Positions 1-64,000 of a stretch of 64,000 nucleotides of DNA are shown here, piece by piece. Source of the DNA: Aureimonas sp. AU4 (GTDB lineage Bacteria; Pseudomonadota; Alphaproteobacteria; Rhizobiales; Rhizobiaceae); NCBI RefSeq assembly GCF_001463765.1, contig NZ_BBWK01000043.1:1-64000 (forward strand). Direction: 5' to 3'. The position numbers were made by a program, and so were the translations under genes. Position 1 is the stretch's first letter. Each line of letters starts with the position of its first letter. The notes under the pieces are model-generated. The model searched no databases and was not told where the DNA came from. It saw only the letters and a program-made list of their open reading frames with translations.

Positions 1-80
1 GTTCCCGCCGGCGCGGCGGTGACCAGGACCGCCGCGACGGCACCGGCCAGAAGCACGGTTCCTTTCGCGTGAGAGAGCAT
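1..80 (-). CDS. Start of a secreted or membrane protein (partial, runs off the left edge)
   Basis: Only the first 26 codons are inside the window. They begin with ATG on the minus strand at 80 and read MLSHAKGTVLLAGAVAAVLV followed by TAAPAG. One basic residue followed by a hydrophobic stretch ending in small residues looks like a Sec signal peptide. The gene runs away from ureB. If ureA and ureD are linked to this locus, this gene lies between them and ureB, as another reversed pair does between ureB and ureC. No function can be proposed from the signal peptide alone. Confidence 0.5.
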   Translation of the reverse strand, partial: MLSHAKGTVLLAGAVAAVLVTAAPAG

Positions 81-339
81 GGCGTGTCGAACCCTGTTGG
101 TGACGCGGCCTGTTCGGGTGTTACCCGCCGGCCGTCTCGTTCTGTCTTCGGCTTTCTAGCCCGCACAGGTTTCGTTCCGATTGCGCGGGCGATACGGGAC
201 GATGTCATCCGATCTGCGCGGTTAACGCATTGCGCGCCGTCAAGTTTCGCGCGATCCCGCCGGTTGCGGCCGCGCCCGCCCCATGCCAGCCTTGCGCTGC
301 ACGCAGGGCGGGCGGGAACGTTTGACGAGGGACTGACTG
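81..339. other. Intergenic region between the divergent left-edge gene and ureB
   Basis: This 259-base stretch separates two divergent starts and should hold promoters for both. I see no sigma-70 or sigma-54 promoter convincing enough to call. Just before ureB the sequence gacgaggga, 7 bases ahead of the ATG at 340, is a plausible ribosome binding site. Open frames crossing the stretch have the composition of random GC-rich frames. Confidence 0.4.
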
Positions 340-645
340 ATGATTCCGGGCGAGATCCTGACGCGCGAGGGCGACATCACGCTCAACGAGGGCCGCGAGG
401 CGATCGAGCTCAAGGTCGCCAACACGGGCGATCGGCCGATCCAGGTCGGCTCCCACTACCACTTCGCCGAGACCAACCCGGCGCTGCGCTTCGACCGCGA
501 GGCCGCGCGCGGTCTCCGGCTCGACATCGCGGCGGGCACCGCGGTGCGCTTCGAGCCGGGCCAAGCGCGCGACGTGCGCCTCGTGCCCTTCGCGGGCCAT
601 CGTCGCGTCTTCGGCTTCAACGCGAAGGTGTCGGGCGACCTTTGA
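340..645 (+). CDS. ureB: Urease subunit beta (UreB)
   Basis: Small beta subunit of the nickel enzyme urease, which hydrolyses urea to ammonia and carbamate in the cytoplasm. The 101-residue protein starts [16 protein letters not shown], carries the family hallmark [14 protein letters not shown] near residues 41-54, and ends [11 protein letters not shown], all as in free-standing UreB proteins of 100-105 residues. The ATG is preceded by a GAGGGA ribosome site. The gene is separated from ureC by two genes on the opposite strand, so the usual tight ureABC arrangement is broken. ureA and ureD are not in this window. A GC-rich hairpin lies directly after the stop codon. Confidence 0.95.
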
Positions 646-646
646 G

Positions 647-672
647 GGCGGGCTCCGTTCGGGGAGCCCGCC
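647..672. terminator. Hairpin between the convergent ends of ureB and the Gly-rich protein gene
   Basis: Perfect 10-bp inverted repeat GGCGGGCTCC / GGAGCCCGCC with the 6-base loop GTTCGG, two bases after the ureB stop and five before the stop of the leftward gene. There is no T-run, so it is not a textbook intrinsic terminator, but its position between converging genes suits a two-way terminator or 3' end stabiliser. Confidence 0.55.
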
Positions 673-676
673 GCCC

Positions 677-1189
677 TCAGTTGCCGCGTGCGTCCGGCGT
701 CGCGTTCGGCCCGGCGCGCAGCGCCGAGCGGATCCCCGACAGGTCGACGTTCACGCGCGGGCGCGGGATGTTGTAGAGCGACGCCGGTCCGGTTCCGGCA
801 ATGCTCTGGGAGCCGCCCGTGCCGGTTCCGAGGGCGGTGGTTCCGGTGCCGCCGATCGTGGTCGCCGCGCCCACGTTGCCGCTGCGCGCCACCGCGTCGG
901 CATTCACCGAGTTGATCGTGGTGGAGCCGGCCGTGGCGCGCTGCTGCGTCGAGGTCGCACTGCTGCCGAGCGCGCCGCCGCTCGTGCCCACCGTGTTGGA
1001 CGCGCCGCCAAGGCTCGGCGAGACGCCGCCCCCGGCGGACCCGCCGAGCGAGGAGCCCCCGGCGCTGCCGCCGCCCGCAGCGCCGCCGAGCGACTGGGCC
1101 AGAACCGGGGAGGCGAGGAGAAGCGCGGCCGAGACGGCCAGGGAAAGCGGGAGGCGGGACACGGGACGGTTCCTTCGGGTCGGGTTCAT
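677..1189 (-). CDS. Small exported glycine/serine-rich protein, unknown function
   Basis: 170-residue protein of unknown function. The start chosen is the ATG at 1189, giving MNPTRRNRPVSRLPLSLAVS and a hydrophobic stretch ending in an ASPVLAQ cleavage site near residue 32. The mature part is low-complexity Gly/Ser/Thr repeats (GGAAGGGSAGG-like runs, residues 34-75) followed by Thr/Gly-rich sequence and the basic tail SGIRSALRAGPNATPDARGN. The open frame extends further upstream without a stop, but the signal peptide fixes the start. It follows the next leftward gene by 8 bases, so the two form a small operon opposing urease. It may be a periplasmic or surface protein; no catalytic motif is visible. 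Confidence 0.6.
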   Translation of the reverse strand: MNPTRRNRPVSRLPLSLAVSAALLLASPVLAQSLGGAAGGGSAGGSSLGGSAGGGVSPSLGGASNTVGTSGGALGSSATSTQQRATAGSTTINSVNADAVARSGNVGAATTIGGTGTTALGTGTGGSQSIAGTGPASLYNIPRPRVNVDLSGIRSALRAGPNATPDARGN

Positions 1190-1197
1190 GACAGGCT

Positions 1198-1620
1198 CTA
1201 GCGCGAGCGATGCGGGTTGGGAACGATTCGCGCCCGGCGCGGCGGCGAGATCGGGCGCGTGACGCCGCTCCGGTTGAGAACGGAGGGGTCGGAGCGCGCG
1301 AAGTCGCCGGCCGTGTCGGGCTGGAGGGTGGAGCGACCCTCGGCCGCGCGCAGGCGCGTGGAGGTGCCGTCTGCGTCGGGCCTGGGCACGCGCGGGCGCA
1401 GGAACGAGTCGTCGACGTCCCGCCCGTAGGCCCGTTCCACCGGCGTGTCGCCGAAGACCGGCGCGTCCGGGATCGCGACGCTTGCGCGCGGCGAGCGGTA
1501 GTTGCCGATCCGCGCGCCGCTCATCGACGACCCGGCCGGCGTGCCGGGCGGGCCGAAGCCGTAGGGCTGGGCGAGGGCGGGCGTCGCCAGGAGGCCGAGG
1601 GCGAGAAGAAGCGGGCGCAT
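1198..1620 (-). CDS. Small exported proline/arginine-rich protein, unknown function
   Basis: 140-residue protein starting MRPLLLALGLLATPALAQPY, a clear Sec signal peptide with likely cleavage at ALA-Q near residue 17. The mature region is rich in Pro, Arg, Asp and Ser (GDTPVERAYGRDVDDSFLRP near the middle) and ends in a basic tail, RIVPNPHRSR. No domain is recognisable. It is the first gene of a two-gene leftward unit whose second member is also exported. Being lodged between ureB and ureC suggests either a historical insertion into the urease operon or a conserved local arrangement; nothing in the protein ties it to urea hydrolysis. Confidence 0.6.
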   Translation of the reverse strand: MRPLLLALGLLATPALAQPYGFGPPGTPAGSSMSGARIGNYRSPRASVAIPDAPVFGDTPVERAYGRDVDDSFLRPRVPRPDADGTSTRLRAAEGRSTLQPDTAGDFARSDPSVLNRSGVTRPISPPRRARIVPNPHRSR

Positions 1621-1757
1621 GAGGCGATAATGCGCCGGGCGCGGAAAGGTCGCGAGAGGGGCGCGCCCGCCGCCCACAATTCTTCGCGATTGCGTTTGCC
1701 CCCGCGAGTGCGCTTAGACTTTGCTGCCCTGCCGTGAAACGAGGACCGCGCCGCACC

Positions 1758-3470
<1,713 letters not shown>

Positions 3471-3479
3471 ATTCAGCCC

Positions 3480-3950
3480 ATGGCCAAGGCGCTTCCGCAC
3501 GAACCCACGCTCTACGAACGCGACTTCTTCGCCTGGACGCAGGACCAGGCGGCGCGCCTGCGCGCGCGCGCCGCCTTCGACAACCGGGGCGACATCGACT
3601 GGGAGAATGCCGCCGAGGAGATCGAGGACTTGGGCTCTTCGCAACGCAACGAGATCGAAAGCCGTCTCGCCGTTCTCCTGATGCATCTTCTGACATGGCG
3701 TTTCCAACCCGCCGAACGTTCCAACAGCGGGCGCGCCACGATCGCCGAGCAGCGCTTGAGGCTCGCGCGGCGCCTGCGGCAGAATCCGCGCCTGCGATCC
3801 TACCCCGGCGATATCCTGGCCGAGGAATATCCCCTGGCCAAGCTGCGCGCCGTCGCGGAAACGGGACTGGTGCCGGATGCCTTCCCCGACGCCTGTCCCT
3901 TCACGATCGAAGACATCCTGGACCCCGACTTCCTGCCGGAGGCTGCATGA
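3480..3950 (+). CDS. DUF29 family protein inside the urease operon
   Basis: 156-residue protein with the DUF29 pattern: YERDFFAWTQDQAARLR near residues 12-28, then DIDWENAAEEIEDLG, an Arg/Leu-rich helical middle and a C-terminal segment around FTIEDILDPDFLPE. DUF29 proteins are small, helical and of unknown biochemical role. The gene starts 9 bases after ureC and its stop lies 31 bases before the chosen GTG start of ureE, so it is embedded in the urease operon and should be co-expressed with the nickel-assembly proteins. No nickel-binding His or Cys clusters are visible. A role in urease assembly is only suggested by position. Confidence 0.8.
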   Translation: MAKALPHEPTLYERDFFAWTQDQAARLRARAAFDNRGDIDWENAAEEIEDLGSSQRNEIESRLAVLLMHLLTWRFQPAERSNSGRATIAEQRLRLARRLRQNPRLRSYPGDILAEEYPLAKLRAVAETGLVPDAFPDACPFTIEDILDPDFLPEAA

Positions 3951-3981
3951 CCGTCCGCCCCTTCCCGGCGAGCCGACCCGC

Positions 3982-4452
3982 GTGATCGAGGCCGGCACCA
4001 TCATCGAGCGCGGCGCCTGGGAGCGACCGGCGGCCGACACGATCACCCTCGACGAGGCGCAGCGCCACCGCCGCCGCATGGCCATGGTCTCGGACGGCGG
4101 CATCGCCTTCCTGCTCGACCTGCCCGAAGCGCATCGCCTGCGCGAGGGCGACGCGATCCTCCTGTCGGACGGGCGCCTCCTGGAGGTGCGCGCCAAGCCC
4201 GAGCCGCTCGTGGCGGTGTCGGGGCAGGGTGCGGCGCACCTCCTCGCGCTCGCCTGGCAGATCGGCAACCGGCACCTTCCCTGCCAAATCGAGGCGGACC
4301 GCCTTCTCCTGCGGCGCGACCACGTGGTGGAGGCCATGCTGCGCGAGCTCGGCGCGCAGGTCGAGCCGGTCGAGGCGGCCTTCGATCCGGAAGGCGGCGC
4401 CTATGGCGGAACGCATGGCGGCCATCACCACCCCCATCATGGACACGACTGA
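3982..4452 (+). CDS. ureE: Urease accessory protein UreE (nickel chaperone)
   Basis: Nickel-delivering metallochaperone of urease maturation, 156 residues. The frame has no good ATG, so GTG 3982 is used, giving (V)IEAGTIIERGAWERP, as expected for the N-terminal UreE domain. The C-terminal domain has the conserved AWQIGNRHLPCQIE, with the nickel-bridging histidine, and DHVVEAMLRELGAQV. The protein ends in a histidine-rich tail, [13 protein letters not shown], with seven histidines in thirteen residues, as in nickel-storing UreE forms. The end overlaps the chosen ureF start by 14 bases. The weak start codon may keep the chaperone at lower levels than ureC. Confidence 0.9.
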   Translation: MIEAGTIIERGAWERPAADTITLDEAQRHRRRMAMVSDGGIAFLLDLPEAHRLREGDAILLSDGRLLEVRAKPEPLVAVSGQGAAHLLALAWQIGNRHLPCQIEADRLLLRRDHVVEAMLRELGAQVEPVEAAFDPEGGAYGGTHGGHHHPHHGHD

Positions 4453-5121
4453 CGGCACCGGGCGCGGCGGGGGCCTCGCCCTCGTCCAGCTCCTGACCTG
4501 GCTCTCGCCCGCCTTTCCGGTCGGCGCCTTCGCCATGTCGCACGGGCTGGAAACGGCGGTGCGCGAGGGGCATGTGCGCGACGGCGAGGCGGCGCGCGAC
4601 TGGATCGCGGCGCTTCTCGCGCAAGGCAGCGGCTGGAACGACCTCGTGCTTCTCGCGGCCGCCTACAGGGCTTGTGCCGCCGGCGACGGCCACGCCGTGC
4701 GCGAGGTGGCCGAGCTGGCCCTCGCGCTCGCCGGCTCGCAGTCGCGCCGCGCCGAAACGCTGGACCTGGGCGAGGCCTTCCGCCGCGCCTCGGCACCCTG
4801 GGCCGGACGGCCGAGTGAGGGTGAGGAAGAGGCCTATCCGGTCGCCGTCGCGCGGCTCTGCGCGGCTCGCGCCATTCCCCTCGACGCCGCGCTCCTCGCC
4901 TATGCGCAGGGCTTTTCGTCGACGCTCCTGTCGGCCGGGCTTCGTCTCGTGCCGCTCGGGCAGGGGGCGGTGACGCAGGCGCAGCACGACCTGGAAACTC
5001 CCATCCTCGATGCCGCCCGGCGCGCGGGCGCCTCGACGCTCGCCGACCTCGGCTCCGCCGCGCTCCTGTCCGACCTTTGCGCCCTTCGCCACGAGACCCT
5101 GCAACCAAGGCTCTTCCGATC

Positions 5122-5125
<4 letters not shown>
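4439..5125 (+). CDS. ureF: Urease accessory protein UreF
   Basis: UreF bridges UreD and UreG in the GTP-dependent urease activation complex. The 228-residue reading starts at ATG 4439 ([20 protein letters not shown]); in-frame ATGs at 4403 and 4415 are alternatives deeper inside ureE. The N-terminal family motif [21 protein letters not shown] and the later [21 protein letters not shown] support the call. Its TGA overlaps the ureG ATG in ATGA, implying coupled translation. UreD, the partner that contacts urease, must be encoded outside the window. Confidence 0.93.
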
Positions 5126-5775
<650 letters not shown>

Positions 5776-5883
5776 CGCAGGCGCGTTCCCGCGATGCGGC
5801 GCGACCGCTTGAGATTTCCTTTACGCCGCGGAACCTAGAACCGATCCCGAGCCGGCCAAAGAGTCCGGCCGGGGTCCAGAGCC

Positions 5884-7098
5884 ATGAACGCGCCAATGAC
5901 CGCTCCCGAGGGCATGCCGACCATGCCGGGGATCGGCCTGTTGCTCGGCCTGCCGCCCGGCCCGCGCGAGGCCTTCGAGCGCGACACCGAGCGGCAGCGC
6001 GTGCGCCAGCTGCGAGCCACGATCGTTCTCGGCCTCGTCTTCTACAATCTCTACAACCTGTCGAACTTCATCCTGATGCAGGAGCTCGGCTGGCTGCCGA
6101 CGATCCTGCGCCTCGCCGTCACGGCGGCGGGAGGCGTCTTGATCGGGGCCGTGCCGCATCTCGGCGCGCGGCTGCGCGAGACGCTGGTCGCGATCGCCAT
6201 GACCGGCGCCTCGCTCGTGCCGCTCTTCCTGTTCTGGCTGACGCGCTCGAGCCTCGGGCCCTATTCCTTCAGCGACTTCTTCCTGACGGTGGTCTATGCC
6301 AGCGTCCTTCTGGTCCTGCGCTTTCCCGCGGCCCTTCTCTACACGGCGCTCTGCCTGCCGCTGGCACTCGCGGCGATCTGGACGCAGCCGATCCTCACGC
6401 ATGAACTGTGCTGGGCCCTGACGCTCCAGACCCTGACCGCCCTGATCTTTCTTCTCGTCAGCAACTGGTTGGTCCAGCGCATGCATCGCGAGAGCTACGT
6501 CGAGGTCTGGCTGCGCACGCGCGAGGCGCGCGAGCTTGAGACCGCGCGGCGCGCCTTCGCCGACCTCTCCGCCACCGACGCGCTGACGGGCCTTGCCAAC
6601 CGGCGCCGATTCGACGAGGCGCTGGCCGAGGCCCATGCCAGAGCCCGCACCGCCGGCATCCCCTATGCGCTGCTGATGATCGACGTCGACCACTTCAAGC
6701 GCTTCAACGACGCCTACGGCCACCCGGCTGGCGACGGCTGCCTTCGAAGCGTGGCCGGCATCCTGGCCGCAGAGCTTTCGGGACGCGACGCCCTGATCGC
6801 GCGCTATGGCGGCGAGGAGTTCGCCGTCGTGCTGCGGGGAGGCGGCATGGACGGTGGGGCAAGGCTCGCCGCGCAGCTCGTCGAGGCGGTGGAGGCCCAT
6901 GCCATCGCGCATGGCCAGCGTCCCGACACGGGGTGCTTCGTGACCGTCAGCGTCGGGGTCGCCGCCTACGAGGTGACGTCGGCCCTGCCGACCGCCGTGA
7001 TGCGCGCGGCCGACGCCGCGCTCTACGAGGCCAAGCGGCGCGGCCGCAACCGCCACGCGCTCTTCGGCGCGGACGAGCCGGAGGCGCTGACCGCCTGA
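5884..7098 (+). CDS. Membrane-anchored diguanylate cyclase (GGDEF)
   Basis: 404-residue protein that should make cyclic di-GMP. The N-terminal half (about residues 38-200) holds several hydrophobic segments, consistent with a six-helix membrane sensor of unknown ligand; the C-terminal half is a GGDEF domain opening with DALTGLANRRRFDEAL. The active-site motif is GGEEF at residues 309-313, a functional variant. At the usual inhibitory-site position the sequence is GRDALIARY, not RxxD, so product feedback control is probably lost or altered. Its stop is 4 bases from the end of the opposing allA gene. Nothing links it to its purine and urea neighbours beyond location. Confidence 0.9.
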   Translation: MNAPMTAPEGMPTMPGIGLLLGLPPGPREAFERDTERQRVRQLRATIVLGLVFYNLYNLSNFILMQELGWLPTILRLAVTAAGGVLIGAVPHLGARLRETLVAIAMTGASLVPLFLFWLTRSSLGPYSFSDFFLTVVYASVLLVLRFPAALLYTALCLPLALAAIWTQPILTHELCWALTLQTLTALIFLLVSNWLVQRMHRESYVEVWLRTREARELETARRAFADLSATDALTGLANRRRFDEALAEAHARARTAGIPYALLMIDVDHFKRFNDAYGHPAGDGCLRSVAGILAAELSGRDALIARYGGEEFAVVLRGGGMDGGARLAAQLVEAVEAHAIAHGQRPDTGCFVTVSVGVAAYEVTSALPTAVMRAADAALYEAKRRGRNRHALFGADEPEALTA

Positions 7099-7102
7099 CG
7101 CC

Positions 7103-7591
7103 TCAGGGAAGCACGAGCTCAAAGCCCTCCCCGAACGCGTATTCCTCGAGGTTGACCCCGTCGCCCTCGCGATCGACGACCAGGAAGTCGCAGACTTCCT
7201 CCAGCGCGATCAGCGGATGGTGCCATGCGCCCGCCGGATAGCTGACGCCTTGTCCAGCCCGCGCCATGAAGGCAGCCGGCTCGCCCGGCCTGCCGCCCGC
7301 GTCCTGCGCCACGACCACGAGATAGGGGTGCGGCGAAAGCGGCACGAAGGCCTGGCTGCCGAGCGGGTGGCGCTCCATCATCCGGATCGCGACCGGCGGC
7401 GCGAAGGGCTTGCCGCGAAAGATCGAGAGGATCGCGCGACCCTCGCCCACCTCCACCGGCGCCACCTCGTGGAAGCGCGTCGTGGTGCCGCCGTTGATGA
7501 GGCGGATCGAGCGGGCGTTGTCGCTCTCGATCACCTCGCCGAAGGGGCGAAAGGCATCGGCGTCGAGCGGCCGGGCCGTGATGCGCCTCAC
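7103..7591 (-). CDS. allA: Ureidoglycolate lyase (AllA)
   Basis: Cupin-fold enzyme that splits ureidoglycolate into glyoxylate and urea, the last carbon-releasing step of purine breakdown. 162 residues. The N-terminus RRITARPLDADAFRPFGEVI and segments INGGTTTRFHEVA, SIFRGKPFAPPVAIRMMERH, PLGSQAFVPLSPHPYLVVVA and GVSYPAGAWHHPLIALEEV match the family throughout. The start is GTG 7591, which overlaps the TGA of the allantoicase gene in GTGA, so the two are translationally coupled. It is the last gene of the leftward puuE-uraD/alc/allA operon. The urea it releases can be used by the adjacent urease. Confidence 0.93.
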   Translation of the reverse strand: MRRITARPLDADAFRPFGEVIESDNARSIRLINGGTTTRFHEVAPVEVGEGRAILSIFRGKPFAPPVAIRMMERHPLGSQAFVPLSPHPYLVVVAQDAGGRPGEPAAFMARAGQGVSYPAGAWHHPLIALEEVCDFLVVDREGDGVNLEEYAFGEGFELVLP

Positions 7592-8607
7592 GGGGCGCGC
7601 CGCCCGAAAAGGCGCAGGCGCGACACGCCGCCGTCCGGAAAGATGTCGAGACGCACGTGGGTGACGGGACCGAGCGGCTCGACCCGGTCGATGCGGCGCT
7701 CCTCGTCGGCCTCGAGCTTGGTCTCGGGCACGAGGAGGGGCCAGCGGGCCGACACCTCGTCCAGCTCGGCGGGCGCGGGATCGCTGTCCAGCCTTGCCGC
7801 GCGCAGCGAGAAGCGGTCGGGATAGTTGCCCTTGAAGTGGCGCGTGTCGATCAGGAGATGCCGGATCGTGCCGGCGGTCCCGAGCTTCAGGACGCTCCAG
7901 TCGTTGCCCGGCCGGCGGCGGCGCGCCGTCTCCCAGCCATCGGCCATGAACGGGGCGCGGCCGGGCGCCAGCATGTTGGCGGGGTGGCCGTAATGCGCGT
8001 CGTTCCAGCCGAGCGGCACGCCGCCATTGACCTGCGCGGCGAGGTCGATCTCCTCCTCGGCCGAGACGTCCGACCAGTCGACCTGGATCGTGCCGAAGAC
8101 GCGCAGGCGCGCAACGCCGCCGTCGGGATGGATATGGAGACGCAGCCACCGCGCGGGCGCGGGCTCGGCGATCGTGAAGAGGTTGTGCCCGTTGCCCTGC
8201 AGGGCGGAGCGCGGCACGAGCGGGCGCCAGTCGCCCTCGCCCGGCTCGCCCGCCGTGTCGGCGGCCTCGACCATCGCCTCGGGCGGAAAGTTGCCGGTGA
8301 AGAAGCTCGTGTCGATGTCGACGGCGTGAACCGTGCCGCGCCGGCCGAGGCGGATCACCGCCCAGTCGTGGCCGGCCACGCGCTTGCGGCGCGACTCCCA
8401 GCCGTCCATCCACTTGCCGTGGTCGTCGAAGCGGTCGGGATAGAAGACCGGCGGAGCCGGGTCGATCATGCGGCTCTTGTCGGCGAAGAAGTCGTCGGTG
8501 GCGAACGTCACCTCGGTGCCGAGCCGGGGATGGGCGAGGTCCACGAAGCGCTGAAGAAGGGCGTCCGCCTCGGGCAAAGGCTGGGCTGCGATGAAGCGGT
8601 CGCTCAA
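7588..8607 (-). CDS. alc: Allantoicase
   Basis: Hydrolyses allantoate to ureidoglycolate and urea. 339 residues made of two repeated jelly-roll allantoicase domains: the first with DDFFADKSRMIDPAPPVF, KWMDGWESRRKR and DIDTSFFTGNFPPEA; the second, from about residue 195, with DGWETARRRRPGNDW and DTRHFKGNYPDRF. No ATG stands at the expected N-terminus; the frame begins at TTG 8607, overlapping the TGA of the upstream PuuE-UraD gene. The first internal ATG would delete conserved sequence, so TTG is favoured. Direct translational coupling and a weak start codon suggest tuned expression. It could be confused with allantoate amidohydrolase by pathway, but that is a different fold. Confidence 0.92.
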   Translation of the reverse strand: MSDRFIAAQPLPEADALLQRFVDLAHPRLGTEVTFATDDFFADKSRMIDPAPPVFYPDRFDDHGKWMDGWESRRKRVAGHDWAVIRLGRRGTVHAVDIDTSFFTGNFPPEAMVEAADTAGEPGEGDWRPLVPRSALQGNGHNLFTIAEPAPARWLRLHIHPDGGVARLRVFGTIQVDWSDVSAEEEIDLAAQVNGGVPLGWNDAHYGHPANMLAPGRAPFMADGWETARRRRPGNDWSVLKLGTAGTIRHLLIDTRHFKGNYPDRFSLRAARLDSDPAPAELDEVSARWPLLVPETKLEADEERRIDRVEPLGPVTHVRLDIFPDGGVSRLRLFGRRAP

Positions 8608-10040
8608 GAACGGTCTCCGAGGATCTGGTGGATGCGAAGGCGCGCGATCGTTTCCACCTCGCGCGCGGCGGTTTCCAGCTCGGCGGCCGGGTCGTTTTCG
8701 ACGCGGCTCTCGAACTGGCGAAGGATGTCGTGCTTGGAAAGGCCGCGCACGGCCACCACGAAGGGGAAGCCGAAACGGGCGCGATAGCGCGTGTTGAGCG
8801 CGGTGAAGCGCGAAAGCTCGTCCTCGGTCAGCTGGTCGAGCCCGGCCGAGCGCTGCTCGCCGGCCGACTCGGCCGTCAGCCCGCCGCCGAGCGCGAGCCG
8901 TCCCGCAAGGTCGGGATGCGCCTCGACGACCGCGCGCCGTTCGTCGGGCGAGGCGAGGCGGAAGGCGGTTGCGAGCGCCGCCGCCAAGCCGTCGGCCGTG
9001 TCGTGGGCGGGGCCAAGGCCGCGCTCGTAGGCGCGTTCCGCCACCCAAGGCGAATGCTCGAAGACGCCGCCGAACATCGCGAGGAACACAGGGCGCTCCA
9101 GGCGGCTCGGCCGGGTGCGGGGAGCAAAGGGAAAGCGCTCGCGCCAGTGTCGCGCGATCGCCTCGCGCGTGGCCACCCACACGCCGTCCTTGGACCCGAT
9201 GTAGTCGAGGAAGCGCGCCAGCGACGCCGCGCGCCCCGGCCGCCCGACGAGGCGGCAATGGAGGCCGACGTTCAGCATCTTCGCCGAGCCGGCCTCGCCT
9301 TCCGCGTAGAGCGTGTCGAACGCGTCCTTGAGATAGCTGAAGAACTGGTCGCCCGCGTTGAAGCCTTGGGGCGTTGCGAAGCGCATGTCGTTGGTGTCGA
9401 GCGTGTAGGGCAGCACGAGGATCGGCTTGGTCTCGGTCTCCTGCCAGTAGGGCAGGTCGTCGGCATAGGCATCCGACACGTAGAGGAAGTCGCGTTCCGC
9501 CGCGAGTTCCAGCGTATGCTCCGACGAGCGCCCCGTGTACCAGCCGAGCGGCGCCGCGCCGGTGACGGCCGCATGGAGCGCGACGGCCTCCGCCATGTCG
9601 GCGCGCTCGGCCTCGCGCGCGTGGTCGCGGTAGTCGATCCATTTGAGGCCGTGGCTCGCGATCTCCCAGCCCGCCTCCTTCATCGCGGCGACCTGTTCGG
9701 GGGAACGCTCGAGGGCGGTGGCCACGCCGTAGACGGTCACCGGCAGGCGGCGCTCGGTGAACAGGCGATGGAGGCGCCAGAAGCCAGCGCGCGCGCCGTA
9801 CTCGTAGATCGACTCCATGTTCATGTGGCGCTGGCCGACCCAGGGGCTGGCGCCGACGATCTCCGACAGGAAGGCCTCCGAGGCCTTGTCGCCGTGGATC
9901 ACCGCGTTCTCGCCGCCCTCCTCGTAGTTCACCACGAACTGGACGCAGATCCGGGCCGGTCCGCTCCCGCCGGGATTCGGCCAGGCGGGATCGGGGGTCC
10001 TGCGGCCGTAGCCGAGCATGTCGCGGGGGTAGAAGGTCAT
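8604..10040 (-). CDS. Bifunctional allantoinase PuuE / OHCU decarboxylase UraD fusion
   Basis: 478-residue fusion carrying two successive steps. Residues 1-305 are a PuuE-type allantoinase of the polysaccharide-deacetylase fold (MTFYPRDMLGYGRRTPDPAW, ICVQFVVNYEEGGENAV, WEIASHGLKWIDY, LGWYTGRSSEHT). Residues about 315-478 are OHCU decarboxylase (FGGVFEHSPWVAERA, and HPDLAGRLA with the catalytic-type histidine H375). UraD makes S-allantoin from 2-oxo-4-hydroxy-4-carboxy-5-ureidoimidazoline, and PuuE opens allantoin to allantoate, so the fusion joins consecutive reactions although the domains are encoded in reverse order. The start is ATG 10040; an upstream frame extension lacks family sequence. 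First gene of the leftward operon, divergent from uraH. Confidence 0.92.
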   Translation of the reverse strand: MTFYPRDMLGYGRRTPDPAWPNPGGSGPARICVQFVVNYEEGGENAVIHGDKASEAFLSEIVGASPWVGQRHMNMESIYEYGARAGFWRLHRLFTERRLPVTVYGVATALERSPEQVAAMKEAGWEIASHGLKWIDYRDHAREAERADMAEAVALHAAVTGAAPLGWYTGRSSEHTLELAAERDFLYVSDAYADDLPYWQETETKPILVLPYTLDTNDMRFATPQGFNAGDQFFSYLKDAFDTLYAEGEAGSAKMLNVGLHCRLVGRPGRAASLARFLDYIGSKDGVWVATREAIARHWRERFPFAPRTRPSRLERPVFLAMFGGVFEHSPWVAERAYERGLGPAHDTADGLAAALATAFRLASPDERRAVVEAHPDLAGRLALGGGLTAESAGEQRSAGLDQLTEDELSRFTALNTRYRARFGFPFVVAVRGLSKHDILRQFESRVENDPAAELETAAREVETIARLRIHQILGDRS

Positions 10041-10179
10041 CGGCGGAGCTCGTGAGGTCGAAAGGCAGGTGACGAGGTAAACCGAAGCCCGCCCGCTTTC
10101 CAAGCCTCGGCCCACGCCCATCGATCGCCCGCCCGATCCTGACCCACTGGACGCCGGGTCGCCGGCGGGTGCAAACTCC

Positions 10180-10193
10180 TGACCAACGGGTCA
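10180..10193. promoter_or_regulatory. Candidate operator in the divergent purine-gene promoter region
   Basis: Inverted repeat TGACC-N4-GGTCA (TGACCAACGGGTCA) lies 23 bases before the uraH start in the 176-base gap between the divergent puuE-uraD and uraH genes. A related pair, TGACCC at 10140-10145 and GGGTC at 10156-10160, occurs just upstream. Repeated TGACC half-sites between divergent pathway genes look like regulator binding sites, but no regulator gene is adjacent, so the cognate protein is unknown. Confidence 0.35.
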
Positions 10194-10216
10194 AAATCGC
10201 AAGGGAGGACGGGCGC

Positions 10217-10588
10217 ATGGCGGACGGGATGGCGGGCGGGCGGCTGACGACGCATGTGCTCGACACCGCGCGCGGTCGTCCGGCCGAGGGGCTCGACCTC
10301 GTGCTCGACCGCCTGGACGGGGCGGGCGGCCGCGAACGGCTGGCGGAGACCCGCACCAACAGCGACGGGCGCTGCGACGCACCGCTTCTGGACGGCGCCA
10401 GCTTCCGGCCCGGCCTCTACGAGCTGACGTTCCGCTGCGGCGACTACCTCAGGCGCAACGCCGGCGATCTGCCGGACCCGCTCTTCCTGGACGAGATCCC
10501 GATCCGCTTCGGCCTGTCGGAGGCGCGGCACTACCATGTGCCGCTGCTTCTCTCGCCCTTCGGCTATACCACCTATCGCGGGAGCTGA
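10217..10588 (+). CDS. uraH: 5-Hydroxyisourate hydrolase (UraH)
   Basis: Transthyretin-like enzyme that hydrolyses 5-hydroxyisourate, the product of urate oxidation, to OHCU. 123 residues. Family marks are [20 protein letters not shown] near the N-terminus, the middle [32 protein letters not shown] at the end, and the diagnostic C-terminal YRGS. The start at ATG 10217 is set by a strong AGGGAGGA ribosome site 7 bases upstream. It leads the rightward run, three bases before xdhA, and complements UraD in the divergent operon. Confidence 0.95.
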
Positions 10589-10591
10589 CGC

Positions 10592-12043
10592 ATGGACGCG
10601 ATCCGCTTTCTCCTGAACGGCCGGGAATGCACGGTGGAGGGCGTCTCGCCCACCGCGACCGTGCTCGAGCACCTGCGCCGCACCGAGCGCCTGACGGGCA
10701 CCAAGGAAGGCTGCGCGGAAGGCGACTGCGGCGCCTGCACCGTTCTCCTGTCCGAGCCGGACGGGGAGGGGGGGCTCCGACGCCGCGCGGTGAACTCGTG
10801 CATCCTCTTCCTGCCCGCGCTCCACGGAAAGAGCGTCGAGACCGTAGAGAGCCTGAAGGCGCCGGATGGCACGCCCCATCCCGTGCAGCGCGCCCTGGTC
10901 GAGCATCACGCCAGCCAGTGCGGCTTCTGCACGCCGGGCTTTGCGGTGCAGCTTCACGCCGGCTGGATCGGGGGCGCGCTTCCGGCGGGCGACCGGGCGG
11001 CGGTGAAGGATCTCGTCTCGGGAAACCTGTGCCGCTGCACCGGCTACGGGCCGATCGTCGATGCGGGATTGGATCTCGCCGACGTGCCGGTGCCGGATAC
11101 GGCGGAGGCCGATGCCGCGACGGCGCGGCAACTCGTGGCCATGCGCGGTGACGAGGTGTTCGACTACCGGTCGCATGCCGGGCGCTGGCTCTCCCCGCGC
11201 GACGTCGACACGCTGGCCGACCTCTACGCCGCCCACCCGGAGGCGCAGCTTGTGGCAGGCTCCACCGATGTTGGGCTCTGGGTCACCAAGGGGCACCGCG
11301 CGTTGCCGCTCCTGATCGACGTCGCGAACGTCGCGGACCTCCGGCATGTCGAGGAGGGGCCGCACGCGCTCTACTTCGGCGCCGCCGTCACCCATGCCGA
11401 GGCGCGCCCGCATCTGGCCCGCCTCCACCCCGACCTCGACGAGCTGATGCGCCGCTTTGCCGGCTACCAGACGCGCAACAGCGGGACGGTCGGCGGCAAC
11501 ATCGCCAACGGCTCGCCGATCGGGGATCTTGCGCCCGCGCTGATCGCGCTCGGCGCGCGCGTCCATCTTCGCCGGGGCGACGCGATGCGCCAGCTGCCGC
11601 TGGAGGACTTCTTCCTCGCCTATGGCCGGCAGGACCGCCAGCCATCGGAGTTCGTGGTGGCGCTGGAGGTGCCGCTTCTCGACCCGGCCGAGCGCTACGC
11701 CGTATCGAAGATCTCGAAGCGCTTCGATTCGGACATCTCGGCCGTGCTCGCCGCCTTCAAGCTGCGCTTCGAGGGCGATGTCGTCGCGGAAGCCCGGCTT
11801 GCCTTCGGCGGCATGGCCGGAACGCCCGCCCGCGCCTCGACCGCCGAGGCCGCGCTTCTCGGCCGCCGCTTCGACCGCGAGGCCGCGCGCGACGCGGCCG
11901 AGGCGCTGGCCGAGGACTTTCAGCCGCTCACCGACATGCGGGCGAGCGCCGGCTACCGCCTTCTTGTCGCGGGCAACGCCATCGAGCGCTTCCGCCTGGA
12001 GCTGGAAGGCAGCGTTCCCACCCGGATCCGCGAGGTGGCCTGA
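10592..12043 (+). CDS. xdhA: Xanthine dehydrogenase small subunit (2Fe-2S and FAD), XdhA
   Basis: Electron-transfer subunit of xanthine dehydrogenase, which oxidises hypoxanthine and xanthine to urate. 483 residues. The N-terminal ferredoxin-like domain binds the first [2Fe-2S] cluster (CAEGDCGACTV, around residues 43-53); the helical domain binds the second (QCGFCTPGF and LCRCTGYGP, residues about 110-155); the C-terminal two-thirds is an FAD-binding domain with QLVAGSTDVGLWVTKGHR and NSGTVGGNIANGSPIGDLAP. It starts three bases after uraH and ends four before xdhB. The split XdhA/XdhB form with XdhC is typical of alphaproteobacteria. Confidence 0.96.
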   Translation: MDAIRFLLNGRECTVEGVSPTATVLEHLRRTERLTGTKEGCAEGDCGACTVLLSEPDGEGGLRRRAVNSCILFLPALHGKSVETVESLKAPDGTPHPVQRALVEHHASQCGFCTPGFAVQLHAGWIGGALPAGDRAAVKDLVSGNLCRCTGYGPIVDAGLDLADVPVPDTAEADAATARQLVAMRGDEVFDYRSHAGRWLSPRDVDTLADLYAAHPEAQLVAGSTDVGLWVTKGHRALPLLIDVANVADLRHVEEGPHALYFGAAVTHAEARPHLARLHPDLDELMRRFAGYQTRNSGTVGGNIANGSPIGDLAPALIALGARVHLRRGDAMRQLPLEDFFLAYGRQDRQPSEFVVALEVPLLDPAERYAVSKISKRFDSDISAVLAAFKLRFEGDVVAEARLAFGGMAGTPARASTAEAALLGRRFDREAARDAAEALAEDFQPLTDMRASAGYRLLVAGNAIERFRLELEGSVPTRIREVA

Positions 12044-12046
12044 GCC

Positions 12047-14452
12047 ATGGAAGAGACCCGTATCCAGGACCGCGGCGAGGCCGGCACGATCGATCCGGCC
12101 GAGGCGCCGGGCGAAAAGCCCCCGGTACGCCATCCCCAGCGCCTGCGCGGCGGCGTCGGGCGCCCGGTGCCGCACGATTCCGGCCCGCGTCACGTCTCGG
12201 GCGAGGCGCTCTACACCGACGACGATCCCGAACTTCCCGGCACGCTCCAGGTCTTCATCGCCATGAGCGCGCGCGCCCACGCCAGGCTCCGGCGCCTCGA
12301 CCTCGACGCCGTGCGGCAGGCGCCGGGCGTCGCCTGCGTGCTGTCAGCCCGCGACATTCCGGGCGTCAACGACTATTCGCCGGTCTTCGGCGACGATCCG
12401 ATCTTTCCGGAAACCCATGTCGAATATGTCGGCCAGCCGCTCTTCGCGGTGGCGGCCGAGACCGTGGGCCAAGCCCGCGCGGCGGCCAAGCTCGCCGTTG
12501 TGGACTACGAGGACCTGAAACCTGCGGTCACGATCGACGAGGCGCTTCGCCTCGCCGATGCGGCGGGACGCGACCTTCTCGACCCGCACGAGATGCGCCT
12601 CGGCGATGCCGCTGCCGCGATCCGCGCCGCGCCGCTCACGCTCGAGGGTGAGGTCGAGACCGGCGGGCAGGACCATTTCTACCTCGAGGGTCAGATCGCC
12701 TATGCCTGGCCGCTGGAGGGCGGCGACATCCTCGTGCGCTCCTCGACGCAGCACCCTTCCGAGGTCCAGCACAACGTCGCCAAGGCCCTCGGCCTGTCGG
12801 ATCACGCCGTCACGGTCGAGGTGCGTCGCATGGGCGGCGGCTTCGGCGGCAAGGAATCGCAGCCCGCGCTGTTTGCCAGCGTCTGCGCGCTGGTCGCCCA
12901 GGCCACCGGCCGACCGGCCAAGTGCCGGCTCGACCGCGACGACGACATGGAGATGACCGGCAAGCGCCACGAGATGCGCACGCGCTATCTCGTCGGCTTC
13001 GACGAGACGGGGCGCCTCCATGGCGCCGACTTCCGGCATCTCGTGCGCTGCGGCTACTCGCGCGACCTGTCGGGCGCGATCGCCGACCGGGCGATGTTTC
13101 ATGCCGACAACGCCTACGACCTCAAGGCTGCGCGCATCCATTCGCGGCGCCTGAAGACCCACACCGTCTCCAACACCGCGTTTCGTGGCTTCGGCGGGCC
13201 GCAGGGCATGGTCGCGATCGAGCGGGCGATGGACCGCATCGCCTTTAAGACCGGGCTCGATCCGCTGGACGTCAGGAAGCGCAACTTCTACGCCCCGATG
13301 GGACGCGGCCAGCCCGGCACGACGCCCTACGGCCAGAGCGTCGAGGACTGCGTGATCGGCGAGATCGTCGCGGAGCTCGAAGCCTCCAGCGACTACCGCG
13401 CGAGGCGCGAGGCGGTGCGTCGCTTCAACGAGGGGAGCCCCGTCCTCAAGAAGGGGCTGGCGCTGACGCCGGTGAAGTTCGGCATCTCCTTCACCACCTC
13501 GCACCTCAACCAGGCCGGCGCGCTCGTCCACATCTACAAGGACGGCTCGATCCACCTGAACCACGGCGGTACGGAGATGGGGCAGGGCCTCTTCACCAAG
13601 GTCGCGCAGGTCGTGGCCGAGGAGTTCGGCGTCGAGCTGGCATCGGTGAAGATCACCGCGACCACCACCGCCAAGGTGCCCAACACCTCGGCCACCGCCG
13701 CATCATCCGGTGCCGACCTCAACGGCATGGCCGCGCAGAACGCCTGCCGCACCTTGAAGGAGCGCCTCGCCGACTACGCCTGCCAGCGCTACGACCTGCG
13801 CCGCGACGAGGTGCAGTTCCTGCCCGGCCGCGTCCGGCTGGGGGCCGAGGAGAAGCGCTTCCGCGACCTTGTGGGCGAGGCCTATCTCGCGCGCGTCTCG
13901 CTCTCGGCGACCGGCTTCTATGCGACGCCCGGCATCTCCTACGACCGCGATAAGGCGAAGGGTAAGCCCTTCTACTACTTCGCCTACGGCGCCTCCTGCT
14001 CGGAGGTCGTGATCGACACGCTGACCGGCGAGAACCGCCTCATCCGCGCCGACATCCTCCACGACGTCGGCCAGTCGCTGAACCCGGCGCTCGACCTCGG
14101 CCAAATCGAGGGCGGCTTCATCCAGGGACTGGGCTGGCTGACAACGGAAGAGCTTTGGTGGGACACGAGCGGGCGCCTGCGCACCCACGCGCCCTCGACC
14201 TACAAGATCCCGACCGCCAACGACCGGCCCGACGACCTGCGCGTTTCCCTCTGGGAGAAGGGGCGCAACCCGGCCGCGACCGTGTTTCGCTCCAAGGCCG
14301 TGGGCGAGCCGCCCTTCATGCTGGCGCTCTCGGCCTTTTCTGCGCTCGGCGACGCCGTGCTCGCGGCGGGCGACTACCGCCGCTTCCCCGCGCTCGACGC
14401 TCCGGCGACGCCGGAGCGCCTGCTTCACGCGGTCGAGGCGGTGCGTCGGTGA
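12047..14452 (+). CDS. xdhB: Xanthine dehydrogenase molybdopterin-binding subunit, XdhB
   Basis: Catalytic molybdenum subunit, 801 residues. It carries family motifs in order: RHVSGEALYTDD, DHFYLEGQIAYA, the glycine-rich RRMGGGFGGKESQP, NTAFRGFGGPQGM, NHGGTEMGQGLFTK, and KAVGEPPFMLA near the C-terminus, whose glutamate is the general base. The cofactor would be Mo-molybdopterin with a sulfido ligand added by XdhC. The ATG at 12047 follows xdhA by three bases and the TGA overlaps the GTG of xdhC. Substrate specificity (xanthine rather than another heterocycle) is inferred from the surrounding urate-pathway genes. Confidence 0.96.
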   Translation: MEETRIQDRGEAGTIDPAEAPGEKPPVRHPQRLRGGVGRPVPHDSGPRHVSGEALYTDDDPELPGTLQVFIAMSARAHARLRRLDLDAVRQAPGVACVLSARDIPGVNDYSPVFGDDPIFPETHVEYVGQPLFAVAAETVGQARAAAKLAVVDYEDLKPAVTIDEALRLADAAGRDLLDPHEMRLGDAAAAIRAAPLTLEGEVETGGQDHFYLEGQIAYAWPLEGGDILVRSSTQHPSEVQHNVAKALGLSDHAVTVEVRRMGGGFGGKESQPALFASVCALVAQATGRPAKCRLDRDDDMEMTGKRHEMRTRYLVGFDETGRLHGADFRHLVRCGYSRDLSGAIADRAMFHADNAYDLKAARIHSRRLKTHTVSNTAFRGFGGPQGMVAIERAMDRIAFKTGLDPLDVRKRNFYAPMGRGQPGTTPYGQSVEDCVIGEIVAELEASSDYRARREAVRRFNEGSPVLKKGLALTPVKFGISFTTSHLNQAGALVHIYKDGSIHLNHGGTEMGQGLFTKVAQVVAEEFGVELASVKITATTTAKVPNTSATAASSGADLNGMAAQNACRTLKERLADYACQRYDLRRDEVQFLPGRVRLGAEEKRFRDLVGEAYLARVSLSATGFYATPGISYDRDKAKGKPFYYFAYGASCSEVVIDTLTGENRLIRADILHDVGQSLNPALDLGQIEGGFIQGLGWLTTEELWWDTSGRLRTHAPSTYKIPTANDRPDDLRVSLWEKGRNPAATVFRSKAVGEPPFMLALSAFSALGDAVLAAGDYRRFPALDAPATPERLLHAVEAVRR

Positions 14453-15339
14453 GCGAGCCCGACCTCGCCCGCGCGCTCCAAGGGGCCGAGCCCGCCTGCC
14501 TCGTCGAGGTCGAGCGCGCGCGCGGGTCCACGCCGCGCGAGGAGGGGGCGGCGATGCTGGTGACGGCCCTTGGCGTCGAGGGCACGGTCGGCGGCGGCGC
14601 GCTGGAGATGGAAGGGATCATCGAGGCGCGCCGGCTGCTTGCGGCCGGCGAGGACGCCTCGCGCCTGGCCGTACCGCTCGGTCCCGCGATCGGCCAGTGC
14701 TGCGGCGGGCATGTCACCTTGCTCGTGCGCCGGCTCACCAGGGGCGTCGCGGCCGAGCGCGAGGCCCGGCTTGCGGCCGAGCGCGCGCGGGACCCCGCCG
14801 TCCTCGTCTTCGGCGCGGGCCATACGGGACAGGCACTGGCCCGCGCGCTCCAGCCGCTGCCGCTGCGCCTCCTCGTCGTCGACACGCGCGCCGACCATCT
14901 CACGCTTCTGCCGCCCGAGGTGGATCGCTGGCTGACCGTCTTGCCCGAGGAGACGATCGAGGCGGCGGAGCCGGGCAGCGCCTTCGTCGTGATGACCCAC
15001 GACCACGGGCTCGACTTCCTGCTCGCCGCCGCCGCCCTTGCGCGGGGCGACGCGGCCTATGTCGGCATGATCGGCTCCGCCACGAAGCGCCGGACCTTCG
15101 AGCGGCGTCTGGCCGGGGAAGGGCGCAAGGATGACGCGCGCAACCTGACGCTGCCGATCGGCGGCACCGCCGTGCGCGACAAGCGCCCGAGCGTGATCGC
15201 GGCGCTGGCTGCGGCGGAAATTCTCGTCGCTTTCGCACGATCGCGGGAAAACCGCTGCACAGGCTTTGCGCCTGCGCAAAACGGATGCAATAACGTTTCC
15301 GACCAATCCACTGCAGCCCTTCATGCCGCCACGTCTTGA
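14449..15339 (+). CDS. xdhC: Xanthine dehydrogenase accessory protein XdhC
   Basis: Molybdenum-cofactor sulfuration and insertion factor for xanthine dehydrogenase, 296 residues. The N-terminal domain has EVERARGSTPREEGAAMLV and GQCCGGHVTLL, with the conserved CCGG cysteines; the C-terminal Rossmann domain has VLVFGAGHTGQALARAL, VMTHDHGLDFLLAAAAL, and AYVGMIGSATKRRTFERRL. The GTG start at 14449 overlaps the xdhB stop in GTGA. The last 30 or so residues, after AAEILVAFARSREN, look unlike XdhC: Asn/Gln/Ser-rich, less GC-rich DNA, containing a palindrome. The frame may have lost its old stop and now reads into what was the transporter promoter, overlapping the next gene by 17 bases. Confidence 0.93.
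   Translation: MSEPDLARALQGAEPACLVEVERARGSTPREEGAAMLVTALGVEGTVGGGALEMEGIIEARRLLAAGEDASRLAVPLGPAIGQCCGGHVTLLVRRLTRGVAAEREARLAAERARDPAVLVFGAGHTGQALARALQPLPLRLLVVDTRADHLTLLPPEVDRWLTVLPEETIEAAEPGSAFVVMTHDHGLDFLLAAAALARGDAAYVGMIGSATKRRTFERRLAGEGRKDDARNLTLPIGGTAVRDKRPSVIAALAAAEILVAFARSRENRCTGFAPAQNGCNNVSDQSTAALHAATS
15265..15280. promoter_or_regulatory. Candidate operator upstream of the purine ABC transporter operon
   Basis: Perfect inverted repeat TTTGCGC-CT-GCGCAAA lies 43 bases before the transporter ATPase start and inside the unusual 3' end of xdhC. A loose promoter reading TTGCGC (15266-15271) with CAATAA (15288-15293) would overlap it. Palindrome, locally lower GC and non-family coding sequence together suggest a regulator site controlling the transporter separately from xdh. 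Confidence 0.4.
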
Positions 15340-16849
15340 GCTGTCCCACGTCACGAAGAGCTTCCCGGGCGTCGTCGCCAACGACGACGTGAGCTTCTCC
15401 GTCGATCCCGGACGCATTCACGCCCTGCTTGGCGAGAACGGAGCCGGCAAGTCGACGCTGGTGAAGATCATCTACGGCGTTCAATCCGCCGACTCGGGCG
15501 AGGTGCGCATCGACGGCCGCGCCACCGCCATCCGCTCGCCGCGCGAGGCGCGGGGCGCGGGCATCGGCATGGTGTTCCAGCACTTCTGCCTGTTCGAGGC
15601 GATGACGGTTTTGGAGAACATCGCGCTCGGCCTCGACGACCCGCCGCCGCGCCGCCAGCTCGAGGCGAAGGTGCGCGAGGTCATGGAGACCTACGGCCTC
15701 GTTCTCGACCCGCACCGCGAGGTGCACACGCTCTCGGTCGGCGAGCGCCAGCGCATCGAGATCGTGCGCGCGCTGCTCGGCCGTCCGCGCCTCCTGATCA
15801 TGGACGAGCCGACCTCGGTTCTGACCCCTCAGGAGGCCGAGGCGCTGTTCGGCGTCCTGCGCCAACTCGCGACCGAGGGCTGTTCGATCCTCTACATCTC
15901 GCACAAGCTCGCCGAGATCAAAGCGCTCTGCCAGTCGGCGACGATCCTGCGCGGCGGGCGTGTCGTCGACACCTGCGACCCGCGCGAGGAAACGGCCCGC
16001 ACCATGGCCGAGCGCATGATCGGCGGCTCGCTCAAGCAGCTGACCGCCCGCAAGGCCTCGGCGAAGGGCACCGAGCGTCTGGCGATCACCAACCTTTCGG
16101 CTCCCGGCGAGCCGCCCTTCGGCACCAGCCTTCGCGATGTCTCGCTCACCGTTCGCGGCGGCGAGATCCTCGGCATCGCGGGGGTGGCCGGCAACGGGCA
16201 GAACGAGCTTCTCGCCGCGCTGTCGGGCGAGCGGACGAGCGGCGTCACGGGTTCGATCCGCATCGAGGGAGAGGCGGCGGAGCGGCTCGGCGTGTCGGCG
16301 CGCCGCCGTCTGGGCCTTGCCACCCTGCCCGAGGAGCGCAACGGCCATGCGGCGGTCCCTGCGCTCTCGCTCACCGACAACGCCATCCTCTCGGCGCGCG
16401 CGCGGGCCAGGCTGTCCGGCGGCGGCCTCGTGCGCTTTGCCGCCGCGCGGCGCTTCGCAAGCTCCGTCATCTCCGCCTTCGGCGTCAAGGCGACGGGACC
16501 CGGCGCCACCGCCGCGAGCCTGTCGGGCGGCAACCTCCAGAAGTTCGTGGTGGGGCGCGAGATCGCGCAGGAGCCCGCCGTCCTCGCCGTGTCCCAGCCG
16601 ACCTGGGGCGTGGACGCGGGCGCGGCCGGGCAGATCCGGCAGGCCATGCTCGACCTGGCCGCCCGCGGCTCGGCCATCCTCGTGGTCAGCCAGGATCTCG
16701 ACGAGCTCCTGGAGCTGTGCGACCGCATCGCCGTGATCAACGAGGGCCGCCTGTCGGAGGCGATGCCGGTGGAGGGCATCTCGATCGAGCGCGTCGGCCT
16801 CCTGATGGGCGGCATCCACGGCGAGACGCCGCACGAGGCGGCGGCATGA
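15323..16849 (+). CDS. ABC transporter ATP-binding protein (two NBDs), purine/nucleoside importer type
   Basis: Duplicated ATPase of a BMP-type (basic membrane protein) nucleoside or purine importer, 508 residues. NBD1 is complete: Walker A LLGENGAGKSTL, signature TLSVGERQRIEI, Walker B LLIMDEPTSVL. NBD2, from about residue 255, has the family's altered P-loop region GIAGVAGNGQNELL and signature SLSGGNLQKFVVGREI. The start at ATG 15323 overlaps the xdhC end by 17 bases; an upstream TTG at 15266 is less likely. The stop overlaps the first permease gene in ATGA. Position between xanthine dehydrogenase and guanine deaminase points to purine bases, nucleosides or urate as substrate; the exact one cannot be read. 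Confidence 0.93.
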   Translation: MPPRLELSHVTKSFPGVVANDDVSFSVDPGRIHALLGENGAGKSTLVKIIYGVQSADSGEVRIDGRATAIRSPREARGAGIGMVFQHFCLFEAMTVLENIALGLDDPPPRRQLEAKVREVMETYGLVLDPHREVHTLSVGERQRIEIVRALLGRPRLLIMDEPTSVLTPQEAEALFGVLRQLATEGCSILYISHKLAEIKALCQSATILRGGRVVDTCDPREETARTMAERMIGGSLKQLTARKASAKGTERLAITNLSAPGEPPFGTSLRDVSLTVRGGEILGIAGVAGNGQNELLAALSGERTSGVTGSIRIEGEAAERLGVSARRRLGLATLPEERNGHAAVPALSLTDNAILSARARARLSGGGLVRFAAARRFASSVISAFGVKATGPGATAASLSGGNLQKFVVGREIAQEPAVLAVSQPTWGVDAGAAGQIRQAMLDLAARGSAILVVSQDLDELLELCDRIAVINEGRLSEAMPVEGISIERVGLLMGGIHGETPHEAAA

Positions 16850-17994
16850 GCGCGCTTCGCTTCGACAAAGCTTGGCGCTTCGAACCGCGGCGCGAGCCGA
16901 GCCGCCTCATGCTCTGGTTGACGCCCGTCCTGGCGGTCGCGCTGACACTGATCGTCGGCGCCGTGGTCTTCACGGCGCTGGGCTACGACGGCTTCGGCGC
17001 GGTGCGCGAGATCTTCGTCTCGCCGCTCTTCGACAGCTACCGCTGGCAGGACCTTCTGGTGAAGGCCGCGCCGCTGGCGCTGATCGCCGTCGGCCTGTCG
17101 ATCGGCTTTCGCGCCAACGTCTGGAACATCGGGGCGGAAGGACAGTACGTGCTCGGCGGATTGGGAGGCACGGGTCTCGCGCTCCTGACGCTGGACGCGG
17201 AAGGGGTCTGGATCCTGCCGGCGATGATGGTCTGCGGCATCCTCGGCGGCATGATCTGGGCAGCCGTCCCGGCCTTCCTGCGCACGCGGCTCGGCGTCTC
17301 GGAGATCCTGTCCTCCCTGATGCTGAACTACGTCGCGATCCAGCTTCTCTATTATCTCATGCGCGGGCCCTGGAAGGACCCGATGGGGTTCAACTTCCCG
17401 CAGACCGCCATGTTCTCGGCCTCGCAGACGCTGCCCACTGCGGTGCCGGGCACCCTGATCCATATCGGCATTCCGATCGCGCTGGCGCTGGCGCTCGTCG
17501 CCTGGGGGCTTCTCGCCCGCACGCTCGCCGGCTTCCAGGTCCGCGTGGTGGGCCTCAGCCCCCAGGCCGCGCGCTTTGCGGGCTTTCGCGAGGGGCGCGT
17601 CGTCTGGATGGCGCTGTTGTTCGGTGGCGGCATGGCAGGGCTCGCCGGCGTTCTGGAGGCGGCGGGACCCTTCGGCCAGATGGTGCCGGCCTTCCCGACG
17701 GGCTACGGCTACACGGCCATCATCGTCGCCTTTCTCGGCCGGCTCCACCCACTCGGCATCGTGGCCGCCGCGCTCGTGCTGGCGCTGACCTATGTCGGCG
17801 GCGAGAGCGCGCAGACCTCGATCGGCCTGCCGGCCGCCGCGATCGGCGTGTTCCAGGCCATGATGCTGTTCTTCCTGCTCGGCGTCGACATCCTCGTGCG
17901 ATACCGCCTGACGCGCGGCGCGCGACCCGTCGCGCCGCTTCCCGCTCCGCTGCCCAAGCCCGAGCCGGTTCGCGCCCGCGAGGCCGCGCTATGA
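16846..17994 (+). CDS. ABC transporter permease 1 (BMP-type purine/nucleoside importer)
   Basis: Integral membrane component, 382 residues, with about eight to ten hydrophobic segments. The family mark IGFRANVWNIGAEGQYVLGG occurs near residues 86-105, followed by RTRLGVSEILSSLMLNYVAI, the EAA-like coupling region. The N-terminus FEPRREPSRLMLWLTPVLAV is typical of YufP-like permeases. Both ends overlap neighbours in ATGA, so ATPase, permease 1 and permease 2 are translated as a unit. It pairs with the next permease to form the channel for the solute delivered by the BMP-family binding protein at 18942. Confidence 0.93.
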   Translation: MSALRFDKAWRFEPRREPSRLMLWLTPVLAVALTLIVGAVVFTALGYDGFGAVREIFVSPLFDSYRWQDLLVKAAPLALIAVGLSIGFRANVWNIGAEGQYVLGGLGGTGLALLTLDAEGVWILPAMMVCGILGGMIWAAVPAFLRTRLGVSEILSSLMLNYVAIQLLYYLMRGPWKDPMGFNFPQTAMFSASQTLPTAVPGTLIHIGIPIALALALVAWGLLARTLAGFQVRVVGLSPQAARFAGFREGRVVWMALLFGGGMAGLAGVLEAAGPFGQMVPAFPTGYGYTAIIVAFLGRLHPLGIVAAALVLALTYVGGESAQTSIGLPAAAIGVFQAMMLFFLLGVDILVRYRLTRGARPVAPLPAPLPKPEPVRAREAAL

Positions 17995-18914
17995 GCCCGG
18001 AGCTTGCGGTCGCGATCGTCGTGGCGGTGGTGGCGTCGGCCACGCCCATCCTTCTCGCCGCGCTCGGCGAACTCGTCGCCGAGAAGTCCGGCGTCCTCAA
18101 CCTCGGCGTCGAGGGCATGATGCTGGTCGGGGCGGTGACGGGCTTCGCCGTCTCGGTCACCACCGGCTCGCCAGCCCTCGGGGCGCTCGCCGCCGTCGTG
18201 GCCGGAGCCGCGGTCTCACTGATCTTCGCCTTCCTCACCCTCACGCTCACCGCCAACCAGGTGGCGACGGGGCTGGCGCTGACGATCTTCGGCACGGGCG
18301 TCTCGGCGCTCGGCGGCGCCGGATTCGTGGGCATCACCACGCCGACGCTCGGCTCGCCCTTTCCCGCAAGCCTTGCGAACGACCCGTTCTGGCGCATCCT
18401 CTTCGGCTACTCGCCGATCGTCTACTTCTCGCTTTTCCTCACCTTCGCCGTCTCCTGGTTCCTCCGCTACACGCGCGGCGGGCTGATCCTGCGCGCGGTG
18501 GGCGAGAGCGACAGCTCCGCCCATTCCATCGGCTACCGCGTGATCGCGGTGCGCTACATGGCCGTCCTGTTCGGGGGCGCCTGCGCGGGGCTGGCGGGCA
18601 GCTACTATTCGCTCGTGCTGACGCCCATGTGGGCCGAGCGGCTGACGGCGGGGCGCGGCTGGATCGCGATCGCGCTGGTGGTCTTCGCCTCCTGGCGGCC
18701 CGGCCGGCTCCTGCTCGGCGCCTACCTCTTCGGCGCGGTGATCACGCTGGAACTGCAGGCCAAGGCGGCGGGCTGGAGCGTCTTCGCTCCCGAGTTCCTG
18801 ACCAGCCTTCCGTATCTGGCCACCATCCTCGTCCTCGCGCTCCTGTCGGGGCGCGCCCGGTCCTCGGCCTCCGCGCCGGCGTGCCTCGGCAAGCCGTTCC
18901 GCGCGAGCGCCTGA
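17991..18914 (+). CDS. ABC transporter permease 2 (BMP-type purine/nucleoside importer)
   Basis: Second permease, 307 residues, strongly hydrophobic. Family features are PILLAALGELVAEKSGVLNLGVEGMMLVGA near the N-terminus, the loop TANQVATGLALTIFG, and GESDSSAHSIGYRVIAVRY, all typical of YufQ-like subunits. The ATG overlaps the stop of permease 1. After its stop, a 27-base gap with an AGAAGGA ribosome site leads to the binding-protein gene, completing an ATPase-permease-permease-binding protein importer. Confidence 0.93.
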   Translation: MSPELAVAIVVAVVASATPILLAALGELVAEKSGVLNLGVEGMMLVGAVTGFAVSVTTGSPALGALAAVVAGAAVSLIFAFLTLTLTANQVATGLALTIFGTGVSALGGAGFVGITTPTLGSPFPASLANDPFWRILFGYSPIVYFSLFLTFAVSWFLRYTRGGLILRAVGESDSSAHSIGYRVIAVRYMAVLFGGACAGLAGSYYSLVLTPMWAERLTAGRGWIAIALVVFASWRPGRLLLGAYLFGAVITLELQAKAAGWSVFAPEFLTSLPYLATILVLALLSGRARSSASAPACLGKPFRASA

Positions 18915-18941
18915 CATCTTCCCCTCCAGAAGGAACCGAAC

Positions 18942-20030
18942 ATGAGCCTGATGACCCGCCGACAAGTCCTCCTGGGAGGCGCAGCGCTCGCCACTGTTGT
19001 CGCATTCAGCGGCATGCCGGCCTTCGCGCAGGTCACCGATCGGCCCGTCAAGGCGGCCTTCGTCTATGTCGGACCGGTCGGCGACTTCGGCTATTCCTTC
19101 GCCCACGACCAGGGCCGCAAGTACCTCTCCGAGAAGCTGGGCTCGAAGGTCGAGACGACCTTCGTCGAGAACGTGGCGGAAGGCCCCGACGCCGAGCGCG
19201 TGATCCGCAAGCTCGCCCAGGACGGCAACGACATCATCTTCTCGACCTCGTTCGGCTTCATGAACCCGACGCTGAAGGTCGCCAAGCAGTTCCCGAAGGT
19301 GAAGTTCGAGCACGCGACGGGCTACCAGACCGCGCCAAACATGGGCATCTACAACGCCCGCTTCTACGAGGGCCGCGCCGTGCTCGGCACGATCGCGGGC
19401 ATGATGTCGAAGTCAGGCAAGGCAGGCTATGTCGCCTCCTTCCCGATCCCGGAGGTCGTGATGGGCATCAACGCCTTCACGCTCGCCGCGCGTAAGGTGA
19501 ACCCGAAGTTCGAGACGCAGGTCGTCTGGGTGAACTCGTGGTACGACCCCGCCAAGGAGGCGCAGGCGACCTCGGCGCTACTCGACCAGGGTGCCGACGT
19601 CATCACCCAGCACACCGACAGCCCCGGCCCCCTGCAGGAAGCCGAGAAGCGCGGCGCCATCGCCTTCGGCCAGGCATGGGACATGCAGAGCTTCGCGCCC
19701 AACGCCCACATGACGGCGATCGTCGACAACTGGGGCCCCTACTATGTCAGCCGCGTCGAGGCCGTGGCGGCCGGCTCCTGGAAGCAGGACGACGTCTGGC
19801 TCGGCATGAAGGAGGGCGAGGTCACCATGGCGCCCTTCAACGACAAGATGCCGGCCGACGTGAAGGACGCCGCGCAGAAGGTCGTCGACGAGACCAAGGC
19901 CGGCACCTACAAGATCTTCACCGGCCCGCTCATAGACCAGTCGGGCGCCGAGAAGATCGCGGCCGGCACCGTGATCCCGGATGCCGACCTCCTGAAGATG
20001 GACTGGTACGTCCAGGGCGTGCGCAACTGA
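18942..20030 (+). CDS. BMP-family ABC transporter substrate-binding protein
   Basis: Periplasmic binding protein of the purine/nucleoside importer, 362 residues. The N-terminus MSLMTRRQVLLGGAALATVV has a TRRQVL twin-arginine-like motif and an AFA-Q cleavage site near residue 29, so export may be by Tat; no lipobox is present. The mature protein has the family pattern VKAAFVYVGPVGDFGYSFAH, IFSTSFGFMNPTLKVAKQFP and VNSWYDPAKEAQATSALLDQGADVI. BMP-family proteins bind nucleosides or purines in several bacteria; ligand identity here is inferred from context. A strong hairpin terminator follows, ending this unit. Confidence 0.93.
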   Translation: MSLMTRRQVLLGGAALATVVAFSGMPAFAQVTDRPVKAAFVYVGPVGDFGYSFAHDQGRKYLSEKLGSKVETTFVENVAEGPDAERVIRKLAQDGNDIIFSTSFGFMNPTLKVAKQFPKVKFEHATGYQTAPNMGIYNARFYEGRAVLGTIAGMMSKSGKAGYVASFPIPEVVMGINAFTLAARKVNPKFETQVVWVNSWYDPAKEAQATSALLDQGADVITQHTDSPGPLQEAEKRGAIAFGQAWDMQSFAPNAHMTAIVDNWGPYYVSRVEAVAAGSWKQDDVWLGMKEGEVTMAPFNDKMPADVKDAAQKVVDETKAGTYKIFTGPLIDQSGAEKIAAGTVIPDADLLKMDWYVQGVRN

Positions 20031-20084
20031 GCCTGCCGGTTTGACCTTGCGCGTCGCCCGGTCTCGGGCGATGCTGCATCTTGG

Positions 20085-20110
20085 GGGCGGCGTGACGAGC
20101 GCCGCCCTTT
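20085..20110 (+). terminator. Intrinsic terminator after the purine importer
   Basis: Perfect 8-bp stem GGGCGGCG / CGCCGCCC with loop TGACGAG, followed by TTT. A smaller hairpin, TCGCCCG-GTCT-CGGGCGA, lies at 20054-20071. Together they should end transcription after the binding-protein gene, implying a separate promoter for puuD in the 112 bases that follow. Confidence 0.7.
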
Positions 20111-20222
20111 CCATGCCCGCTTCTCCCACCGTCTCCTGAACGGCGAGAGGCCGCCAAAGGGCATTCCACGGATCTCTCAGAACCGGCGCTCGCGACAAGG
20201 GGGCGGCGCCGCGAGGTGTCCC

Positions 20223-21479
20223 ATGTGGACCTACGCTTCCGAATGGCTCCAGGTCGCCGTGCGCTGGACCCACATCGTCACCGCGATCGCCTGGATCGGG
20301 TCGAGCTTCTACTTCATCGCCCTCGATCTCGGCCTGCGCCGCCCGCGCGGCGCGCCCATGACGGGCGTGGGCGGCGAGGCCTGGCAGGTCCACGGCGGCG
20401 GCTTCTACCACGTCCAGAAATACATGGTGGCCCCGGCGCACATGCCGGAGGACCTGACCTGGTTCAAGTGGGAGAGCTACTCCACTTGGGCTTCGGGCTT
20501 CGCGCTCCTGTTCCTGGTCTACTATCTCGGCGCCGACCTCTACCTTATCGACCCCGCGCGCGCCGACCTCGCCCCCTGGGCCGCGACGCTGATCGGCATC
20601 GCGGGCCTTGCCCTCGGCTGGGTGGTCTACGACGCGATCTGCAAGTCGTCCTTGAAGCGAAACGACAGCGCGCTTCTCGGCGTGCTCTTCGTCTACGTGG
20701 TCGCGACGAGCTTCGTCTTCGCGCAGGTCTTCTCGGGGCGGGGCGCGATGCTCCACACGGGCGCGATGATCGCCACCATCATGACCGCCAACGTCGCGAT
20801 GCTGATCATCCCCAACCAGCGCATCGTGGTGGCGGACCTGAAAGCGGGCCGCTCGCCCGACCCGAGCTTGGGCGCAGCGGCCAAGCAGCGCTCGCTCCAC
20901 AACAACTACCTGACCCTGCCGGTCGTCTTCCTGATGATGTCGAACCACTTCCCGCTGGTCTTCGCCACGCGCTGGAACTGGGTGATCGCCGGCATCGTGC
21001 TCGTGATCGGTGCGCTGGTGCGCCACTTCTTCAACACGATGCACAAGACCGGCGCCAAGCTCTGGTGGTGCTGGGGCGCGGCGGGCGCCTTGTTCGCCGT
21101 GATCATCGCTCTGTCCGGCGCGCCGGGCTGGACCGAGGTGCCGGCCGAGACGCCGGAGGACGCGGCGGCGATGGAGTTTCCCGCCGACCCCGAGCTCGCG
21201 CTCGCGACCTCGCCGCACTTTGCCGAGGCCGAGGGCATCGTCCAGTCGCGCTGCTCCATGTGCCATGCGAGGAAGCCGCTCTGGCCGGGCCTTGCGCATC
21301 CTCCCAAGAACGTCGTTCTCGAATCGGGTCGCGACATCGTGCTCGCCGCCTCGCTGATCGAGAACCAGGCCGTGCGCTCGCACGCCATGCCGCCCGGCAA
21401 CCTCACCGGCATCGAGCCGGCGGAGCGCCTGGCGCTCGCGCGCTGGCTGCGTTCGGGCGACGGCGTCTGGCGCCCCTGA
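20223..21479 (+). CDS. puuD: Membrane urate oxidase with cytochrome c domain (PuuD)
   Basis: Oxidises urate to 5-hydroxyisourate, passing electrons to the respiratory chain instead of making hydrogen peroxide. 418 residues. The N-terminal 300 residues are an integral membrane domain with about eight hydrophobic helices and conserved HIVTAIAWIGSSFYFIALD, FYHVQKYMVAP and LHNNYLTLPVVFLMMSNHFP. The C-terminal domain has a c-type heme site, CSMCH at residues 344-348, with probable axial M389 in SHAMPPGN. This architecture was established for PuuD of Agrobacterium. It replaces cofactor-free uricase and the FAD enzyme HpxO, neither of which is visible here. guaD follows after 12 bases. Confidence 0.95.
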   Translation: MWTYASEWLQVAVRWTHIVTAIAWIGSSFYFIALDLGLRRPRGAPMTGVGGEAWQVHGGGFYHVQKYMVAPAHMPEDLTWFKWESYSTWASGFALLFLVYYLGADLYLIDPARADLAPWAATLIGIAGLALGWVVYDAICKSSLKRNDSALLGVLFVYVVATSFVFAQVFSGRGAMLHTGAMIATIMTANVAMLIIPNQRIVVADLKAGRSPDPSLGAAAKQRSLHNNYLTLPVVFLMMSNHFPLVFATRWNWVIAGIVLVIGALVRHFFNTMHKTGAKLWWCWGAAGALFAVIIALSGAPGWTEVPAETPEDAAAMEFPADPELALATSPHFAEAEGIVQSRCSMCHARKPLWPGLAHPPKNVVLESGRDIVLAASLIENQAVRSHAMPPGNLTGIEPAERLALARWLRSGDGVWRP

Positions 21480-21491
21480 AGGAAGAGCTCC

Positions 21492-22808
21492 ATGACCTTT
21501 GAGACCCTGGCCGGCGCCTCGCTGGCGATTCGCGCGCGCGTCCTCACCTACCACGCCCATCCGATGCGCGAGGGCGAGGGGGCGCATCGCTTCATCGAGG
21601 ACGGTCTGGTCGTCGTGCGCGACGGCGTGATCGAGCGCGTCGGCGAGGCAAGCGAGCTTCTTCCCACGCTCGATCCGGCGCTTGAGGTCGCCGACCACCG
21701 GCCGCTCCTGCTGATGGCCGGCTTCATCGACCCGCATCTCCACATGCCGCAGACGCAGGTGATCGGGTCCTACGGCACGCAGCTCATGGAATGGCTCGCG
21801 CGCTACACCTTTCCCGAGGAGAGCCGCTACGGCGATCCGGCCGTGTCGGATGAGGCCGCGCGCTTCCTCCTGGCCGAGCTCCTGCGCAACGGCACGACGA
21901 CCGCCAGCGCCTTCTGCACCTCGCATCCGCAGTCCGCCGAGAGCCTGTTCCGGGAAGCGGACCGGCTCGGCATGCGCCTCGTCGCCGGCAAGGTGATGAT
22001 GGACCGCAACGCGCCGCCCGCGCTCCTCGACACGCCGGAACGCGGCTTCGAGGAGTCGAAGGCTCTGATCGGGCGCTGGCACGGGCGCGGTCGGCTCGCC
22101 TACGCCATCTCGCCGCGCTTCGCCCCGACCTCGAGCGAGGCGCAGCTGGAGGCGGCCGGCCAGCTCGCCGCCGATCATCCCGACCTTCACATCCAGACGC
22201 ACCTGTCCGAGAACCACGGCGAGATCGCCTTCGTGCGCGAACTCTTTCCCTGGGCCGAGGATTATACGGCGGTCTACGAGCGCTACGGCCTCGTGCGCCC
22301 GCGCGCGCTGTTCGGCCACTGCATCCACCTGTCGGAGCGCGAGCGCGCGAGCCTGGCCGGCCAAGGCGCCTCGGCGATCTTCTGTCCGACCTCGAACCTC
22401 TTTCTGGGCTCGGGGCTCTTCGACCGCGACGCGGCGCTGGCGGCCGGCCTGCGGACCGGGCTCGCCACCGACATCGGCGGCGGCACGTCCTACTCGCTGC
22501 TCGCCACCGCGGCAGAGGCCTACAAGGCCCTGGCGCTGCGCGACCAGAAGCTGACCGGCCACGCCGCGCTTTACATGATCACCGCCGGCAACGCGGAAGC
22601 GCTGGGCTGGGGCGACCGGATCGGGCAGGTGGCGCCCGGCTTCGAGGCCGACCTCGTGCTCGTCGACACGGGCGCGACGCCCGCCATGCGGCGGCGCATG
22701 GAGCGGGCCGAAAGCCTCGAGGAGGAACTCTTCGCCCTCGTCACCATGGGCGACGACCGCGCGGTGGCCGCGACCTACCTTGCCGGGCGCCTCGCCCACC
22801 GGCGCTGA
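21492..22808 (+). CDS. guaD: Guanine deaminase (GuaD)
   Basis: Amidohydrolase that deaminates guanine to xanthine, feeding xanthine dehydrogenase. 438 residues. Zinc-site residues are visible: H82 and H84 in GFIDPHLHMPQ, histidines in IQTHLSENHGE and FGHCIHLSERE, and the aspartate in LATDIGGGTSYS. GSYGTQLMEWLARYTFPEE and CPTSNLFLGSG are guanine deaminase signatures. A GGAAG ribosome site precedes the ATG. It is co-directional with puuD and probably in the same transcript. Hypoxanthine entry by adenine deaminase is not encoded in the window. Confidence 0.95.
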   Translation: MTFETLAGASLAIRARVLTYHAHPMREGEGAHRFIEDGLVVVRDGVIERVGEASELLPTLDPALEVADHRPLLLMAGFIDPHLHMPQTQVIGSYGTQLMEWLARYTFPEESRYGDPAVSDEAARFLLAELLRNGTTTASAFCTSHPQSAESLFREADRLGMRLVAGKVMMDRNAPPALLDTPERGFEESKALIGRWHGRGRLAYAISPRFAPTSSEAQLEAAGQLAADHPDLHIQTHLSENHGEIAFVRELFPWAEDYTAVYERYGLVRPRALFGHCIHLSERERASLAGQGASAIFCPTSNLFLGSGLFDRDAALAAGLRTGLATDIGGGTSYSLLATAAEAYKALALRDQKLTGHAALYMITAGNAEALGWGDRIGQVAPGFEADLVLVDTGATPAMRRRMERAESLEEELFALVTMGDDRAVAATYLAGRLAHRR

Positions 22809-22890
22809 CAAAAGCGCGTTCCGGGGGGCGACAAGCCCGACGCCAGCCTTATCTTCCGCGCCGGACCGATCGAGCTTGGAAGGGGATCCC

Positions 22891-23730
22891 ATGCGGCTGG
22901 TGCGCTACGGAGAGGCGGGGGCCGAGAAGCCCGGCCTCATCGACGACGAAAACCATCTGAGGGATCTGTCGGGCGAGATACCCGACATCGCCGGCGAGGT
23001 TCTCTCGCGCCAGGGCCTCGATCGCCTGCGCGCCCTCGACGTGCGCTCGCTGCCCAAGATCGACCCCAACCAGCGCCTCGGGCCGCCCGTGGCCGGCACG
23101 CGCAACTTCCTGGCGGTCGGTCGGAACTACAGCGAGCACGCCGCCGAAACCGGCTCCGACGTGCCCAAGGAGCCGCTTCTCTTCAACAAGGCCGTGTCCT
23201 CGATCGCGGGTCCGCGCGACGACATCTCCTATCCGCCGGGCGCCACACAGGTCGACTGGGAGGTCGAGCTCGCGGTCGTGATCGGCGAGCGCTGCTACAA
23301 CGTGGACGAGGACAAGGTGCTCGACTACGTCGCCGGCTACTGCCTGTGCAACGACGTCTCCGAGCGCCAGTGGCAGAAGAATCGCGGCGGACAGTGGATC
23401 AAGGGCAAGAGCGCGCCCGGCTTCGGCCCGCTCGGCCCCTGGCTCGTCACGCGCGACGCGATCGAGGATGCGGGCCGGCTCGACCTCTGGCTCTCGGTGA
23501 ACGGGGAGCGCCGGCAGGAGGGCTCGACCGCCGACATGATCTTCACGGTCCCGCAGATCCTGTCCTACGCCTCGCGCTTCTTCGCCCTCCAGCCCGGCGA
23601 CGTGGTGACCACCGGCACGCCGTCCGGGGTCGCCGCCGGCATGAAGCCGCCGCAGTGGCTGAAGGCGGGCGACATCGTCACGCTCGGCAGCCCGCACCTG
23701 GGCGAACAGCGTCAGACGATCCTCGGCTGA
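22891..23730 (+). CDS. Fumarylacetoacetate hydrolase family protein
   Basis: 279-residue member of the FAH fold, a metal-dependent family that cleaves C-C bonds in 2,4-diketo acids and related compounds. Visible features are NFLAVGRNYSEHAAETG near residue 72, PLLFNKAVSSIAGP, QVDWEVELAVVIG with metal-ligand glutamates, YCLCNDVSERQWQ, and TTGTPSGVAAGM. The ATG at 22891 follows GGAAGGGG. Length and N-terminus resemble 2,4-diketo-3-deoxy-L-fuconate hydrolase-like proteins. Some homologues are labelled ureidoglycolate lyase, but a genuine AllA is present at 7103-7591, so that role is not assumed. It may simply be a neighbour of the purine genes. Confidence 0.85.
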   Translation: MRLVRYGEAGAEKPGLIDDENHLRDLSGEIPDIAGEVLSRQGLDRLRALDVRSLPKIDPNQRLGPPVAGTRNFLAVGRNYSEHAAETGSDVPKEPLLFNKAVSSIAGPRDDISYPPGATQVDWEVELAVVIGERCYNVDEDKVLDYVAGYCLCNDVSERQWQKNRGGQWIKGKSAPGFGPLGPWLVTRDAIEDAGRLDLWLSVNGERRQEGSTADMIFTVPQILSYASRFFALQPGDVVTTGTPSGVAAGMKPPQWLKAGDIVTLGSPHLGEQRQTILG

Positions 23731-23731
23731 C

Positions 23732-23757
23732 GGAACGGCCGGCGTCGGACGGGCGTT
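23732..23757 (+). promoter_or_regulatory. Candidate EcfG (general stress response) promoter for glgE-treS-glgB
   Basis: GGAAC at 23732-23736 and CGTT at 23754-23757 are separated by exactly 17 bases, matching the alphaproteobacterial EcfG consensus GGAAC-N16/17-CGTT. It begins one base after the stop of the upstream hydrolase gene and its -10 element lies 106 bases before the glgE start, in the correct orientation. Trehalose and glycogen genes are common members of PhyR-NepR-EcfG regulons. Confidence 0.65.
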
Positions 23758-23771
23758 GCTGACCCGTCCGA
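23745..23771 (+). terminator. Hairpin overlapping the EcfG-like promoter
   Basis: Nine-base inverted repeat TCGGACGGG (23745-23753) / CCCGTCCGA (23763-23771) with loop CGTTGCTGA. It could terminate the upstream FAH-family gene, although no T-run follows. The CGTT of the candidate promoter falls in the loop, so the two readings compete or coexist. Confidence 0.45.
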
Positions 23772-23863
23772 GCCATCAGGGGGTCGCGCGGACGCAACGC
23801 GCCGTGCCGGGCCCCGCTCTGCCTCGCAAGACCCGCAGACAATCCGCCTGGAAAGGTCCGCCC

Positions 23864-25912
23864 ATGTCCCAAGTCGAGATCGCCGCGCCCAAGGCCCGCA
23901 GAAAGATGCAAGGGGCCGGCGCGAACGAGGGCTCCATCGCGCGCATTCGCGAACTGGCCCAGGCCCGCGTCGCGATCGAGGGCGTCGAGCCCATGATCGA
24001 CGCCGGGCGCTTCGCCGTGAAGCGCCTGGCGGGCGAGACGCTGACGGTCTCGGCCGACATCTTCACCGACGGGCACGAGATCATCGACGCCGCGCTCATC
24101 ACGCGAGGGGCCGGCGACACGGACTGGCGCGAGACGCCCTTCACCTTCATCGCGAACGACCGCTGGGCGGCGAGCGTCACCTTCGATCGGCCCGGCGCCT
24201 ACCGCTACTCCATCATCGCCTGGCGCGACGTCTTCGCGACCTGGGCGAGCGACACCAGGAAGAAGCGGGTCGCCGGCGTCGACATCGCGCTGGAGCTGCG
24301 CGAGGGCCAGATCCTCCTGGAGAAGGCAGCCGCGTCCGGCCGCGGCACGAAGGACGACGCCAAGCGCCTCAAGGCGCTGCGCGCGCGCATCGACAAGCTG
24401 GCCGCCAAGGGGGACGGCGAGGCGCTCTACGAGGCGATGACGGAAGGCGACACCGCGCTCCTCCTGCGCGAGGTGGGCGTGCGCGAGAACCTGTCGCGCT
24501 TCGAGATCGACGTGCCGGTCTGGGTGGACCGCGAGGCCGCCGGCTTCTCGGCCTGGTACGAGTTGATGCCGCGCTCGCAGTCGGGCGATGTGAACCGCCA
24601 CGGCACGTTCGACGACGTCATCAAGCGCCTGCCCGACATCGAGGAGATGGGCTTCGACGTCCTCTACTTCCCGCCGATCCACCCGATCGGCAAGACCAAC
24701 CGCAAGGGGAAGAACAACAGCGTCACCGCGCAGGAGGGCGAGCCGGGCTCCCCTTACGCGATCGGATCGGCGGAGGGCGGCCACAAGGACCTCCATCCCG
24801 AGCTCGGCTCGTTTGCCGACTTCCAGCGGCTCGTGACGCGCGCGGCCGACCACGGGCTCGAGATCGCCATCGACTTCGCGATCCAGTGCTCGCCCGACCA
24901 CCCCTGGATCAAGGAGCATCCGGACTGGTTCGACTGGCGGCCCGACGGCTCGATCAAATACGCCGAGAACCCGCCCAAGAAGTACCAGGACATCGTCAAC
25001 GTCGACTTCTACGCCGAAGGGGCGATCCCCTCGCTCTGGCTGGAGCTGCGCGACGTCGTCCTGTTCTGGCTCGACAAGGGCGTGCGCATCTTCCGCGTCG
25101 ACAACCCGCACACCAAGCCCTTCCCGTTCTGGGAGTGGATGATCGCCGAGGTGCGCGAGCGCGACCCCGGCGCCGTGTTCCTGGCCGAGGCCTTCACGCG
25201 GCCCAAGCTCATGAAGCGCCTTGCCAAGGTCGGCTACAACCAGAGCTACTCGTACTTCACGTGGCGGAACCGCAAGTGGGAGCTGCGCGAGTACCTGACC
25301 GAGCTGACGACGGCCGAGTGCGCCGAGTTCATGCGGCCGAACTTCTTCGTCAACACGCCCGACATCAACCCGCTCTTCCTTCAGACGAGCGGGCGGCCGG
25401 GCTTCCAGCTGCGCTTGGCGCTGGCCGCGACGCTCGCCGGCAACTACGGCGTCTATTCCGGCTTCGAGCTGTGCGAGAGCGAACCGCTCGCGCCCGGCAA
25501 GGAGGAGTATCTCAACTCCGAGAAGTACGAGATCCGCGCCTTCGACTGGCGCGCGCCCGGCAACATCCGCGAGGACATCCGCTTCTTCAACCGCATCCGC
25601 CGCTCGGAGCCGGCGCTGCGCGACTTCCGTAATCTCGAGTTCTACAACTTCTGGAACGACGAGATCCTCTACTACGGTCGCCGCACGCCGGACCTCTCCT
25701 CCTTCCTGCTGGTGATGGTGTCGCTCGATCCGCAGCATCCGCAGGGCGGGCATTTCGAGGTGCCGCTCTGGGAGTTCGACCTGCCCGACAACGGCTCGGT
25801 CAAGGTCGAGGACCTCGTGACCGGCCAGCAGTTCGTCTGGAGCGGCAAGGTCCAGCATTGGTGGTTCCGGCCCGACGAGCGGCCCTACGCGGTGTTCCGC
25901 ATCTCGGTCTGA
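23864..25912 (+). CDS. glgE: Alpha-1,4-glucan:maltose-1-phosphate maltosyltransferase (GlgE)
   Basis: GH13_3 enzyme that extends alpha-1,4-glucan with maltosyl units from maltose-1-phosphate, in the cytoplasm. 682 residues. The N-terminal domain (to about 200) has DIFTDGHEIIDAALITRG; the barrel carries YFPPIHPIGKTNRKGKNNS, a GlgE hallmark, nucleophile D413 in IFRVDNPHTKP and acid/base E442 in FLAEAFTRP, 29 residues apart as in characterised GlgE, then NTPDINP. The start is ATG 23864 with a GGAAAGG ribosome site. It opens the operon glgE, treS-maltokinase, glgB, preceded by an EcfG-type promoter. It is the committed step of the trehalose-to-glucan route. Confidence 0.96.
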   Translation: MSQVEIAAPKARRKMQGAGANEGSIARIRELAQARVAIEGVEPMIDAGRFAVKRLAGETLTVSADIFTDGHEIIDAALITRGAGDTDWRETPFTFIANDRWAASVTFDRPGAYRYSIIAWRDVFATWASDTRKKRVAGVDIALELREGQILLEKAAASGRGTKDDAKRLKALRARIDKLAAKGDGEALYEAMTEGDTALLLREVGVRENLSRFEIDVPVWVDREAAGFSAWYELMPRSQSGDVNRHGTFDDVIKRLPDIEEMGFDVLYFPPIHPIGKTNRKGKNNSVTAQEGEPGSPYAIGSAEGGHKDLHPELGSFADFQRLVTRAADHGLEIAIDFAIQCSPDHPWIKEHPDWFDWRPDGSIKYAENPPKKYQDIVNVDFYAEGAIPSLWLELRDVVLFWLDKGVRIFRVDNPHTKPFPFWEWMIAEVRERDPGAVFLAEAFTRPKLMKRLAKVGYNQSYSYFTWRNRKWELREYLTELTTAECAEFMRPNFFVNTPDINPLFLQTSGRPGFQLRLALAATLAGNYGVYSGFELCESEPLAPGKEEYLNSEKYEIRAFDWRAPGNIREDIRFFNRIRRSEPALRDFRNLEFYNFWNDEILYYGRRTPDLSSFLLVMVSLDPQHPQGGHFEVPLWEFDLPDNGSVKVEDLVTGQQFVWSGKVQHWWFRPDERPYAVFRISV

Positions 25913-25968
25913 CCCCGGCCCGGCCGACCCCATCCGGTTTTCTCGATTCCTCTTCTCGCAGTCGCCCG

Positions 25969-29285
<3,317 letters not shown>

Positions 29286-29289
<4 letters not shown>

Positions 29290-31508
29290 GCGAGACCCGC
29301 GTTCCCGCGCCCATCGAACACGGCCTGCACGGCGACGAGGCGCGCGCGCTCGCGGCCGGCCGGCACGAGAACCCGTTTTCCGTGCTCGGCCGCCACCGCA
29401 ACGCGCAGGGCTGGGTGGTGCGCGCCTACCGGCCGGGCGCCGAGGCGGCCGAGCTCGTGGACGAGCGCGGCCGCTCGCTCGGCCGCATGGAGGCGGGCGA
29501 GGTGCCCGGCCTCTTCACCGGCACGCTCCCCCACGACGCGGGCGCCTATCGCTTCCTGTTTCGCCATGGCGGCGACAGCTGGCAGGAGGAGGACACCTAC
29601 CGCTTCGGCACGGTGATCTCCGACTTCGACGCCTACCTCATGGCGGAGGGAACGCACTACCGGCTCTACGAAAAGTTCGGCGCCCATCCCGCGATCATGG
29701 ACGGGGTGGAGGGCGTCAGCTTCGCGGTCTGGGCGCCCGATGCCCGCCGCGTCTCGGTGGTCGGCAACTTCAACTCGTGGGACGGGCGGCGCCACGTCTG
29801 CCGCAAGCGTGTCGAGGCCGGCGTCTTCGAGATCTTTATCCCGGGTCTGAAGCGCGGCGAGGTCTACAAGTACGAGATCATCGGCGCCCATGGCGAGATC
29901 CTGCCCCTGAAGGCCGATCCCGTGGGCTTCCGGCAGGAGCTCGCGCCCTCCACCGCCTCGATCGTCGACGGCCTCGTCCAGCACGAGTGGAAGGATGCCG
30001 CCTTCCGGGCCAAGCCGTCCGACTGGCAGGACGCCTCCAAGCCGGTCTCGATCTACGAGGTGCACCTCGGCTCCTGGCGGCGCGGCGACGGCGACACCTT
30101 CCTCGACTACGACACGCTGGCGCGCGAGCTCGTGCCTTATGTAAAGGAAATGGGCTTCACGCATGTCGAGTTCATGCCGGTCTCCGAGCACCCGTTCTAC
30201 GGCTCCTGGGGCTACCAGCCGATCGGCCTCTTCGCGCCCACCGCCCGCTTCGGCGATCCGGCCGGCTTCGCGCGCCTCGTCGACGCGCTGCATCAGGCCG
30301 ATATCGGCGTCCTCCTCGACTGGGTGCCCGGCCACTTCCCGACCGACGTCCACGGGCTCGGCCGCTTCGACGGCACCGCGCTCTACGAGCATGCCGACCC
30401 CCGGCGCGGCTTCCACAAGGACTGGAACACGCTGATCTACGACTACGGGCGGACCGAGGTGAAGAACTTCCTCGTCGCCAATGGCCTCTACTGGCTCGAC
30501 CAGTTCCACGTCGACGGACTGCGCGTCGATGCGGTGGCCTCGATGCTCTACCTCGACTACTCGCGGAACCACGGCGAGTGGGAGCCCAACATCTACGGCG
30601 GGCGCGAGAATCTCGAGGCCATGGCCTTCCTGAAGGAGACCAACGAGAAGGTCGGCGGCCTCTTCCCGAACGCCACGACCCACGCCGAGGAATCGACCTC
30701 CTTCCCGAACGTGTCGCGCCCGACCTACGCGGGCGGCCTCGGCTTCCACTTCAAGTGGAACATGGGCTGGATGCACGACACGCTGCACTTCATGCAGGAG
30801 GACCCGATCAACCGGAAGTACCACATGCACCACATGACCTTCGGCATGGTGTATGCGTACTCGGAGAACTTCGTCCTGCCGCTCTCCCACGACGAGGTCG
30901 TCTACGGAAAGGGCTCGATCCTCGGCAAGATGCCGGGCGACTGGTGGCAGAAGTTCGCGAACCTGCGCGCCTACTACGGCTTCATGTGGACCCACCCGGG
31001 CAAGAAGCTCCTGTTCATGGGCGGCGAGTTCGGCCAGTCGGAAGAGTGGAACCACGACCAGTCGCTCGACTGGCATCTTCTCCAGTATCGCGAGCATTCC
31101 GGCGTCCAGCGCCTCGTGCGCGACCTCAACACCCTTTATCGCGGGGTGCCGGCGCTCCACGAGAACGACTGCGACCCGAACGGCTTCGAATGGGTCGACA
31201 CGTCGAACGTCGAGCAGTCGGTCCTGGCCTATCTGCGCAAGGATCGGAACGGCGGCACGGCGCTCGTGGTCTGCAACTTCACGCCCAACGTCCACCACGG
31301 CTACCGCATCGGCGTGCCGCACGGCGGCTTCTGGGCGGAGGCGATGAACACGGACGCCGAGATCTACGGCGGCTCCAACGTCGGCAACATGGGCGGCGCG
31401 CAGGCCGAGGAGGTCCACGCCAACGGCCGGCCCTTCTCGCTGTCCCTGTCGCTGCCCCCGCTCTCGACCATCGTTCTCGTGCCGGGCCAGGCGCCCTCGG
31501 CTGCCTAA
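29286..31508 (+). CDS. glgB: 1,4-alpha-glucan branching enzyme (GlgB)
   Basis: Adds alpha-1,6 branches to the glucan made by GlgE. 740 residues, the normal length for the long GlgB form with two N-terminal beta-sandwich domains ([20 protein letters not shown], then [20 protein letters not shown]). The GH13_9 barrel carries [17 protein letters not shown], nucleophile D415 in [16 protein letters not shown] and acid E468 in [12 protein letters not shown], 53 residues apart as in E. coli GlgB, then [14 protein letters not shown]. The usual glycogen synthase glgA and glgC are absent from the window, so branching is linked here to the GlgE route. The start overlaps the treS stop. Confidence 0.97.
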
Positions 31509-31520
31509 GGAGTGGCTGCG

Positions 31521-32468
31521 ATGCAGTCCCGACCGCTCGGCCGCACCGGCCTCTCCATCATGCCGCTCGTCTTCGGCGGCAACGTCTTCGGCTGGACGGC
31601 GGACGAGGCGACCTCGTTTCGCCTTCTCGATGCCTTCGTCGACCACGGCTTCAACGCCATCGACACGGCCGACGTCTATTCCGCCTGGGCGCCCGGCAAC
31701 AAGGGTGGCGAATCGGAGACGATCATCGGCCGCTGGCTGAAGCGCGACCCGGCCAAGCGCGATCGGGTCGTCGTCATCACCAAGGTCGGCTCGGACGTCG
31801 GCGAGGGAAAGACGCTGAAGGAAGAGTACATCCCGCGCGCGGCCGAGAGATCGCTGGCGCGACTCGGGATCGACCGTATCGACCTCTACCTTTCGCACTG
31901 GCCCGACGACACGACCCCTCATGAGGAGACGCTCGCCGCCTTCGCCAGGCTGAAGGACGCCGGAAAGATCGCGGCGATCGGCTGCTCGAACTTTTCGGCC
32001 GAGCAGCTGAAGGCGTCGCTGGACGCCGCGCGCGCCAACGGCCTGCCGCGCTACGACGTGCTGCAGCCCGAATACAACCTCGTCGCCCGCTCGAGCCTGG
32101 AAGGTCCGCTCCTCGACCTGTGCCGCGCCGAGGAGATCGGCGTCATCACCTATTTCAGCCTCGCCTCGGGCTTCCTGTCCGGCAAGTACCGGAGCCAGGC
32201 CGACCTCTCGAAGAGCCAGCGCGGCGGGGGGCTGTCGAAATATCTCGACGCCCGGGGCCTCCGTGTCCTCGACGCTCTCGACGAGGTGGCGGGGCGCCAC
32301 GGCGCGAAGCCGGCCGAGGTCGCGCTCGCCTGGATCATGCACAAGCCGGGCGTGACCGCCCCCATCGCCAGCGCGACCAGCGTCGAGCAACTGGAGAGCC
32401 TGGCGCGCGCGGCCGCGCTGGCGCTGTCGGGCGACGACATGCGCCGCCTCGACGAGGCGAGCGCCTGA
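31521..32468 (+). CDS. Aldo/keto reductase
   Basis: 315-residue NADPH-dependent oxidoreductase of the aldo/keto reductase superfamily. The catalytic tetrad is visible: D and Y in NAIDTADVYS, K in VVITKVGS, H in LYLSHWPDD. IGCSNFSAEQL, YNLVARSSLEG and TYFSLASGFLSGKY follow the family pattern. The start is ATG 31521, set by AAGGAG overlapping the glgB stop; an in-frame GTG at 31512 lies within that site. It appears co-transcribed with the glucan genes. Whether it reduces a sugar, such as a 3-keto sugar from the ThuB branch, or a general stress aldehyde cannot be read from sequence. Confidence 0.9.
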   Translation: MQSRPLGRTGLSIMPLVFGGNVFGWTADEATSFRLLDAFVDHGFNAIDTADVYSAWAPGNKGGESETIIGRWLKRDPAKRDRVVVITKVGSDVGEGKTLKEEYIPRAAERSLARLGIDRIDLYLSHWPDDTTPHEETLAAFARLKDAGKIAAIGCSNFSAEQLKASLDAARANGLPRYDVLQPEYNLVARSSLEGPLLDLCRAEEIGVITYFSLASGFLSGKYRSQADLSKSQRGGGLSKYLDARGLRVLDALDEVAGRHGAKPAEVALAWIMHKPGVTAPIASATSVEQLESLARAAALALSGDDMRRLDEASA

Positions 32469-32487
32469 GCGGGAAACAGGGGGCGCG

Positions 32488-33642
32488 TCAGGCCGCGAGC
32501 GGCACGGCGCGCTCGATCCGGTTCCGGCCCTCGCGCTTGGCGCGGTAGAGCGCGCGGTCGGCGGCCGCCAGAAGCGCGCCCAGACCCGTTGCGCTGTGCC
32601 GCTCGAACAGGGCGACGCCGACGCTGACCGTCGTGCGCACGGGAGCTGTGCCCGGCTTGTCGAGAACCGCCGCCTCGAGCGTGCGCGCCACGCGCCGGGC
32701 GACGGCTTCCGCCTCGCCCGCGTCGAGGCCCGGAAGGAGCGCCGCGAACTCCTCGCCGCCCAGGCGGGCGAGAACGTCGACGCCGCGCATCTCGCGCTGG
32801 GCGATGCGGCTGAAGAGCTGCAGCATCTCGTCACCCACGCCGTGGCCGTAGGTGTCGTTGATGCGCTTGAAATGGTCGAGGTCGAAGACGAGAAGGGCGC
32901 CCGGCTGGTCGCCCGAGACGAGCGCCTCGCCCTTGCCGAAGAAGGCGCGGCGGTTGTCGAGGCCGGTCAGGAAGTCGGTGCTGGAGGCGGCCTCGTGCCG
33001 GTTCTCGCGCTGCTCGCGCACCATGGCCAGAAGCGTCGCGGGGCCGGCGAAGGACCACAGGACGCCTTCGAACATGGTCACGGCCATGGTCGGCCCCCAG
33101 ATCGTGACCGCGTCGCTGCTGAACATCGTCACGCCCGCCCGCACGGTGAAGAAGCCGGCATGGACGGCCATGAGGATCGAGGCCAGGCGCTGGGCGCGCA
33201 GCGCCCCGTCCGACTCCCACCAGGACCGCGCCAGGATCGCGCAACCGATCCAGCAGATCGCGCCGGACGCGAGCGAGGTCGTGACGATCCGCTCGCTCAT
33301 CGCCTGGTACTGGCCGAACGCGACCCAGACGACGGTCGCGGCCATGAGGCCAGCCGTCAGGAACCGGGGCATGGCCCGTCCGAGGAAGCGGTACTGGCCG
33401 GTGATGACGGCTCCGTAACCCCAGGTCACGAGCACGTTCGACAAGCCGACGACGATCTCGTGCGGGACGTTCGGCACGATGCGCAGGATGCAGCCGGCGG
33501 CGATCATGAAATAGCCGGTCGCCCACCAGGCGAGCGGCGCGCGGTGGGTCTCGGTGGCGTGGCGCTCCCAAAGCGTCAGCGCCCCCGCGATCGTGGCCGT
33601 TCCCACGATCAGGTAGTAAAGGATCGGAACCTCGCCCGACAT
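32488..33642 (-). CDS. Membrane-anchored diguanylate cyclase with intact I-site
   Basis: 384-residue protein with about six or seven hydrophobic segments in residues 8-205 and a C-terminal GGDEF domain beginning STDFLTGLDNRRAFF. The catalytic motif is GGEEF at 295-299. The inhibitory site RGVD lies at 286-289, nine residues before GGEEF, so product inhibition should operate, unlike the cyclase at 5884-7098. It converges with the aldo/keto reductase (19-base gap) and lies 104 bases downstream of the transglutaminase gene on the same strand, so it may be the last gene of that leftward unit or have its own promoter. Confidence 0.9.
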   Translation of the reverse strand: MSGEVPILYYLIVGTATIAGALTLWERHATETHRAPLAWWATGYFMIAAGCILRIVPNVPHEIVVGLSNVLVTWGYGAVITGQYRFLGRAMPRFLTAGLMAATVVWVAFGQYQAMSERIVTTSLASGAICWIGCAILARSWWESDGALRAQRLASILMAVHAGFFTVRAGVTMFSSDAVTIWGPTMAVTMFEGVLWSFAGPATLLAMVREQRENRHEAASSTDFLTGLDNRRAFFGKGEALVSGDQPGALLVFDLDHFKRINDTYGHGVGDEMLQLFSRIAQREMRGVDVLARLGGEEFAALLPGLDAGEAEAVARRVARTLEAAVLDKPGTAPVRTTVSVGVALFERHSATGLGALLAAADRALYRAKREGRNRIERAVPLAA

Positions 33643-33746
33643 GAATCAGATCCCGCTTCGTCAGGCCCCCAGCATGGACGCGAAATGGAAAATGTTCCCT
33701 TTCGATCGGGAGGATGAGGATTCGTGGTGAACGCTTCCTTGCTCCT

Positions 33747-34643
33747 TCAGGCGGCGGCCGGTTCCTCGAGCGCCACCATGTCGACGCTGTGGCGCGTGCG
33801 CTGGGGGCCGGAGGTCATCAGGACGCCGTCGATCGGCGCGACGTCGGCATAGTCGCGCCCGACCGCGACGAGGACATGGTCCTCCAGCGCGAGGCAGGCG
33901 TTGGTCGGGTCGAAACCGATCCAGCCGGCCTCCTCGCCGAGCCAGACCTCGACCCACGCATGCATGGCGTCGGCGCCCGCCAGACGCGGCTTGCCGGGCG
34001 GGGGGAGGGTGCGCAGGAAGCCGCTGGCATAACGCACGGGTATGTCCAGCGCGCGCAGGCCCGCGATCAGGAGGTGGGCGAAGTCCTGGCATACCCCGGC
34101 ACGGCGCTCGAAGGTCTCCTCGACCCGGGTCGAGACGTTGGAAACGCCCGGCGCGAAGCGGAACTCCGTGCGGATGCGGCGACTCATGGCCAGAAGGGTC
34201 TCGCCCAGGGGGCGCGCGGCGTCGAGGTCCTCGCTCAAGTAGCGGCCGACGGCGGGCGAGGGCTCAACGAGACGACCCGCGCCCAGGAAATGAGCGGGCC
34301 CCTCGCCCTCGCTCTCGCGCGAGGCGCCCGCTGCCGCGCGCAAGGACGCGAGGGCCGGCGTCGCGCCGAGGCGGGGCGCCGGGCGGTCGACCGCGACCAC
34401 GAGCCGGGCGTCGACGGCGAGCGCGGCGTGCGGCTCGCGGATCAGGAGATGGTCGGTGGCGTTGCCGAAGAAGTCCGGCTCGGTCTCGATCTCGGCGGGG
34501 CGCGGCGCGATGTCGATGCGCGCGCTTTCTACCCTCTGGCCGGCATCCTCGCGCGGGGTGACGCGCAGGACATGGCGCGCGTCCTTGACCGTGCCGCGAT
34601 AGCCGTAGCCGATATGGAGGTGGATGCGGTAGCGCACCGTCAT
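33747..34643 (-). CDS. Transglutaminase-like cysteine peptidase family protein (small)
   Basis: 298-residue protein with an N-terminal beta-rich domain ([20 protein letters not shown]) and a C-terminal transglutaminase-like core. The full Cys-His-Asp triad is present: C185 in RRAGVCQDFAHLLI, H228 in DAMHAWVEVWL, D245 in WIGFDPTNAC. Such proteins occur next to alpha-E and circularly permuted ATP-grasp genes and are predicted to be amidases or peptidases of an amide-bond-forming system; no substrate is established. No signal peptide is visible, so it should be cytoplasmic. Its ATG overlaps the stop of the ATP-grasp/alpha-E gene, so the two are translationally coupled and probably made in fixed ratio. 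Confidence 0.9.
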   Translation of the reverse strand: MTVRYRIHLHIGYGYRGTVKDARHVLRVTPREDAGQRVESARIDIAPRPAEIETEPDFFGNATDHLLIREPHAALAVDARLVVAVDRPAPRLGATPALASLRAAAGASRESEGEGPAHFLGAGRLVEPSPAVGRYLSEDLDAARPLGETLLAMSRRIRTEFRFAPGVSNVSTRVEETFERRAGVCQDFAHLLIAGLRALDIPVRYASGFLRTLPPPGKPRLAGADAMHAWVEVWLGEEAGWIGFDPTNACLALEDHVLVAVGRDYADVAPIDGVLMTSGPQRTRHSVDMVALEEPAAA

Positions 34644-37009
34644 TCGGCGTCCCAGCGCTCCGTGGCGCCCTCCGGCTCGGCGGCGAAGAAGCGTTCGGTG
34701 AGAAGATCGGAGATGTCGGCAAGGTCGCGTGCGACGCGCCCGAGCCAGGCGGCGTTCACCTCGCCCGGCAGCGCGGTCTCGAGGCGGACCTTGAGGCGCG
34801 CGGCGCGGCGCGAGGGCGGATCGAGGCTCTCGCCCGGACGGTTTCCCGGCATCTGCGCCAGAAGCTCGCGCAGGGCCTCGACCTGGTAGGCGACAGAGCG
34901 GGGATTGAGCGGGTCGAGCGCCACGAGATCGAGGACGCTCGGCGCCGAGAGCTCGACCGAGAAGCGGCGCCGGTAGGTCATGCGGCTGTCGGCATAGTCG
35001 AGAAGGGCGTCGAGCACGCCCTCGTCCTCGACCGCCAGGAAGGCCGCGCCGATTTCGGCCGCCAGAAGCCCGCGCTCGAGGCGCCGGCCGCACTGGAGGA
35101 AGCGCCAGCCCGAGAGGCGCACCATGTTCTCGCCGACAAGGCCCGAGAAGCCGGCAAGGCGCGTCAGAAGGCGATCGGCAAGGACATCGTCGTCGCGCCC
35201 TCCCGGCCCTGCCACGGCCTCGTCGAGCACCTCCACGATCTCGTGCAGGACGCGCCAGCCGTCGGGCGAGAAGCGGTCGCGGATGCGCGAGGCGATGTCG
35301 TAGGCGCCGCGCGCGAGCTGCCGAAGGCCAAGGGCCGCGTCCTCGCCGGCCTGGGCGACGCCCGAGCGCACGAGAAGCGCGGCGCGCGTCTCGGCCAGCT
35401 TGCCGGACGGCGCGTCGGCGGCCAGGGCCGCGCGCCACAGGCGCACCGCCGCCTCCAGCCGTTCCACGGAACGGCCGAGCCAGAAGAGGTTGTCGGCGGC
35501 GCGCGAGGGGAGGGAGCCGGGCAGGCGGCGCTGGAAGCCGTCCGCGGGCGGCCCGAGCAGCGTGACGGGGCGCTCCTCTCCTTCCGCCGCGATCCAGACG
35601 TCGAGCGAGCGCCCGCCGGCCGCGATCGCCTCGACGTCGGAGCCGGCGCCGGGCGCCGCGCGCGCGAAGCCTCCCGGCATCACCTCCCAGCCCCCCGGCC
35701 CGCGCGCGAGGAAGACGCGCAGCGTCACGGCGCGCGGCACGAGGCGCCCGCCCTCCAGGACCGGCGTCGTGGAGGCGGCGGGAGCGCGCCGGGCGGCCAG
35801 CTCGCTCCAGCGCTCCCCGGCGGCTGCCTCGACCGCCGCCTCGGCCCGGCCCGGAAAGCCCTCGACCGTCCGCCAGCCCGCCTCGCGCGCCCGCTCTCGC
35901 GCGGCCGGCTCGCCCAGCCACAGCGTCTCGGGCGAGGCGAGCGCGAGGGGCTCGCCCAGAAGCGCCACCGCCATCGCCTCCTCGAAGGCGGCGAAGGCCG
36001 GCGTCTCGGCCAGCCCCGAGCCGAGCGCGTTGACGAGATGGAGGTTGCCCGCGCGAACGGCGCGCACCAGGCCCGGCGTTCCGAGGCGCGAGCGCGACTT
36101 CAGCTCCAGCGGATCGGTCCAGTCGGCGTCGAGGCGCCGCCAGAGCACCGAGACCGGGCGCAGCCCCTCGACGGTGCGCACCCGCGCCTCGTCGCCATGA
36201 ACGGCGAGATCCCCGCCTTCCAGAAGTTGGAGGCCGAGATAGCGGGCGAGATAGCTGTGTTCGAAATAGGTCTCGTTGGAGGGACCGGGCGTCAGGAGAC
36301 CGGGCCGCCCGCCCCCCTCCGGACGGCCGCCCAGCGCGTCCAGCGTCTCGCGGAAGCGGGTGAAGAAGCCGGCCAGGCGCCGCAGCCGATGCGCCTTCGC
36401 CAGATCGGGCAGGGCGCGCGCGGTGGCAACGCGGTTCTCCAGGGCGAAGCCGGCGCCGGACGGCGCCTGCGTCCGGTCGGCGACGGCCCACCACCTCCCG
36501 GCCGCGTCCCGGCGCAGGTCGATCGCGAGGAAGCCGAGGAGAGGCCGCCCGCCCGACGCCTGGTTCGCCAGAGGGCGCAGGAACTCGGGGTTCGCGCCGA
36601 CGAGCCGGCCGGGCAGGACGCCCTCGCGGATCAGGCGCCGCGCGCCGTAGAGGTCGGCCAGAAGCGCTTCCAGAAAGCCGGCGCGCGCCTTGAGGTCGCG
36701 CTCCAGCCCGCGCCATTCCTCGGGCGAAAGGATGAGAGGCGGAACCGCCAGCGGCCATTGCCGCTCGCCGCCCTCGCCGCCCGCCCGGTAGAAGACGCCG
36801 GCCTCGCGCAGGTATTGCGCGGCCGAGCCGAGGCGCCGCTCGCGCTCCTCGGCCGACAGGGCGCCCAGCGCCTCGATCAGCGCCCGGTAGTGCGGGCGCA
36901 CGCCCCCGCCATCGGCGCGCATCTCGTCATGCGTGCCGGGGGGCGGGACGTAGCCGTCCAGAAGCGGGCTTCCCGCCGCGGGCGTGCGGGCGAGGCGGTC
37001 AGAGCGCAA
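34640..37009 (-). CDS. Circularly permuted ATP-grasp / alpha-E domain fusion protein
   Basis: 789-residue fusion of two proteins usually encoded separately. Residues about 15-480 are a circularly permuted ATP-grasp amidoligase ([38 protein letters not shown] in two blocks, [54 protein letters not shown]). Residues about 500-780 are the helical alpha-E (DUF403) domain, starting [23 protein letters not shown]-grasp enzymes of this type are predicted to make peptide-like amide bonds. The start is TTG 37009, overlapping the end of the upstream giant gene by 11 bases; no ATG precedes the conserved N-terminus. It sits between two transglutaminase-like genes, the signature arrangement of this uncharacterised system. 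Confidence 0.9.
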
Positions 37010-40000
37010 GGGAGGCGGGCCGGCGCAGGTCCAGCGTCAGGGGAAAGTTCGGATCGGGCAGCTCGGGCGGCGGCGCGAAGCCGCCGGCCGTGTGGCCGAT
37101 CTCCTCGAAGCGGGCGAGGCGCCGCGCCTCGGCCTCGTAGCCGTTGACCGGGAACGTGTCGTAGGCCCGCCCGCCGGGATGGGCCGTGTGGTAGCGGCAG
37201 CCGCCGAGCGAGCGCCCGTTCCACAGGTCGTAAAGGTCGAAGGTGAGGGGGGCGTGGACGGGAATCGTCGGGTGGAGGCCGGAGGCCGGGGCCCAGGCCT
37301 TGAAGCGCACGCCGCCCACCGCCTCGCCGACCCGTCCGGTCGCGGTCAGCGGCACGGTGCGCCCGTTGCACGTGAGCCGATGGCGCGAGGGATCGAAGCC
37401 GTTGAGCTTGGCCTGGAGGCGCTCCACCGAGGAGTCGACGAAGCGCACCGTGCCGCCGATGGCGCCGGTCTCGCCCATGACGTGCCAGGGCTCCAGCGCC
37501 TGATTGAGTTCCAGCGAGACGCCGCCCTCGAGCGCGACGCGGCCGCAGAAGGGAAAGCGGAACTCGGCCTGCGCCTCGAACCATTCGGGCCGCAGCGGAT
37601 AGCCGGCCTCATCGAGCTCGGCGAGGACGTCGAGGAAGTCCGCCCAGACGAAGGCCGGCAGCATGAAGCGGTCGTGGAGCTGCGTGCCCCAGCGCGCGAG
37701 CCGCCCCGAGGCGGGTTCGCGCCAGAGCTTGGCGACGAGCGCACGGATGAGAAGCTGCTGGGCGAGGCTCATGCGCGCGTGCGGCGGCATCTCGAAGCCG
37801 CGGAACTCGACGAGGCCGAGCCGCCCGGTCGGTCCGTCCGGCGAGTAGAGCTTGTCGATGCAGATCTCGGAGCGGTGCGTGTTTCCGGTGACGTCGGCCA
37901 GAAGGTTGCGGAACAAGCGGTCCACCAGCCAGGGCGCGGGCGGCTCGCCCTCGCCGGGCGGCGGCACGTTCGCCATCGCGATCTCGAGCTCGTAGAGCGC
38001 GTCGTGGCGCGCCTCGTCGACGCGCGGCGCCTGGCTCGTCGGGCCGACGAAGAGGCCCGAGAAGAGGTAGCTCAGCGAGGGGTGGCGCTGCCAGGTGAGG
38101 ATCAGCGACTTCAGAAGGTCGGGCCGGCGCAGGAAGGGCGAGTCGGCGGGCGTCCGGCCGCCGAGCACGACGTGGTTGCCGCCGCCGGTTCCCGCGTGCC
38201 GCCCGTCCACCATGAACTTGTCGGTGCCGAGCCGCGAGTGGCGCGCGTCCTCGTAGACGCCGGTGGTGATCGCGACCGCCTCGTCCCAGCTGTGCGCGGG
38301 ATGGACGTTGACCTCGACGACGCCGGGATCGGGCGCGACGCGGATGACGTCGAGGCGCGGGTCGAAGGGCGGCGCGTAGCCCTCGATGCGAAGGGGCAGG
38401 CGATGCTCGGCAGCGGCCGCCTCCACCGCCGCCAGAAGCTCCAGATAGTCCTCGACCCGCTCCACCGGCGGCATGAAGACGTGAAGCACCCCGTCGCGCG
38501 GCTCGACCGCGAGCGCGGTGCGCACATGGCCCGCGATCTCGGTGTCGGAGGCGGTGACGGGCGCCTGCCAGCGCCCGGCGTCGGCCGTGTCGATGCGCGG
38601 CTGCGTCTGTCCCAGAGCGGCGCGGGGCGGCAGGGGCGGGAAGCTTTGCTGCGGGTCGGCGGGGTGGGTGTAGGGGTAGAGCGCGGGCGGCAGGTGCGGC
38701 AGCGAGGAGAGCGGCAGGCGATAGCCGAGCGCGCTGTCGCCGGGCACGAGGAAGAGGTGGCCGCGCCGCGTCCGCCAGCGCTCCGACAGCCAGCGCCGGC
38801 CATCCGCCTGCCAGGGCTGCACCGGCAAGACCGCACCGACCGGCCGGCCGAGTCCCCGGTCGAAGACGCGCGCGAGGCGCTGGCGCTCCTCGGGGTCTTC
38901 CAGCTTGGAATCGGCGGGCGAGACGTTGACCGGGAGCTTGGCCTCGCGCGCCACGAAGTAGGTCGGGTCCTCGAAGGCGGGCAGGGCGTTGGCGGGATCG
39001 AGCCCGAGGCGCGCGGCGACGCTCTCCAGGATGTGCTGAGCGGCGTCGACGGTCGCGGACGGCGCGTCTTCGGCCGGCGCCTCGCCGGCGACCAGCGCGG
39101 GGTCGCGCCAGACCGGCTCGCCGTCGCGCCGCCAGTAGATCGAGTAGGTCCAGCGCGGCAGCGTCTCGCCGGGATACCACTTGCCCTGGCCGTGGTGGAG
39201 GAAGCCGCCCGGCGCGAAGCGCTGCTGCAGCCGGCGCAGGAGCGTGTCGGCGAGCCCGCGCTTGGCGGGGCCCGTCGCGTCGGCGTTCCACTCGGGTGCC
39301 TCGAAGTCGTCGACCGAGACGAAGGTCGGCTCGCCGCCCATGGTGAGGCGCACGTCCATGCGCTGGAGGTCGGCGTCCACCTTTCGACCCATCGCGTCGA
39401 GCGCCTGCCAGCTCTCGTCCGAGAAGGGCTTGGTGACGCGCGGCTCCTCGCGCAGGCGCTGGACCTCCATGGCGAAGTCGAAGGTCGTCTCGGCCGGCTC
39501 GACGCCGCCCGCGATCGGCGCGGCCGAGCGGTAGTGCGGGGTGGAGGCGAGCGGCACGTGGCTCTCGCCGGTCAGAAGGCCCGAGGTCGGGTCGAGCCCG
39601 ATCCAGCCCGCGCCCGGCAGGAAGGCTTCCGCCCAGGCGTGAAGGTCGCAGAAGTCGTGGCTCGTGCCGGCCGGCCCGTCGAGGGCCACCACGTCGGGTT
39701 TGAGCTGGATCAGGTAGCCGGAGGTGAAGCGCGCCGCGATGCCGAGATGGCGCAGCGCCTGCACGAGGAGCCAGGTGGAGTCGCGGCACGAGCCCGAACG
39801 CTTTTCCAGCGTCTCCTCGGGCGTCTGGACGCCGGGCTCCATGCGGATGAGATAGCCGATCTCGCTCGCCACGCGCCGGTTGAGATCGATCAGGAAGTCG
39901 ACGCTGCGGCGCGGGGTCCGGTCGACGCCCTCGAGAAACCGCTGAAGACGCGGCCCGGCCATGTCATGGGCGAGATAGGGCGCCAGATCCGCGCCGAGCT

Positions 40001-40325
40001 CGGCGTCGTAGCCGAAGGGATAGGTCTCGGCCGCGTCCTCCACGAAGAAGTCGAACGGGTTGTAGACCGTCATGTCGGCGAGAAGGTCGACCTCGATGCG
40101 CAGCTCGCGCACCGGCTCGGGAAAGACGAGCCGCGCCAGCCAGTTGCCGAACGGGTCCTGCTGCCAGTTCAGGAAGTGCCCGGCGGGTTCGACACGGAGG
40201 CTGTAGGCGGGCGTGCGCGTTCGCGAATGGGGCGCGGGGCGCAGGCGCACCGTCTGCGGCCCGAGCCGCACCGGGCGGTCGTAGCGATAATGCGTCAGGT
40301 GGCGGAGGGCGGCGAGAACCGGCAT
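36999..40325 (-). CDS. Large transglutaminase / DUF2126 protein
   Basis: 1108-residue protein. The N-terminal 290 residues are a transglutaminase-like module ([21 protein letters not shown]180 in [18 protein letters not shown]229 in [13 protein letters not shown]245 in WIGLDPTSG), with an intact triad. The remaining 800 residues are the DUF2126 region ([84 protein letters not shown]), which resembles glutamine-synthetase-like ligase modules in published analyses of this system. First gene of the leftward unit; the start ATG 40325 gives [16 protein letters not shown]. Predicted to act with the ATP-grasp/alpha-E and small transglutaminase proteins on an unknown peptide or amide substrate. Confidence 0.9.
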
Positions 40326-40462
40326 GGAATCCGTCGGCTGAGGGCACGGAGGGGCTGAGACCGGACCATAGCCTCTCCCGCGCCGCACACAACCGTCGCA
40401 GAGGCGAAGAATGCCGCCGAAACGGGCACCGGGTCCCGATCGGGCGAAGCCGCGTTGTGTCG

Positions 40463-40487
40463 GGAACCCCGGCCCGCTCCCGCAGTT
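40463..40487 (+). promoter_or_regulatory. Possible EcfG-type promoter for the zinc-ribbon peptidase gene
   Basis: GGAAC (40463-40467), then 16 bases, then AGTT (40484-40487) differs from GGAAC-N16/17-CGTT by one base. It lies 48 bases before the start at 40536, in the 210-base gap between the divergent peptidase and transglutaminase genes. One mismatch makes it weaker than the site at 23732. Confidence 0.35.
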
Positions 40488-40535
40488 AGCGGGTGGATCT
40501 CCCGTTTTTCCGCGCTGCACCCGAGGGTGTCCGAC

Positions 40536-41654
40536 ATGAAGCTCTTTTCCTGCCCGGCCTGCGACCAGGTCGTGTTCTTCGACAACATCCGCTGCGAGCG
40601 CTGCGGCCATGCGCTCGGCTACGAGCCGCGTTCCAACCGCATGCTGGCGCTGGAGGCGGACGGCGACGCCTTCGTCTCGATCGAGCGCGGCGGCCGGCGC
40701 GCGGAGCGCTGGCGCTACTGCGACAACCACCGCTACGGTGTGTGCAACTGGCTAATTCCGGCCGACAGCCCCGACCTTCTGTGCCTTGCCGACCGGCACA
40801 ACCTCATGGTGCCCGACCTCTCCGACCCCGCCAACCAAGCGCTCTGGGGAAAGATGGAGGCCGCCAAGCATCGCATGTTCTACACGCTCCTGCGGCTCAA
40901 GCTGCCGCTCTGGACGCGCGCCGAGCATCCCGAGGGCCTCGGCTTCAAGTTCCTGGCCGACGACCCGGCGGCCGGCATCAAGGTGATGACCGGCCACGAC
41001 GAGGGCATCGTCACCGTGGCGCTGGCCGAGGCCGACGACGTGGAGCGCGAAACGCGGCGCAACGCCATGGGCGAGCCCTACCGCACGCTGCTCGGCCATT
41101 TCCGGCACGAGGTCGGCCACTGGTACTGGGACATGCTGGTGCGCGACGGCGGGGCGCTGGAGGCATGCCGCGCCCTCTTCGGCGACGAGCGGGTCGACTA
41201 CGGCCAGGCGCTCCAGGCGCATTACGCCAACGGCCCCAAGTCCGGCTGGCAGGAGCAGTACGTCTCATCCTATGCGGCCTCCCACCCTTGGGAGGATTTT
41301 GCGGAAACCTGGGCGCACTACCTCCATATCGTCGACACGCTGGAGGTCGGCGGCTCCTACGGCATGACGATCCACCCGCGCCTTGACCGCGACGGCATCC
41401 TCACCACCGATCTCGACTTCAAGGTCTACGACGAGGCGACCACGATCGAGGAGATCGCGGACGCCTGGCTCGCGCTCAGCCAGGCGCTGAACTCGATGAA
41501 CCGGGCCATGGGGCTGAGCGACCTCTACCCGTTCGTCCTGTCGCGCACCGTGATCGGCAAGCTCGGCTTCATCCACGATCTCGTGCACGGGCGCGTCGGG
41601 CAGGCCGCCGCGCCGGCGGGTGCCGCGCCCGCCCGGGGGACCATGGCCGCCTGA
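40536..41654 (+). CDS. Zinc-ribbon putative metallopeptidase
   Basis: 372-residue protein of the putative zinc-binding peptidase family that accompanies alpha-E/ATP-grasp/transglutaminase genes. The N-terminal zinc ribbon has CPAC (C6, C9) and CERC (C20, C23). The core contains [14 protein letters not shown], an HExxH motif (H191, E192, H195), and downstream acidic residues in [17 protein letters not shown] that may supply the third zinc ligand. No signal peptide is visible, so it probably acts in the cytoplasm. It is divergent from the transglutaminase/DUF2126 gene, sharing a 210-base promoter region. Predicted role: release or trimming of a peptide modification; substrate unknown. Confidence 0.88.
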
Positions 41655-41760
41655 CGAAATCGTTTGGGCGCCCCTTAGGAAATAATCGCGGGCGCGCGCC
41701 CCTGCCGGCGGCGCGGCCCGCTCCAGTTAAGCCTCGCGCGGACGCCGGACGGGACGGCGC

Positions 41761-41776
41761 GCGGGAGGTCTCCCGC
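41761..41776. promoter_or_regulatory. Inverted repeat before treZ
   Basis: GCGGGAG-GT-CTCCCGC, a perfect 7-base inverted repeat with a 2-base centre, ends 39 bases before the treZ start inside the 161-base gap after the peptidase gene. It could be an operator or part of the leader. No matching EcfG promoter is seen in this gap, so the second trehalose block may be controlled differently from the first. Confidence 0.3.
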
Positions 41777-41815
41777 TTTGAATATCTGAGTATCGGACGG
41801 AAGGGGCGACGACCT

Positions 41816-43724
<1,909 letters not shown>

Positions 43725-43732
<8 letters not shown>

Positions 43733-45584
43733 GCGTCTGGAAGATCTGGCCGAAAGCCACGGCATCCAGATCCGCTACCGCTCCGAGATGGGCGAACCCA
43801 TGGCGATCGACGCCGAGGCGCAGGCCGCCCTCCTGCAGGCGCTGAGGGTCGATCCCGAGACCGGCGAGCGGGGACGCTTCGCGGAACTCCAGCATGCGCC
43901 GCGCCGGCGCTGCGCGCTGCCCGAGCGCGTGCGCGGCCAGCGCCGCTGGGGCGTGACGTGCCAGCTCTACGCCCTGCGCTCGCGCCGCTCGCTGGGGCTC
44001 GGCGACTTCGCCGATCTCGGCCAGCTCGCCGAGATCGCGGCGGCGGTCGGCGCCGACTTCGTGGGCGTCAACCCGATGCACGCGCTGTTTCTGGCCGATC
44101 CCGGCCGCTACAGCCCCTATTCGCCCTCGACGCGCCGCTTCATCAACCCGTTCTACGTCGCGGTGGACGCGGTGGAAGGGGGCCTTGATGCGACCGAGCG
44201 CCTGCGCGTGGCCGAGCCCGCCTTGTTCGAGGGGCTGGACGGCGAGCTCGTCGATTACGGCGCGGCCGGCATGCTGAAGCGCCGGCTTCTCCACGAGCTC
44301 TTCGAGGCTCAGAAGGACACCTTGCGCGACGACGCGACGCTGCGTGCGTTCCGCGACAAGGGCGGCCGGGCGCTTCAGGACTTCGCCCTGTTCGAGGCCC
44401 TGTCCGAATCCCGCGTGGCGGCTGGCGAGGGCGCGGGCTGGCACAACTGGCCGACGGAACTGCACGAGCGCTCAGGCGAGGCGGTGCGCCGCTTCGAGCG
44501 GGAAAACGCCGACGCCGTGCTCTTCCACCAGTGGCTCCAGTTCCTTGCCGACCGGCAGCTGTCGCAGGCGCAGGAGCGCGCGCTCCGCGCCGGCATGGCG
44601 GTGGGCCTTTATCTCGACTTCGCGGTGGGCGTCTCGCCGGACGGGGCCGAGACCTGGGCGGACCCGCAGGTGACGGTACGCGCCGCGCGCGTCGGCTCGC
44701 CGCCCGACATGTTCAACTCCGACGGCCAGGACTGGGGCCTCGCCCCGCTCTCGCCGGACGCGCTGGCCGAGCGGAACTACGCCCCGCTGGTCGGCGCCTA
44801 CGAGAGCCTGATGGACCATGCGGGCGCGATCCGCATCGACCACGCGATGGGCCTCGCCCGCCTCTGGTGGATCCCCGAGACCTCGCGCTCCGCGGGCGGC
44901 GGCTACGTGCGCTATCCGCTCGGCGACATGATCGACGCGCTCGCGGAGGTGTCGGAGCGGCGCGACTGCCTCGTGATCGGCGAGGATCTCGGCACCGTGC
45001 CGGAGGGCTTCCGCGAGACGGCGGAGGAGGCCGCGATCCTGTCCTACAAGGTGCTCTACTTCGAGCGCTGGGAGGACGGACTCTTCAAGGCGACGACGGA
45101 ATACCCGGAGCTGTCGCTCGCCTGCATCTCGACCCACGACCTCGCCGCGCTCGCCGGCTGGTGGCACGGCTCCGACATCCGCCTGCGCTCCGAGACCGGG
45201 CGGCAGAGCGAGGCGCACACCGCGCGCGACCTTGCCTCGCGCGACCGCGACCGCAAGGCGCTGCTCGGCGCGCTGCGCCACGAGAACCTTCTGTCGCCCC
45301 ATCTGGCGGGGCTGCTCGACAGCGGCGATCCGCTGCCCGAGCGCCTCGACGCCGAGCTTGCCATCGCGATCCATCGCTTCGCCGCGCGAACGCGCTCCAT
45401 GCTGTTTGCCGTCCAGGTCGAGGACATGATCCTGTCGGAGCGCCAGCCGAACCTGCCCGGCACGACCGACGAGTATCCCAACTGGCGCATCCGCTCCGAG
45501 GTCCTCCTCGAGGACCTGAGCGCGGACGAGCGCTTCCAGGCCATGGCTCGGGCGCTGCGCGACGAGCGCCCGCAACGCGCCTGA
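43725..45584 (+). CDS. malQ: 4-alpha-glucanotransferase (MalQ, amylomaltase)
   Basis: GH77 disproportionating enzyme, 619 residues, which transfers maltooligosyl chains between glucans and supplies chain lengths for TreY. Family features are WGVTCQLYALRSRRSLGLGD, PMHALFLADPGRYSPYSPST, YLDFAVGVSPDGAETW, SPPDMFNSDGQDWGLAPL, nucleophile D372 in AIRIDHAMGLARLWW, acid E420 in LVIGEDLGTVP, and CISTHDLAALAGWW. The ATG at 43725 overlaps the treZ end by 8 bases, implying coupling. The order treZ-malQ-treY interleaves it with the trehalose-forming pair. Confidence 0.95.
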
Positions 45585-45615
45585 CCTTCCCTTCTTCCGC
45601 TTTCCCGGAGTTTCC

Positions 45616-48324
45616 ATGAGCCGTCCCCTCGTCGCGACCTACCGCCTCCAGTTCCGCGAGGGGACGGGCTTCGCGCAAGCAGAAGGCCTCGTGCCCTATC
45701 TCGGGCAGCTGGGAGCCAGCCACCTCTACGCCTCGCCGATCTTCGCCGCCTCGAAGGGTTCCACCCACGGCTACGACGTCGTCGACTACAACCGCTTCGA
45801 GCCGGACCTGGGCGGCGACGCGGGCTTCAACGCCATGAGCGACGCGCTGATCCGTGCCGACCTCGGCCTTGTCCTCGACTTCGTGCCCAACCACATGGGC
45901 GTCTCGCCGCGCAACCGCTGGTGGGAGGACGTCCTGCGCTGGGGCCGCGAGAGCTGGCACGCCGAGACGTTCGACATCTCCTGGGACGCCGAGAAGATCC
46001 TCATCCCCACGCTCGGCAAGCCCTATGGCGAGGCGCTGGAGAGCGGCGACCTCCAGATCGTCTACGACGAGGAGCGGCGCGAGATCCGCTTCTCGGCGTC
46101 GGGCTACACGCTGCCGGTCGACCCGCGCACGCTCAGCCACGTCTTCGCCTTCGTGGAGCACGAGGAGCGCGACCGGCTCGTGCGCCGCTTCTCCTCGGCC
46201 GTGCCGGCCGACGGGGAGGAACTGGGCGAGCGCTTCGCCGAGCATGTCGCCGACCCCGCCTTCCTCGAGGCCCTCAAGCGGGGCATCGGGGCGATCAACG
46301 CCGACAAGGCGGCGCTGCACGCCTTCCACGAGGCGCAGACCTGGCGCCTCGCCTGGTGGCGCCTGGCGCGCGAGAAGCTGTCCTACCGCCGCTTCTTCGA
46401 GATCGCCGACCTCATCGGCGTGCGCCAGGAGATGCGGCGCGTCTTCCGCGAGTCGCACCAGACCATCATGCGCCTGGCCCGTGAGCGGCGGCTCGACGGC
46501 ATCCGCATCGACCACGTGGACGGCGTCGCCGACCCCAAGGGCTACCTGCACGAGTTGGACCAGAACTTCCAGTCGCTGCGCCGCGACGTGTTCATCCATG
46601 TCGAGAAGATCCTGACCGGCCCCGAGCGGCTGCGCAAATCCTGGCGCATCGCGGGCACCACGGGCTACGAGTTCATCCAGGCTGTGGCCAACCTCTTCGT
46701 GTACGGCGCGCAGGAGGAGGCGATGACGCGCGCCTACCAAGACTTCGTCGGCGAGACCGAGGACCTGCGCGCCATGATCGCCGACCAGAAGCGCGCGATC
46801 TTCACCCACAACCTCGCCGGCGAGCTCTCGGTCCTGACGAGCGAGGCGATCAACGTCGCCGAACGCGGCCTCTCGACCCGCGACTTCGGGCGTGACGACC
46901 TGTCCCGCTCGATCGTCGAGGTCGCGACCGAGCTGCCGGTCTACCGCACCTATGTCGGCGTCGACGGCGTACCGGAAAAGGACGTCGAGGTGATCGACCA
47001 GGCGGTGGCGCGGGCCCAGGCCGGCCGCGAGGTCGAGGCGCAGGAGCCCGTCGCCTTCGTCGGCCGCCTCCTGAAGCTCGCCTTCGAGGACGGGCGCGAC
47101 GTGACCGGCGCGCTGAAGTTCACGCGCCGCTTCCAGCAGACCACCGGCGCGGTCATGGCGAAAGCCGTCGAGGACACGGTCTTCTACCGCTACAACCGCC
47201 TGATCGCCTTGAACGAGGTCGGCGGCGAGCCCGACCACTACGGCGCCGACACGAACGCCTTCCACGATCAGATGCAGATCCGGCTGAAGGACCAGCCCGA
47301 CGGGCTGATGGCGCTCTCCACCCACGACACCAAGCGCGGCGAGGACGCCCGCGCCCGCATCTACGCCCTGTCCGAGGCGCCCGAAGCCTGGAGCGAGATC
47401 GTCGAGCGCGCGGCGGAAGCCCTGAAGGCCTTCCGCGCCGATCTCGGCCACGGCCGCCTTTCGCCCGACCCCGCCACCGAATGGGGCTTCTACCAGTCGC
47501 TGCTCGGCGTCCTGCCGGCGGACTTCGACCCCGCCGACGAGGCGGCCGCCGCCGCGATCGCCCAGCGCCTGCAGGCCTTCGCCGAGAAGGCCGTGCGCGA
47601 GGCCAAGCGCTTCACCTCCTGGACCGCGCCCGCCGAGGACTACGAGGCGGCGCTGAAAAGCTTCGTCGAGGCCGCGCTCTCGCCCTCGAAGTCCGGCCCG
47701 TTCCTCGCCGCCTTCTGGCGCGAGGTGCAGCCCTTCGTGGTGGCGGGCGCGCTGAACTCGCTGTCGCAGACCCTGATCCGCCTTGCCGCTCCGGGCGTCC
47801 CCGACATCTACCAGGGCACGGAGTTCTACGACCTTTCCCTTGTCGACCCCGACAATCGGCGCAAGATCGACTTCGAGGCCCGCGCCCGCGCCATGGCGAA
47901 CGGCGAGGGGGTGCCGGAGGCGCTGGCGCACTGGCGCGACGGCGAGGTCAAGGCCAAGCTCACCGCCGCCGCCCTCAAGGCGCGCAGACAAGCGCCGAAC
48001 CTCTTCACGTCGGGCAAGTACCTGCCGCTCGAGGTCACCGGGCCGATGGCCGACCATGTGGTGGCCTTCGCGCGCACCGACGACGAGGGGCGCGTGGCGG
48101 TCGCGGTGGCCCCGCGCCTCGCCTACAAGCTCCTCGGGCACAAGGCCGAGCGGCCGATGCCCGATCCCGACCGCTGGGCCGACACGGCGGTTCGCCTGCC
48201 CTCGCACCTGGCCGGTGCGCGCTTCGAGAACGTGCTCACGCTCCGGGAGGTGCGCGGGGCGCCGGCGCTTCCCTTGCGCGACCTTCTCGCCGATCTGCCC
48301 GTCGCCCTTCTTCTCGCCGACTGA
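45616..48324 (+). CDS. treY: Maltooligosyl trehalose synthase (TreY)
   Basis: GH13_26 intramolecular transglucosylase that converts the reducing-end alpha-1,4 bond of a glucan to the alpha,alpha-1,1 bond of trehalose. 902 residues, within the family's long range. Hallmarks are [20 protein letters not shown] at the N-terminus, [36 protein letters not shown], nucleophile D299 in [17 protein letters not shown]330 in FIHVEKIL, the late [16 protein letters not shown] and [17 protein letters not shown]. It starts 31 bases after malQ and is followed 11 bases later by thuA. Confidence 0.96.
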
Positions 48325-48335
48325 AAGGACACGCC

Positions 48336-49121
48336 ATGCCGATCCGCGTCACCGTCTGGAACGAGTTCCTGCACGAGAGCGAAAACGCCGTGGTCAAGGA
48401 GGTCTATCCCGACGGCATCCACGAGACCATCGCCCGGAGCCTGCGGGAGGACGGCGAGCTCCAGGTCGCGACCGCGACGCTGCCCGAGCCCGAGCACGGC
48501 CTGACGGCCGAGCGCCTCGAGGAGACCGACGTCCTCCTGTGGTGGGGCCACAAGGCCCACGGGCAGGTGGCCGACGAGATCGTGGAGCGCGTGGCGCAGC
48601 GCGTCCACGAGGGCATGGGGCTCCTCGTCCTCCATTCCGGCCACTTCTCGAAGATCTTCAAGCGCCTGATGGGCACGCCCTGCTCCTTGCGCTGGCGCGA
48701 GGCGGGCGAGCGCGAGCGCCTCTGGGTGATCAACCCGAGCCACCCGATCACGCAAGGCATCGACCGCTTCATCGAGCTGCCGAACTCCGAGATGTACGGC
48801 GAGCCCTTCCTGGTTCCCGAGCCGCTGGAGACGGTCTTCGTGTCCTGGTTCGAGGGCGGCGAGGTGTTCCGCTCGGGGCTGACCTACCAGCGCGGGGCGG
48901 GGCGCATCTTCTACTTCGAGCCCGGCCACGAGACCTACCCGATCTACCATGACGCCAACATCCAGCGCGTGCTGCGCAACGCGGTGCGCTGGGCCTACAA
49001 CCCGGCCCGGCCCTGGAAGGGCGTCGCCGAGGCGCCCAACGTGCCGATCGATCAGGCGCGGGAAAAGATCGAGAAGAAGGGCCGTTCGCTGCACAAGGCC
49101 GGCGAGGCGGGCTACCGCTGA
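48336..49121 (+). CDS. thuA: ThuA-like trehalose utilisation protein
   Basis: 261-residue ThuA-family protein with a glutamine-amidotransferase-like fold ([72 protein letters not shown]). In Sinorhizobium and Agrobacterium, ThuA acts with ThuB in trehalose and disaccharide catabolism through 3-keto sugars. The ATG at 48336 follows a GAAAGGA site. The stop TGA overlaps the thuB ATG by one base, so thuAB are coupled. Placement after treZ-malQ-treY puts a breakdown route in the same transcript as synthesis. Confidence 0.9.
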
Positions 49122-50176
49122 TGAGCGAGAAGCGCATCCTGATCCTGGGCACGGGCGGCATCGCCCATCGCCATGCCGAGCATTTCGGCGCCATTCCCGG
49201 CTGCCGCCTGGTGGCCGCCGTCGACACGAACCGCCAGCGCGCGCAGCAGTTCGCCACCGAGCACGCGATCGCGAACGCCTTCGGGAGCCTGGCCGAGGCG
49301 ATCGCTTGGGGAGAGTTCGACGCCGCCGTGAACTCCACGCCCGACGGCGTTCACAAGGCGACCACGCTGCAGCTCATCGAGGCCGGCAAGCCGGTCTTCT
49401 GCGAGAAGCCGCTCGCGGTCGACCATCCCGACGCGATGGTGATGACCCAGGCCGCCGAGGAGGCGGGCCTCGTCAACATGGTGAACCTCACCTACCGCAA
49501 CGCCCACGCCATCCAGATGGCGCGCCGCATGGTGGACGAGGGGCGCATCGGCACGATCCGCCATGTCGACGCGAACTACCTGCAGAGCTGGCTCACCGGA
49601 AAGCACTGGGGCGACTGGCGCACCGAGGAGCGCTGGCTCTGGCGCCTGTCCGCCGCCCACGGCTCGAAGGGCGTGCTTGGCGACATCGGTATCCACATCC
49701 TCGACTTCGCGACCTTCGGCTCGGGGCTCGACATCGCGGCGCTCCAGGCGCGCATGAAGACCTTCTCCAAGGCGGAAGGCGACCGGATCGGCGACTACGC
49801 TCTCGACGTCAACGACAGCGTCGCCATGACCGTGGAGATGGAGAACGGCGCGCTCGGCGTCATCCACATGAGCCGCTACGCCACCGGCAACCTCAACGAC
49901 CTCCACCTCACGCTCTACGGCGAGAAGGGGGCCCTGCGCATCTGGGCCAACCAGCTGGACTCGACGCTCCACGTCTGTCTCGGCGCCGACATCGAGACCG
50001 CGACCTGGAAGCCGGTCGAGTGCCCGGTGACGCCGCGCAACGAGCATCGCTTCGCCATGGCGCTGATGAGCGGCGAGAACGGCCAGCCGAGCTTCCGCCG
50101 CGCGGCGGAGATCCAGAAGCTCCTAGATCTCTGCTTCGTCTCCGACCGCGAGGGCCGGATGCTCAACGTGGAGTGA
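49121..50176 (+). CDS. thuB: Gfo/Idh/MocA family dehydrogenase, ThuB-like
   Basis: 351-residue NAD(P)-dependent oxidoreductase. The N-terminal Rossmann fold has ILILGTGGIAHRHAEHFG; the catalytic region has FCEKPLAVDHPDAM, with the EKP lysine motif; the C-terminal domain shows GSKGVLGDIGIHILDFATFG. Pairing with thuA identifies it as the ThuB-like enzyme oxidising trehalose at C3. It ends the second trehalose block and is followed by a very strong palindrome likely to terminate transcription. A different sugar substrate such as sucrose, maltitol or leucrose cannot be excluded, since ThuB-type enzymes accept several disaccharides. Confidence 0.88.
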   Translation: MSEKRILILGTGGIAHRHAEHFGAIPGCRLVAAVDTNRQRAQQFATEHAIANAFGSLAEAIAWGEFDAAVNSTPDGVHKATTLQLIEAGKPVFCEKPLAVDHPDAMVMTQAAEEAGLVNMVNLTYRNAHAIQMARRMVDEGRIGTIRHVDANYLQSWLTGKHWGDWRTEERWLWRLSAAHGSKGVLGDIGIHILDFATFGSGLDIAALQARMKTFSKAEGDRIGDYALDVNDSVAMTVEMENGALGVIHMSRYATGNLNDLHLTLYGEKGALRIWANQLDSTLHVCLGADIETATWKPVECPVTPRNEHRFAMALMSGENGQPSFRRAAEIQKLLDLCFVSDREGRMLNVE

Positions 50177-50201
50177 GCCTGCATTCTTGCGAGAGTTCAA
50201 T

Positions 50202-50235
50202 ATGACGGGCGGTTGGTCGACCAACCGCCCGTCAT
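50202..50235 (+). terminator. 34-base palindrome after thuB
   Basis: Perfect palindrome with 17-base arms; the left arm is ATGACGGGCGGTTGGTC (50202-50218) and the right its exact complement (50219-50235). It begins 26 bases after the thuB stop. As RNA it would form a very stable hairpin with a tight TCGA loop, making termination or 3' end protection the simplest role. No T-run follows. A dimeric-protein binding site is possible. Confidence 0.55.
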
Positions 50236-50650
50236 GCGTCTCGGACCGGCATGGGCACGCAGCATTGGGACGCCGCCACAGGGGCCGATCTCGCCCGCGG
50301 CGGGCCGGGCGGAACGGGCGGGGTCGGGCTCCCTGATGCTCCCCCGCAGCGCCCCGGATTTCTTATTTCCGCCCTTCCGTTTTCCGCGAATTCGCCGCAA
50401 TTCGTCAGCGAGCCGTAGCGATCACGCCGGCATGTCGAACGGTAAGAGAATATCATCCGATTCAAGCCGTTAAGCCGATTGTGCGGCACGGTTTTAAGCG
50501 CTTATCAACCGTCTTGCGCGAGTGTGCGCAGCGCCGACACCCCTTAAGCGAATACGCGCCCGGCGGGCCCTCTTGGAAGGGTCCACCTGGCAAACGATCG
50601 TCCGATCGCGATGCCGGCTTTGTCCTGATCGTTCGAAAAGCCCGCATTCC
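50236..50650. other. Long intergenic region before the EamA transporter
   Basis: After the palindrome, 415 bases carry no gene I can support. A frame of 86 codons (50213-50473) has no family features and overlaps the palindrome. The right half is less GC-rich and contains the perfect 10-base palindrome TAAGCGCTTA (50495-50504) plus two more TTAAGC copies at 50470-50475 and 50544-50549, which could be regulator or promoter sites for the downstream gene. No EcfG-type pair is present: the GGAAC at 50311 lacks CGTT at either spacing. Confidence 0.4.
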
Positions 50651-51565
50651 ATGCAGACCGGAATCCTGCTCGCCTTCCTGGCCTACCTCGCCTATTCCTG
50701 CTCCGACGCCGCCGGCAAGCTGCTGGGGAGCCATATGTCGGTCTTCGAGATCGGCTTCTTCGTGTCGCTGATCGCGCTCATACCCGCCGTCCTCTCCAAG
50801 CGGGGCGACGAGACCTGGAGGCAGATCGCGCGGCCCCGCCGCCCCGGCCTCGTCGCGCTGCGCGTCATGACCGGCACGAGCGGCGGCATCACCGCCGTCT
50901 ACGCCTTCACGCACCTGCCGATGGCCGAGGCCTACGCGCTGATCTTCCTCCTGCCGGTCTTCGTCGCGGTTCTCTCCGCCACGGTGCTGCGCGAGGTGGT
51001 GACGGCCTCGCGCTGGCTGGCGCTGCTCGGCGGGCTGGCCGGCGTGCTCCTCGTCGTGCGCCCCGGCTTCAACGCCCTGACGCTCGGCCACCTGTCGGCG
51101 CTGGTCTGCGCCTTCTGCGGGGCGTCCAGCGCGATCCTCCTGCGCCAGCTCGGCCCGACCGAGCGGCGCCTGACGCTGGTCGGCGCGGTGTTGACGGGCG
51201 CCGTGGTCGTCAACGGCCTTCTGATGGTGCCGAACTTCGTCATGCCCTCGCTCGCCGACTGGCCGATCCTCCTTTTCGGCGGGTTGTGCGCGGGCATCGG
51301 CAACATCGCCATGGTGGTGGCCGCCCGCCTTGCGCCCGCCAGCCGCATCGCGCCCGCCCAGTACAGCCAGATCGTCTGGGCAGCCGTGCTCGGCGCCGTT
51401 CTCTTCGGCGAGTTTCCCGATCCGCTCGCGGTCGCCGGCATGGCGCTGGTGGGCTTCTGCGGCATGGCGACCCTGACCGGCGGCACGCCCGCGCCCGCCG
51501 CCGTGCCGGGCTCCGCGCCCGCCCGGCGCCACTGGACCTCGGCCTTCCGGGGCGCCAAGGCCTGA
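50651..51565 (+). CDS. EamA family (DMT superfamily) transporter
   Basis: 304-residue membrane protein with about ten hydrophobic helices arranged as two EamA repeats (LLAFLAYLAYSCSDAAGKLL at the start, LRVMTGTSGGITAVYAFTHL, FLLPVFVAVLSATVLREVVT, and in the second half RIAPAQYSQIVWAAVLGAVL). EamA proteins export or import small metabolites; the substrate is not readable. The start is ATG 50651, since upstream in-frame sequence does not look membrane-spanning. It is followed by a strong terminator and preceded by a long intergenic region, so it is a single-gene unit. Confidence 0.9.
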   Translation: MQTGILLAFLAYLAYSCSDAAGKLLGSHMSVFEIGFFVSLIALIPAVLSKRGDETWRQIARPRRPGLVALRVMTGTSGGITAVYAFTHLPMAEAYALIFLLPVFVAVLSATVLREVVTASRWLALLGGLAGVLLVVRPGFNALTLGHLSALVCAFCGASSAILLRQLGPTERRLTLVGAVLTGAVVVNGLLMVPNFVMPSLADWPILLFGGLCAGIGNIAMVVAARLAPASRIAPAQYSQIVWAAVLGAVLFGEFPDPLAVAGMALVGFCGMATLTGGTPAPAAVPGSAPARRHWTSAFRGAKA

Positions 51566-51593
51566 CCGCGCCGCGACCTGCCGCCGCATACCC

Positions 51594-51624
51594 CGAAAGG
51601 CCCGCCCGCAAGGCGGGCCTTTCG
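51594..51624 (+). terminator. Intrinsic terminator after the EamA gene
   Basis: Thirteen-base perfect stem CGAAAGGCCCGCC / GGCGGGCCTTTCG with loop CGCAA, 29 bases after the transporter stop. The A-rich left and T-rich right arm ends allow function in both directions. Confidence 0.75.
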
Positions 51625-51750
51625 CGTTGGAGAGGGGCGTGTCGTAGCATCCTACTACCTGCCCCGCGCCCCGCCCCCTAGACTCGTTCCATCCAAGGGC
51701 CGGAGCCTCCAGGCGGCGGTCCCGCAGGCAGGGCAGGGCAGGACCGCGAC

Positions 51751-52146
51751 GTGGCCAAACTCATCCATTCCATGATCCGCGTGCGCGAGGAGGCGCGCTC
51801 GGTCGCGTTCTACCGGACCGCCTTCGGGCTGGAGATCGCCGACCGGCTCGACTTCGAGAGCTTCACCCTGATCTACATGAGCAACGGCGAGAGCGGCTTC
51901 GAGCTGGAGCTGACCGTCAACAAGGGGCGCGAGCGCCCCTACGACCTCGGCGACGGCTACGGGCACCTGGCCGTGTCCGTCGCCGATCTCGAAGCCGAGC
52001 ACCGCCGCATGGCGGAGGCGGGCCTCGGACCGAAGGACATCAAGCAACTCGATCATTCCAGCGGCAACCACGCCCGCTTCTTCTTCATCGAAGACCCCGA
52101 CGGCTACAAGATCGAGGTCCTGGAGAGGGGCTGGCGCTTCCAGTAG
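51751..52146 (+). CDS. VOC superfamily glyoxalase-like protein (lactoylglutathione lyase type)
   Basis: 131-residue vicinal-oxygen-chelate protein. Candidate metal ligands fit the glyoxalase I pattern: H6 in LIHSMIRV, E53 in GFELELT, H72 in GYGHLAVSV, E122 in YKIEVLE. Two beta-alpha-beta repeats are recognisable, including VAFYRTAFGLEIADRLDF and ARFFFIEDPDGYKIEV. It may detoxify methylglyoxal-glutathione hemithioacetal, although other VOC substrates are possible. The start is GTG 51751 after a GGGCAGGA stretch. It precedes the dehydrogenase genes by 64 bases in the same direction; joint transcription is uncertain. Confidence 0.8.
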   Translation: MAKLIHSMIRVREEARSVAFYRTAFGLEIADRLDFESFTLIYMSNGESGFELELTVNKGRERPYDLGDGYGHLAVSVADLEAEHRRMAEAGLGPKDIKQLDHSSGNHARFFFIEDPDGYKIEVLERGWRFQ

Positions 52147-52210
52147 GCACGCGCGGCGGCCGGCGCCCCGCTGCCGGCCCCTCGCCCAAGTTTGGGAGGA
52201 CTTGGCGACC

Positions 52211-52750
52211 ATGATGAAAGAACCCGACCGGGCGGGACCGTCCCGCCGCCGCTTCCTGCAAGGGGCGGGCACGACGCTTCTGGCCATGACCATCCTGCCG
52301 AGCGGCCTGGTGCGGGGCGTGGCCTGGGCGCAGATGCCCCGCGCCACCGAGCCCGAGGTCTTCGCCTCGCTCGTCCAGATGTCGCGCGACTGCTATCCCC
52401 ACGACCGGATCGAGGACAAGCACTACGCCACCGCCGTCGAGATCCTCGACGAGGCGGCCCGCGCCTCGCCCGCCGACCGCGACCTCCTGGAAAAGGGCAT
52501 GGCCGCGCTCAACAAGTCGGCGACCGAGCGCCACGGCATGCCCTACGCCAAGATCCCCGCCGAGGCGGACCGGGTGGCGCTCCTGCGGGAGATCGAGCAG
52601 ACGCCCTTCTTCCAGAAGGTGCGCGGCAACCTCGTGGTCGGGCTCTACAACCAGAAGGATCTCTGGCCGCTCTTCGGCTACGAGGGCTCGTCCTTCGACA
52701 AGGGCGGCTATCTCAACCGCGGCTTCGACGACATCAGCTGGCTCGGCTGA
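52211..52750 (+). CDS. Tat-exported small subunit of a GMC-type dehydrogenase (gluconate 2-dehydrogenase subunit 3-like)
   Basis: 179-residue protein with a twin-arginine signal, SRRRFLQGAGTTLLAMTILP, and probable cleavage at AWAQ near residue 41. The mature part (EVFASLVQMSRDCYPHDRIED, FFQKVRGNLVVGLYNQKDLW, YEGSSFDKGGYLNRGF) resembles subunit 3 of gluconate 2-dehydrogenase and fructose or glucose dehydrogenases. In those enzymes the small subunit carries the export signal for the folded FAD subunit. Its start is ATG 52211 after GGGAGGA; an upstream TTG sits too close to that site. The GMC oxidoreductase gene follows after 109 bases, lacks its own signal peptide and is the expected partner. 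Confidence 0.85.
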   Translation: MMKEPDRAGPSRRRFLQGAGTTLLAMTILPSGLVRGVAWAQMPRATEPEVFASLVQMSRDCYPHDRIEDKHYATAVEILDEAARASPADRDLLEKGMAALNKSATERHGMPYAKIPAEADRVALLREIEQTPFFQKVRGNLVVGLYNQKDLWPLFGYEGSSFDKGGYLNRGFDDISWLG

Positions 52751-52859
52751 GCCGGGTCGGCAGCAGCGCAGGCACGCCTATCGTTTCAGCGGCCGAAGGG
52801 GCCGGCAACCTCCGCGCCAGACGGGGGATCGCCCCCGCATGGCCAGGAGGAGATGCAAG

Positions 52860-54428
52860 ATGAGTGCACCCTACGACCTCAACGACGACACCGTGTTCGT
52901 GATCGTCGGCTCGGGCGCGGGCGGCGGAACGCTCGGCACCCAGCTCGCCCTGAAGGGCATCGACACCGTGATCCTGGAGGCCGGAAAGCGGCACGAGACC
53001 TGGGACTTCGTCAACGACGAGTGGGATTCCTTCGCCCAGCTCGCCTGGGGCGACAAGCGCATGACGTCCGGATCGTGGGACATCGCGCGCACCTTCCCGA
53101 ACCTGCCGGCCTGGATCGTGAAGTCGGTCGGCGGCTCGACGGTGCACTGGGCCGGCGCCTCGCTGCGCTTCCAGGAGCACGAGTTCAAGACGCGCACCCA
53201 CTACGGCGAGGTGAAGGGCGCCAACCTCCTCGACTGGCCGGTCGACCTCAAGGAGATGGAGCCCTGGTACGCCCAGGCCGAGGAGCGCATGGGCGTCACG
53301 CGCACCAACGGCATTCCCGGACTTCCCGGCAACAACAACTTCAAGGTGCTCGAGGCCGGCGCCAAGAAGATCGGCTACAAGGAAGTCCACACCGGCAACA
53401 TGGCGATCAACTCGCAGCCGCGCGACGACCGCGGCTCGTGCCTGCAGCTCGGCTTCTGCTTCCAAGGCTGCAAGTCCGGCGCGAAATGGTCGACGCTGGT
53501 CGCCGAGATCCCGAAGGGCGAGGCGACCGGCCGCCTCGAGGTGCGCCCCGAATGCCAGGTGCTGCGCATCGAGCACGATGCGAGCGGCCGCGTGACGGGC
53601 GTCGTCTACGCCGACGCGCAAGGGGTGGAGCAGCGCCAGAAGGCCAAGGCCGTGGCGGTGGCCGGCAACTCAATCGAGAGCCCGCGCCTCCTCCTCAACT
53701 CGCATTCCTCAATGTTCCCGGACGGGCTCGCCAACTCGTCCGGACAGGTCGGGCGCAACTACATGCGCCACACGACCGGCTCGGTCTACGGCGTGTTCGA
53801 CAAGCCGGTCCACATGTATCGCGGCACCACCATGGCGGGCATCGTGCGCGACGAGGCCCGGCACGATCCCTCGCGCGGCTTCGTCGGCGGCTACGAGTTC
53901 GAGACGCTGTCGCTCGGCCTGCCCTTCATGGCGGCCTTCCTCGACCCGCAGAAGTGGGGCCGCGACTTCACCGACGCGATGGACAACTACCAGAACCTCG
54001 CGGGGATGTGGATCGTGGGCGAGGACATGCCGCGCGAGGGCAACCGCATCACGCTGGCCGAGGAGAAGGACGCCTTCGGCATGCCCGTCGCCTCCGTGAA
54101 CTTCGACGACCACGAGAACGACACGGCCATGCGCACCCATGCCTATAAGCAAGGCTCGGCCATCTACGAGGCGGTGGGCGCGCGACGCACGATCCACACG
54201 CCGCCCTATCCCTCGACCCACAACCTCGGCACCAACCGCATGAGCGAGAACCCGCGCGACGGCGTGGTGGACCGTTTCGGCCGCGCGCACGACGTGCCCA
54301 ACCTCTTCGTGTCGGACGGCTCGCAGTTCACGACCGGCGCGGCCGAGAACCCGACGCTCACGATCGTGGCGCTGGCGCTGCGACAGGCCGATCACATCGC
54401 CGCTCAGATGGGGCGCGGCGAGATCTGA
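52860..54428 (+). CDS. GMC family FAD-dependent oxidoreductase with probable Fe-S cluster motif
   Basis: 522-residue sugar or alcohol dehydrogenase-like protein. FAD binding: FVIVGSGAGGGTLGTQLA (residues 13-30). SVGGSTVHWAGASLRFQ follows. Active-site residues are H454 in STHNLGTNRM and N497 in AAENPTLTIVALALR. Cysteines C194, C200 and C204 form C-x5-C-x3-C, the spacing of the [3Fe-4S]-binding motif in bacterial FAD-glucose and gluconate dehydrogenases. It has no signal peptide; the Tat-signal protein encoded just upstream probably exports it as a complex. The start ATG 52860 follows AGGAGGAGA. The substrate is unknown. A pseudoazurin gene follows in place of the usual cytochrome c subunit. 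Confidence 0.9.
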   Translation: MSAPYDLNDDTVFVIVGSGAGGGTLGTQLALKGIDTVILEAGKRHETWDFVNDEWDSFAQLAWGDKRMTSGSWDIARTFPNLPAWIVKSVGGSTVHWAGASLRFQEHEFKTRTHYGEVKGANLLDWPVDLKEMEPWYAQAEERMGVTRTNGIPGLPGNNNFKVLEAGAKKIGYKEVHTGNMAINSQPRDDRGSCLQLGFCFQGCKSGAKWSTLVAEIPKGEATGRLEVRPECQVLRIEHDASGRVTGVVYADAQGVEQRQKAKAVAVAGNSIESPRLLLNSHSSMFPDGLANSSGQVGRNYMRHTTGSVYGVFDKPVHMYRGTTMAGIVRDEARHDPSRGFVGGYEFETLSLGLPFMAAFLDPQKWGRDFTDAMDNYQNLAGMWIVGEDMPREGNRITLAEEKDAFGMPVASVNFDDHENDTAMRTHAYKQGSAIYEAVGARRTIHTPPYPSTHNLGTNRMSENPRDGVVDRFGRAHDVPNLFVSDGSQFTTGAAENPTLTIVALALRQADHIAAQMGRGEI

Positions 54429-54440
54429 ACGCCGCGCCCG

Positions 54441-54467
54441 CGCGGGGGCCGCAACAGGCCCCGCGCC
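54441..54467 (+). terminator. GC-rich hairpin after the GMC oxidoreductase gene
   Basis: GCGCGGGGGCC (54441-54451) pairs with GGCCCCGCGC (54458-54467) around loop GCAACA with one bulged G. It lies 12 bases after the GMC stop and 31 before the pseudoazurin start. It lacks a T-run and may attenuate rather than fully end transcription into the cupredoxin gene. Confidence 0.4.
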
Positions 54468-54498
54468 TTCCCGTCACCCGACGTTCAAAGGCCTGTCC

Positions 54499-54945
54499 AT
54501 GTCGCTTTCCAGAACCGCCTTCGCGCTCGTGCTCGGTCTCCTCGCGCTGCCGGGCGCGGGCCACGCGGCCGAGATCGAGGTGAAGATGCTGAACCTCGGG
54601 GCGAAGGGCCCCATGGTCTTCGAGCCGGACTTCGTGCGCGCCGCGCCCGGCGACACGGTGGTCTTCGTGCCGACCGACGCGGGGCACAACGCCGAGTCCG
54701 TGCCCGGCATGCTTCCCGAGGGCGTCCCGCCGTTCAAGAGCGGCTTCAACAAGGAGTACCGGCTGACCGTCGAGAAGCCGGGCGTCTACGGCATCAAGTG
54801 CACGCCCCACTACGGCATGGGCATGGTGGCCCTTGTCGCGGTGGGCGAGCCGGTCAACCTCGAGGCCGCCAAGGCCGTGAAGCATCCCGGCCGCGCGGGC
54901 CAGGTCTTCCAGCAGCTCCTGGCCGAAGCCGCGTCCGGCTCCTAG
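54499..54945 (+). CDS. Pseudoazurin-type blue copper protein
   Basis: 148-residue periplasmic cupredoxin. The signal peptide SRTAFALVLGLLALPGAGHA is followed by a mature chain with type 1 copper ligands H63 (DAGHNAESV), C101 and H104 (GIKCTPHYGMG) and M109. Their spacings of 38, 3 and 5 residues are those of pseudoazurin. EVKMLNLGAKGPMVFEPDFV is the expected N-terminal strand. Pseudoazurins usually carry electrons to nitrite reductase or other periplasmic partners, but none of those genes is here. Proximity to the GMC dehydrogenase suggests it could accept electrons from that enzyme. Confidence 0.93.
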   Translation: MSLSRTAFALVLGLLALPGAGHAAEIEVKMLNLGAKGPMVFEPDFVRAAPGDTVVFVPTDAGHNAESVPGMLPEGVPPFKSGFNKEYRLTVEKPGVYGIKCTPHYGMGMVALVAVGEPVNLEAAKAVKHPGRAGQVFQQLLAEAASGS

Positions 54946-54994
54946 AAGCCGGCGGGTCCGGCAGCGGCCTGACTTCCGAGGCCGTTCCCGGCGT

Positions 54995-55291
54995 TCACGC
55001 CGCGACGAGCACCCGGCCCGCCTGCGCCCTGCCGCTCGCCTGCGCGTGCTTGAGACAGGCGCAGCGCAGAAGCGAGGCGAAGTTGCGCGCCTCGCCGTGC
55101 AGCTCCAGCACCTCGTCGTAGAGCACCGTCAGGAAGCGCGGCAGCGTCATGTGCTGCGAGGCGGCCAGCTCCTCCAGAACGCTCCAGTACATGGTCTCCA
55201 GGCGGATCGAGGTCGCGTGGCCGCCCAGCCGCACCGATCGCGTCTCGCCCTCGTATTCGGCTTGCGGAATTCCCGAAAACACGTGGCACAT
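54995..55291 (-). CDS. Ribbon-helix-helix domain protein
   Basis: 98-residue protein. SVRLGGHATSIRLETMYWSVLEELAASQHMTLPRFL (residues about 19-54) fits a ribbon-helix-helix DNA-binding fold, of the RHH_4-like type in which the strand SIRLE leads into two helices. The C-terminal half, LYDEVLELHGEARNFASLLRCACLKH, is helical. The ATG at 55291 follows a good AGGGAGGAG site. It is divergent from pyruvate carboxylase with 216 bases between, so it could regulate itself or pyc, though many RHH proteins of this type have no known target. It converges with the pseudoazurin gene. Confidence 0.8.
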   Translation of the reverse strand: MCHVFSGIPQAEYEGETRSVRLGGHATSIRLETMYWSVLEELAASQHMTLPRFLTVLYDEVLELHGEARNFASLLRCACLKHAQASGRAQAGRVLVAA

Positions 55292-55436
55292 GGCTTTCAG
55301 TCTCCTCCCTTGATCGCTGAGTTAAGCGCCTTTGCTGCCGGGCGGCAACGGCGGATCGGTCGCGCGCGACATGCCGATTCCCGGGCTTTCGCGACGCGCG
55401 GTGACAGGCGGCGAGGCTTATCGCCGCTTGCTGCAT

Positions 55437-55457
55437 TGCAACGCGGACAAAGTTGCA
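55437..55457. promoter_or_regulatory. Candidate operator upstream of pyruvate carboxylase
   Basis: TGCAAC (55437-55442) and GTTGCA (55452-55457) form an inverted repeat with a 9-base spacer, 51 bases before the pyc start. A further imperfect repeat, TTGCTGCC/GGCGGCAA, lies near 55332-55348. TGCAA half-sites recall binding sites of ScfR-family carbon-metabolism regulators, but the match is partial and the divergent RHH protein is an equally good candidate. Confidence 0.3.
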
Positions 55458-55507
55458 GTTAGCTCCCGCCCCGCGTGCGGCCCCGCCGGCCGCGAAGGGA
55501 GACACTC

Positions 55508-58500
55508 GTGCCGATCTCGAAGATCCTCGTCGCCAACCGTTCCGAGATTGCGATCCGCGTCTTTCGCGCCGCCAACGAGCTGGGGCTGAAGACCGTCGCG
55601 ATCTGGGCCGAGGAGGACAAGTACGCCCTGCATCGCTTCAAGGCCGACGAGAGCTACCCGATCGGCCGCGGCGCGCATCTCGCCCGCGACCTTGGGCCCA
55701 TCGAGAGTTACCTCTCGATCGACGAGGTCATCCGCGTGGCGAAGCTCTCGGGCGCGGATGCGATCCATCCGGGCTACGGCCTCCTGTCGGAAAGCCCCGA
55801 GTTCGCCGAGGCCTGTGCGGAAGCCGGCATCACCTTCATCGGCCCGACGGCCGACACGATGCGCCGCCTCGGCAACAAGGTCGCCGCGCGCAACCTGGCC
55901 GTCGAGGTGGGCGTGCCGGTGGTCCCGGCGACCGACCCGCTGCCCGACGACATGGAGGAGGTGAAGCGCCTCGCCGAGACGATCGGCTATCCCCTGATGC
56001 TGAAGGCCTCGTGGGGCGGAGGCGGGCGCGGCATGCGCGCGATCCGCAGGGCGGAGGACCTCGCGCGCGAGGTGACCGAGGCCAAGCGCGAGGCCATGGC
56101 CGCCTTCGGCAAGGACGAGGTGTATCTGGAGAAGCTCGTCGAGCGCGCTCGCCACGTCGAGGTCCAGATCCTCGGCGACCGGCACGGAAACGTCGTGGAC
56201 CTCTTCGAGCGCGACTGCTCGATCCAGCGTCGCAACCAGAAGGTCGTGGAGCGCGCGCCCGCGCCCTACCTCGACGACACGAAGCGCCGGGAACTCGCTG
56301 CCTATGCGCGCACCATCTGCGCGGCGACGAACTACGTGGGCGCGGGAACCGTCGAGTTCCTGATGGATGCCGACACGGGCGCCTTCTACTTCATCGAGGT
56401 CAACCCGCGCATCCAGGTCGAGCACACGGTCACCGAGGTCGTCACCGGCATCGACATCGTGAAGGCGCAGATCCACATCCTCGACGGGCACGCGATCGGC
56501 ACGCCGCAATCGGGCGTGCCGCGCCAGGAGGACATCCGTCTCAACGGCCATGCCCTCCAGTGCCGCATCACGACCGAGGACCCCGAGCACAACTTCATTC
56601 CCGACTACGGCCGCATCACCGCCTATCGCGGCGCGACCGGCTTCGGCATCCGCCTCGACGGCGGCACGGCCTATTCGGGCGCGATCATCACGCGCTTCTA
56701 CGACCCGCTTCTCGAGAAGATCACCGCCTGGGCGCCGAGCCCCGAGGAGGCGATCGCGCGCATGCACCGGGCGCTGCGCGAGTTCCGCATCCGGGGCGTC
56801 GCCACCAACCTCACCTTCCTGGAAGCCATCATCACGCATCCGGCCTTTGCGGCCAACAGCTACACGACGCGCTTCATCGACACGACGCCGGAACTCTTCG
56901 CGCAGGTGAAGCGGCGCGACCGCGCGACCAAGCTCCTGACCTATCTCGCCGACGTCACCGTCAACGGCCATCCCGAGACGCGCGGGCGTCCCAAGCCCCC
57001 GGCCGACGCCCGGGCGCCGGTCGCGCCCGTCTTCCCGAACGAGATCCGTCCGGGCTCGCGCCAGCGGCTGGAAGAGCTGGGCGCGGAAGGCTTCGCGCGC
57101 TGGATGCGGGAACAGAGCCAAGTTCTCGTCACCGACACGACCATGCGCGACGGGCACCAGTCGCTGCTCGCCACCCGCATGCGCACCCACGACATCGCGG
57201 GCATCGCCGAGTCCTACGCGCGCGGCCTGCCGGAGCTTCTCTCGCTCGAGTGCTGGGGCGGCGCGACCTTCGACGTCGCGATGCGCTTCCTGACCGAGGA
57301 CCCGTGGGAGCGTCTGGCGCTCGTCCGCGACCGGGCGCCCAACATCCTCCTCCAGATGCTGCTGCGCGGCTCCAACGGCGTCGGCTACACCAACTATCCT
57401 GATAACGTCGTCCAGCTCTTCGTGCGCCAGGCGGCCCAGGGCGGCGTCGATCTCTTCCGCGTCTTCGACTGCCTGAACTGGGTCGAGAACATGCGCGTCT
57501 CGATCGACGCGGTGCTGGACTCCGGCAAGCTGTGCGAGGGGGCGATCTGCTACACGGGCGACCTGTTCGACCCGGAGCGCTCGAAATACGACCTGAAGTA
57601 CTATGTCGGCCTCGCCAGGGAGATGGAGCGCGCGGGCGTCCACATCCTCGGGCTCAAGGACATGGCGGGCCTCCTGAAGCCGAACGCCGCGCGCGTCCTC
57701 GTCAAGGCGCTGCGCGAGGAGGTGGGGCTGCCCGTCCACTTCCACACGCACGACACGTCGGGCATCGCGGGGGCCACGATCCTGGCCGCCGTCGAGGCGG
57801 GCGTCGACGCGGTGGACGCGGCGATGGACGCCCTGTCGGGCAACACCTCGCAGGCGTGCCTCGGCTCGGTGGTCGAGGCGCTGCGCGGCACGGAGCGCGA
57901 TCCCGGCCTCTCGGCCGACGCGATCCGCCGCATCTCCTTCTACTGGGAGGCGGTGCGCACCCGGTACGCCGCCTTCGAAAGCGACCTCAAGGGACCGGCC
58001 TCGGAGGTCTATCTCCACGAGATGCCGGGCGGCCAGTTCACCAACCTGAAGGAACAGGCGAGAAGCCTCGGCCTCGACACGCGCTGGCACGAGGTGGCCC
58101 GCACCTATGCCGAGGCCAACCGCATGTTCGGCGACATCGTGAAGGTCACGCCCTCCTCCAAGGTGGTGGGCGACATGGCGCTGATGATGGTGGCGCAGGA
58201 CCTGTCGGTGGCCGACGTCGAAAGCCCGGGCCGCGACATCGCCTTTCCCGACTCCGTCGTCTCCATGCTGCGCGGCGACCTCGGCCAGCCGCCGGGCGGC
58301 TGGCCGGAGGCGCTGCAGCGGAAGGCTCTCAAGGGCGAGGCGCCGATCACGGTGCGCCCCGGATCCCTGATCCCGCCGGCCGATCTTTCCGCCGAGCGCA
58401 AGACCATCGAGGACAAGCTCGGCCGCGGCGTCTCGGACACCGAGTTCGCCTCCTACCTCATGTATCCGAAGGTCTTCGCCGACTACGCCCAGGCCGCGGA

Positions 58501-58969
58501 GACCTACGGGCCCGTCTCCACCCTGCCGACGCCGAACTACTTCTACGGCGTCGAGACCGAGGAGGAGATCCTGGTCGATCTCGAGCCCGGCAAGACGCTC
58601 GTGGTGCGCTGCCTCGGCACGGCCGACACGGACGAGAAGGGCAAGCGGACCGTGTTCTTCGAGCTCAACGGCCAGCCGCGCCGCATCAAGGTGCCCGACC
58701 GCTCGAACGGCGCGGCGGCCAAGGCGCGGCCGAAGGCCGAACCCGGCAACCCCGCCCATCTCGCGGCCCCGATGCCCGGCGTCGTCTCCTCGCTCCTCGT
58801 CCAGCCGGGCGCGAGCGTGCGGGCCGGCGACGTCCTCCTCTCCATCGAGGCGATGAAGATGGAGACCGCGCTGCACGCCGAGCGCGACGGCACGGTCGAG
58901 GCCGTCCACGTGCGCGCCGGCGATCCGATCGACGCCAAGGACCTGCTGGTGGTGTTCACGGCGGGCTGA
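55508..58969 (+). CDS. pyc: Pyruvate carboxylase
   Basis: Biotin enzyme that carboxylates pyruvate to oxaloacetate, replenishing the TCA cycle. 1153 residues with all domains in one chain: biotin carboxylase (KILVANRSEIAIRVFRAANE to about 455, with KASWGGGGRGMRAIRR), carboxyltransferase (VTDTTMRDGHQSLLATRMRT from about 535, and GLKDMAGLLKP), the tetramerisation region, and the C-terminal biotinyl domain with biotin-accepting K1117 in SIEAMKMETAL. The start is GTG 55508, supported by AAGGGAGA five bases upstream and by the family N-terminus. It is a single-gene unit, divergent from the RHH gene. Confidence 0.97.
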   Translation: MPISKILVANRSEIAIRVFRAANELGLKTVAIWAEEDKYALHRFKADESYPIGRGAHLARDLGPIESYLSIDEVIRVAKLSGADAIHPGYGLLSESPEFAEACAEAGITFIGPTADTMRRLGNKVAARNLAVEVGVPVVPATDPLPDDMEEVKRLAETIGYPLMLKASWGGGGRGMRAIRRAEDLAREVTEAKREAMAAFGKDEVYLEKLVERARHVEVQILGDRHGNVVDLFERDCSIQRRNQKVVERAPAPYLDDTKRRELAAYARTICAATNYVGAGTVEFLMDADTGAFYFIEVNPRIQVEHTVTEVVTGIDIVKAQIHILDGHAIGTPQSGVPRQEDIRLNGHALQCRITTEDPEHNFIPDYGRITAYRGATGFGIRLDGGTAYSGAIITRFYDPLLEKITAWAPSPEEAIARMHRALREFRIRGVATNLTFLEAIITHPAFAANSYTTRFIDTTPELFAQVKRRDRATKLLTYLADVTVNGHPETRGRPKPPADARAPVAPVFPNEIRPGSRQRLEELGAEGFARWMREQSQVLVTDTTMRDGHQSLLATRMRTHDIAGIAESYARGLPELLSLECWGGATFDVAMRFLTEDPWERLALVRDRAPNILLQMLLRGSNGVGYTNYPDNVVQLFVRQAAQGGVDLFRVFDCLNWVENMRVSIDAVLDSGKLCEGAICYTGDLFDPERSKYDLKYYVGLAREMERAGVHILGLKDMAGLLKPNAARVLVKALREEVGLPVHFHTHDTSGIAGATILAAVEAGVDAVDAAMDALSGNTSQACLGSVVEALRGTERDPGLSADAIRRISFYWEAVRTRYAAFESDLKGPASEVYLHEMPGGQFTNLKEQARSLGLDTRWHEVARTYAEANRMFGDIVKVTPSSKVVGDMALMMVAQDLSVADVESPGRDIAFPDSVVSMLRGDLGQPPGGWPEALQRKALKGEAPITVRPGSLIPPADLSAERKTIEDKLGRGVSDTEFASYLMYPKVFADYAQAAETYGPVSTLPTPNYFYGVETEEEILVDLEPGKTLVVRCLGTADTDEKGKRTVFFELNGQPRRIKVPDRSNGAAAKARPKAEPGNPAHLAAPMPGVVSSLLVQPGASVRAGDVLLSIEAMKMETALHAERDGTVEAVHVRAGDPIDAKDLLVVFTAG

Positions 58970-59380
58970 GGATCGGTGCCTTTCCGGCTCTCCCCCTTCC
59001 GCCCATCCGGCGGCGGGGGAGGGCGGCTGCTCCGCCGCCCGTGGCCGAAAGCAGACCCATGCCCATCGGGGGACCCGGTCGTCGTCGCCGCCAGTCCGCC
59101 TGACGCCGTGCGCTCGGCGATCTTTTGCGGTTACGCAAGAGGGCGACGTCGGAGATCTCGCGGGCTCTGGCCCGATCCTCCGCCCCGTGGCGAGCGCGGG
59201 CGGCGAGGGACCTTTCCGGCCCGACGCTCCTTCACGATCTCGTCCGCGTCGCGAGCGGCAACACGGTTGGCGCCGGCGACCGGTTCGCCTGCCCGGAGCG
59301 GATCGCAGCCGACACCCGGTTGACCACTTCTGCATGGTCATGCCATGTGATGCACGATCATGCACGTTTGGAATGCCGCT
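58970..59380. other. Intergenic region between pyc and the DeoR-family regulator
   Basis: 411 bases with no supportable gene. A hairpin GGGCGGC-TGCTCC-GCCGCCC at 59021-59040, 52 bases after the pyc stop, is a candidate terminator without a T-run. The right end holds repeated GCATG/TGCA palindromes next to the regulator start. Frames crossing the middle have no recognisable protein features. Confidence 0.45.
59332..59364. promoter_or_regulatory. Tandem palindromes at the DeoR-family regulator start (candidate autoregulatory operator)
   Basis: Two nearby inverted repeats: GCATG-GT-CATGC (59332-59343) and TGCA-CGATCA-TGCA (59351-59364), the second containing ATGCACG, which also repeats directly (59349 region and 59360-59366). 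They lie 17-49 bases upstream of the ATG at 59381. Repeated sites beside a repressor gene are typical of autoregulation. Confidence 0.45.
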
Positions 59381-60205
59381 ATGGACGCTCACCTCCTCAC
59401 CGGTCAAAGACAGACGATGATCCGCGAGCGCCTCGCCCGCGAGGGCCGCGTGCTGGCGGCCGACCTCGCCGAAACCTTCGCGGTCTCCGAGGACACGATC
59501 CGGCGCGACCTGCGCGAGCTGGCCGCGCGCGGCGAATGCCTTCGCGTCTATGGCGGCGCCTTGCCCTTCGCGCCCCGGGCCGGGACCCTGAGCCAGCGGC
59601 GCGACCAGGCGGTCGCCCGCAAGCTGCGGCTCGCCGAGCGCGTCGCCGCCGGAATCATGCCGGGCTCGACCCTGTTCATTGACGCGGGCTCCACCAATCT
59701 GCTTGTCGCCGAGCGCCTTGCTCCGGGCAGCGGCCTGACGGTCGCCACCAACGCGCCGGCCATCGCCTGCGCCCTGCAGGACAAGCAGGGCATTGCGACC
59801 GTACTTCTCGGTGGACGGCTCCACGGCGAAAGCGGCGCCTGCCTCGGCTCGCAGACGCTGCGCGAGGCCGAGCGCCTGCGCCCGACCGTCCTGATCCTGG
59901 GCGCCTGCGGCCTGGATGCCGGGGCCGGCATCACCGCCCATCACCTGGAGGAGGCCGAGCTCAAGGGCAGCCTGATGGAGCGCGCGGGCGAAGTCTGGGT
60001 GGCGGCCACCACCGACAAGCTCGCGACCGCCGCCTCGTTCACGGTCGCCCCCGCCCGCCGCCTCGCGCGCCTCGTCGTGGAGTACGACTGCCCCGAGCCG
60101 CTCGTTTCGCCCTTCGCCGCGCTCGGCGTCGCCTGCGAGCGAGCCGAAGCGCCGGACGCCATGGAAGGCCCGCGCCTTCGCCGCGCGGCGCGCCACGCCG
60201 CCTGA
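59381..60205 (+). CDS. DeoR/GlpR family transcriptional regulator
   Basis: 274-residue regulator. The N-terminal winged helix-turn-helix is clear (RQTMIRERLAREGRVLAADL, then FAVSEDTIRRDLRELAARGE); the C-terminal DeoRC sensor domain has the sugar-phosphate-binding pattern GSTLFIDAGSTNLLVAERL, VATNAPAIACAL and LGGRLHGESGACLG. DeoR proteins usually respond to a sugar phosphate. The start chosen is ATG 59381; ATG 59360 lies inside the palindrome cluster and is less likely. The MFS gene follows after 27 bases and is the most obvious target. Confidence 0.9.
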   Translation: MDAHLLTGQRQTMIRERLAREGRVLAADLAETFAVSEDTIRRDLRELAARGECLRVYGGALPFAPRAGTLSQRRDQAVARKLRLAERVAAGIMPGSTLFIDAGSTNLLVAERLAPGSGLTVATNAPAIACALQDKQGIATVLLGGRLHGESGACLGSQTLREAERLRPTVLILGACGLDAGAGITAHHLEEAELKGSLMERAGEVWVAATTDKLATAASFTVAPARRLARLVVEYDCPEPLVSPFAALGVACERAEAPDAMEGPRLRRAARHAA

Positions 60206-60232
60206 ACGACCGACCTCGACGAAAGACCGCCG

Positions 60233-61429
60233 ATGACCACGCTTGCTCCTTCCGTGCGGCCGCCGCGCGCCTCGCTCTGGCCGCGCGAGCGCCTGGCCGT
60301 CTCAGGCGCCTTTCTCGCCAACGGCTTCGTGCTCGGCAACTGGGCGCCGCAGGTGCCGATCTTCGCCGAACGCCTGGGGCTGTCGGAATCGCGCCTCGGC
60401 CTTCTGATCCTCGCCTTCGGCGTCGGCGCGGTGCTCGCCATGCCGCTGGTGGGGGCCGCGACGGCGCGGTTCGGCACGCGCCGTCCGGTTCTCGTCGGAC
60501 AGGTGCTTCTCGCGATCGCCTTTCCGCTGCTCGCGCTGGCGCCGACGCCGGTGCTCGCCGCGCTCGCGATCCTCTTCTTCGGCATGTCGATGGGCGGCAT
60601 GGACGTCGCCATGAACGCCAACGCGGTGGCGGTCGAGCGGCGGCTGCCGCGCGCCATGATGTCGTCCTGCCACGGCTTCTGGTCGATCGGCGGCTTCACG
60701 GGCGCCGCCGTCGGCGGCCCCCTGATCGCGGCGCTCGGCGGCACGGGCCACATGATGCTGATCGGGCTCGTGACGCTTCTGGCCGCGCTGCCGGTCGGGC
60801 GCGCCATGCTGGAGGACCGCGACGCGCCGCACGAGGCGGCGCCGGATGCCGCGACGAGCGGCGGTCGGGGCGGAATCCTCAGCTGGGGGGCGGTCGCGAT
60901 CGGCGTCTGCGCGCTGTTCGCCATGGTGCCGGAAGGCGCGGCGATCGACTGGAGCGCGATCTACCTGCGCCAGGACCACGGCACCGAGGTCGCCCTGTCG
61001 GGCCTCGCCTTCGCGGCCCTGTCGGGCTCGATGGCGCTCTTCCGCTTCCTGGGCGACCCGATCCGCGACCGGCTGGGCGCTGTGCGCACGGTGCGCCTTT
61101 CGGTCGGCCTCGGCATCGTCGGGCTTCTTCTGGTCGCGCTCGGCCCCGTGCTGCCCGTGATCCTCGTGGGCTTCGCGGTGCTCGGCGTCGGCCTGTCCAA
61201 CATCGTGCCGGTGGCCTTCTCGGCGGCCGGCAACATTCCCGGCCTCAAGCCCGGCGTCGGCATCTCGATCGCCACCACGATCGGCTATTCGGGCATCCTG
61301 ATCGCGCCGTCCGCGATCGGCTGGTTCGCCGAGCATTTCGGCTTTCCGCCGGTGTTCCTGGCGCTCGCCGTGCTTCTCGCCCTCGTCTTTCCGCTGGCCG
61401 GTCTGATGCGCGGCGCCGACCGCGCGTGA
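60233..61429 (+). CDS. Major facilitator superfamily transporter
   Basis: 398-residue membrane protein with about twelve hydrophobic segments and the MFS loop motif ATARFGTRRPVLVGQ between helices 2 and 3. GMSMGGMDVAMNANAVAVER and SSCHGFWSIGGFTGAAVGGP place it near YbjJ-like MFS proteins. The substrate is unknown; coupling with a DeoR-type regulator suggests a sugar or related small molecule. A GAAAGA ribosome site precedes the ATG. Its stop lies 6 bases from the end of a small convergent gene. Confidence 0.9.
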   Translation: MTTLAPSVRPPRASLWPRERLAVSGAFLANGFVLGNWAPQVPIFAERLGLSESRLGLLILAFGVGAVLAMPLVGAATARFGTRRPVLVGQVLLAIAFPLLALAPTPVLAALAILFFGMSMGGMDVAMNANAVAVERRLPRAMMSSCHGFWSIGGFTGAAVGGPLIAALGGTGHMMLIGLVTLLAALPVGRAMLEDRDAPHEAAPDAATSGGRGGILSWGAVAIGVCALFAMVPEGAAIDWSAIYLRQDHGTEVALSGLAFAALSGSMALFRFLGDPIRDRLGAVRTVRLSVGLGIVGLLLVALGPVLPVILVGFAVLGVGLSNIVPVAFSAAGNIPGLKPGVGISIATTIGYSGILIAPSAIGWFAEHFGFPPVFLALAVLLALVFPLAGLMRGADRA

Positions 61430-61435
61430 GAGCGG

Positions 61436-61594
61436 TCAGATCAGAACCGTCACCCACAGGAGCACGCAGACGAGGAAGATCACGCCCCATGCGATCGCGG
61501 GCCTCGCGCTGAAGCGGCGCGACCAGGGCCAGACCGGCAGGTAGGCCACGAAGACCAGAAGCGAGAAGAGCGAGAGGATGGCGCCGAGCGGCAT
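61436..61594 (-). CDS. Small membrane protein, DUF3309-like (52 residues)
   Basis: A 52-residue protein starting [20 protein letters not shown], then [17 protein letters not shown] and a second hydrophobic helix ending WVTVLI. Two membrane segments joined by a short basic loop with a Trp-Pro-x-Ser-Arg pattern resemble the DUF3309 family of tiny membrane proteins of unknown function. It converges with the MFS gene and is divergent from ispG. A GGGGCGGG stretch precedes the ATG on its strand but no strong ribosome site. It is short enough to be missed by automatic calling. Confidence 0.6.
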
Positions 61595-61764
61595 GGGGCG
61601 GGAAGTCTCCGGCAAATGGGCTTTGCCGGGGTAGGGGCGGGAGCTGCCGCGATCAAGCCCGGCGCCGTCACGCTCGCGACATGATGAAGCGCCTTGATTG
61701 CGGACGGCCCGCGCCCCCTGTAGATCGAAGCCCTCCGCCTCCCGAGCGAAAAGTCCGGAGCACC

Positions 61765-63045
61765 ATGCTCAACGCCCCCGTCCAAGTTCCCCTGGAGCCC
61801 GTCCTGGTCGATCCGCTGCCGCGTCGCATGACGGTCGGCGTCGATGTCGGCGGCGTGAAGGTCGGCGGCGGCGCCCCGGTCGTGGTGCAGTCCATGACCA
61901 ACACCGACACGGCCGACATCGACGCGACGGTGCGGCAGGTCGCCCAGCTCAGCCGCGCGGGCTCCGAGATCGTGCGCATCACGGTGGACCGTGACGAGTC
62001 GGCCGCCGCCGTCCCCCGCATCCGCGAGCGGCTCGACCGGCTGGGGCTTTCCGTGCCGCTCGTGGGCGACTTCCACTATATCGGCCACAAGCTTCTGGCC
62101 GACCATCCGGCCTGCGCCGAGGCGCTCGCCAAGTATCGCATCAATCCCGGCAATGTCGGCTTCAAGGACAAGAAGGACCGGCAGTTCGTCGAGATCGTGG
62201 AACAGGCGATCCGCTGGAACAAGCCCGTGCGCATCGGCGTCAACTGGGGCTCGCTCGATCAGGAGCTGCTGACGCGCCTGATGGACGCCAACGCCGCGCT
62301 GGCGACGCCCGCGCCCGCCCGAGCCGTGATGCGCGAGGCGATCATCCAGTCGGCGCTGCTCTCGGCCCAGCTCGCCGAGGAGACGGGGCTCGGGCGCGAC
62401 CGCATCCTCCTGTCGGCCAAGGTTTCCAACGTCCAGGACCTCATCGGCGTCTACCGCGACCTGTCGCGCCGGACCGACCACGCGCTCCATCTCGGCCTGA
62501 CGGAAGCGGGCATGGGCACGAAGGGCATCGTGGCGTCGGCCGCCTCGATGGGCATCCTCCTCCAGGAAGGCATCGGCGACACGATCCGCGTGTCGTTGAC
62601 GCCCGAGCCCGGCGGCGACCGCACGCGCGAGGTGCAGGTCGCGCAGGAGCTCCTGCAGACCATGGGCTTCCGGCAGTTCCTGCCCATCGTCGCGGCGTGC
62701 CCGGGCTGCGGACGCACGACCTCGACGCTGTTCCAGGAACTGGCCGAGACGATCCAGAGCGACATCCGGGAGAACATGCCGGTCTGGCGCGAGCGCTATC
62801 CCGGCGTCGAGGCCCTGTCGGTCGCCGTCATGGGCTGCATCGTCAACGGGCCTGGCGAGAGCAAGCACGCCGATATCGGCATCTCGCTGCCGGGCACCGC
62901 CGAGGTGCCCTCGGCGCCGGTCTACATGGACGGCGTGAAGGTCGCGACGCTGCGCGGCGCAACGATCGCCCAAGACTTCCACCAGATGGTGCTGCAGTAC
63001 ATCGAGCGCCGCTACGGGCGGCCCGCCACCGCCGCCGCGGAGTGA
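61765..63045 (+). CDS. ispG: 4-Hydroxy-3-methylbut-2-en-1-yl diphosphate synthase (IspG/GcpE)
   Basis: Iron-sulfur enzyme of the MEP isoprenoid pathway, converting MEcPP to HMBPP. 426 residues. [35 protein letters not shown] and [16 protein letters not shown] mark the TIM-barrel domain. The three [4Fe-4S] cysteines are C312 and C315 in CPGCGRTTS and C358 in [10 protein letters not shown]. The start is ATG 61765 with a GGAG site. The stop overlaps the GTG start of the lytic transglycosylase gene in GTGA, so an essential isoprenoid enzyme and a cell-wall enzyme are co-translated. Confidence 0.97.
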
Positions 63046-63893
63046 GACGCGCCGCCGCGCTCCTTCTCGCCGCGCTTCTGGCCGCCTCGCCCGCGCGGGC
63101 CGCGCAGCCCGAGCGCGCGGACGATCCGCGCGTCGCCGAGATCTGCGACCTGATCGAGGCGAACGCGAAGCTGGTGGGCATGGAGCCGGCCTTCTTCGCG
63201 CGCCTCATCTGGAAGGAGTCGCGCTTCGACGAGGGCGCGCGCTCGCCAGTGGGCGCGCTCGGCATCGCCCAGTTCATGCCCTACACCGCCAGGGAGCGGG
63301 GCCTCGGCAACCCGCTCGACAAGCGCGAGGCGCTGCGCCACTCGGCCGGATACCTCAAGGACCTACGCGCCGAGCTCGGCTCCTGGGGGCTGGCGGCGGC
63401 GGCCTATAACGGCGGCATCAACCGCGTGAAGCGCTGGATGGGCGGCGGCGGGCGCCTTCCCTTCGAGACCGAGGACTACGTCCTGTCGATCACAGCGCAG
63501 CCCGCCTCCTGGTTCCGCGAGGAGGCGGGGCGCGAGGCCGAGGTGACGCCGCTCGTCAAGGATCTCGACTTCGCGAGCGCCTGCCGCCGCCTGCCGATCC
63601 TGCCGACGCGCGCCGTCTTCGCGCTGGCCGAAAGCGCGCCGCTGCGGCCCTGGGGCGCGCAGGTCGCGGGCCATCCCAACGAGGCGATCGCGGTGCGCAT
63701 ATACCACCGCCTCCAGGACCAGTATCCGAAGGTGCTGGGCGGCATCACGCCGATCCTCCTGCGCTCTCGCCCCATCTCCGGCCCGCGCCGCATCACGGCC
63801 GTGCGCATCGGCGCCGACTCGCGCCGCGAGGCCGACGCCTTCTGCACGCGCTACCGCTCGGCGGGCGGAAGCTGCGTGGTGGTGAGGAACTGA
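63042..63893 (+). CDS. Lytic transglycosylase (SLT domain) with C-terminal SPOR-like region
   Basis: 283-residue exported murein enzyme that cleaves peptidoglycan glycan strands. The GTG start at 63042 gives a signal peptide, [20 protein letters not shown]. The SLT fold shows catalytic E59 in [15 protein letters not shown], then [20 protein letters not shown] and [16 protein letters not shown]. The last 35 residues ([27 protein letters not shown]) resemble a SPOR-type peptidoglycan-binding module. It overlaps ispG by four bases. The cysteine pair near the C-terminus could form a disulfide in the periplasm. Confidence 0.9.
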
Positions 63894-63989
63894 GGGCGCG
63901 ATTTTGTCATGCCAACCTGAACTTCCTGGGTTCTGGTATGGCCATTTCGTCCGTCATGCAGATGTAGGCCAACATCTTAAGGATCGGCA

Positions 63990-64000
63990 ATGCCCGCCGT
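63990..64000 (+). CDS. Possible gene start at the right edge (partial)
   Basis: ATGCCCGCCGT at the very end is preceded, six bases upstream, by AAGGA, and follows about 100 less GC-rich bases that read as intergenic. It looks like the first codons (Met-Pro-Ala) of a rightward gene. Too little is present to suggest what it encodes. Confidence 0.35.

Follow-up and report, generated by a model that had tools for sequence, protein, structure and literature searches.

A DUF2126-type amidoligase operon beside a divergent Peptidase_Mx gene with a general-stress-type promoter in Aureimonas sp. AU4

Related systems and layout of the locus

The described system closest to the locus reported here is an amidoligase system that Iyer and colleagues are said to have predicted in 2009, and which reportedly comprises CP-ATP-grasp, alpha-E, transglutaminase (TG) and DUF2126 proteins. 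A second relative is the Anbu operon, which is nitrogen-responsive in P. putida; the nitrogen response of this bacterium includes Anbu, CP-ATP-grasp and treY, and thus an Anbu-type rather than a DUF2126-type set. In Burkholderia, DUF404/407, DUF403 and two TG genes belong to the NtrC/sigma54 regulon. A published study on Anbu-operon proteins found neither peptidase activity nor a stable complex for the proteins tested. Trehalose genes under a general stress sigma factor are known from Sphingomonas melonis, in which treY-malQ-treZ-glgX is EcfG-dependent and promoters of the general stress sigma factor carry the motif GGAAC-N17-20-GTT (PMC6599016).

The window, which is the whole stretch of 64,000 nucleotides analysed here (contig NZ_BBWK01000043.1), contains the following features, with genes and domains called from Pfam matches together with an analysis of ORFs and GC3:

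23732..23757, plus strand: second EcfG-type site, 5' of the GlgE block
23756..31508, plus strand: flanking block of GlgE, TreS-maltokinase and GlgB (profile matches)
32488..33642, minus strand: GGDEF diguanylate cyclase gene (Pfam GGDEF), beyond the small TG gene on the same strand
33747..34643, minus strand: small TG (transglutaminase-like), 298 aa (Pfam)
34640..37009, minus strand: CP-ATP-grasp fused to alpha-E, 789 aa counted from the first possible (TTG) start (Pfam)
36999..40325, minus strand: TG-DUF2126, 1108 aa, N-terminal transglutaminase-like domain plus DUF2126 (Pfam)
40326..40535, no strand: divergent intergenic region common to the amidoligase operon and PepMx
40463..40487, plus strand: EcfG-type promoter GGAAC-N18-TT (equal to GGAAC-N17-GTT), 73 bp 5' of the PepMx ATG
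40536..41654, plus strand: PepMx, Zn_ribbon_DZR_6 plus Peptidase_Mx, 372 aa, with HEVGH (Pfam, alignment)
41816..43732, plus strand: TreZ, malto-oligosyltrehalose trehalohydrolase (TIGR02402, 665 bits)
43461..45584, plus strand: MalQ, 4-alpha-glucanotransferase (TIGR00217, 382 bits), frame overlapping TreZ
45616..48324, plus strand: TreY, malto-oligosyltrehalose synthase (TIGR02401, 928 bits)

These calls confirm the original prediction of a leftward unit of TG-DUF2126, ATP-grasp/alpha-E and small TG with a divergent zinc-ribbon HExxH gene, lodged between two trehalose-glucan blocks (GlgE/TreS/GlgB and TreZ/MalQ/TreY, all on the plus strand). The predicted start/stop overlap of the last two leftward genes was also found, the small TG starting within the ATGA of the ATP-grasp gene stop. 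The earliest possible start of the ATP-grasp frame is a TTG overlapping the DUF2126 stop, and this start is only putative; the true start of MalQ is probably later than 43461. The interval 32488-41654 holds the four genes described for it, but begins with the GGDEF gene, which had gone unmentioned and whose association with the amidoligase operon is uncertain; in Mangrovicella, a GGDEF gene adjoins DUF2126. An aldo/keto reductase gene lies beyond the GGDEF gene.

Like the predicted amidoligase system, the window has all four domain types, CP-ATP-grasp, alpha-E, TG and DUF2126, in one same-strand operon with conserved order; compared with that system as reported, it adds a divergent PepMx gene that probably opens an EcfG-controlled trehalose operon. 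With the Anbu operon it shares ATP-grasp, alpha-E and TG partners; however, its ATP-grasp and alpha-E are fused, DUF2126 is present and no Anbu was found in the cluster. Proteasome-family matches are confined to contigs C40 and C3, with none on C43, the contig of the window, and the genome has a separate ATP-grasp/alpha-E/Anbu set at another place (C3, L285). The S. melonis cluster and the window share the promoter motif and the placement of trehalose genes under it, whereas in the clade of the window the promoter precedes a peptidase gene, which is followed by treZ.

The amidoligase proteins and PepMx

In TG-DUF2126, DUF2126 scores 1306 bits, accompanied by Transglut_core and Bact_transglu_N, and the triad C180/H229/D245 is present in columns that are invariant across 55 aligned sequences; the small TG possesses C185/H228/D245. 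The ATP-grasp-alpha-E protein matches CP_ATPgrasp_2 (345 bits) and Alpha-E (179.5 bits). Within the order sample, ATP-grasp-alpha-E is found near DUF2126 at 56 of 60 loci and small TG at 55 of 60, and 55 of the 57 full-length frames are ATP-grasp/alpha-E fusions. The fusion is the norm and an ordinary feature, and the two parts may act in one complex. DUF2126 is present in 129 of 397 genomes of the phylum, and the three leftward genes represent an already known, widespread and uncharacterised amidoligase set. In line with the original prediction, no product of a DUF2126-type set was found in the literature searched, among the matches listed; the terms 'DUF2126' and 'COG4196' do not occur there, and NCBIfam assigns no family to any of the four core proteins.

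A fold like that of glutamine synthetase (GS) is predicted for DUF2126. In a Foldseek search with the AlphaFold model of TG-DUF2126 (pLDDT 78.9, pTM 0.71), GS made up 12 of the 50 matches listed, but these are weak (E 0.03-0.1, low TM-scores) and come without a residue range. The model of ATP-grasp-alpha-E (pLDDT 89.7) matches 3n6x, annotated as glutathionylspermidine synthase, and glutathione synthetases, with trypanothione and glutathionylspermidine synthetases as weaker matches. Two other assignments were rejected. One takes alpha-E for a NIT domain that senses nitrate; comparison of the two profiles gave a probability of 0.2%, and the Foldseek match to NasR (4akk), assumed to lie on alpha-E, is weak (E 0.21, prob 0.66). 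The other is a defence system, since PADLOC returned no match for any of the five proteins.

The alignment places the start of PepMx at ATG 40536 instead of the previously given TTG 40455. The protein matches Peptidase_Mx with 341 bits and carries HEVGH at residues 191-195, the H, E and H columns being invariant in all ten aligned sequences; by these sequence features, it is a candidate member of the Peptidase_Mx zinc metallopeptidase family. The statement that the catalytic triads and HEVGH are intact is correct, and both domains of PepMx are present as predicted. The zinc ribbon, however, is not fully intact: the first two CxxC are present, but the second CxxC is described as CxxD in the window, and none of the 20 congener regions keeps it unchanged. 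No report on PepMx activity was found in the literature searched.

PepMx as a partner of DUF2126 and the promoters of the two units

PepMx and DUF2126 co-occur in 66 of the 397 phylum genomes compared to 27.3 expected, and lie within 12 kb of each other in 19 genomes of 11 families, the own genome included; kinship is ignored in both counts. The peptidase that had been noticed alongside the ligases is a recurrent partner of DUF2126. This partnership is new here, as are the EcfG-type promoter of PepMx, the sigma54-like sites of DUF2126 genes and the clade-wide trehalose linkage.

EcfG-type sites are present in 40 of 78 distinct PepMx upstreams (1.4 expected by shuffling) and in none of 19 outside the Alphaproteobacteria, whereas only 3 of 199 DUF2126 upstreams have one (4.4 expected), and EcfG control of the amidoligase operon was rejected on this ground. 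A site directly before TreZ, found in 1 of 23 upstreams, was likewise discarded in favour of the site before PepMx. In the window, a sequence conforming to GGAAC-N17-20-GTT lies close 5' of PepMx-treZ-malQ-treY, and the genome encodes NepR, identified by HMM, next to ORFs that read as an ECF sigma factor and PhyR. PepMx is followed by TreZ in 19 of 20 congener regions, the gap spans -38 to 212 bp among the 18 cases listed, and no terminator-like site was found in the gap of the window. Since EcfG-type sites are enriched before PepMx and rare before DUF2126, PepMx is probably the first gene of a stress-controlled treZ-malQ-treY operon; the four genes would be transcribed as one operon, and the stress promoter is directed towards PepMx and the trehalose genes rather than the ligases. 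An EcfG-type site also precedes the GlgE block in 5 of the 11 genus members looked at.

Upstream of DUF2126 genes, 22 sigma54-like sites fall in the -100 to -51 bin compared to 2.6 expected. They occur in several families and agree with the published nitrogen regulation of related sets. The suspected link to storage polymers or stress is borne out for stress, by the EcfG-type promoter, but at PepMx and the trehalose operon and not at the ligases, and the published control of such sets in relatives is exerted by nitrogen and not by storage glucan. The amidoligase operon of the window has no sigma54 site with up to 2 mismatches within 300 bp upstream; as it lacks both an EcfG-type and a sigma54-like site, joint induction of both units is unproven. 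We take hvyA of Caulobacter to encode a protein different from the TGs of amidoligase sets. The only mention of 'transglutaminase' in a Caulobacter NtrC paper concerns hvyA.

Taken together, we favour, as somewhat more probable than its negation, a system of two units that share one divergent promoter region. Leftward, in the DUF2126-type operon, two ATP-dependent ligases, one predicted to be GS-like and one glutathione-synthetase-like, would activate carboxylates for coupling with amines or amino acids; the product would be held together by peptide or amide bonds, which the two cysteine TG-type domains may transfer or hydrolyse; related sets appear to respond to nitrogen limitation. Rightward, PepMx-treZ-malQ-treY would be driven by the EcfG general-stress promoter ahead of PepMx. 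PepMx may supply the peptidase function of the system, in place of the Anbu encoded by the classic operon, so that turnover of the product would be induced along with the release of trehalose from glucan. A synthesis/editing cycle, as suggested originally, is conceivable on this basis. Several counts speak against the favoured arrangement: PepMx is near DUF2126 at just 10 of 60 loci of the order sample, glucan genes are near it at just 3 of 60, and 18 of 38 alphaproteobacterial PepMx entries outside the genus, including 6 of 6 in one family (f32), lack an EcfG-type site. A highly speculative and improbable extension is that, when nitrogen is limiting, the amidoligase set lays down a peptide or polyamide as a nitrogen-bearing store, or modifies glucan with peptide, and that PepMx, co-induced with treZ-malQ-treY through the general stress sigma factor, degrades this material while glucan is converted to trehalose; a single stress-controlled operon would thus mobilise reserves of both carbon and nitrogen. 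The recurrent peptidase with its clear general-stress promoter, and the sigma54-like promoters on the ligase operon of several families, provide a guide to the conditions, and to the easily handled bacteria, in which to search for the product, and allow the role of the amidoligase enzymes in nutrient and stress physiology to be tested.

Trehalose linkage and alternative readings

The linkage to trehalose genes is not unique to this genome, since 19 of 20 congener regions show it, as do Aurantimonas and Mangrovicella. Its recurrence across the order, which the original prediction had proposed to check, was not supported: glgE, treS, treZ and treY were absent near DUF2126 at all 60 other order loci (60 of 65 examined), and the glgE/treYZ linkage was seen only within the genus and in genera close to it. 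It is possible, though doubtful, that the amidoligase operon merely adjoins the stress-controlled trehalose operon of this clade, with PepMx serving general stress and no common product. The absence of these genes at the other order loci and the different promoter types of the two units are in keeping with this, as is one genome (G488) in which PepMx and DUF2126 remain with treZ while alpha-E lies on a different contig in an 814-aa frame, probably a fusion. However, PepMx and DUF2126 are linked in 11 families although treZ was observed beside them solely in own-family kin, and the PepMx-TreZ order is kept in Aurantimonas and Mangrovicella as well as in 19 of the 20 congener regions. Chance adjacency is also at odds with GlgP-GlgB linkage to DUF2126 in Rhizobium kin, G543, G107 and G503, where arrangements differ. 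GlgB lies within 15 kb of DUF2126 in 3 of 60 order genomes (G021, G107, G126) compared to about 0.3 expected by hand arithmetic (53 GlgB-like matches spread over 48 of the 60 genomes, each genome taken as about 4.8 Mb), which, kinship being ignored, is only suggestive of proximity above chance.

Protein tagging is an unlikely alternative to the favoured two-unit system: the ligases and TGs would attach amino acids or amines to proteins or take them off, and proteins tagged in this way would be clipped or degraded by PepMx during nitrogen and general stress. Such proposals have been published for the related Anbu operon, and the peptidase partner and the stress and nitrogen regulation would suit them, but the fold relatives of the ATP-grasp protein are mostly small-molecule ligases and the Anbu-operon study found no stable complexes. 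We know of no tag carrier or tagged protein. Quite unlikely is a coupling of peptide to polyamine by the ATP-grasp protein in the manner of glutathionylspermidine synthetase, with the TG domains as amidases. The fold matches described above, including 3n6x, suggest such conjugates but leave the substrate unfixed, and no polyamine enzyme is among the 10 annotated neighbour-cluster representatives.

A TreS-like match beside DUF2126 in Henriciella (L164), covering 210 of 1106 residues, was rejected as probably another amylase-family gene. Scattered matches near the compared loci include FAH, AKR, guaD and similar genes.

Gene content and distribution of the amidoligase set

The window most likely holds two operons in back-to-back arrangement, an amide-ligase operon of nitrogen type and a peptidase-trehalose operon induced by stress. 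GC3-based gene finding combined with Pfam searches found every gene named in the original prediction again, including the genes of the central island:

36999-40325, minus strand: transglutaminase-like (TG) protein TG-DUF2126, 1108 aa (Pfam Bact_transglu_N, Transglut_core and DUF2126, the last with 1306 bits)
34640-37009, minus strand: CP_ATPgrasp_2/Alpha-E fusion, 789 aa
33747-34643, minus strand: small TG, 298 aa
From ATG 40536 (start set by alignment), plus strand: PepMx, a Zn-ribbon/Peptidase_Mx protein

A TTG, the earliest start codon available to the ATP-grasp frame, overlaps the DUF2126 stop, and an ATGA at the ATP-grasp stop provides the start of the small TG; because of these overlaps, the three minus-strand genes look coupled. 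The triads C185/H228/D245 and C180/H229/D245 are present in the two TG proteins, as is HEVGH in PepMx. One flank carries GlgE, TreS-maltokinase and GlgB, the other TreZ, MalQ and TreY; an aldo/keto reductase gene and a GGDEF gene also lie between these blocks. The latter, encoding a diguanylate cyclase (32488-33642), lies past the small TG in the same orientation, and 10 of the 20 congener regions also have it (identity 38-85%). In Mangrovicella, a GGDEF gene adjoins DUF2126 directly and the other two triad genes are absent; the single alpha-E match of that genome lies in a 506-aa frame.

The ATP-grasp/alpha-E/TG/DUF2126 set is known and common. Counting Aureimonas sp. AU4 itself, DUF2126 occurs in 66 of 150 genomes of the order and 129 of 397 of the phylum; the named proteins closest to that of the window are from Methylopila (74%) and from Aurantimonas and Mangrovicella (72%), very near records possibly being omitted by the search. 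Of the 65 other DUF2126 loci of the order, 60 were sampled, with flanks of at most about 8 kb; ATP-grasp-alpha-E lies near DUF2126 in 56 of these and the small TG in 55. Fusion length was found for 55 of the 57 ATP-grasp frames measured there, one of the others being shorter and one lying at a contig end. The AU4 genome has a single DUF2126 and, on another contig (C3:28000-44000), a second set, an Anbu operon with ATP-grasp and alpha-E, where none of the eight neighbouring ORFs scanned is a TG gene. Elsewhere, TG-DUF2126 occurs without an adjoining ATP-grasp-alpha-E (loci L122, L230, L042, L058, L086 and L269); of the genomes concerned, G488, G493 and the three of family f27 have alpha-E in a long, probably fused frame at another place. 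DUF2126 is split across two frames at G019:C1:562941-565401, possibly by a frameshift or as a pseudogene.

The peptidase gene and its trehalose neighbours

PepMx is a real and frequent, non-obligate partner of DUF2126. It matches in 84 of the 397 phylum genomes (a few matches being short or weak) and occurs together with DUF2126 in 66, where 27.3 are expected (hypergeometric 5e-23, kinship ignored). The two genes lie within 12 kb of each other in 19 genomes from 11 families, AU4 included; 10 of the 60 loci sampled in the order have PepMx close to DUF2126, and it is therefore frequent rather than obligate. The second zinc-ribbon CxxC (40782-40793 in the window, PepMx residues 83-86) is altered in all 20 congener regions (L100-L119; CxAD in 13, SxAS in 7), which reads as a clade-specific loss of zinc ligands, with HExxH kept in the PepMx of the window.

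The refutation test of the original prediction has a mixed outcome. The linkage to trehalose genes, from which that prediction drew a possible link to storage polymer or stress survival, is not unique to this genome. The genus is represented by 21 species, AU4 included. In the 20 congener regions, centred on PepMx, TreZ lies directly beyond it in 19, MalQ is found in 19 and TreY in 18, together with DUF2126 (19), ATP-grasp-alpha-E (18) and the small TG (18); in the exception, L108, PepMx sits right at a contig end (G158:C10:36). GlgB is located on the far side in nine. The order TreY-MalQ-TreZ-PepMx<>TG-DUF2126 is shared by Aurantimonas (L121), Mangrovicella (L122) and G488 (L230). The linkage is, however, not general: GlgE, TreS, TreZ and TreY occur in none of the 60 other order loci within flanks of at most about 8 kb, GlgP-GlgB in two and MalQ in one. 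Among 80 named loci, 12 have GlgP-GlgB downstream of the triad, and these 12 come from Rhizobium, Sinorhizobium, Ciceribacter, Metarhizobium, Martelella or unnamed Rhizobiales. GlgP-GlgB is upstream of the triad in G107, G543 and G503, the last from another order. The main rival explanation is that the amidoligase unit and the peptidase-trehalose unit are merely neighbours.

Candidate stress and nitrogen promoters

GGAAC-N17-GTT is found at 40463-40487 in the divergent intergenic region, 73 bp ahead of the PepMx ATG, and matches the motif GGAAC-N17-20-GTT published for the general stress sigma factor EcfG (PMC6599016). The looser pattern GGAAC-N18-19-TT occurs in the window at chance level (four matches, 5.1 expected), and the weight of the site therefore rests on conservation. 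This pattern precedes PepMx in 40 of 78 distinct upstreams, compared with 1.4 expected from shuffles (rows not independent of kinship), three of these sites lying at least 135 bp out and possibly due to chance (L078, L208, L210). By hand count, it is present in 20 of 21 upstreams of the genus, 20 of 38 from other Alphaproteobacteria and 0 of 19 from outside the class, and absent in six of six rows of family f32; among control upstreams, it occurs in 3 of 199 for DUF2126 (4.4 expected) and 1 of 23 for TreZ. AU4 encodes NepR (HMM), and ORFs next to it resemble, on reading, an ECF sigma factor and PhyR; this 3.1-kb neighbourhood contains four motif matches at three places (0.28 expected). The PepMx-TreZ gap ranges from -38 to 212 bp in the 18 cases listed, and no terminator-like site lies between the two genes in the window. 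PepMx therefore appears to head a trehalose operon under stress control. In Sphingomonas melonis, the treY-malQ-treZ-glgX cluster is described as EcfG-dependent, with low-scoring motifs listed upstream of three genes (PMC6599016), and the EcfG regulon of Bradyrhizobium includes trehalose genes, the treZY pathway being dispensable for symbiosis there (PMC8092242). A second EcfG-type site (23732-23757) lies ahead of the GlgE-TreS-GlgB block, where 5 of the 11 genus members inspected have a site.

Of 198 distinct DUF2126 upstreams, 35 have a sigma54-like site when two or fewer mismatches are allowed (16.5 expected) and 11 when one or fewer are (1.9 expected). In the -100 to -51 bin, there are 22 sites with two or fewer mismatches (2.6 expected), kinship being ignored throughout; no site with two or fewer mismatches lies within 300 bp upstream of the DUF2126 of the window. 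The sites in relatives agree with data from a Burkholderia cenocepacia ntrC mutant, for which PMC5491218 gives changes of -6.0 to -9.4 for genes encoding DUF404/407 and DUF403 proteins and for two TG-like genes, one called 'large', which we infer to be TG-DUF2126. PP2685-2687 of Pseudomonas putida are noted as upregulated under nitrogen limitation (PMC3325844), and one table places PP_2685, PP_2688 and treY downstream of potential nitrogen-sensitive promoters (PMC8050072); the P. putida set is of the Anbu type.

Predicted folds and possible products

The TG-DUF2126 model (pLDDT 78.9) best matches the TG-like PDB entry 3isr (E 1e-13). Glutamine synthetases account for 12 of the 50 structure matches listed (E 0.03-0.1, TM-scores up to 0.29 by target), alongside three flagellar doublet entries (E 0.015-0.08). 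Since these matches carry no residue range, the glutamine synthetases are placed on DUF2126 by assumption; a glutamine synthetase-like fold is favoured, not proven. The ATP-grasp-alpha-E model (pLDDT 89.7) aligns with 3n6x at E 4e-25, with glutathione synthetases at E 5e-10 to 8e-7 and, more weakly, with trypanothione and glutathionylspermidine synthetases at E 5e-4 to 1e-3; structure and profile comparison found no convincing relative of alpha-E.

Such peptide-synthesis systems were reportedly predicted by Iyer et al. in 2009, as credited by papers on Anbu. An experimental product of the amidoligase-set families, of Anbu or of Peptidase_Mx was not found in the literature among the matches listed; the ligase reactions, their product and the PepMx substrate are what we infer. 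Dipeptide-type ABC transporter genes recur beside the amidoligase set (L063, L126, L138, L141, L163 and L166), which would suit peptide uptake. A Sinorhizobium meliloti association study names the regulatory region upstream of a COG2308 (CP-ATP-grasp) gene as one of those linked to competitive ability (PMC8407117).
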